Shown one piece after another: positions 1-25,430 of a DNA stretch of 25,430 nt (positions are counted from its first letter, which is position 1; the number at the start of each line of letters is the position of its first letter). The position numbers were made by a program, and so were the translations under genes. Source of the stretch: a virus; the IMG/VR virus record IMGVR_UViG_3300025137_000262, positions 1 through 25,430 of that record; one strand, written 5' to 3'. The notes below the pieces were generated by a model that was not told the origin of the DNA, did no database searches, and was given only the letters and a program-made list of their open reading frames with translations.

Positions 1-223
1 CAGCTTCGCCTTGTAGTTGCCCACCTTTAACTTTTATATCTAATTTAAAATTAGCACCTAGTTCTACAGCTTCTTCAACGTAAGAATACCAAGCTGTTGA
101 ATCTCCATCTTCAACACTTGGGCAATCTGTTACTCGCATTACTTCTTTTTTTGATATGTCTATTGTGCCTTTTATGTTTTCCATTAAAACTCTTGTTCTT
201 TTTGCTTCTATTTCAAATTTCAC
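1..223 (-). CDS. Hypothetical protein, 3' part cut by window edge
   Basis: An open frame of 74 codons runs off the left edge with no stop. It starts at a GTG (223-221) with a perfect AGGAGG (233-228) four bases upstream, which decides the start over an in-frame ATG at 184. The visible protein begins with a mixed beta/charged segment (KFEIEAKRTRVLMENIKGT) followed by an acidic stretch and a Trp-Tyr pair. I do not recognise a family. It is the last visible gene of the leftward group that starts at 3714. Confidence 0.7.
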   Translation of the reverse strand, partial: MKFEIEAKRTRVLMENIKGTIDISKKEVMRVTDCPSVEDGDSTAWYSYVEEAVELGANFKLDIKVKGGQLQGEA

Positions 224-261
224 CGATCCTCCTATAAAATATTTAACCAGTCATGGTTTTC

Positions 262-603
262 TCAAGCACCATATCGTGCTTGTTCTTTTCTTTGAGAAAC
301 TTCTCTAGTTCTCCAAACTTCATAACCTATTTCTAAACTTCTTAGCTGTACTCTAATAGCTTCAAGCGTACCCTTTGCAACTCCAACCTTCAGTCTAGCC
401 TTGTGCAATTCTTCTGAAGCTTCAGCAAAAGTTTCTTGTCCGCTATTGGTTTTAATTCCTTTGTCCATAGCTTGTAACTTTAAAGTAGCTAACAGCTTCT
501 TAACGTCAGCATCCTTCTCATGCACTTGATACATGGCTTGCTCAATCAAAGGCACTAAGTTCCTGATCTCGTGTTGCCAATTCTCCTGTATCTCGTCACT
601 CAT
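262..603 (-). CDS. Small helical (coiled-coil-like) hypothetical protein, 113 aa
   Basis: The whole protein is rich in Glu, Lys, Leu and Ala with few helix breakers, so a long alpha-helical or coiled-coil fold is likely (about residues 10-110). It starts at ATG directly after the TAA of the upstream gene (stop 606-604, start 603), so the two are probably translationally coupled. No transmembrane segment, cysteine cluster or catalytic motif is visible. It belongs to the leftward early-type group that also holds the recombination genes. Function unknown. Confidence 0.75.
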   Translation of the reverse strand: MSDEIQENWQHEIRNLVPLIEQAMYQVHEKDADVKKLLATLKLQAMDKGIKTNSGQETFAEASEELHKARLKVGVAKGTLEAIRVQLRSLEIGYEVWRTREVSQRKEQARYGA

Positions 604-1020
604 TTATTGTGCCTTCCTGAATGTTCCATCCTCTTCGATGAGAATTCCTTTCTCGTGCCACTCTATAATTGTTTCTAACTCTTCGTGATAAAAAAATAGT
701 TCTGAGTTATGTTGCACATCAGTATGATTAAGAATCCTAAACAACTCCTTGGCATCTGTCTCTGGAATTTTGGTGACTGATTCAATGCTTACGTTCCTAC
801 AATCAGACCAGTAACCTTCATAGTCATCTTCCGAAACCTTACCACCCACTGTGAATTGCCAATTCAAATAAGCTTTTTCCCAAACATATTCTTCTCCACC
901 CTCATTAGTTTTTAAAACATCTGCTTCTTCCATGTAGGTAGCCAAGACCGAATGATCTCTATGTTCGTAATTGCCATCTCGGCACAGGTCTTTGACCAAA
1001 TAATAATTAAGACTCTTCAC
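604..1020 (-). CDS. Acidic hypothetical protein, 138 aa (GTG start)
   Basis: The start is GTG at 1020-1018 with an AGGAG-type site about seven bases upstream, inside the end of the previous gene; the two reading frames overlap by 14 bp. The protein is acidic and rich in aromatic residues (EDDYEGYWSDC near residue 64, then FFYHEELETIIEWHEKG near 109). No known motif or membrane segment is visible. Its stop abuts the next start. Function unknown; a small phage-specific protein of the recombination/early group. Confidence 0.75.
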   Translation of the reverse strand: MKSLNYYLVKDLCRDGNYEHRDHSVLATYMEEADVLKTNEGGEEYVWEKAYLNWQFTVGGKVSEDDYEGYWSDCRNVSIESVTKIPETDAKELFRILNHTDVQHNSELFFYHEELETIIEWHEKGILIEEDGTFRKAQ

Positions 1021-1291
1021 TTTCTAACTCCTCTCCCATCATCGCAAATCTACCTTCGATGATGTTGTCGATCTCAGTTCTTAGGCTTTCTATCTCCCAT
1101 GTTATTGCTCGGTTCATATCTCTTATATTAAATTTAGTTATGTTTAGGTCTTTGTATTTAGCTGTGTCATCTGCTAATCCAGTAGCCAAATCTCCCATAC
1201 CAAACCTATCAAAAGAAGCTGAGACTTTGTCCACTCTAGCTTTTATCTCATCAAGTATTTCATCGTATCCATCATAACTTTTTACTGTCAT
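1007..1291 (-). CDS. Hypothetical protein, 94 aa
   Basis: A mainly helical acidic protein (DEILDEIKARVDKVSASFDRF near the N-terminus, WEIESLRTEIDNIIEGRF near the C-terminus), so a short coiled coil is possible. ATG at 1291 overlaps the TGA of the upstream gene by four bases (ATGA), the usual sign of translational coupling. No recognisable domain. It lies in the middle of the leftward small-gene group. Confidence 0.7.
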   Translation of the reverse strand: MTVKSYDGYDEILDEIKARVDKVSASFDRFGMGDLATGLADDTAKYKDLNITKFNIRDMNRAITWEIESLRTEIDNIIEGRFAMMGEELESEES

Positions 1292-1494
1292 TTGTTTCTC
1301 CTTAGTTTTTTTATATCGTAACCAAACTTTGGTTCAGTTAAACCTTTCTCTCCGTACATTTCTGCAAACTCTCGTTTGGCTATGATTGAAGTCATAGGTT
1401 TTTCTTTGTTGTTAATTCTTTCTTTGGTGTTCATACCAAACCAACTGTTGAAGTTAGCTTGGTATGACAAGTTGTTGTTGTATTCAAATTCCAT
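1288..1494 (-). CDS. Small basic hypothetical protein, 68 aa, start without Shine-Dalgarno
   Basis: A short protein, Asn/Phe/Tyr-rich at the N-terminus (EFEYNNNLSYQANFNSWFGM) with a Lys/Arg-rich end (KKLRRNK). No family recognised. The ATG lacks a purine-rich ribosome binding site. Instead the TAACCAGT motif (1511-1504) and an AT-rich run of nine bases precede it, as in front of terS and of the gene at 23623. The 23-base gap to the upstream gene holds only this motif. A later in-frame ATG (residue 20, 34) is possible but has no better signal. Confidence 0.6.
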   Translation of the reverse strand: MEFEYNNNLSYQANFNSWFGMNTKERINNKEKPMTSIIAKREFAEMYGEKGLTEPKFGYDIKKLRRNK

Positions 1495-1503
1495 AAATAT
1501 ATT

Positions 1504-1511
1504 ACTGGTTA
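1504..1511 (-). promoter_or_regulatory. TAACCAGT motif before the gene at 1494
   Basis: On the minus strand the sequence reads ATAACCAGTAATATATTT and then ATG. The same arrangement, motif then 9-12 AT-rich bases then ATG with no Shine-Dalgarno, occurs at 13249 and 23603. It may be a promoter giving a near-leaderless message or a protein-binding site. Its role is inferred. Confidence 0.4.
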
Positions 1512-1517
1512 TATTTT

Positions 1518-1820
1518 CTAGAACGGCAGGTCGTCATCTGAAATTTCTTTCTTTTCAGGTTCAGGCTTTGGCTCAACTTTAGTTTCTTGTTTCATAGGCA
1601 AGTCCAAACGAGCATACTTATACTCATTCCCATTCTTACTAGTCCTATCCCATAGAGCGACACGTATGTCCGCTTCCTCACCATCCTTAACTCTAGTCAC
1701 CAAGTCTTTTAACAAGTCCCTATCTAAAGTTATCTTTCCAGTCCAGTCAGGTTGTTGTGCTGACTTCTTGTAGTTATTAGTGTAGATCGCTCCATCACTT
1801 TGTTTTCTATCTTCATCCAT
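1518..1820 (-). CDS. Putative single-strand DNA-binding-type protein with SSB acidic tail, 100 aa
   Basis: The C-terminus ends EISDDDLPF, almost identical to the acidic tip (DDDIPF) by which bacterial SSB recruits replication and repair partners. A Lys/Glu/Pro-rich linker (KVEPKPEPEKKE) precedes it, as in SSB. The N-terminal 70 residues (beta-rich, with WTGKITLDRD and ADIRVALWDRT) are shorter than a standard OB-fold SSB and resemble small phage proteins such as the DUF736 type. It follows the Sak gene with stop and start adjacent (1821/1820), so it is probably made with the annealing protein and exonuclease. The DNA-binding role is inferred from tail and neighbours. Confidence 0.65.
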   Translation of the reverse strand: MDEDRKQSDGAIYTNNYKKSAQQPDWTGKITLDRDLLKDLVTRVKDGEEADIRVALWDRTSKNGNEYKYARLDLPMKQETKVEPKPEPEKKEISDDDLPF

Positions 1821-2531
1821 TTATTTTTCCTCCAGTTCTTTTGATCTGCTTTTAAAGATCGCATCTAATTCATCCCTTTTATCAGGATACCTTTCGCCAA
1901 GTATGGCTATTCTTTCCATGTTGATCTTGTAAAACTCTCTCAGTTGAGAGATCGTTTCTAATTGTCTTATCAAAGCTGATTGCCCTTCGACAAAAAGTTC
2001 TCCCCACTTCTCAGAATACTTATCCTCACTTGATACTTCAGTGTCAGGAATATCAGCAACAACATCTGGTGTTATATCAACTACCTCTGCTTTCTTTTTT
2101 ACTGGCTCTTTCTTAACTGAAGCTTTGTCCTTTTTCTCATCAGGTAAATCATCTGAGATACCCATGTATAACTTAATGCCTAGTCCAAACATAGCTATTG
2201 CTTTTACGAAGCACCTCATACGTGCATCATTTGTTTGTCTAGTATCAGGATTAATAACTGCCTTCATCTTGTAATCCATGACTGGCAAAATAGCCATCCT
2301 TGAACACTCGCCTATGCTTATCGTACATCCCACTTCATAGGTATCATCCTCATTCTTTACTAGATTAGAGAAGCTATATGTAGCTTGAGGGTACGTTGAT
2401 TGAAGCAAGTACCATGCTCTGCTCCAACTAAGATAAGAGAGATTCATTTTCTCTTCGACATATTCAGAGACATCTACCTCACTAAGGGTACTCCATATCT
2501 CTGCGTAGTCTGGTTCTTTTTTATTGGTCAT
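1821..2531 (-). CDS. Sak-family single-strand annealing protein (DUF1071)
   Basis: Residues 14-125 carry the DUF1071/SSAP_Sak signature: VSEYVEEKMNLSYLSWSRAW, then ILPVMDYKMKAV, then ARMRCFVKAIAMFGLGIKLY. Sak proteins are RAD52-like phage recombinases that anneal complementary strands after a 5'-3' exonuclease has resected the ends. The C-terminal half is Lys/Glu-rich and less conserved. The start is ATG at 2531, preceded by AAGGAG; a longer frame upstream would only run inside the exonuclease gene. It overlaps the exonuclease stop by 11 bp, tying the two parts of a two-component recombination system together. 236 aa. Confidence 0.85.
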   Translation of the reverse strand: MTNKKEPDYAEIWSTLSEVDVSEYVEEKMNLSYLSWSRAWYLLQSTYPQATYSFSNLVKNEDDTYEVGCTISIGECSRMAILPVMDYKMKAVINPDTRQTNDARMRCFVKAIAMFGLGIKLYMGISDDLPDEKKDKASVKKEPVKKKAEVVDITPDVVADIPDTEVSSEDKYSEKWGELFVEGQSALIRQLETISQLREFYKINMERIAILGERYPDKRDELDAIFKSRSKELEEK

Positions 2532-3420
2532 TTCCAATCTCCTTTTTGTATTGATCACAGAAAGCTGAGACATCACAATAGTCCTTGCACTTACGACTCT
2601 CGCCTTTTGCAAACTCTATTGTCAAACCTTTGTTGTCTGTGGTCTTGTTAATATAATCCTCTGCTTCTTTCTCTGTCGCTAATACCCTTAAGGCTCTAAC
2701 CCTTTTAGGTTTAATGACTCGGTAAGAATCAGGTTGCTTCCATCGTTCCTCATCTGTACACAAAGGAAGATCACTTGATATTAAGTAATCCCCCTCTGCT
2801 TCTTGGTGGAGGTTAACTCTTTCATAGATGAAATCTTTTTGCTCTTGCTCTGTCCACATCTTGATAGGTATGACAGAGATATTTGAATCAGGATAATCTG
2901 CACCTGAGTTTTGCTTTTGTCTAAGAGACCAGTCTCTATTGACTGTAATAATCTCTAGCTTTTTTAATTCTTCTTTTCTGTTTTGTTTGAATAGCCAAGC
3001 GTAAATATTTAATTGTTGCTCCCATTCTATTTTGCCTTCTGACTTAGCTCTCATTACTGTCCATGCTGAAGTTACTTTTAAATCTCTCAAGGTCTTATCT
3101 CTAATAGACATCGAATCAAACTGACCACTGATTGTCCATCCGTTTACTTGAGCGTACATTCTTTCTTCACCTATGATATCTTCTTGACCTTCGTTAGCTT
3201 TCTCCATTACATAGTGAGTAGCTGTGCCTAGAAGTTTCCATATCTGATCAGACACATCAACAACAATCTTGTCATCAAACTCATTAGCTAAGACTCTCTG
3301 TCTGGGTGACTGAATTAATCCTGTCGTGCTGATTGTAGACTTACCTTTGGAATAAGAATCGGATTGAACAGATCGAACAATCTCTTGCGGTAGATTTTTT
3401 GTATTAGTTAACTTAGCCAT
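2521..3420 (-). CDS. PD-(D/E)XK exonuclease, RecB/Cas4-like, with four-cysteine (probable Fe-S) set
   Basis: 299 aa. Motifs in order: GTATHYVME (H69), GQFD (D102), LRDLK (D113, K115; the D...DxK metal core), and QQLNIYAW (about 135-142). Four cysteines follow: C221 in LPLCTDEERW and a C-terminal set C278-x3-C282-x5-C288. This matches PDDEXK_1 nucleases in which four cysteines hold a [4Fe-4S] cluster that clamps the fold, as in AddB and Cas4. It is expected to resect DNA ends for the Sak protein encoded immediately downstream. The ATG at 3420 has only a weak ribosome site. A parS-like palindrome lies 15 bp upstream. The fold is strong; cluster and polarity are inferred. Confidence 0.85.
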   Translation of the reverse strand: MAKLTNTKNLPQEIVRSVQSDSYSKGKSTISTTGLIQSPRQRVLANEFDDKIVVDVSDQIWKLLGTATHYVMEKANEGQEDIIGEERMYAQVNGWTISGQFDSMSIRDKTLRDLKVTSAWTVMRAKSEGKIEWEQQLNIYAWLFKQNRKEELKKLEIITVNRDWSLRQKQNSGADYPDSNISVIPIKMWTEQEQKDFIYERVNLHQEAEGDYLISSDLPLCTDEERWKQPDSYRVIKPKRVRALRVLATEKEAEDYINKTTDNKGLTIEFAKGESRKCKDYCDVSAFCDQYKKEIGNDQ

Positions 3421-3434
3421 TTCCAGTTTAGTTT

Positions 3435-3450
3435 TGTTTCACATGAAACA
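3435..3450. promoter_or_regulatory. parS-like palindrome (ParB/Spo0J site)
   Basis: TGTTTCACATGAAACA is a 7-bp inverted repeat with a 2-bp centre and differs at one base from the chromosomal parS consensus TGTTTCACGTGAAACA. It lies in the 45-bp gap between two minus-strand genes, just upstream of the exonuclease. It could bind host ParB, or it could be the operator of an unrelated regulator. The identity rests on sequence match only. Confidence 0.55.
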
Positions 3451-3465
3451 TTTAGTTAAAAGTAG

Positions 3466-3714
3466 TTACTCAGTTCTCCAAATGCCAACACCTTCATCCA
3501 TCTTCACAACTTTAAACTGTGTGTCCAGTCTTCTAGCTTTGAATCTAGTGATAGAGTTTCTTATTATCTTAATCTCTTTGTCGATTTTTTTCTTAGGCAA
3601 ATCAATCTGTATAAAATCCCCAACGACCATAGCATCTAAAGGTAAATCATACTTAATAGGTTTACCTCTAAGCGGTTTAGGTATTGGTATGTTCTTTTGA
3701 ATTGTGTAATCCAT
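3466..3714 (-). CDS. Small conserved-type phage protein, 82 aa
   Basis: A basic protein with the pattern IPIPKPLRGKP, then LPLDAMVVGDFIQIDL, then a Lys/Arg/Ile-rich helix, then FKVVKMDEGVGIWRTE. It resembles a class of small phage proteins with a 'P-x2-M-x-VGD-F...WR' layout (I think of DUF7303, not certain). It may bind nucleic acid, but this is a guess from charge. It is the first gene of the leftward group, only about 14 bases from the predicted transcription start, with no clear ribosome binding site. An 88-aa plus-strand frame through it is a shadow. Confidence 0.7.
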   Translation of the reverse strand: MDYTIQKNIPIPKPLRGKPIKYDLPLDAMVVGDFIQIDLPKKKIDKEIKIIRNSITRFKARRLDTQFKVVKMDEGVGIWRTE

Positions 3715-3734
3715 GCCAAGAGTGTACCACAGAA

Positions 3735-3762
3735 ATTATAAAGAGGGATATAAATATGTAAA
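3735..3762 (-). promoter_or_regulatory. Sigma70-like promoter for the leftward early/recombination group
   Basis: On the minus strand TTTACA (3762-3757), a 16-base spacer and TATAAT (3740-3735). Transcription would start near 3728, about 14 bases before the ATG at 3714, leaving almost no room for a Shine-Dalgarno. The divergent gene at 3820 lies on the other side. No comparably good plus-strand promoter was seen in this gap. Confidence 0.6.
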
Positions 3763-3819
3763 AAAAGTGTAAATAATGTGTGTTGCTCATGTACGTTTAT
3801 TTTGTTAAGCTGATTGACC

Positions 3820-4074
3820 ATGAAGATTACTAAGGTTATTTACATTAAAGTTATTGAACAAGCAGTGAGAGACCTAGCATCTAAATCCCCAAAGAAACAA
3901 GATAGAGCAAAGACTTATTTTAAGTCGGAAGATTTTAAAAAATTATCTATTAAGTTGGGTGTAGATTTTGATTCAGTTGAGGAAGCGGTAAATCTTCTAA
4001 TGGACTATCCATTAATTACCAGAAAGAAAATGGCTAATGAGATTAATAAACTTATTAGAGAACAGTTTCAGTAG
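3820..4074 (+). CDS. Small basic helical protein, 84 aa
   Basis: Lys-rich protein predicted to be mostly helical (VIYIKVIEQAVRDLASKSPKK, then a second half ending KKMANEINKLIREQF). ATG at 3820 is preferred; a TTG two codons earlier is the alternative. The ribosome site is weak. It is the first gene of the rightward replication group and is divergent from the recombination group, a typical place for a small regulator, but no clear helix-turn-helix can be read. Function unknown. Confidence 0.65.
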   Translation: MKITKVIYIKVIEQAVRDLASKSPKKQDRAKTYFKSEDFKKLSIKLGVDFDSVEEAVNLLMDYPLITRKKMANEINKLIREQFQ

Positions 4075-4104
4075 GTACTAGGTGGTATATAGGAAGTAGT
4101 TATT

Positions 4105-4139
4105 AGTAAGTATATATATTAGTAAGTACATAGTAAGTA
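4105..4139 (+). repeat. Three AGTAAGTA direct repeats before the primase-helicase
   Basis: AGTAAGTA occurs at 4105-4112, 4121-4128 and 4132-4139, starts 16 and 11 bp apart, in the 83-bp gap before the primase-helicase. The longer AGTAAGTACATA (4121-4132) recurs exactly at 14237-14248, directly before terL. The placing before two rightward gene groups suggests a binding site or promoter part. AT-rich sequence bias is the alternative. Confidence 0.4.
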
Positions 4140-4157
4140 TAAACGACATGGAGAAAT

Positions 4158-5936
4158 ATGCAAAGCAAAGAAATAAAATATCACATTGACAACCACCCGA
4201 AGACTTCTTCTTTGGCACAAGGTCAATACAAAATCAAGTGTCCTGAGTGTAGCAATCTCAGACGTAAAAATAAAAACGATACACCTTTGAGCGTGAAGAT
4301 AGACGGGGAGAAAATTATCTATCACTGCTTTCATTGTGAACTCAAAGGAATAATTTCAAGAAATACAGGAGAGCCGAACATGAAGATAGTTTCAAACCAA
4401 GAACAAAAAAAGAAACCGATTAAAGTATCTGATGAAGAATCAGAAGGTGCAATCAAATGGCTAGCCAATAGAGGTATCTCTAAAGAAGTAGCCAATGATC
4501 TTGGCGTGATCACTCGTAACAAAACAAAACATTTACCAGTCATAGGTTTTACTTTCCCTTCAGAGTCTGAAGTGGGGGGAGATTATGAAGCAGTCAAATG
4601 GAGAACTGCAAATGGAGATAAGGATTTCTGGTGGGATGGAAAATCTAGCAAGTTATGGGGGAACTATGTTGAGAAAGAAAGTCGAGAGACTATAGAAGAT
4701 ACAGTCGTTATAACGGAGGGAGAAATGGATGCCCTCGCTATAGCAGAAAGCTTCAAGGATTATAACATCAGAGTTTATAGCGTACCGAATGGCAGTCCGA
4801 ATAAGATTTCAGAAGGAAAGGTTGACCCGTCAGAAGACGGAAGATTCAAATACGTTTGGAATGATAGGAAAAAATTAGACGGATTCAGCAAGATAATTCT
4901 AGCTAGTGATTGTGATGAAGCGGGAGATTGTTTAGTGCATGAACTCAGCAGAAGACTGGGTAAAGAAAAATGCTATCGTGTAGATTACAAAGGTTACAAA
5001 GATGCCAATGAGTTATTGTTAAACACCAATGACATTGAAGTAAGAAAGCAGATACTAAATGCAGAGCCGATTCCTCTTCACGGATTAAATAGTATCGAAC
5101 ATTACAATGATGAATGGCAATCTCTCTATGAACAGGGTGAGCCTAGTGGAATATCTACTGGCATAAAAGCTTTAGATAAGATTGTGACCTTGGCTACTGG
5201 TCAACTGTATGTTCTGACAGGTTATGCAGGACATGGCAAGTCAGCTTTCTTAGATCAAATTGTAGTCAATGCAGGAAAAATGTATGGTTGGAAGACTTGC
5301 TTCGCCTCATTTGAGAAGCCCCCTACCCTCCATGCTATACAGCTTGCACAAATATTGACTGGTAAGAGTTTCTATAAACCACAACATGTAGGGGCTGTCA
5401 GAATGAGTCAAGAGGAAAAAGATGTAGCCCAAGCATGGATAAACGAACACATTTTATTTCAGGATTATATGGATGGTGGGTTGCCTACCATTACTGCGGT
5501 CTTAGAAAAAGCAAAGCACTCTATCCAAAGAAATGGTACAAGAATTGTTTGCATTGACCCTTTCAATTTCATTCACTCGGAGAAAACCTTTGCCCTTGAA
5601 ACTGATATGGTTAGTGAAATGCTCACCCTCTGTCAACAGTTTGCAAAAGCACACGATATTCTTTTGATCTTCGTTGCTCATCCAAGTAAGCCAATGGATA
5701 AGTCAGGCAAGACTGTGCCTACTTTACTTGATGTTGCTAAGTCAATGGCTTGGAGTACGAAACCTGATGTAGGTTTGACTGTGCATAGGGCAGATGACGG
5801 GGTAGAGATACATTGTACAAAGGCTAGGTGGTATTGGAACTCACAACTTGGTCGTGTTATGCTGAATTATAATCCGAGTAATGGTAGGTATGAGGAACAA
5901 ACAAGATCAGCAGACAATTTCAATTGGGATTTCTGA
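4158..5936 (+). CDS. Bifunctional DNA primase-helicase (T7 gp4-like)
   Basis: 592 aa. N-terminal zinc ribbon with C28, C31 and C57, C60 (CPEC...CFHC); TOPRIM primase core with TEGEMDA (E187, about 186-192) and ASDCDEAGD (D251, D253); then a RecA/DnaB-type helicase from about residue 330 with Walker A GYAGHGKS (355-362) and Walker B IVCIDPF (D467), followed by VAHPSK (H508). It would make RNA primers and unwind DNA 5'-3' at the phage fork. ATG is preceded by GGAG at proper spacing. No DNA polymerase gene is in this window. Full length for the family. Its last 56 bp overlap the next gene. Confidence 0.93.
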   Translation: MQSKEIKYHIDNHPKTSSLAQGQYKIKCPECSNLRRKNKNDTPLSVKIDGEKIIYHCFHCELKGIISRNTGEPNMKIVSNQEQKKKPIKVSDEESEGAIKWLANRGISKEVANDLGVITRNKTKHLPVIGFTFPSESEVGGDYEAVKWRTANGDKDFWWDGKSSKLWGNYVEKESRETIEDTVVITEGEMDALAIAESFKDYNIRVYSVPNGSPNKISEGKVDPSEDGRFKYVWNDRKKLDGFSKIILASDCDEAGDCLVHELSRRLGKEKCYRVDYKGYKDANELLLNTNDIEVRKQILNAEPIPLHGLNSIEHYNDEWQSLYEQGEPSGISTGIKALDKIVTLATGQLYVLTGYAGHGKSAFLDQIVVNAGKMYGWKTCFASFEKPPTLHAIQLAQILTGKSFYKPQHVGAVRMSQEEKDVAQAWINEHILFQDYMDGGLPTITAVLEKAKHSIQRNGTRIVCIDPFNFIHSEKTFALETDMVSEMLTLCQQFAKAHDILLIFVAHPSKPMDKSGKTVPTLLDVAKSMAWSTKPDVGLTVHRADDGVEIHCTKARWYWNSQLGRVMLNYNPSNGRYEEQTRSADNFNWDF

Positions 5937-6435
5937 TGAGCTAACAATCGTAAATGATGTTGGTAATCCCTATCTTCATAAGCGACAAGATGTTCACGTA
6001 GGAAATGTAGACGGAACGAAGGTTGGAAGAGCTATTGTCTTTGATCAACACATCATAGATATTCTTTACACCCAAGAAAAAATAAATGAAAAGCAACACA
6101 ACGTCTGTGATAAATACTTATTTATAATTTCACAAAGCGGAGCTTTTGCAACAGCTCCAAGCTCAATGGAAAGAATATTTGACCAGTCACAGTTTTCTCC
6201 AGACGGAACTAAAGCCTGTATCTTGTCTCAAGCACAAAGAGTTATTGTTAAAGAATGTGGTAATGAAACAGAGAAAGTTTTTTGGAAAGTTATGACTGCC
6301 AATCCTAGAAAGATTAACGAGTCACAACTTGATTCGGTTATAGCTTGTGCTAACGTCTTGTTAGAATGTTGGTACGTTAATCAACAGAGTCCGATCTCCT
6401 TATTTCAGAAAGCTTTTGTAAACCACTCTCAGTAG
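5881..6435 (+). CDS. Hypothetical protein, 184 aa, overlapping the helicase end
   Basis: Starts inside the 3' end of the helicase gene in another frame (ATG at 5881 or 5890, both poorly served by ribosome sites), so reinitiation after the helicase is likely. Contains HIIDILYTQEKINEKQHNVCDKY (about 57-79), a helix pattern seen in some small phage regulators, plus a helical C-terminal part (ESQLDSVIACANVLLECW). I cannot assign a family. Its last 59 bp run antisense to the end of the ribbon-helix-helix gene on the other strand, with no terminator between. Confidence 0.7.
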   Translation: MVGMRNKQDQQTISIGISDELTIVNDVGNPYLHKRQDVHVGNVDGTKVGRAIVFDQHIIDILYTQEKINEKQHNVCDKYLFIISQSGAFATAPSSMERIFDQSQFSPDGTKACILSQAQRVIVKECGNETEKVFWKVMTANPRKINESQLDSVIACANVLLECWYVNQQSPISLFQKAFVNHSQ

Positions 6436-6688
6436 AGACTGATTCTGAATAATCATCTTCATCTTCTTGCACGTACAAGTCCGCATTGTCTGGTGTAATA
6501 CCTAGATACTTCTCGTTAGTTTCAAAGGGGTTATCCTCCTCATCTATAACGATATCCATTTCTTCTGCCACCATATTAATGATGTGTATTAACTCACGAT
6601 TCAAGGAGCGATTGTCTTTCTTTGCCATAGCATGTGCTAGCTTATAAGTTTTTTCATCGCATCTTATATACAGATTTTTCTGTGTCAT
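6377..6688 (-). CDS. Ribbon-helix-helix (Arc/MetJ-like) DNA-binding protein
   Basis: 103 aa. Residues 4-44 fit an Arc-type ribbon-helix-helix: a short strand (NLYIRCDEKTYK), helix A (LAHAMAKKD), the turn NRSLNRELIH and helix B. Such proteins dimerise and bind operators through the strand pair, so it is probably a phage transcription regulator. The rest is a very acidic tail (EDEDDYSES). CTGGAGAAG stands before the ATG. It is the second gene of a two-gene leftward unit behind the promoter at 7038-7066. The tail end overlaps the rightward gene antisense. Confidence 0.75.
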   Translation of the reverse strand: MTQKNLYIRCDEKTYKLAHAMAKKDNRSLNRELIHIINMVAEEMDIVIDEEDNPFETNEKYLGITPDNADLYVQEDEDDYSESVSTESGLQKLSEIRRSDSVD

Positions 6689-6701
6689 ATTCTTCTCCAG
6701 T

Positions 6702-7031
6702 TTAATTTATTAAATGTATTTTAGGTTTCAAAGAATCTAAGTCTGCTTGACTTATTTCTTCAGCATCGCTTACTTGTGTGATTGCAACTGAATTTTTACC
6801 TATAGCATAAAAATTATTCTCCATAAGGGAGTCATGTGCTTTCACAAACCAATCATTATTATGTTTAAGTAAGGGGTCTTCAGCTACTATCCAAAGGGCA
6901 TATAAGAAAGCTTGATCTTCTTCTGCAAAAGTCCAAACCTTATGCACCCAACTACCAACACTTTTCTGTGAAGACCTGACCTTAGGCTCTGGTATATCTA
7001 ATTCAAACGTGTGTTGGATAACAGCAAACAT
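6702..7031 (-). CDS. Hypothetical protein, 109 aa, probably leaderless
   Basis: Compact acidic protein with several Trp (GSWVHKVWTFAEEDQAFLYALWIVAED). No known domain, signal or membrane segment. An extended -10 (TGCTATAAT) ends seven bases before the ATG, so the transcript would begin at or next to the start codon; there is no ribosome binding site. The downstream ribbon-helix-helix gene follows after 13 bp, so they are one unit. Function unknown. Confidence 0.7.
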   Translation of the reverse strand: MFAVIQHTFELDIPEPKVRSSQKSVGSWVHKVWTFAEEDQAFLYALWIVAEDPLLKHNNDWFVKAHDSLMENNFYAIGKNSVAITQVSDAEEISQADLDSLKPKIHLIN

Positions 7032-7037
7032 GTACAG

Positions 7038-7066
7038 ATTATAGCATTTAGATAGTGTTATGTAAG
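7038..7066 (-). promoter_or_regulatory. Extended -10 promoter for the two-gene unit at 6377-7031
   Basis: On the minus strand CTTACA (7066-7061), 17 bases, then TATAAT (7043-7038) with TGC directly before it (extended -10). The predicted start falls on the ATG at 7031. The short inverted repeat TTATG-taag-CATAA overlaps the -35 region and could be an operator. Confidence 0.55.
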
Positions 7067-7089
7067 CATAATAGTTAAAGGTCTATCAA

Positions 7090-7130
7090 TAAAAAAGGGA
7101 AGGGATAGAAAATCGTAACTATCCCTTCCC
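7090..7130 (-). terminator. Strong Rho-independent terminator
   Basis: Minus-strand hairpin GGGAAGGGATAG / CTATCCCTTCCC (7130-7119 with 7108-7097), a 12-bp perfect stem with a 10-base loop, followed by TTTTTT (7096-7091). It ends transcription coming from the right and would also be the 3' end of the small RNA candidate starting near 7174. Confidence 0.85.
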
Positions 7131-7174
7131 AAACTTTTAACTAAAACTTTCAGACATGGAGGTCTTAAAGTCTT
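7090..7174 (-). ncRNA. Candidate small antisense RNA, about 85 nt
   Basis: A promoter-like pair (7209-7181) and a strong terminator (7130-7090) frame about 85 bases with no sensible frame. The RNA would contain ACCTCCAT and, five bases later, AAAGTTTTAGTTAA. These are the exact complements, in the right order, of the ribosome binding site (TGGAGGT) and upstream TTAACTAAAACTTT in the leader of the DUF2958-like gene (8554-8541), and nearly so in the leader of the MoxR-like gene (12414-12401). It could therefore block translation of these units. Alternatively the plus strand here (7137-7163) is an orphan inverted copy of that leader. Confidence 0.45.
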
Positions 7175-7180
7175 GAATAG

Positions 7181-7209
7181 ATTATATCTTATCCACAAGT
7201 TATCCACAA
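7181..7209 (-). promoter_or_regulatory. Promoter overlapping DnaA boxes
   Basis: Minus strand: TTGTGG (7209-7204), 17 bases, TATAAT (7186-7181). The -10 is perfect, the -35 only half matched. One DnaA box overlaps the -35 and the other lies in the spacer, so DnaA binding would be expected to block or tune this promoter. It would drive the small RNA candidate. Confidence 0.5.
7189..7208 (+). other. Two perfect DnaA boxes, 11 bp apart
   Basis: TTATCCACA occurs at 7189-7197 and again at 7200-7208, both the strict high-affinity form and one helical turn apart in the same orientation. They sit in the long non-coding block next to AT-rich sequence. They may be a replication origin part, a DnaA titration site or an operator of the overlapping promoter. 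Confidence 0.75.
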
Positions 7210-7309
7210 CTTAAACTTACTATCTCCTGCCACCTGCATAGAAACTATGACCAGTAAATATTTCTAATAATGCGGTTCCGCATTTAAAAAAACTTGACAT
7301 TTTTAAACC

Positions 7310-7346
7310 AAAAAAAAAGGCAGTACCTACCGAAGTAGATACTGCC
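7310..7346 (-). terminator. Strong Rho-independent terminator at the end of the small-gene chain
   Basis: Minus-strand hairpin GGCAGTATCTAC-TTCG-GTAGGTACTGCC (7346-7319): a 12-bp stem with one U-G pair and a UUCG tetraloop, followed by nine Ts (7318-7310). It lies 18 bp after the stop of the gene at 7365. Confidence 0.9.
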
Positions 7347-7364
7347 TTTAATTTATTTTCCTCC

Positions 7365-7562
7365 TTATATTTCTTCGTAATGTTCATCGTAAAAAGAACA
7401 CTCGTCAACATCATAGTTAACTCTTTTTATGCCTTCTTCTGTAGGTCTACCTCCTGAATCTATACCGAACATAACTTTGTCTCTTGCTTCTTCTATTGAA
7501 TCAGCTTCGACCTCGTACTCGTGATAGATTCTTTCTTGTAAAATGATTTTGATTGTCTTCAT
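7365..7562 (-). CDS. Small acidic protein, DpnD/PcfM-like, 65 aa
   Basis: Starts MKTIKIILQERIYHEYEVEADSIEEARDKV; the strand-then-'EVEADSxEEA' helix pattern is that of DpnD/PcfM-like small proteins, whose function is poorly known. The protein at 7750-7938 has the same layout (TQVEAKSYDEAVD), so the two look like diverged paralogues flanking the membrane protein gene. ATG overlaps the upstream TGA by four bases. Last gene of the chain, followed by a terminator. Confidence 0.7.
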   Translation of the reverse strand: MKTIKIILQERIYHEYEVEADSIEEARDKVMFGIDSGGRPTEEGIKRVNYDVDECSFYDEHYEEI

Positions 7563-7753
7563 CTTCTGCCACCTCTATCTGTTAGAGCAAGGACACCTAA
7601 CAAGAATCCAGAAACAAAACTCATCGCCATTGGAAATATGTAAATGATTCTCGGCACTTGATGAAGGTGTACCATACCCTCGGCATAGATAATGCCAAGG
7701 AATAGTAATAGTACAAAGGACATTGAAACTAATATTGTAATTAATTTATTCAT
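7559..7753 (-). CDS. Small two-span membrane protein, 64 aa
   Basis: Two hydrophobic segments, about residues 4-24 (LITILVSMSFVLLLFLGIIY) and 36-57 (IYIFPMAMSFVSGFLLGVLA), joined by a short loop, with a basic end DRGGRR that should stay in the cytoplasm. This is the size and topology of class II holins, but there is no endolysin nearby and the neighbours are unknown small proteins, so holin is only one possibility. It overlaps both neighbours by four bases. Confidence 0.7.
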   Translation of the reverse strand: MNKLITILVSMSFVLLLFLGIIYAEGMVHLHQVPRIIYIFPMAMSFVSGFLLGVLALTDRGGRR

Positions 7754-7938
7754 GCTTCCTCCTCTTGTAGTACATCAGGGTTTTCAATACATTCCCAATC
7801 CCCACCACTAGAATCAACTACATCTGTGACTCCACCGCCTGATAAAAATATATCAACCGCTTCGTCATAAGACTTAGCTTCAACTTGAGTCTCCTCATAA
7901 ACAATAACTGTGTAACTGAACACATATAACTTCTTCAT
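7750..7938 (-). CDS. Small acidic protein, DpnD/PcfM-like, 62 aa
   Basis: The start is ATG at 7938, which overlaps the TGA of the upstream gene (ATGA) and follows GAGGAGGAAGC; the frame is open further upstream but only inside the neighbour. MKKLYVFSYTVIVYEETQVEAKSYDEAVDIF matches the strand-strand-helix layout of the protein at 7365-7562. The C-terminus is acidic (LQEEEA). Function unknown. Confidence 0.7.
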   Translation of the reverse strand: MKKLYVFSYTVIVYEETQVEAKSYDEAVDIFLSGGGVTDVVDSSGGDWECIENPDVLQEEEA

Positions 7939-8207
7939 GCTTCCTCCTCTCCGTCTTCTATGTTTATTATCTTGCTTCTTAGATGTGCATGTTCGCAAGT
8001 CCCATAACTTGTATGTTCAGCAACATCATCCATTATTAAATGAACAGTTTTATCTTCTAAAACAAAATGATTGTAACTGGTTAAAAAATAACCTGATCCT
8101 TCATCAAATACTTTGATCTCAATAGTTATATTGTAATCATCAGATATATTTATTACTTCATCATCAGATATATTTTCATCATCAAATATATTTATTCCTT
8201 TAATCAT
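7935..8207 (-). CDS. Acidic hypothetical protein, 90 aa
   Basis: Very acidic, with a repeated N-terminal motif (NISDDEVINISDDYN) that at DNA level is an AT-rich run of tandem-like units around 8140-8190. The middle may be beta-rich (ITIEIKVFDEGSGYFLTSYNHFVL). No known family. It overlaps the DUF2958-like gene by four bases upstream and the next gene by four bases downstream, so it belongs to a tightly coupled chain. A TAACCAGT copy lies inside it (8083-8076). Confidence 0.65.
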   Translation of the reverse strand: MIKGINIFDDENISDDEVINISDDYNITIEIKVFDEGSGYFLTSYNHFVLEDKTVHLIMDDVAEHTSYGTCEHAHLRSKIINIEDGEEEA

Positions 8208-8521
8208 GCAACTATCCTCCCTTCTTCTCTAGCTAAGTCAGAATATTCTTCGATAGACATTTCTGGCTCAAAGCTTGAGTCTCTTTCAATCGACATACCG
8301 AAAGGTAAAGTCAATGACTTCAACTCATTAAGACTGACATACCCCAACTCAGGATACCCCATACCAAGATCACAGAGACCGAACATAAGATCACCTTGAA
8401 TCATAGTGATCAACCAAGTACCCGACCCAGTCGGATTGAATAATTTTAGATAAGGTTTATCCGTACCTTCGCCTTTATTTTTAGATAGTTTTTTCTCTAT
8501 CTGTTGTGTAATTAATTTCAT
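8204..8521 (-). CDS. DUF2958-like protein, 105 aa
   Basis: MKLITQQIEKKL..., then LKLFNPTGSGTWLITMIQGDLMFGLCDLG, then ELGYVSLNELKSLTLPFGMSIERDSSFEP is the DUF2958 pattern (mobile elements and plasmids, function unknown). The ATG at 8521 has GGAGGT five bases before it. The frame extends further upstream to 8578, but that part lies in the ribozyme element and is rejected as coding. It heads the chain of small genes down to 7365, and its leader carries hammerhead-like element D. Confidence 0.75.
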   Translation of the reverse strand: MKLITQQIEKKLSKNKGEGTDKPYLKLFNPTGSGTWLITMIQGDLMFGLCDLGMGYPELGYVSLNELKSLTLPFGMSIERDSSFEPEMSIEEYSDLAREEGRIVA

Positions 8522-8552
8522 AGTTACCTCCACGAAAATTAAAGTTTTAGTT

Positions 8553-8635
8553 AACCGATTTCGATTCTTTTGAATCACCCCCGAAAGGGTACGCTCTCGC
8601 GTTCATCAGGCAAAACACACATTTTGCTATCGGTT
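8553..8635 (-). ncRNA. Hammerhead-like ribozyme element D (type III, expanded)
   Basis: Minus strand 8635 to 8553. Stem III AACCGAU/AUCGGUU (7 bp); cleavage site after A at 8628 (UA); stem I GCAAAA-UGUGUG-UUUUGC (8627-8610); core CUGAUGA (8609-8603); then three hairpins with no spare base: ACGC-GAGA-GCGU (8602-8591), ACCCU-UUCG-GGGGU (8590-8577) and GAUUC-AAAA-GAAUC (8576-8563); then GAAA (8562-8559). All conserved hammerhead bases are present, including A15.1-U16.1 and a G-C pair closing stem II. The first two hairpins are extra. It precedes the DUF2958-like gene by 31 bases. Confidence 0.75.
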
Positions 8636-8676
8636 TGCACGAATTCGACCTCCATACATCGCTTATAAGAGCAAAA

Positions 8677-8724
8677 CTAAGAGCAAGTGATACTCAGATA
8701 CCTCCGAATATCACTCGATCTTAG
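8677..8724 (-). other. Hairpin between VWA gene stop and ribozyme D
   Basis: CTAAGA-(2)-GAGTGATA / TATCACTT-(2)-TCTTAG, a 14-bp stem with one 2x2 internal loop and a 16-base loop, begins 12 bp after the VWA stop. Downstream is TTTTGCTCTT, only a weak U-tract, so this is more a 3'-end shield than a clean terminator. Confidence 0.6.
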
Positions 8725-8736
8725 AGTCGCTTTGGT

Positions 8737-10206
8737 TTACTTGTTCATGTAAACAACCTTTCCAAAGGGAAGGGATTCAGAGTACGAAGACTCTTCAGAA
8801 CATATCCACAAGACTGGAACGTCAGGCTCAACCTCTGGGTTAACCTCTCCCCACCCGTCAGTGAAAACAATGATTGCATCGTAGTCATCTTTGTCCTCTA
8901 ACTTCTGGTGAAAGGCATTGAAGGGGGGAGTAAACTCAGTCCCACCATTACCCGCACTGGGGAACTCATCCTTGTCAGGAAGATCATCACCCTGAGTAGT
9001 ATCCCAAGTCTCCCAGTATTCGCCATTAGCATTACGTAACGCTATGCTAGCGAATCGATTGACTGAAAGCATTTCTACTTCGTACTGCTCGAACAAGTCC
9101 ATGGCATTAGTGACATAGTCATCTCTCTCATGGGCAGTAGACCCAGACACGTCAATCATCATCGCTACCTTTTTGATAGAAGGCTCGTTCTTCTTAGAAG
9201 GAAGATTGATACCTCGATGTTGATGTCTTCGATTGAGTCGAGACCATGAGTTAGAGTCAGATTTAGTCGATGAAAGAAAGTCCGCCATTTCATCCTCCCA
9301 ACTCACAGAGACCTGAGTTATCTCAGCAGTCCTGCCACCAAGATAATCTGTACCCTCGCCACTGCCAATAGCTTTCTCTAGTTTTTGAGCAACCATTATT
9401 TGAGCATCCAGAACAGTCATCTGTTCCTTAACCTCATCCTCAGACAAAGGTTTCCCCTCATCAGTAGTAGCGGGCATAATTGCACCCGCATTCACTGGAA
9501 GATCATCTAGATTAACTTTGCCACTCTGACTCTTGCCACCAGTAGCATCTTGTGGGTTTGGTCTAACGTCACCAGACTCAGAAGAAGACCCTTGACCAGT
9601 AATATTTTCTTCATCACCGCTGTTTTCATCTTCTCCTTCGCCTTCGCCTTCACCCTCGCCCTCGCCCTCGCCTTCGCCCTGACCAGACTCACTGTCGGAA
9701 TTGTCACCAGACTCACCGCTAGATTTATCGATCATATCCTGAAGGGATTCATCATCATCCATTAGATTAGCGTATATTTTTTCAGCACTATCCGTACCAA
9801 ATTTGTCATCCCATATCCCGCCTTCGGGTAGAGGTAAACGCAGAACATAATGTATGTAATTGTTAATCGCATAGTCAGTGGCAATATTCCAAAGCTTTGC
9901 ATTTCGTCTGCCCATTCTGAAATGATGACCCCAAACACAATGCAAGACTTCGTGAATAATTACCGCCTTGATCTTATCCATTGGAAGAGACAAGACAAAG
10001 CCACTATTAAATATAATGACCTTGCCGTCTGTTGCCATGGTGTCGAAAGAATTATCTTCGATCAACTCCAACTGTAAAAGCATCCCCGCAATACCAACCG
10101 AAGATTCGATTAGCTGAGACTTTGCCTTAGACATAACATCCTTCGCAGAATATTTTGGATTATGAAACAACGTCTGACCCTGTAAGTTACCTTTGTATGT
10201 ACTCAC
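8737..10206 (-). CDS. VWA-domain protein with N-terminal zinc-peptidase motif (DUF2201/CobT-like)
   Basis: 489 aa. N-terminal DUF2201-type metallopeptidase-like domain with HEVLH-x3-GHH (85-95); an acidic low-complexity linker with an eightfold Gly-Glu repeat (about 177-192); a C-terminal von Willebrand A domain with MIDAS elements DVSGS (352-356), GGTEF (T423) and FTDG (D450). Such proteins pair with MoxR/CobS AAA+ ATPases to remodel targets or insert metals. The ATPase and a linker gene lie just upstream. Start is GTG at 10206 with GGAGGTGACAA before it, overlapping the upstream TGA by four bases. The phage target is unknown. Confidence 0.88.
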   Translation of the reverse strand: MSTYKGNLQGQTLFHNPKYSAKDVMSKAKSQLIESSVGIAGMLLQLELIEDNSFDTMATDGKVIIFNSGFVLSLPMDKIKAVIIHEVLHCVWGHHFRMGRRNAKLWNIATDYAINNYIHYVLRLPLPEGGIWDDKFGTDSAEKIYANLMDDDESLQDMIDKSSGESGDNSDSESGQGEGEGEGEGEGEGEGEDENSGDEENITGQGSSSESGDVRPNPQDATGGKSQSGKVNLDDLPVNAGAIMPATTDEGKPLSEDEVKEQMTVLDAQIMVAQKLEKAIGSGEGTDYLGGRTAEITQVSVSWEDEMADFLSSTKSDSNSWSRLNRRHQHRGINLPSKKNEPSIKKVAMMIDVSGSTAHERDDYVTNAMDLFEQYEVEMLSVNRFASIALRNANGEYWETWDTTQGDDLPDKDEFPSAGNGGTEFTPPFNAFHQKLEDKDDYDAIIVFTDGWGEVNPEVEPDVPVLWICSEESSYSESLPFGKVVYMNK

Positions 10207-11153
10207 TTGTCACCTCCATTTCCGAAGACATTGGAAAGTAAATTCTTGTTGAGCGAACTCTTTGAAGACTCCGCTTCTTCTAGAACTTTCTTTCTTTTGC
10301 TTTCACCTAACTCAGTCTTATCTCTAAGAGAATCAACTGAATTAATGCCCGCTAAAAGGGCATCAATATCTTGAATAGACTCAGCCAATTCTTCTGATTG
10401 GTAAACGTCATCATTCAAAACTCTAGCCCTGTCATTATCTTCTCTAAGTTTATCGAACATAGCATCCTTGAAAAATTTCCCGCCCTTATCTTTTGGCTTG
10501 TAGTTTTTCATGGCATCTATAACCCTAGTCAAAGACTCCTCAAGATTTGCCTTTGCATCATCTAAAAGAACTTTCTCGTTGTGACGATACTGCCCCTCTA
10601 ATTGTTTCTTGATTAGCTCTTTTTGCTTTGCACTTGCAGTGACACGAATATCACCGCTGTTATTAGGGAGCGGTCTTATGTTGACCTCAAAAACAAATTT
10701 GTTTCTGATCTCCCAAGGCTCAAGATAGTCAGACTCTTTGTAAGCTTTGCCGAGTAAACTTTTTGATTCCTCGACAATAGTTTCATACTGACCCATAAAC
10801 CATTCGACTTCTCTGTCCCATTGAACTTGAAAATCGTTGATTGACTGCTGAACAGTCTCAAAGTGTTTATTGGGTAGCAAGTAATAAACTGACTTACTAT
10901 TATGTCCGTCACTCCAAGGATATACGTAAGGTCTTACGTGAGCATTAAAGAACGTGTTGTACATGCTCCTCATATGCTTATTGATATCAAAAGAATAAAT
11001 CTTTTTGTCTACCTTGATATGCTCCCTGTACGAATCGTATTGATTAGCAACATCAGAACTGATCATGCGATCAACCTTGATACCGCTAGGCATAGATTTG
11101 TGTACGTGAATTAAAGTCGCAATTTCTTGCAACACCGATTGTTTGTTATCCAT
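10203..11153 (-). CDS. Unknown 316-aa protein between the MoxR and VWA genes
   Basis: Start at ATG 11153, seven bases after GGAGGT; a frame from 11165 would include the ribosome site. The protein is mostly helical, charged, with a Trp/Tyr-rich middle (VYPWSDGHNSKSVYYLLPNKHF, WDREVEWFMGQYE) and a long Lys/Glu C-terminal part that may form coiled coil (about 190-290). No catalytic motif is seen. Its fixed place between the ATPase and the VWA gene, with a 4-bp overlap to the latter, suggests an adaptor or substrate of that pair. This is inference. Confidence 0.75.
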   Translation of the reverse strand: MDNKQSVLQEIATLIHVHKSMPSGIKVDRMISSDVANQYDSYREHIKVDKKIYSFDINKHMRSMYNTFFNAHVRPYVYPWSDGHNSKSVYYLLPNKHFETVQQSINDFQVQWDREVEWFMGQYETIVEESKSLLGKAYKESDYLEPWEIRNKFVFEVNIRPLPNNSGDIRVTASAKQKELIKKQLEGQYRHNEKVLLDDAKANLEESLTRVIDAMKNYKPKDKGGKFFKDAMFDKLREDNDRARVLNDDVYQSEELAESIQDIDALLAGINSVDSLRDKTELGESKRKKVLEEAESSKSSLNKNLLSNVFGNGGDK

Positions 11154-11182
11154 AGTTACCTCCATAGATAGTTAAAAGTTAA

Positions 11183-11240
11183 AAACTGATTTCATACTTT
11201 TGTAATCATTCAGACCGAGTACACACTCGATTATCAGTTT
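11183..11240 (-). ncRNA. Hammerhead-like element C (type III, damaged core)
   Basis: Minus strand 11240 to 11183. Stem III AAACUGAU/AUCAGUUU (8 bp, the longest of the four); cleavage site after A at 11232; stem I AUCGAG-UGUGUA-CUCGGU (11231-11214); then CUGAAUGA in place of CUGAUGA (one extra A); a short stem II UAC-AAAA-GUA flanked by a U-U mismatch; then GAAA. The frame of the element is kept but the core insertion would be expected to slow or stop cleavage. It precedes the 316-aa gene. Confidence 0.65.
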
Positions 11241-11248
11241 TAGGTGAA

Positions 11249-11286
11249 GGGCAAAGAATATATTTCCAGTCATATATTCTCCGCCC
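11249..11286 (-). other. 15-bp hairpin between MoxR-like gene stop and ribozyme C
   Basis: Minus strand GGGCGGAGAATATAT / ATATATTCTTTGCCC, all 15 positions paired if two G-U pairs are allowed, with an 8-base loop. It starts 15 bp after the stop codon and ends 8 bp before element C. There is no U-tract. The loop region holds an ATG with GGAG in front (see findings). Confidence 0.65.
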
Positions 11287-11300
11287 AACTCCATTAATTG

Positions 11301-12377
11301 TTAGATCAGCAAGTCTTGGTGATCAACAATAAAGTCGGAATAAGTCGAAGTCTCTTTCAACTCTGGATTCATTCCAACCATTGTGCGAATAAAAAATATT
11401 GCAAACTCATCAGTCTGAAACGTCTTGATAAATTCAAGAGCGTTACCAAAATGTATAGCAACATCTTTATCGCTTGACTCTTTCAGGGCAGAAGTCAGGG
11501 CAACCGCTGTCGCGTATTGCAGACCAACACCTTCGGGAGTATCTACTTTCTTTCCGTCTAAAACCTTTTGCAGATTAGGAACATCCTGCATCAAGGTAAT
11601 AAATGCCATGAACTCAGCGGTGAACTCACGACCCACAAAACCATAGATCAGATTCTGCATAATATCCTTATCAGGATTCTGTGCTAAAACCTTGCTCAGA
11701 TTTGTGACTGTTCGAGGAGTCGCGGAAGGCTCAACAATTTTGGGGTCAAAATTATTTAGCAACTGGGGCTGATACTGAATGAAAGCTGTAAGTCTTTCAT
11801 CAACACCATTTTCACTAGCCCACTTCAACCAGTCCTGAGTATTAGACTCAAACTCGATGACACCAACTCGACCCATACCATGAGCAACAATTTTATTTGC
11901 TGACGATCTGTCGCTGTGTCGGTTACCCGCTAGCACTACACTCCAACCTTCGGGAAAGACGTATTCACCCAGTCTTCGCTCCTTGATCAACTGAGAAGCG
12001 ATTGCTTGAAGGTCTTGACCCGCCTGTGCAAACTCATCTAAGAACAGCAGACCCTTGCCTGAAGTCGGTAGATTTCCGAGCATCGCTCTCTTCTGAACTC
12101 CGTCCAGAATATAAGGCAGACCACCAAAGTCTACTGTCTCAAAGTGACTCAGTCTAAAATCAACCAGACCGAACTCCTTTGAATTCGGAGTCGAGTTATC
12201 CCAACTGACTGAAAGACCTTCCTCTTCAGCAAGGCTTTCCGCAAATTGATAAATCGTCTCAGATTTACCAACACCCACTGACCCCAACACCAAAGGTGTT
12301 TGATCAGCATTTTTCATAACGTGCATCATCTTGAGCGTTTGACTCGGTGATGACCCATTTATATTTTTTTCATTCAT
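11301..12377 (-). CDS. MoxR/CobS-like AAA+ ATPase
   Basis: 358 aa. Walker A GSVGVGKS (32-39), Walker B LLFLDE (110-115), sensor 1 VLAGNR (148-153), and the MoxR-type helix insert feature 'VDFGGLPY' (82-89) before Walker B. MoxR/CobS ATPases form hexameric rings that act with a VWA protein, here encoded two genes on, as in RavA-ViaA or the cobaltochelatase CobS-CobT. Phages of marine bacteria often carry cobS/cobT-like genes, but the target is not known. ATG at 12377 follows GTGGAGG. The leader carries ribozyme element B. Confidence 0.9.
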   Translation of the reverse strand: MNEKNINGSSPSQTLKMMHVMKNADQTPLVLGSVGVGKSETIYQFAESLAEEEGLSVSWDNSTPNSKEFGLVDFRLSHFETVDFGGLPYILDGVQKRAMLGNLPTSGKGLLFLDEFAQAGQDLQAIASQLIKERRLGEYVFPEGWSVVLAGNRHSDRSSANKIVAHGMGRVGVIEFESNTQDWLKWASENGVDERLTAFIQYQPQLLNNFDPKIVEPSATPRTVTNLSKVLAQNPDKDIMQNLIYGFVGREFTAEFMAFITLMQDVPNLQKVLDGKKVDTPEGVGLQYATAVALTSALKESSDKDVAIHFGNALEFIKTFQTDEFAIFFIRTMVGMNPELKETSTYSDFIVDHQDLLI

Positions 12378-12412
12378 TGTTTTACCTCCACAATAAAATA
12401 AAAGTTTTAGTT

Positions 12413-12499
12413 AACTGTTTCGGAACTTTTGTTCCCGAAGCATAAATGAATGCTTCGCCCTTTCGGGTCATCAGAGCAAGTACACACTCGCTGACAGTT
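12413..12499 (-). ncRNA. Hammerhead-like ribozyme element B (type III, expanded)
   Basis: Minus strand 12499 to 12413. Stem III AACUGU/ACAGUU (6 bp); cleavage site after C at 12493 (GUC); stem I AGCGAG-UGUGUA-CUUGCU (12492-12475, one G-U); CUGAUGA (12474-12468); three abutting hairpins: CCC-GAAA-GGG (12467-12458), CGAAGCAU-UCAUUU-AUGCUUCG (12457-12436) and GGAAC-AAAA-GUUCC (12435-12422); then GAAA (12421-12418). Every conserved hammerhead base is present. It lies 36 bases before the MoxR-like start codon. Confidence 0.75.
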
Positions 12500-12505
12500 T
12501 TTGCG

Positions 12506-12528
12506 GGGGGTAGCTCATAACCACCCCC
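12506..12528 (-). other. GC-rich hairpin after the 86-aa gene, before ribozyme B
   Basis: Minus strand GGGGGTGG / CTACCCCC with a 7-base loop (TTATGAG), beginning 7 bp after the stop codon and ending 6 bp before element B. No U-tract follows, so it fits a 3'-end protecting hairpin better than a terminator. Confidence 0.6.
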
Positions 12529-12535
12529 GACAAAT

Positions 12536-12796
12536 TTATAAACTATCACCCTCCTCTAAGTGATATTTTGTGATTGCTTCTCTACGATCTTTTAACGCAT
12601 TGAGAAAATATTCAGTTTCCCAGATTTCATCAACCCAAGCTTTTGCTTCTCTCTTTGTTTTGAAAGTCCCGACAAAGTCAAAGTCATCCAAAGACTGACT
12701 TCCCGCAATCCACCCATAACTATTTTGACTGAAAATATTAAAGTCTCTATAGATGTATTCTCCTGCACGCATTTTTCTTGCTGTATATTTTTTCAT
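12536..12796 (-). CDS. Hypothetical protein, 86 aa
   Basis: Mixed protein with a basic N-terminus (MKKYTARKMRAGEYIYRDF), a Ser/Asp-rich middle and a C-terminal helix (TKREAKAWVDEIWETEYFLNAL); the 'F-x-T-K-R-E-A-K-A-W-V' pattern is common in small phage proteins of unknown role. ATG at 12796 follows GGTAGGAG. It is the first gene of the MoxR/VWA cluster and carries ribozyme element A in its leader. Confidence 0.7.
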   Translation of the reverse strand: MKKYTARKMRAGEYIYRDFNIFSQNSYGWIAGSQSLDDFDFVGTFKTKREAKAWVDEIWETEYFLNALKDRREAITKYHLEEGDSL

Positions 12797-12829
12797 TTTT
12801 TCTCCTACCTTTCGGTATTGTTAAAAGTT

Positions 12830-12883
12830 ACTGTTTCGATTCTTTTGAATCATCATCAGAGCAAGCACACACTTGCTGACAGT
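12830..12883 (-). ncRNA. Hammerhead-like ribozyme element A (type III, compact)
   Basis: Minus strand 12883 to 12830, 54 nt. Stem III ACUGU/ACAGU; cleavage site after C at 12878 (GUC); stem I AGCAAG-UGUGUG-CUUGCU (12877-12860); CUGAUGA (12859-12853); one extra U; stem II GAUUC-AAAA-GAAUC (12851-12838); GAAA (12837-12834). This is the closest of the four to the textbook fold. It precedes the 86-aa gene by 33 bases. A small hairpin (CUCAC-AAUA-GUGGG) lies just upstream. Confidence 0.8.
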
Positions 12884-13248
12884 ACGCATCCCACTATTGT
12901 GAGACTGTCCCCCTCTATTCTTTAATATTTGAGAAGCAGAACTTTATTCTTGTTCTGGGAACTTGGTGTATCGTTTTCCACACTCTCTTGCTTCCTGACA
13001 ACTGTCACTTGCTACAAGGTCTTCGCGGTACGCCTAGGCTACTGTCACTCACTAGGATTGGTCAGAGTTTGTTTGTCCTGTTCTATAAAACCTCCACGTT
13101 AAAATATAACTGGTCAAAAAATAACCACATCAAGAAGACCGACAAAGTGTCGGGTTTAAGTGATATGTGCTGTTTCGTGTCCATGTAGAAATTATACCTA
13201 AACGCTATCTGATTGCTAGCTATTTACAGTCATTACATTAAGAAATCA
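12884..13248. other. Non-coding block upstream of the ribozyme cluster
   Basis: No convincing gene on either strand. Minus strand content: a TATAAT with weak -35 (13196-13191), a 6-bp hairpin CCGACA-(3)-TGTCGG (about 13138-13153), a TGACCAGT copy (13116-13109) and a ribosome-site-like GTGGAGG (about 13098-13092) in a leader like those of the downstream genes but with no start codon after it. Two imperfect 18-base copies around TGACAGT follow (14 of 18 identical; about 13033-13055 and 12998-13018). It may be the remains of a lost first gene plus the operon promoter. Confidence 0.45.
13191..13218 (-). promoter_or_regulatory. Possible promoter of the 86-aa/MoxR/VWA cluster
   Basis: A perfect TATAAT (13196-13191) on the minus strand with only a poor -35 match about 16-17 bases upstream. 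It is the best leftward candidate before element A; nothing else in this block has a clear -10 and -35 pair. Confidence 0.3.
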
Positions 13249-13256
13249 TAACCAGT
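13249..13256 (+). promoter_or_regulatory. TAACCAGT motif before terS
   Basis: ATAACCAGTAAAATATTCAT is followed at once by the terS ATG, which has no Shine-Dalgarno. Same arrangement as at 1511-1504 and 23603-23610; the motif is also the unit of the iteron array after terS. Confidence 0.45.
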
Positions 13257-13267
13257 AAAATATTCAT

Positions 13268-13759
13268 ATGACAGACAAGAAAAAACCAGAACTAAAAATA
13301 GTTAAAGACCGACCCGAAATTTTGACCGCCAAACAGAGAGCTTTTGTAGACGAGATAGTAAAGGGCAAGTTAGATACACAGATAGATTGCTATATGAAGA
13401 TATACAACGTGGCTAGAACTAAGACAGGAGCAATACCAAAACACGCCCACGTAGATTGTTCCAAGCTGATCAGCAACCCTAAAGTTAACCTAGCAATTAG
13501 GAGGGGTTTACAGCGTAAAGAGACGGGTGCAGTAGCTTCAGGCATACGAACAAAGAACTACGTTCTGGAGAGACTTATGGCAGAGTCTCGCGATGCTGAG
13601 TCAGATGCAAGTAGGATTAGGAGTCTTGAATTGCTTGGCAAAACAATAGGATTGTTTACTGACGTTATTGAAGAGAGAAAAGAAAGGGATAGCGAATTGA
13701 TAGCTGAAGAAATTGAAGACAAGATCATAAAATTATTAGAGGAGTCTCAGTCAGACTGA
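13268..13759 (+). CDS. terS: Terminase small subunit
   Basis: 163 aa. N-terminal helical DNA-binding part LTAKQRAFVDEIVKGKLDTQ... SKLISNPKVNLAIRRG (19-80) has the layout of small terminases ('LTxKQ..FV.EY' followed by helix-turn-helix), then a helical region and an acidic C-terminal tail for contact with the large subunit. It binds the packaging site and presents phage DNA to TerL. The ATG lacks a ribosome binding site and is preceded by the TAACCAGT motif. A 16-bp repeat array begins 11 bp after its stop, a likely target of this protein, and terL follows 490 bp on. Confidence 0.8.
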   Translation: MTDKKKPELKIVKDRPEILTAKQRAFVDEIVKGKLDTQIDCYMKIYNVARTKTGAIPKHAHVDCSKLISNPKVNLAIRRGLQRKETGAVASGIRTKNYVLERLMAESRDAESDASRIRSLELLGKTIGLFTDVIEERKERDSELIAEEIEDKIIKLLEESQSD

Positions 13760-13769
13760 TCAAATATTA

Positions 13770-13837
13770 ACCAGTACAAAAAGTAACCAGTACAATTATT
13801 GACCAGTACAAAATTTAACCAGTACAATTTTTAACCA
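13770..13837 (+). repeat. 16-bp iteron array (ACCAGTACAA units)
   Basis: ACCAGTACAA occurs at 13770, 13786, 13802 and 13818, exactly 16 bp apart, with a degenerate fifth unit (ACCAA) at 13834. The six bases between units are AT-rich. It lies between the two terminase genes, so a pac/cos recognition site for TerS, a replication iteron or an operator are the main options. The core is the same ACCAGT motif found before several genes. Confidence 0.85.
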
Positions 13838-13840
13838 ATC

Positions 13841-14102
13841 GTCTTTTCCAAGATCATAGAAATATCAAACCCGTCCCCTAAATAAAACCATATCTATTTT
13901 TTAGAGCGACCCCCAACCCCCTTGAAAATCTAGGTAACTTGCCTGTCATACATACATAGTGATCTACACATTTGATGTTGTGTTTTCATACCCCACCCCC
14001 TTTGTTCTTTTATTGCTAGCTTTCTGCAATCGATATATATATTTTTTCATATATAAAGGGGTAGGAATCCTAGACCCCCACATATTATTATAAATTTTTA
14101 TG
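13841..14102. other. Non-coding region with C-tracts and a palindrome, between terS and terL
   Basis: No gene is seen on either strand. The plus strand carries repeated C-tracts (13893-13896, 13912-13921, 13990-14000, 14075-14079; opposite strand G-runs), a TA-rich run (14031-14055) and the palindrome GGGG-TAGGAATCCTA-GA-CCCC at 14058-14078. Such a mix of rigid, bent and palindromic DNA would suit a packaging or replication site, which I infer from position only. Confidence 0.5.
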
Positions 14103-14132
14103 TTGACATTTTATGTGAAGGGGTACTATTAT
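14103..14132 (+). promoter_or_regulatory. Sigma70-like promoter of the terL-structural region
   Basis: TTGACA (14103-14108, perfect), 18 bases, TATTAT (14127-14132). Predicted start near 14139, leaving a leader of about 110 bases before terL. The leader contains AAAGGAG at 14218-14224, too far (26 bases) from the ATG to serve it, and no short frame with a start there, which is odd. Confidence 0.6.
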
Positions 14133-14250
14133 GGTAGAATATTGTAATAGATATACCTACTATATAGTTAATACCAGATAAGTATGTACCAGTTGGTTTA
14201 TACAAGGTGTTGATTTTAAAGGAGTATTTAGTTATCAGTAAGTACATACT

Positions 14251-15747
14251 ATGAATCCTTCAATACTTAATCAAATAAAGAACCTAGGTCCTACGGAGCA
14301 GGCTGAAATGCTTGATCTCTTAGAGGAATGGGAATCAGCTAAGAAGCGTGAAGGCGCACAGAATAACTTCTTAGAGTTTGTGGGTGAGATGTGGACAGCC
14401 TTTATTCATGGTAAACATCACGAGATAATGGCTGAAGCTTTTGAGAAGGTCGTTAAAGGCGATCTGAAGCGTTTAATTATTAACATGCCACCAAGACATA
14501 CCAAGAGTGAGTTTGCTTCTTATTTGCTCCCTGCGTGGTTCTTAGGACTAAACCCTGAGAAGAAGATCATTCAGACTGCACACACTGCGGAACTTGCTGT
14601 CGGCTTTGGTCGTAAGGTTAGAAACTTAGTAAACAATAACGACTACAAAGATGTATTTCCAAACGTCAGCTTGCAAGCAGACAGTAAAGCAGCAGGTCGT
14701 TGGAATACTAATAAGGGCGGTGAATACTTTGCGATAGGTGTTGGCGGTGCGGTAACTGGTAAAGGTGCTGATCTCCTCATCATTGATGATCCTCATTCTG
14801 AGCAAGAAGGTGCTTCAGCCGATGTGAATGTATTCAATAAGACTTATGAGTGGTATACATCTGGACCAAGACAACGTCTACAACCGAATGGTTCTATCGT
14901 TGTAGTAATGACTAGATGGCATCAACGAGATTTAACTGGACAAGTAGTTGATGCAAGCATAAAGCGAGGAGGTGCAGATCAGTGGGAGGTTATTGAACTA
15001 CCTGCCATCATGCCTTCAGGAAAAGCTTTATGGTCTGAGTTCTGGAAGCTAGAAGAATTAGAAGCGTTACGTGCTGAACTGCCTAATAGTAAATGGCAAG
15101 CACAGTATCAGCAAGACCCCACCTCAGAAGAAGGTGCGTTGGTTAAAAGAGAATGGTGGCAGACTTGGGATCAAAGAGACCCACCAGATTGCGAGTTTGT
15201 CATCCAGTCTTGGGATACCGCCTTTATGAAGAATCAACGAGCAGACTATTCTGCATGTACAACATGGGGAGTATTCTATAAAGAAAATGATGATGGTATG
15301 CTTGCACCAAATATAATATTACTAGATGCTTATAAATCTAGATTAGAATTTCCTGATCTGAAAGTTAAAGCAGCAGAGAAACACTCTGAATATAAACCAG
15401 ATGCTTTAATTGTAGAAGCAAAAGCAGCAGGTATGCCTTTGATCTTTGAACTAAGAGCAGCTGGAATACCTGTACAAGAATATACACCGAGCAGAGGTAA
15501 TGATAAGATATCAAGAGTTAATGCTGTCTCAGACTTATTTGCTTCTGGAGTAGTCTGGTGTCCTGAAACAAGATGGGCAGAAGAAGTAGTAGAAGAGTTT
15601 GCTGGCTTTCCTAATGTCGAACACGATGACTTAGTGGATAGCAGTACGCAAGCCTTATTAAGATTTAGACAAGGCGGATTCATACCTTTACCTAGCGATG
15701 AAGAAGATGAGCCTTTAGAACATAACAAAGTCGCTGATTATTATTGA
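14251..15747 (+). CDS. terL: Terminase large subunit (packaging ATPase/nuclease)
   Basis: 498 aa. ATPase: variant Walker A MPPRHTKS (79-86), Walker B LLIIDDPH (175-182), coupling motif near VVVMTRWH (217-224). RNase H-like nuclease: SWDTAF (D322), LIVEAKAAG (E389) and HDDLVD (D459/D460). It pumps DNA into the prohead and cuts concatemers. The ATG has no near ribosome site; AGTAAGTACATA (14237-14248) lies directly before it, and an in-frame stop at 14239 excludes an earlier start. The portal gene follows after 8 bp. Confidence 0.95.
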   Translation: MNPSILNQIKNLGPTEQAEMLDLLEEWESAKKREGAQNNFLEFVGEMWTAFIHGKHHEIMAEAFEKVVKGDLKRLIINMPPRHTKSEFASYLLPAWFLGLNPEKKIIQTAHTAELAVGFGRKVRNLVNNNDYKDVFPNVSLQADSKAAGRWNTNKGGEYFAIGVGGAVTGKGADLLIIDDPHSEQEGASADVNVFNKTYEWYTSGPRQRLQPNGSIVVVMTRWHQRDLTGQVVDASIKRGGADQWEVIELPAIMPSGKALWSEFWKLEELEALRAELPNSKWQAQYQQDPTSEEGALVKREWWQTWDQRDPPDCEFVIQSWDTAFMKNQRADYSACTTWGVFYKENDDGMLAPNIILLDAYKSRLEFPDLKVKAAEKHSEYKPDALIVEAKAAGMPLIFELRAAGIPVQEYTPSRGNDKISRVNAVSDLFASGVVWCPETRWAEEVVEEFAGFPNVEHDDLVDSSTQALLRFRQGGFIPLPSDEEDEPLEHNKVADYY

Positions 15748-15755
15748 GGTAAGTT

Positions 15756-18242
15756 TTGGCTATAGAAAACAATACTATGCAACCGGCAACACCGATAGAG
15801 GGTACGATAGAACAAGATGCTTCAGAAGAAGTAACTGTAGCTATTGAGAATCCTGATTCAGTATCGATAGAAACTGACGATGGTGGCATGATCATAGACT
15901 TTGATCCTGATAGTGCTGAGATTGGTACAGAAGATTTTAATTCAAACTTAGCAGATTTTATTTCTGATTCCGACCTTAATGAAATGGGTCAAGACTTAAT
16001 AGCACAGTTTGAAGCAGACAAAGAATCTCGAAGTGAGTGGGAAGAGTCTTATGTCAAAGGCTTAGATCAACTAGGTTTAAAAATAGAAGAAAGAACATCT
16101 CCTTGGGCAGGAGCATGTGGAGTCTTTCACCCCATGCTAAGTGAAGCTGTTGTACGTTTCCAATCGCAATCAATAGCTGAAATGTTTCCTGCTCAAGGAC
16201 CAGTGCGAACAAAGCTTGTAGGCAAACAAACTGTAGAAAAAACAAAGCAAGCACAAAGAGTTCAAGATTATTTAAACTATTTATTAACACATCAAATGTC
16301 TGAGTACAGAACTGAGACAGAGAAGATGTTATTCTCTTTGCCATTAGCAGGTTCTGCTTTTCGTAAAGTTTACTTTGATCCTAATTTAGATAGACCATGT
16401 TCATTGTTTGTACCAGCAGAAGATGTAGTCGTTAACTATGGTGCAAGTGATTTAGAAACTTGTGATCGAGCTACGCATGTAATGCGTAAATCATCAAACG
16501 ATGTTCGTAAAATGCAAGTAGCTAAGTTCTATCGTGACATTGATATTCCTGAGTCAGGAGATAATCAATCCGATATTCGCAAGAAGTACGATGAAATGAC
16601 AGGCGAATCAAATACTTACAACTATGATGACAGGCATACTATTTTAGAAATGCAAGTCAATCTAGATTTAGATGGCTATGAAGATATGATTGACGGCAAC
16701 AAAAGCGGAATAGCTTTGCCTTATGTTGTATCAATAGATTATCCAAGTGGAGTCATCTTAAGTATACGTAGAAATTATTATGAAGATGATCCTAAGAAAT
16801 TAAGACGTATGCACTTTGTGCATTATCAATACTTGCCCGGATTAGGATTCTATGGCTTTGGTTTGATACACATGGTTGGTGGTTTAGCTAAATCAGCAAC
16901 ATCAATTTTAAGACAGTTAGTTGATGCAGGTACATTGTCTAATTTACCCGGAGGTCTAAAGTCTAGAGGACTAAGGATTAAAGGTGATGATACTCCTATC
17001 ATGCCCGGAGAATTTAGAGACGTAGATGTTCCTAGCGGAGCTATAAGAGATAATATAAGTTTCTTACCATATAAAGAACCATCAGGAACTTTGTATCAAT
17101 TACTACAAAACATCGTAGAAGAAGGAAGGCGCTTTGCTAGCATGAATGATATGAAGGTATCTGACATGAACAACCAAGCACCTGTAGGAACAACGCTAGC
17201 TTTATTAGAAAGAAACATGAAAGTAATGTCTGCAGTGCAAGCAAGGCTTCATGCTTCAATGAGAAAAGAATTTGATATATTGGTTGGCATTGTAAAAGAC
17301 TTTACTGATCCAGCTTATCCATATGAAATGGATGAAGAAGAATTTATAAAAGCAGAAGACTTTGACGATAGAGTAGATGTACTACCAGTGTCTGATCCTA
17401 ATGCTTCAACTATGGCACAAAGGATAATGCAATACCAAGCTGCTATGCAGTTAGCAGCAACATCTCCAGAAATATATAACATGCCAGAGTTGCATAGACA
17501 AATGTTAGAGACTCTAGGCATTAGAAATGTAGAAGACATTATTCCAAACACTGATGACATCAAGCCAGTTGATCCAGTTACTGCAGTACAGAATCTTATC
17601 AATGGTGTACCAGTACAAGCATTTATTACACAAGATCACGATGCTCATATAGAAACTATTGTAGCTGCTCAACAGAATCCTGAGATTACAGAGAAGATAC
17701 AAGCAAGTCCAACAGCTGCAAGTATCTTGGCAAACGCAAGTTCTTATGTGAATCAACACTTGACAATGAAATTTAAAAAACAAGTGGAAGAAGAAATGGG
17801 TATACCACTGCCTGCAGATGGAGAACCTATTCCTGCTGATGTGGAAAAACGTATATCTGATTTAGTATCTGAAGCAGCCAAGCGAGTTACGATTACATCT
17901 CAATCTAAAGCTGAAGAAGCAAGAATGAACGCACAGCAACAAGACCCATTAATTCAAATGAAAGAAAGAGAAGTTGCAATTAAAGAAGCAGACATACAAA
18001 GAAAAATTGCTATTGATACAGCACGAATACAATTAGATTCAGAGAAAGCTAAGAACAGAGATGAGATAGAAAGAATGAGAATAAACTCTCAAGAAGAAAT
18101 AGCAGGAGCTAGCATTGGACAGAAAGTTGCTAGTGATTTGCTAGAAGCTCAAGAGCGAGAAGATAGCAATACAGTAGAAAGATACAAGCAAGGTATTGAC
18201 ATAGCAAAAGATATAGCTCAAACTTTCAATACAGATGAGTGA
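15756..18242 (+). CDS. Portal protein, 828 aa (TTG start)
   Basis: Starts at TTG with GAGGTAA (15746-15752) in front; the alternative ATG at 15777 has no such site. An acidic N-terminal 70 residues are followed by the portal core, with WAGACGVFHPMLSEAVVRFQSQSIAEMFPAQGPV (117-150), LPLAGSAFRKVYFDP, and PAEDVVVNYGASDLETCDRATHVMR, typical of large portals of marine podo- and siphophages. The last 120 residues are helical and charged (KEREVAIKEADIQRKIAIDTA). Twelve copies should form the DNA channel at one vertex and dock TerL. Only the N-terminus is uncertain. Confidence 0.9.
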   Translation: MAIENNTMQPATPIEGTIEQDASEEVTVAIENPDSVSIETDDGGMIIDFDPDSAEIGTEDFNSNLADFISDSDLNEMGQDLIAQFEADKESRSEWEESYVKGLDQLGLKIEERTSPWAGACGVFHPMLSEAVVRFQSQSIAEMFPAQGPVRTKLVGKQTVEKTKQAQRVQDYLNYLLTHQMSEYRTETEKMLFSLPLAGSAFRKVYFDPNLDRPCSLFVPAEDVVVNYGASDLETCDRATHVMRKSSNDVRKMQVAKFYRDIDIPESGDNQSDIRKKYDEMTGESNTYNYDDRHTILEMQVNLDLDGYEDMIDGNKSGIALPYVVSIDYPSGVILSIRRNYYEDDPKKLRRMHFVHYQYLPGLGFYGFGLIHMVGGLAKSATSILRQLVDAGTLSNLPGGLKSRGLRIKGDDTPIMPGEFRDVDVPSGAIRDNISFLPYKEPSGTLYQLLQNIVEEGRRFASMNDMKVSDMNNQAPVGTTLALLERNMKVMSAVQARLHASMRKEFDILVGIVKDFTDPAYPYEMDEEEFIKAEDFDDRVDVLPVSDPNASTMAQRIMQYQAAMQLAATSPEIYNMPELHRQMLETLGIRNVEDIIPNTDDIKPVDPVTAVQNLINGVPVQAFITQDHDAHIETIVAAQQNPEITEKIQASPTAASILANASSYVNQHLTMKFKKQVEEEMGIPLPADGEPIPADVEKRISDLVSEAAKRVTITSQSKAEEARMNAQQQDPLIQMKEREVAIKEADIQRKIAIDTARIQLDSEKAKNRDEIERMRINSQEEIAGASIGQKVASDLLEAQEREDSNTVERYKQGIDIAKDIAQTFNTDE

Positions 18243-18435
18243 TGAGTTTATAGAATTAGGACTTTCAGACTTTTTGAAAAGTAAATTTAAAACTATTATT
18301 GCTGATCATAAGGACCACTTAGCTAATGGTACGATTAAAGATCACGAAGAATACAAAAGGCTATGTGGAATTATCGAGGGTATAAACCTCGCAGAAAGAG
18401 AAGTGGAAGACTGGATAGTTAGACACTCTCGCTAA
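18235..18435 (+). CDS. Small helical hypothetical protein, 66 aa
   Basis: ATG lies inside the end of the portal gene (8-bp overlap), so expression is probably coupled to it. The protein is nearly all helix (LSDFLKSKFKTIIADHKDHL, KRLCGIIEGINLAEREVEDW). Small helical proteins in this position are common in marine phages and have no known role. A weak hairpin (CGACT-CCTTA-AGTCG, 18447-18461) lies in the gap before the next gene. Confidence 0.7.
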   Translation: MSDEFIELGLSDFLKSKFKTIIADHKDHLANGTIKDHEEYKRLCGIIEGINLAEREVEDWIVRHSR

Positions 18436-18468
18436 CAGGAACTCGACTCCTTAAGTCGTGCAAAAAAT

Positions 18469-18843
18469 ATGACAGATAAAGATAAAGTTAAAGAACCTAA
18501 CGAAGTAGCTAGAAAACATTTACCACAACCTAAAGGCTGGAAAATTTTAGTTGCAATGCCAGTAGCTGATGAAAAAACAGAAGGTGGCATTATCAAATCA
18601 TCACAAACAATTAAGAACGAAGAAGTAGGTAATATCTGCGGATATGTTCTTGAATTAGGACCTGAAGCATATAACGATACAAAGAGATTTGCTTCTGGAC
18701 CATGGTGTGAAAAAGGAGATTGGGTTATCTTTAGAGCTTATTCTGGCACACGCATGGTTATGTATGGACAAGAGTTTCGTTTAATTAATGACGATACTGT
18801 GGAAGCAGTAGTAGACGATCCTACAGGAGTGGTAAGAGCATGA
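18469..18843 (+). CDS. GroES-like co-chaperonin (Cpn10)
   Basis: 124 aa. PKGWKILVAMPVADEKTEGGIIKSSQ (21-46) is the first strand and mobile-loop region of Cpn10; NICGYVLELGPEA (55-67), CEKGDWVIFRAYSGTRMVMYGQEFRLINDDTVEAVV (80-115) is its beta-barrel and the 'YSGT-x-GxEfrLi-DDvxAvv' end. It should cap host GroEL and help fold capsid or other virion proteins, like gp31 of T4 in role. It lies among head genes, between portal and scaffold. No clear ribosome binding site. Confidence 0.82.
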   Translation: MTDKDKVKEPNEVARKHLPQPKGWKILVAMPVADEKTEGGIIKSSQTIKNEEVGNICGYVLELGPEAYNDTKRFASGPWCEKGDWVIFRAYSGTRMVMYGQEFRLINDDTVEAVVDDPTGVVRA

Positions 18844-19847
18844 GTGAAACAGAGATAATAAACGAAGAGCCTAATATTCCAGAACCTAAAACTTCTGAAG
18901 AAGATAAATTTTTTGGGCAGACCACAGAAATAGCAACTGATATAGATAAAGAACTTTCAGTTGAAATAGTAGATGATACTCCTGAAGATGACAGAAGAAC
19001 ACCTAGAGATGAATCTTTAGAGCCGGAAACAAATGATGAAACAGTTGATCAAGAAATAGGTGACTACAGCAAAAGAGCTGGTGATAGAATTAACAAACTG
19101 AAATATGAGTATCACGAAGAACGTAGAGCTAAAGAATCAGCCTTAAGAGAATCAACAGAAGCTGTACAAAGACTACAAAGTTTACTATCAGAGAATAAAA
19201 AACTTCAAGCGATGGTAGATCAAGGTGGAGAAGTATTAAACAAGCAAGCAGCAAACAATGCGTTATGGGCAAAACAAAATGCACAGGCTATGTACAAGGC
19301 TGCATATGAAGCGGGTGATCCAGAACAAATGGCTTTAGCACAAGAGAATTTATCTAAAGCAGTGCTAGCTGAACAAACTGCAGGCAATATGGCAGTAAAT
19401 GTGCAAGAGGAAATAGTTAGAAACATTCCTCAAGAAGAAGTGAAAGCTCCTACTGATCCAGCTTTACAATCATGGGCAAATAAAAATCCTTGGTTTATGG
19501 GAACTGATTCTACGCATAGAGAAATGACAAGCTATGCTATGTATCTAGATCAAAACTTAAAACAACAAGGTGTTGACCCAAGCACACAAGCAGAGACTTA
19601 TTACGCAAAGATAGATAGTGAAATGCGTAATAAATATCCAAACTTTTTCGGAGTAACTCCCCCTGTAGAAATACAAGGAGAAATTCCAAAGCGACAACCT
19701 TCAACAGTTGTAGCACCCACATCGAGGGATAGTGGTTCAAAAAAACCCTCGCAAGTACGTCTGACCCAGACTCAAGTTAAGATAGCTCGACAACTTGGAA
19801 TTAGTCCGGAGCAGTATGCAAATCAATTATTAAAGGAGCAAGCATGA
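18840..19847 (+). CDS. Scaffold-like protein, 335 aa
   Basis: Acidic disordered N-terminus (1-75), a coiled coil (about 78-125, RINKLKYEYHEERRAKESALRE...), an Ala/Gln-rich helical middle, then a conserved PTDPALQSWANKNPWFMGTD segment and a C-terminal helical hairpin VRLTQTQVKIARQLGISPEQYANQLL. This composition and its place just before the capsid genes fit a head scaffolding protein. It overlaps the co-chaperonin gene and the next gene by four bases each. Scaffold function is inferred from shape and location. Confidence 0.7.
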   Translation: MSETEIINEEPNIPEPKTSEEDKFFGQTTEIATDIDKELSVEIVDDTPEDDRRTPRDESLEPETNDETVDQEIGDYSKRAGDRINKLKYEYHEERRAKESALRESTEAVQRLQSLLSENKKLQAMVDQGGEVLNKQAANNALWAKQNAQAMYKAAYEAGDPEQMALAQENLSKAVLAEQTAGNMAVNVQEEIVRNIPQEEVKAPTDPALQSWANKNPWFMGTDSTHREMTSYAMYLDQNLKQQGVDPSTQAETYYAKIDSEMRNKYPNFFGVTPPVEIQGEIPKRQPSTVVAPTSRDSGSKKPSQVRLTQTQVKIARQLGISPEQYANQLLKEQA

Positions 19848-20365
19848 CAGAAAAAGACAACACTACAAATGAAGTGGAGGAAAACTCTGTAGAGTCTCCT
19901 GATAACCAAGAGCGTTCCCCTAGGGGATTAGATAGCCGAGAGGCTACCCAGAGAGTTAAAGACTGGGAAAACCAAGGTAACCTACCTGATCCTGACCTAC
20001 AAGATGGTTGGGTATTTAGATGGATTAGAACTTCCTTAGTTGGAAATTCTGATAATCCAAATGTATCTAGAAGATTCCGCGAAGGATGGCAACCATGTCG
20101 TTTGGAAGATCATCCAGAATTACAGATACATATGATGGATCACGCATCTGATTGGGCGAAGAAAGGTAATATTGAAATTGGCGGACAACTCTTATGCAAG
20201 ATGCCTAAAGAAGATGCAGACGCGAGAACTGCACACTTTAATAAAATTGCACAAGATCAAATCGAAGCTGTAGACAATACCTTTTTTAAAGACCAAGACA
20301 GTAGAATGGCTACCAAACAAGTATTTGAACGCAAAACAAAAACGACTTTTGGTAAAGACTCTTAG
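19844..20365 (+). CDS. Hypothetical head-region protein, 173 aa
   Basis: Disordered acidic first 30 residues, then a Trp-rich part (VKDWENQGNLPDPDLQDGWVFRWIRTSL), REGWQPCRLEDHPEL, and a helical C-terminus. A protein of this type often sits between scaffold and capsid genes in marine phages; its role is not known. ATG overlaps the scaffold stop by four bases. A hairpin with T-tract overlaps its stop codon. Confidence 0.7.
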   Translation: MTEKDNTTNEVEENSVESPDNQERSPRGLDSREATQRVKDWENQGNLPDPDLQDGWVFRWIRTSLVGNSDNPNVSRRFREGWQPCRLEDHPELQIHMMDHASDWAKKGNIEIGGQLLCKMPKEDADARTAHFNKIAQDQIEAVDNTFFKDQDSRMATKQVFERKTKTTFGKDS

Positions 20366-20374
20366 AGTCTTTTT
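20354..20374 (+). terminator. Weak terminator-like hairpin at the end of the 173-aa gene
   Basis: AAAGACTC-TTA-GAGTCTTT followed by further Ts (to 20374), overlapping the stop codon. The stem is AT-rich, so leaky termination or simple 3'-end protection is likely. A second 7-bp hairpin TCTGTAA/TTACAGA (20388-20408) lies between it and the next ribosome site. Confidence 0.5.
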
Positions 20375-20423
20375 ATAATAATTACAATCTGTAACTAATA
20401 ATTACAGAAGGAGTTAAAAAAAT

Positions 20424-21011
20424 ATGGCTTCAACAGCTACACCTATGGGTGCTAGACCGATTGGATCAATTATTTCAGCCCCTTACAATTCAAAGATCAC
20501 ACATTATGCGATTAAGGCTAACTATGGCACTTCAATCTTTTATGGTGACTTTGTTAAGTGGGCGGATGATAACCCTAATACAACAGTTCAAAAGGATACA
20601 GGTACATCTACCTTGACTCCTATTGGAGTGTTCCTAGGGGTTTCTTATACTGATCCAACATCAGGTCAAAGTACCTTTTCACAACAGTATCCAGCATCTA
20701 CAAATGCTAGCGATATAATGGCATACGTTTGTTCGGACCCATTCATAGTAATGCAAATGCAATCTGACGAAGCGTTGACTCAAGATGATCTTGGGAAAAA
20801 CGTAGGAGTCGTACAGACTGCAGGATCAACTTTGATTGGCACAAGCAAAAATGCTGTCGATGGGAGTACAGCAGCTACTACCGCCACTTTACCACTTAAG
20901 ATCATTGACTTTGTCGATGGACCTGACAGTGCTATAGGTGATGGTTTTACTGACGTACTAGTAATGTTTAACGTAGGACACCAGCTCCTCAACACAACCG
21001 GTATCGGTTAA
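20424..21011 (+). CDS. Virion head protein (decoration-like), 195 aa
   Basis: A beta-rich, Gly/Thr/Ser-rich protein. ATPMGARPIGSIISAPYNSKITHYAIKANYGTSIFYGDFVKW and later TPIGVFLGVSYTDPTSG match a common phage structural protein ('P-x-G-x-RP...SPYN...Y.I...D...IFIGDPVK') encoded next to the capsid gene. It probably decorates or stabilises the head shell. AAGGAG before the ATG. No signal peptide. Confidence 0.7.
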   Translation: MASTATPMGARPIGSIISAPYNSKITHYAIKANYGTSIFYGDFVKWADDNPNTTVQKDTGTSTLTPIGVFLGVSYTDPTSGQSTFSQQYPASTNASDIMAYVCSDPFIVMQMQSDEALTQDDLGKNVGVVQTAGSTLIGTSKNAVDGSTAATTATLPLKIIDFVDGPDSAIGDGFTDVLVMFNVGHQLLNTTGIG

Positions 21012-21023
21012 GGAGAATAAATT

Positions 21024-21935
21024 ATGGCTGCAATATCAAGAGCAAATGAGCTTAAACAGCTCCTGCCGGGATTAAATGCCCTATTTGGCGAAGAGTATAC
21101 GATGCACGAAAATCAGCATGAAGAAATTTATGCAACTGAGAACTCCGAGAGATCATTCGAGGAAGAGCTTAAGTTATCAGGTTTCGGTGCTGCTCCAGTA
21201 AAAGACGAGGGTTCTGCTATCAGTTATGATACAGCGCAAGAGTCTTATGTCGCTAGATACACTCACGAAACAATAGCTATGGGATATGCTATAACAGAAG
21301 AAGCCATGGAGGATAACCTCTATGTCTCGCTTTCTGCTAGATATACCAAAGCATTAGCTCGTGCAATGGCGTACACGAAACAAGTAAAAGCTGCTTCATT
21401 GTTAAACAATGGATTCAGTTCTTTTAATAGTGGAGATGGTGTTAATTTATTTAGCACAGCTCACCCACTTGTTAATGGTGCAACTAACTCAAACAGACCT
21501 GCTGTCGGTGCAGACTTGAACGAAACATCTTTAGAAGATGCGGTAATTCAAATCGGTAAATACACTGATGAGCGTGGTCTTAAAATAGCTGCAAGACCTC
21601 AGAAGTTAATAATACCTTCTGACCTTCAGTTCGTAGCAACTAGATTGTTACAGAGTGACTATAGAGTCGGTACAGCGGATAATGACATTAACGCTATCAA
21701 AACTAATGGAGTAATTCCACAAGGTTTTGTCGTTAACAATTATCTAACTGACACCAACTCATTCTTCATAACCACAGATATTCCTGATGGCATGAAGCAT
21801 TTTGTTAGAAGTCCTATGACTACTAGCATGGATGGTGACTTTGATACTGGCAACGTTAGATACAAAGCTAGAGAAAGATATTCCTTTGGAGTATCTGATC
21901 CACTAGGTATCTTCGGAAGTCCGGGGTCTAGTTAA
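21024..21935 (+). CDS. Major capsid protein (Mu gpT-like)
   Basis: 303 aa, usual length for Mu gpT-type capsid subunits. It starts MAAISRANELKQLLPGLNALFG, has YARYTHETIAMGYAITEEAMEDN-type and ARAMAYTKQVKAASLLNNGF segments, LFSTAHPLVNGATNSN, and ends with the KARERYSFGVSDPLGIFGS motif. It should have the HK97 fold and build the icosahedral shell. AGGAGAA before ATG, 12 bp after the previous gene. A strong terminator follows, which would keep its message level above that of downstream genes. Confidence 0.92.
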   Translation: MAAISRANELKQLLPGLNALFGEEYTMHENQHEEIYATENSERSFEEELKLSGFGAAPVKDEGSAISYDTAQESYVARYTHETIAMGYAITEEAMEDNLYVSLSARYTKALARAMAYTKQVKAASLLNNGFSSFNSGDGVNLFSTAHPLVNGATNSNRPAVGADLNETSLEDAVIQIGKYTDERGLKIAARPQKLIIPSDLQFVATRLLQSDYRVGTADNDINAIKTNGVIPQGFVVNNYLTDTNSFFITTDIPDGMKHFVRSPMTTSMDGDFDTGNVRYKARERYSFGVSDPLGIFGSPGSS

Positions 21936-21946
21936 TAGATAGAATT

Positions 21947-21971
21947 AAGGGAAGCTTCGGCTTCCCTTTTT
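21947..21971 (+). terminator. Strong Rho-independent terminator after the capsid gene
   Basis: AAGGGAAGC-TTCG-GCTTCCCTT followed by TTT, a 9-bp stem with a UUCG loop and T-tract, 12 bp after the capsid stop. Some read-through or a new start is needed for the genes that follow; an 8-bp inverted repeat ATCTATCG/CGATAGAT (21997-22004, 22029-22036) lies in the next leader. Confidence 0.88.
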
Positions 21972-22055
21972 CTATTTCTAGGATTATTTTTAAACTATCT
22001 ATCGACTGTCCTAGCAGACTTGCCAAGACGATAGATTTAATTAAGGAGACTTAAT

Positions 22056-22676
22056 ATGGCGAAAACAACTTTTAGTGGACCAGTAAGGTCCGAAAATGGA
22101 TTTGAAACTATTTCAAAAAACGCTTCAACTGGAGCTATAACAATTACTAGTGGCAGTAAAATGTCAGTAGAAGCTGTAGGCAGTGCAGGTATAGAAGGCA
22201 CAGCAGCAGTTTATGTAACACAAGTAGAACGTCTTAAAAGCGATACAGATACAAATGTAAATATTGTTAAAACAAAAATTATGATTGATTTGACAGGCAC
22301 AAGAGATGGTGGCACAGCAGGTGATATTATTGGGAAAGATGGAGCAGGCGTTGCATACATCGGTCAAGTTACTACTGCAAACCAAGGTACTGTTTTTGGA
22401 GTTACAATGACATGTCTAGAAACCCCTGCAGGCGGTGGTGCAGATATAGATTTATTTTCTGCTACCGAAGGCACAGGTGTTAATGACGTAGCAATTGGAA
22501 CTTTAACAGAAACACAAATTATAAATGCAGGTACAGCTTCAGCAGGTACTGTGGTAGCAGGTGGAGACATTGTTGCAAACCAGTTCTTATATCTTGTAGG
22601 TCAAGGTACAGGTCACGCAGCTTACACAGCAGGTCGTTTCTTAATTGAAATTATTGGCTTTGATGCAGCATCATAA
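22056..22676 (+). CDS. Virion structural protein, 206 aa
   Basis: MAKTTFSGPVRSENGFETISK is the usual start of a family of Gly/Thr/Ala-rich beta proteins encoded after the capsid gene in marine phages. The rest is repetitive (GTASAGTVVAGGDIVANQFLYLVGQGTG) with very few charged residues, typical of head fibres or shell-bound proteins. AAGGAG before the ATG. The exact place in the particle is unknown. Confidence 0.65.
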   Translation: MAKTTFSGPVRSENGFETISKNASTGAITITSGSKMSVEAVGSAGIEGTAAVYVTQVERLKSDTDTNVNIVKTKIMIDLTGTRDGGTAGDIIGKDGAGVAYIGQVTTANQGTVFGVTMTCLETPAGGGADIDLFSATEGTGVNDVAIGTLTETQIINAGTASAGTVVAGGDIVANQFLYLVGQGTGHAAYTAGRFLIEIIGFDAAS

Positions 22677-22686
22677 GGAGTAAATT

Positions 22687-23094
22687 ATGGCAGATGCAGT
22701 AACAACTCAAACTATCATTGATGGTGAAAAGAACTGTGTTATGAAATTTACCAATGTAAGCGATGGCTCTGGAGAGTCAGATGTAGCTAAAGTAGATGTT
22801 TCTGCTTTAACTGCTAGTGCTAATGGTGGGGCTTGTTCTGAAGTAAGAGTAAACAGAATAAGTCACGCTGTAGTTGGTATGTCCGTGCAATTATTTTTAA
22901 ATGCTACTGCTAATGTTTTATTAGCAGAGCTTGCTGAAAGTAGTAATGGACATATAGACTTTAGTAGTTTTGGTGGACTTCCAAATAATGCAGGCGATGG
23001 TAAAAATGGCGACATTTTATTTACAACTAAAGGTCACTCTTCGGGTGATACTTATTCTATAACTTTAGAAATGACTAAAGTTTATTCTGATTAA
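22687..23094 (+). CDS. Conserved phage virion-type protein, 135 aa
   Basis: MADAVTTQTIIDGEKNCVMKFTNVSDGSGES, then ACSEVRVNRISHAVVGMSVQL, then FGGLPNNAGDGKNGDILFTTKGHSSGDTYSITLEM. I recognise this as a recurring small beta-rich protein of marine phages located after the capsid gene; a structural role is likely but not proven. Ribosome site AAGGAG. 10 bp after the previous gene. Confidence 0.7.
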   Translation: MADAVTTQTIIDGEKNCVMKFTNVSDGSGESDVAKVDVSALTASANGGACSEVRVNRISHAVVGMSVQLFLNATANVLLAELAESSNGHIDFSSFGGLPNNAGDGKNGDILFTTKGHSSGDTYSITLEMTKVYSD

Positions 23095-23105
23095 AGGAGA
23101 TATAT

Positions 23106-23396
23106 ATGGCAAAGCAATATGTAATATCTGAGACTGGAGAATTTCCACCTCAATACAAAGTTTTAAAATTAGATGACGATGGCATTTATAAATCTGTATT
23201 TGGACCAGATGATCTAGAAGATGCAGAACGTATATGTGCTGAGATGAATGGTGCGAGAGCAAGAAATGGCAAAGGTCAACTTGTTGCTGATGATCCTTCA
23301 ACTCCAGAAATTAACGAAGCTTATGTAAGCGGTAAAGCACCTAAGAAGGCTAAAAAAACAACAGCAAAGAAGAAAACTTCTAAAGCTAAAAAATAA
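23106..23396 (+). CDS. Small protein with Lys-rich tail, 96 aa
   Basis: N-terminal 65 residues form a mixed domain (YKVLKLDDDGIYKSVFGPDDLEDAERICAEMNG); the last 25 residues are a Lys/Ala tail with KKAKKTTAKKK-type repeats that recalls histone H1 tails. The tail could bind DNA or RNA in the head. Ribosome site AAAGGAG. Family unknown to me. Confidence 0.65.
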   Translation: MAKQYVISETGEFPPQYKVLKLDDDGIYKSVFGPDDLEDAERICAEMNGARARNGKGQLVADDPSTPEINEAYVSGKAPKKAKKTTAKKKTSKAKK

Positions 23397-23407
23397 CGAG
23401 GGCAATT

Positions 23408-23605
23408 ATGGATGCTAAAAAAAATAAAAAATACATGGCAGGTGGCGGTAAAACAAAATCTAAATACATGGCAGGTGGTGGTAAAATGAAAAAGTATATG
23501 AAAAGTGGCGGTGCTACAAATACTAATACAGAAGGTTATCAAGACTATGTGAAGCGTATGTTTGGTGGCGGGATGACAGGACCTGCAATGAAAAAGAATA
23601 AATAA
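23408..23605 (+). CDS. Small Gly/Lys repeat protein, 65 aa
   Basis: Contains the tandem unit KYMAGGGK at residues 8-15 and 19-26 and a degenerate third (KYMKSGG, 29-35), then a GYQDYVKRMFGGGM segment. Proteins with YMAGGGK repeats are common among the small genes of marine phages, role unknown; the charge suggests nucleic acid contact or packing in the head. Only a weak ribosome site (GAGGG). Confidence 0.65.
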   Translation: MDAKKNKKYMAGGGKTKSKYMAGGGKMKKYMKSGGATNTNTEGYQDYVKRMFGGGMTGPAMKKNK

Positions 23606-23610
23606 CCAGT
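23603..23610 (+). promoter_or_regulatory. TAACCAGT motif before the 97-aa gene
   Basis: ATAACCAGTTATATATTTTGC then ATG; the motif overlaps the TAA stop of the previous gene. There is no Shine-Dalgarno before the ATG at 23623. Third case of this arrangement. Confidence 0.45.
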
Positions 23611-23622
23611 TATATATTTTGC

Positions 23623-23916
23623 ATGGCTAGAAGTACAAAGGATTCAAGGCTTAAACGTGCTGGAGTTAGTGGGTATAATAAACCCAAAAGAACTCCTAGC
23701 CATCCTAAAAAATCTCATATAGTTGTTGCTAAAGAAGGCAGCAAGGTAAAGACTATTAGGTTTGGACAGAAAGGTGCATCGACAGCGGGTAAACCTAAAG
23801 CAGGTGAGTCAGCTAGAATGAAAGCTAAAAGAAAATCTTTTAAAGCTAGACATGCAAAAAATATTAAGCGTGGCAAAATGTCAGCAGCTTATTGGGCAGA
23901 CAAGGTGAAATGGTGA
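23623..23916 (+). CDS. Conserved small basic phage protein, 97 aa
   Basis: MARSTKDSRLKRAGVSGYNKPKRTPSHPKKSHIVVAKEG..IRFGQKG, ending FKARHAKNIKRGKMSAAYWADKVKW. This is a highly conserved basic protein of cyanophages and other marine phages, encoded with other small basic proteins after the head genes. Its function is unknown; DNA condensation or an injected role is a guess from charge. No Shine-Dalgarno; see the TAACCAGT motif before it. Confidence 0.8.
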   Translation: MARSTKDSRLKRAGVSGYNKPKRTPSHPKKSHIVVAKEGSKVKTIRFGQKGASTAGKPKAGESARMKAKRKSFKARHAKNIKRGKMSAAYWADKVKW

Positions 23917-24101
23917 GTAAAGCTAAAAGAACAAAGTCAACAGTTAATAAAGCTGGTAATTATACCAAACCCACTATGCGTAAGAATTTATTTAATAGAA
24001 TAAAGTCAGGTAGCAAAGGCGGTAATGCTGGTCAATGGTCAGCACGTAAAGCTCAAATGCTAGCTAAACAATATAAAGCAAAAGGCGGAGGATACAAATA
24101 A
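23910..24101 (+). CDS. Conserved small basic phage protein, 63 aa
   Basis: Start chosen at ATG 23910 (or GTG 23913, overlapping the previous TGA by two bases); an earlier ATG at 23892 lies deeper in the previous gene. VNKAGNYTKPTMRKNLFNRIKSGSKGGNAGQWSARKAQMLAKQYKAKGGGYK is a recurring marine-phage sequence with conserved GQWSARKAQMLAKxYKAKGGGY end. Strongly basic. Function unknown. Confidence 0.75.
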   Translation: MVSKAKRTKSTVNKAGNYTKPTMRKNLFNRIKSGSKGGNAGQWSARKAQMLAKQYKAKGGGYK

Positions 24102-24256
24102 TGGAAATACTAATAAGTATTTTAGTAATACTTGCAGTTGCAATATTGCTAATAAAAAAATATAAACGTGCTTGGTATGATACAGGTATGTTTTATGTTA
24201 TGAATTTAATTAGAGAAGAAAAGACAACAAAAACAAAAACTAAAAAGAAAAAATAA
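24101..24256 (+). CDS. Single-span membrane protein, 51 aa
   Basis: Start TAATG overlaps the previous stop by one base, with GGCGGAGG ten bases upstream. Residues 2-18 (EILISILVILAVAILLI) form one transmembrane helix, followed by KKYKRAWYDTGMFYVMNLI and a Lys/Thr tail (KTTKTKTKKKK). The basic C-terminal side should be cytoplasmic. It could be a lysis-related or host-membrane protein. No family recognised. Confidence 0.65.
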   Translation: MEILISILVILAVAILLIKKYKRAWYDTGMFYVMNLIREEKTTKTKTKKKK

Positions 24257-24265
24257 TTTATAACT

Positions 24266-24958
24266 ATGGCTTATCTATTGAGTAATATTCCGCATTTTAA
24301 ATGTTGGGTTAGAAAAGAATTTACAACTAATCATCAACATGGTCACGGAGAATACTTACACGCATTAGCTATAGCTGTAAATACTATCCCTGATAGGTCT
24401 TTGAGTTTTCAAGTAGTGTTTACTGGTTGCGAAGCAGATGATGACGATTCTCCTAATATACATGGTGGTGCTATGTGGGCTAGGATGCCTATACAAGCAT
24501 TAGTTGCAGACATACCAGTAGAAGAATGGGCAATGCCTATGCCAGATCATTTAGCTCAACCTTGGGACTGTGAGTCTAGAGATCACTCTGTTGTTATTAT
24601 GGATAGAGTTAGCTCTAGTCCTTGGCTTTGTAAAATTAATAATGAACAATATCAGGGCAAATATTTATTTACAGTAGACTATACTGATAATGAGATAGCT
24701 GATTGTCCTGCACAACATAAACAATCACATGTAATTTATATTACTGAAGATTGTGAATGGAAAGGAAACGTAGTAGCTTTACCTAATAACAGAGTAAGAG
24801 CTACAAGTCCTGCACTATGGGAAACAGGAAATGGTCCACCAGACTTTAGACCTTCTCAGCATATTCATTCAGCAGAAGGACACGAAAGTTATCTTGATCC
24901 TACGATTACATTTAACAATTTATATAGTGAAGGAGTAGAAACAGATGAAACTGAATAG
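24266..24958 (+). CDS. Conserved marine-phage hypothetical protein, 230 aa
   Basis: Starts MAYLLSNIPHFKCWVRKEFTTNHQHGHGEYLHALAIAV, a start shared with a protein family frequent in cyanophages and related marine phages. It holds many His and Cys (HQHGHGEYLH; C53, C100 area, C147), which might bind metal. The C-terminus has WETGNGPPDFRPSQHIHSAEG. Function unknown. It lies inside the small-gene cluster, nine bases after the membrane protein gene, with no clear ribosome site. Confidence 0.75.
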   Translation: MAYLLSNIPHFKCWVRKEFTTNHQHGHGEYLHALAIAVNTIPDRSLSFQVVFTGCEADDDDSPNIHGGAMWARMPIQALVADIPVEEWAMPMPDHLAQPWDCESRDHSVVIMDRVSSSPWLCKINNEQYQGKYLFTVDYTDNEIADCPAQHKQSHVIYITEDCEWKGNVVALPNNRVRATSPALWETGNGPPDFRPSQHIHSAEGHESYLDPTITFNNLYSEGVETDETE

Positions 24959-25094
24959 ACGACAAAGAGAAACTTTAGAAAAACATAGCAAGCATCATAC
25001 AAAAAAACACATGGATGAAATGGTAAAATCTATGAAAACAGGCGTTAAGTTTGGTAATGCTCATAAAAAAGCTTTAAAGAAAGTTGGTAAGTAA
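24945..25094 (+). CDS. Conserved small basic phage protein, 49 aa
   Basis: ATG lies 14 bp inside the previous gene, with AAGGAG at correct spacing. The protein has the conserved layout QRETLEKHSKHHTKKHMDEM...FGNAHKKALKKVGK, which I know as a recurring short protein in marine phages. Rich in Lys and His. Its stop overlaps the next start (TAATG). Function unknown. Confidence 0.75.
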   Translation: MKLNRRQRETLEKHSKHHTKKHMDEMVKSMKTGVKFGNAHKKALKKVGK

Positions 25095-25330
25095 TGCCCT
25101 TAAAGAAATCACAACGATCTCTGAAAAACTGGGGAAAACAAAAGTGGCGTACTTCTGATGGTAAGCCCAGCAAAGGCAAGAAAAGATATCTACCAGATAA
25201 AGCATGGAAATCTTTATCTGCTTCTGAAAAAGCTGCAACTAACAAAGCTAAAGCTAAAGGAAATAAAAAAGGTAAACAATTTGTTAAGCAACCAAAAAGC
25301 ATAGCAAAAAAAACAGCGAGGTATCGATGA
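25094..25330 (+). CDS. DUF5872-like small basic protein, 78 aa
   Basis: MPLKKSQRSLKNWGKQKWRTSDGKPSKGKKRYLPDKAWKSLS, then KAATNKAKAKGNKKGKQFVKQPKSIAKKTARYR: the 'KW-R-T-x-GKPS...RYLP...W..L...E..AT..K...KGKQF.KQPK.IA..TA.YR' pattern of a family I believe is DUF5872. Very basic, function unknown. It overlaps both neighbours by one and four bases. Confidence 0.75.
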   Translation: MPLKKSQRSLKNWGKQKWRTSDGKPSKGKKRYLPDKAWKSLSASEKAATNKAKAKGNKKGKQFVKQPKSIAKKTARYR

Positions 25331-25430
25331 CAATTTCAAGAACTAACATGAGAAATCAAGTTACTAATAGTGGTAAAAAAAAAGTCGTAACAAAACAAAC
25401 AAAAGGCGACCTAACAATAATAAGAATTAA
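25327..25430 (+). CDS. Small basic protein, 5' part, cut by window edge
   Basis: ATG overlaps the previous TGA (ATGA). 34 codons are visible (TISRTNMRNQVTNSG then a Lys-rich part) with no stop before the window ends. SR-x-NM-x-xQ starts recur in short marine-phage proteins. A run of nine As (codons 17-19) could cause slippage or sequencing error, so the frame after it is less sure. Confidence 0.6.
   Translation, partial: MTISRTNMRNQVTNSGKKKVVTKQTKGDLTIIRI

Follow-up and report, generated by a model that had tools for sequence, protein, structure and literature searches.

Type III hammerhead elements in the leaders of one phage gene cluster and a two-hairpin insertion in the core of two of them

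Four elements, A to D, on the minus strand of a viral sequence of 25,430 nucleotides (the window, that is, the whole stretch of DNA analysed) are, judging from their sequences, members of a genuine family of type III hammerhead ribozymes resembling that of sTRSV, and they probably cut one long phage transcript into separate mRNAs. The identity, covariation and positions of the elements and their inserted hairpins were established by computation. A new feature of elements B and D and their relatives is a pair of abutting hairpins between A9 and G10.1.

The four elements and their genes

The covariance model R1, built from element A and 45 relatives (46 compact elements), had exactly four matches in the window, namely A (E-value 5e-21), C (5.6e-11), D (6.6e-10) and B (1.6e-9), the last three being outside the training set. 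These are the four minus-strand elements that an earlier note on this DNA had located. Element A (positions 12830-12883; 77.4 bits with R1) forms the leader of the cluster's first gene, B (12413-12499; 39.2 bits) lies 5' of a MoxR-like gene, C (11183-11240; 44.0 bits) 5' of a gene for 316 amino acids and D (8553-8635; 40.5 bits) 5' of a DUF2958 gene. The minimum-energy folds of all four recover the stem I/II/III plan (shuffle z-scores: A -1.6, B -5.1, C -2.4, D -3.1), and the folds, the order of the stems and the R1 matches agree with the type III plan proposed earlier. The predicted cuts, 3' of 12878 in A and of 12493 in B (both C17) and 3' of 11232 in C and of 8628 in D (both A17), all align with position 17 of R1, where the earlier note had placed them.

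The core of CUGANGA (here CUGAUGA) and GAAA is intact in A, B and D, as had been claimed for three copies; the claim needs the refinement that a single additional U separates A9 from G10.1 in A and that hairpins precede G10.1 in B and D. Element C departs from this by one insertion, since its core, CUGAAUGA, has an additional A after A6 (an A6a-type insertion), and its stem II is closed by U.U at 10.1/11.1. This variant core recurs in one relative (L073), and the site of element C is filled in relatives too (L002:7135-7195, there with a CUGAUGA core). Core insertions of the A6a kind were measured elsewhere as low-activity (PMC3088659), and by analogy element C may be a weak or slow ribozyme. 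When the elements were folded in their native context, the pairing predicted for A, B and C dropped to 0.35-0.73, so that they may misfold there.

Annotation of the reading frames and domains upheld the gene order given earlier, all on the minus strand: an 86-aa ORF (12536-12796; Pfam match below threshold only) after A, the gene of a MoxR-like AAA ATPase (phrog_1297; 11301-12377) after B, the 316-aa ORF of unknown family (10203-11153) after C and the DUF2958 gene (8204-8521) after D. The 316-aa ORF is overlapped by a DUF2201 metallopeptidase/VWA-like gene (8737-10206, minus strand), and this junction is without a ribozyme. The terminator scan gave only one strong intrinsic terminator, with a 15-bp stem and a T-run (7316-7349, minus strand), which is the probable end of the operon.

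Stem-loops on the same strand lie between the preceding stop codon and elements B, C and D. That between the 86-aa stop codon and B (12506-12528; GGGGGU...ACCCCC) has no U-run and is absent from the terminator list; it was thus excluded as a terminator and may protect the 3' end of the upstream product. That between the MoxR stop codon and C (11249-11286; GGGC...GCCC; gap fold z -7.0) is not terminator-like in the scan. The third, which follows the DUF2201 stop codon upstream of D, is long (8670-8731; gap fold z -5.5), and its inner part matches a loose terminator scan.

The wider family and its inserted hairpins

One sequence pattern detected relatives in about 100 viral-contig stretches and a second pattern in at least 120. 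Among the 46 compact elements, 96.6% of cells were paired against 69% in shuffles, with 247 double-sided changes against 69, and pairing went down to 33-50% in slid structures. Note that stem I, stem III, U16.1 and position 17 lay outside both search patterns. Nevertheless, stem I pairs in 149 and stem III in 150 of 152 elements, U16.1 is kept in 151, and at position 17 every element has C, A or U, never G. When partners were swapped between elements, pairing fell to 18/152 for stem I and to 59/152 for stem III. A separate descriptor, which permitted G17, gave 209 distinct elements with A (123), C (73), U (13) and again no G at this position. The pairing and the double-sided changes across relatives confirm the covariation of stems I and III described in the earlier note, and this covariation, together with the residues that are kept although the searches did not impose them, supports the hammerhead identity.

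The strand order is that of type III (stem III 5', H17, stem I, CUGANGA, stem II, GAAA, stem III 3', with stem III open). N7 of CUGANGA is variable, as in known hammerheads, and the remaining core is mostly kept. Position 17 follows the base of stem II, the U.U subclass keeping A17 and the G-C subclass keeping C17. As regards a possible tertiary contact between loops I and II, UGUGUR in loop I goes with AAAA or GAAA in loop II and a U-rich loop I with an AUUAA-type loop II, with few independent switches.

The Rfam gathering cut-off stands against the identification of A to D as hammerheads: at this score nothing was found in the window or in ten related loci, and a scan of 5.9 kb at E-values up to 10 gave no hammerhead. 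In the scoring against Rfam that the earlier note had proposed, element A scanned alone reached 31.3 bits with RF00008; this is below the cut-off of 48.5 and was obtained for isolated A only, with no Rfam call for B, C or D. These results show that an abundant family of phage ribozymes goes unreported at the Rfam cut-off. The operon is that of a marine phage, and its ribozymes belong to an apparently abundant and so far undescribed family in phages; no close DNA relative of the window was found among 50,697 phage records, and blastn with one ribozyme gave short, weak matches only. Of the five genome-contig matches, two (L098 and L099) seem to be due to chance. There are eight named phages with the terminase or the MoxR gene in common (HTVC027P, HTVC023P, DSL-LC04, 023Pt_psg01, Pag-Yong1, pVa5, S-TIM5 and S6), and none of them had a match with R1, indicating that the ribozymes are not essential to these genes.

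The position of the elements relative to genes is also conserved. In 146 of 169 cases the element is followed by a ribosome-binding site and a start codon, the latter at a median distance of 28 nt, and the usual order is stop codon, stem-loop, ribozyme, ribosome-binding site and gene. A stable stem-loop (z < -2) was present 5' of 58 of 70 ribozymes and in 38 of 86 control gaps (p 6e-7), so that such structures are also common (44%) in control gaps. In records of 56-59 kb, R1 detected up to four elements on a single strand in a region of about 5 kb. Divergent phages have the same sites filled, with 33 elements before homologues of the 316-aa protein, the commonest genes 3' of the family's ribozymes among the neighbours of related elements, and 12 before MoxR.

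The most unusual feature of the set, on which the earlier note did not remark, is that B and D have two hairpins inserted between A9 and stem II. The insert of B (12436-12467, minus strand; 32 nt) consists of CCC-GAAA-GGG and then CGAAGCAU-UCAUUU-AUGCUUCG, and A9, both hairpins and G10.1 abut with zero unpaired bases between them. The insert of D (8577-8602, minus strand; 26 nt) consists of ACGC-GAGA-GCGU and then ACCCU-UUCG-GGGGU. The separate descriptor gave 18 distinct insert-bearing elements in all. Each distinct insert consists of two abutting hairpins, no more and no fewer, located between A9 and G10.1, and no insert longer than 66 nt was found. The inserts share tetraloops and a recurrent UCAUUU loop, beyond which they contain no conserved unpaired motif of the kind expected of an aptamer. 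At one and the same site, some relatives have an insert and others lack it; the cores of the L023 and L080 elements are identical except for one U in place of a 30-nt insert, a matched natural pair in which the insert is the sole difference. An origin of the inserts as copies of a mobile repeat was rejected, as the fetched DNA has no copy with up to four mismatches outside the CUGANGA context.

A survey in 2023 stated that at most 1-2 nt separate CUGANGA from the adjoining stems in hammerheads (PMC10085705). Element A (1 nt) conforms to this rule, whereas B and D break it. We read B and D as a variant of the hammerhead family because their sequences have all the other features and the core is identical with and without the insert. 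With the two hairpins, the three-way junction would become a five-way one in B, D and many relatives, a form that is contrary to what had been stated as a rule for hammerheads.

Probable processing of the operon transcript

The best reading of the layout of the elements is the processing of one operon, and the likely role, by analogy with RiboJ, is to divide a polycistronic phage RNA into mRNAs whose 5' ends are structured; cleavage, processing and an effect on stability are what we infer. Transcription would probably start between 13268 and 12886 and end at the terminator (7316), and cuts after 12878, 12493, 11232 and 8628 would leave, downstream of the sites, RNAs of 385, 1261, 2604 and about 1312 nt, respectively. 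All of these should open with a 5'-OH and the folded ribozyme body, in which stem I comes first and which precedes the ribosome-binding site and start codon. The pieces upstream of the cuts in B, C and D should have a stem-loop just before a 2',3'-cyclic phosphate end. Each cistron or block of cistrons would thereby gain a 5' end that is defined and structured and a 3' end that is protected, and its stability and translation could be set independently. Folding predicted no change in the accessibility of the ribosome-binding sites upon cleavage and hence no translational effect by this route, and an unmasking of the site by cleavage was rejected on this ground.

It is possible, though unlikely, that the elements are conditional switches, in which the inserts, and perhaps the weakened core of C, sense a protein, a ligand or a phage RNA and gate cleavage. 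The location of the inserts within the catalytic core, their gain and loss at the same site, the diversity of hairpins that nonetheless always number two, and the association of U.U with A17 and of G-C with C17, as if activity were tuned, are consistent with such sensing; the lack of an aptamer-like conserved motif beyond the tetraloops and the UCAUUU loop, and the unchanged predicted access to ribosome-binding sites, argue against it. If true, core sensors would time the processing of single cistrons during infection, and the operon would contain a natural set of aptazymes.

Much less probable still is that the elements are hammerhead shapes that do not cleave and serve only as protein-binding or mRNA-stabilising leaders, as the core insertions (CUGAAUGA) and the mismatched stem II base of some members might suggest. 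G17 blocks hammerhead cleavage and is absent from 209 elements, and the unpaired core residues and U16.1 are kept; in the absence of selection for cleavage there is no obvious reason for either. Hammerheads are also able to ligate. A rejoining of the segments freed by serial cuts, as circular or spliced RNAs, was raised by Perreault et al. for serial prophage sets; they detected no such products (PMC3088659), and in the present operon each segment is a full cistron whose ribosome-binding site and start codon are ordinary, so that we regard this as similarly improbable. Processing into separate mRNAs is thus the preferred reading. The large, coherent set with fixed geometry makes the idea of mRNA processing testable with few constructs.

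Comparison with known ribozymes

The phage elements resemble RF00008/sTRSV in the open stem III, the CUGANGA and GAAA core, A15.1-U16.1, H17 and the short stem II, and loop I of the sTRSV ribozyme begins with UGUG as in the phage elements. They differ from it in a U/A or two hairpins added between A9 and G10.1, a loop II of AAAA, an Rfam score below gathering and their location in mRNA leaders.

Serial sets within one operon, whose novelty the earlier note implied, were in fact described in 2011 by Perreault et al., who found hammerheads in clusters on the flanks of genes in prophages of A. tumefaciens, C. scindens and A. caulinodans and proposed the processing of long phage transcripts (PMC3088659). 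The A. tumefaciens set cleaves, including when expressed in E. coli (PMC3088659). Both systems have several hammerheads per transcript that flank genes; however, the prophage sets (PMC3088659) are of several types next to non-constant genes, whereas here a single type III family lies at a fixed distance from the start codon, with recurrent MoxR and 316-aa neighbours and a stem-loop before most intercistronic ribozymes.

RiboJ, a hammerhead 5' of the ribosome-binding site, normalises the 5' end and raises transcript and protein levels (PMC7536230, PMC6206723). The phage ribozymes likewise lie just 5' of ribosome-binding sites with a predicted cut defining the 5' end, and the family supplies natural parts comparable to RiboJ. 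RiboJ is synthetic, with one per gene and an added 23-nt hairpin, whereas the phage elements are natural and serial, and their hairpins lie 5' of the ribozyme and also, in the case of B and D, inside the core. Types SGC and CSG (non-circular permutations, PMC10085705) are similarly unusual hammerhead architectures from environmental sequence data; they alter the strand order, whereas the phage elements have the order of type III, with two helices added where A9 meets stem II.

Identity and relatives of the four elements

When elements A (12830-12883), B (12413-12499), C (11183-11240) and D (8553-8635) were folded alone, the minimum-energy structure of each reproduced the type III hammerhead plan that an earlier note had proposed, and their placement on the minus strand was confirmed to the exact coordinate. 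At Rfam's own cut-offs no hammerhead is called for A-D; scanned singly, A matches the type III hammerhead model at 31.3 bits (E 1.3e-5), short of the gathering score of 48.5. R1, a covariance model built from A and 45 relatives (46 elements of the compact form, which has no hairpin insert), matches the window at exactly four places (77.4, 44.0, 40.5 and 39.2 bits); its training set took in A through an identical copy (locus L001) and left out B, C and D. The 46 aligned elements covary, with both-sided changes at 15 of 19 pairs and paired cells at 96.6% versus 69% in shuffles.

A first pattern was limited to loop I, CUGAUGA, the 3' strand of stem II and GAAA, and 91 stretches of the viral contig collection matched it. 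Its longer-gap version matched 9 stretches, and at least 120 matched a second pattern, made for the subclass in which a U.U closes stem II. Few chance matches are expected; for the first pattern a rough estimate by hand gives about 0.1. Neither pattern constrained positions 16.1 and 17, stem III or the 5' strand of stem I. Among the matches listed, stem I is fully paired in 149 and stem III is paired in 150 of the 152 distinct elements, position 16.1 is U in 151, and position 17, the cleavage site, has C, A or U but in no element G, although many of the sequences are akin and these counts are non-independent trials. Pairing falls to 18/152 (stem I) and 59/152 (stem III) when partners are swapped between elements. 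A separate descriptor permitting G17 gave 209 distinct elements, likewise non-independent, with A in 123, C in 73, U in 13 and G in none. A cleaving hammerhead requires a base other than G at position 17.

Variation in the core and at the cleavage site

In the compact form a single nucleotide, U or A, separates A9 from G10.1. This nucleotide is absent from B and D, which have an insert of two hairpins (CCC-GAAA-GGG and CGAAGCAU-UCAUUU-AUGCUUCG in B; ACGC-GAGA-GCGU and ACCCU-UUCG-GGGGU in D). All 18 distinct long elements have an insert of exactly two hairpins, abutting each other, A9 and G10.1 with zero spare bases, a form reached by 1-4% of shuffled inserts. The insert is present or absent at the equivalent site in different relatives: the ribozymes at L023:2632 and L080:9778, both 5' of a homologue of the 316-aa ORF, are identical through the core except for one U versus a 30-nt insert, and B and the ribozyme at L002:5912 have identical stem II with a U versus 32 nt. 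The insert sequences were not found at other places in the fetched DNA. One additional nucleotide between A9 and G10.1 is known from a viroid hammerhead (CChMVd). A further hammerhead-like set (L009, L022, L026, L072 and L094) has a short stem II of GC/GC that continues into a hairpin, whose UUCAUUUA-type loop resembles that of B's second insert hairpin.

The core of element C reads CUGAAUGA, and its stem II has a U.U at the base. This core was seen again in L073, L055, L012, L017, L014 and L102, which rules out an assembly error. C belongs to the family; its cleavage activity is doubtful by analogy with another hammerhead, in which an insertion after A6 gave low activity (PMC3088659).

Among the matches listed, position 17 is C in 57 and A in 9 elements of the G-C stem II subclass, versus C in 2 and A in 74 of the U.U (10.1/11.1) subclass, which includes L021, L049, L055 and many of L123-L219; this link may tune the cleavage rate. 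A U-rich loop I (not UGUGUR) goes with an AUUAA-like loop II (not AAAA) at L007:6133-6232, L069:2751-2850, L028:3428-3488 and L105:7328-7387, a co-variation of sequence hinting at a coupled loop-loop contact.

Genomic setting and possible function

A lies in the first leader and B, C and D are intercistronic; no ribozyme is present at the junction in the window where the 316-aa ORF and the DUF2201 gene overlap. Other records are alike: those of 56-59 kb carry as many as four elements on a single strand in a span of about 5 kb, and the genes 3' of the ribozymes are most often homologous to the 316-aa ORF or the MoxR ATPase. In 146 of 169 elements the ribozyme is followed, at a median distance of 28 nt, by a start codon that has a ribosome-binding site, and the upstream stop codon is commonly 50-100 nt away. 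A stable stem-loop (z < -2) occurs in 58/70 of these stop-ribozyme gaps versus 38 of 86 control gaps (p 6e-7). The window's stem-loops 5' of B and C have no terminator character, and a strong terminator (7349-7316) lies 3' of the last gene.

This layout is consistent with serial self-cleavage of a single transcript, and we infer both cleavage and its effect. The pieces would be 385, 1261, 2604 and about 1312 nt long, each beginning with a 5'-OH and the folded body of its ribozyme, and the ends of the upstream products would fall directly 3' of a stem-loop. Unmasking of the ribosome-binding site would be another role, but its predicted accessibility is unchanged by cleavage, and on this prediction we favour processing and stability.

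Several other features were observed at these loci. The gene after the ribozyme has no recognisable ribosome-binding site in L051, L052, L062, L075, L087 and L089, which suggests hosts with other start signals. The DUF2201 protein contains a Glu-Gly repeat run (GEGEGEGE...; 9620-9690) and is labelled HNH endonuclease by its PHROGs family, while Pfam gives metallopeptidase and VWA-like domains. A terminase-like ORF with an apparent intein (L084:1397-3625) lies near a family hammerhead. A 62-kb record carries the same two ribozymes at each of its ends (G002:C1 835, 2058, 59749 and 60978), probably by assembly or as a terminal repeat, and in one copy GAAA contains an additional A.

Source and relation to known hammerheads

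Judging by its terminase, the source is probably a tailed aquatic phage similar to Pelagibacter phages HTVC027P and HTVC023P and Phage DSL-LC04, which have the nearest terminases (53-58% identity); R1 found no match in these three genomes. In L118, a Candidatus Campbellbacteria MAG, a family hammerhead (G038:C4:56272-56332, on a 143-kb contig) adjoins an ORF resembling the epsilon subunit of ATP synthase; the family may thus extend to CPR bacteria and their cellular chromosomes.

Serial prophage hammerheads and the idea of processing were already published in 2011 (PMC3088659), and the synthetic RiboJ, which combines a hammerhead and a hairpin, normalised the 5' UTR and raised transcript and protein levels (PMC7536230, PMC6206723). 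A phage hammerhead family with this fixed geometry is apparently new, being undescribed in the open-access literature. According to a 2023 paper (PMC10085705), insertions between CUGANGA and the adjacent stems are at most one or two nucleotides in all known hammerhead alignments; since no longer insertion is reported there, the double-hairpin form is a structural variant outside that survey. Measured against the same open-access literature, this core variant is new here, as is the link between the position-17 base and the stem II type.
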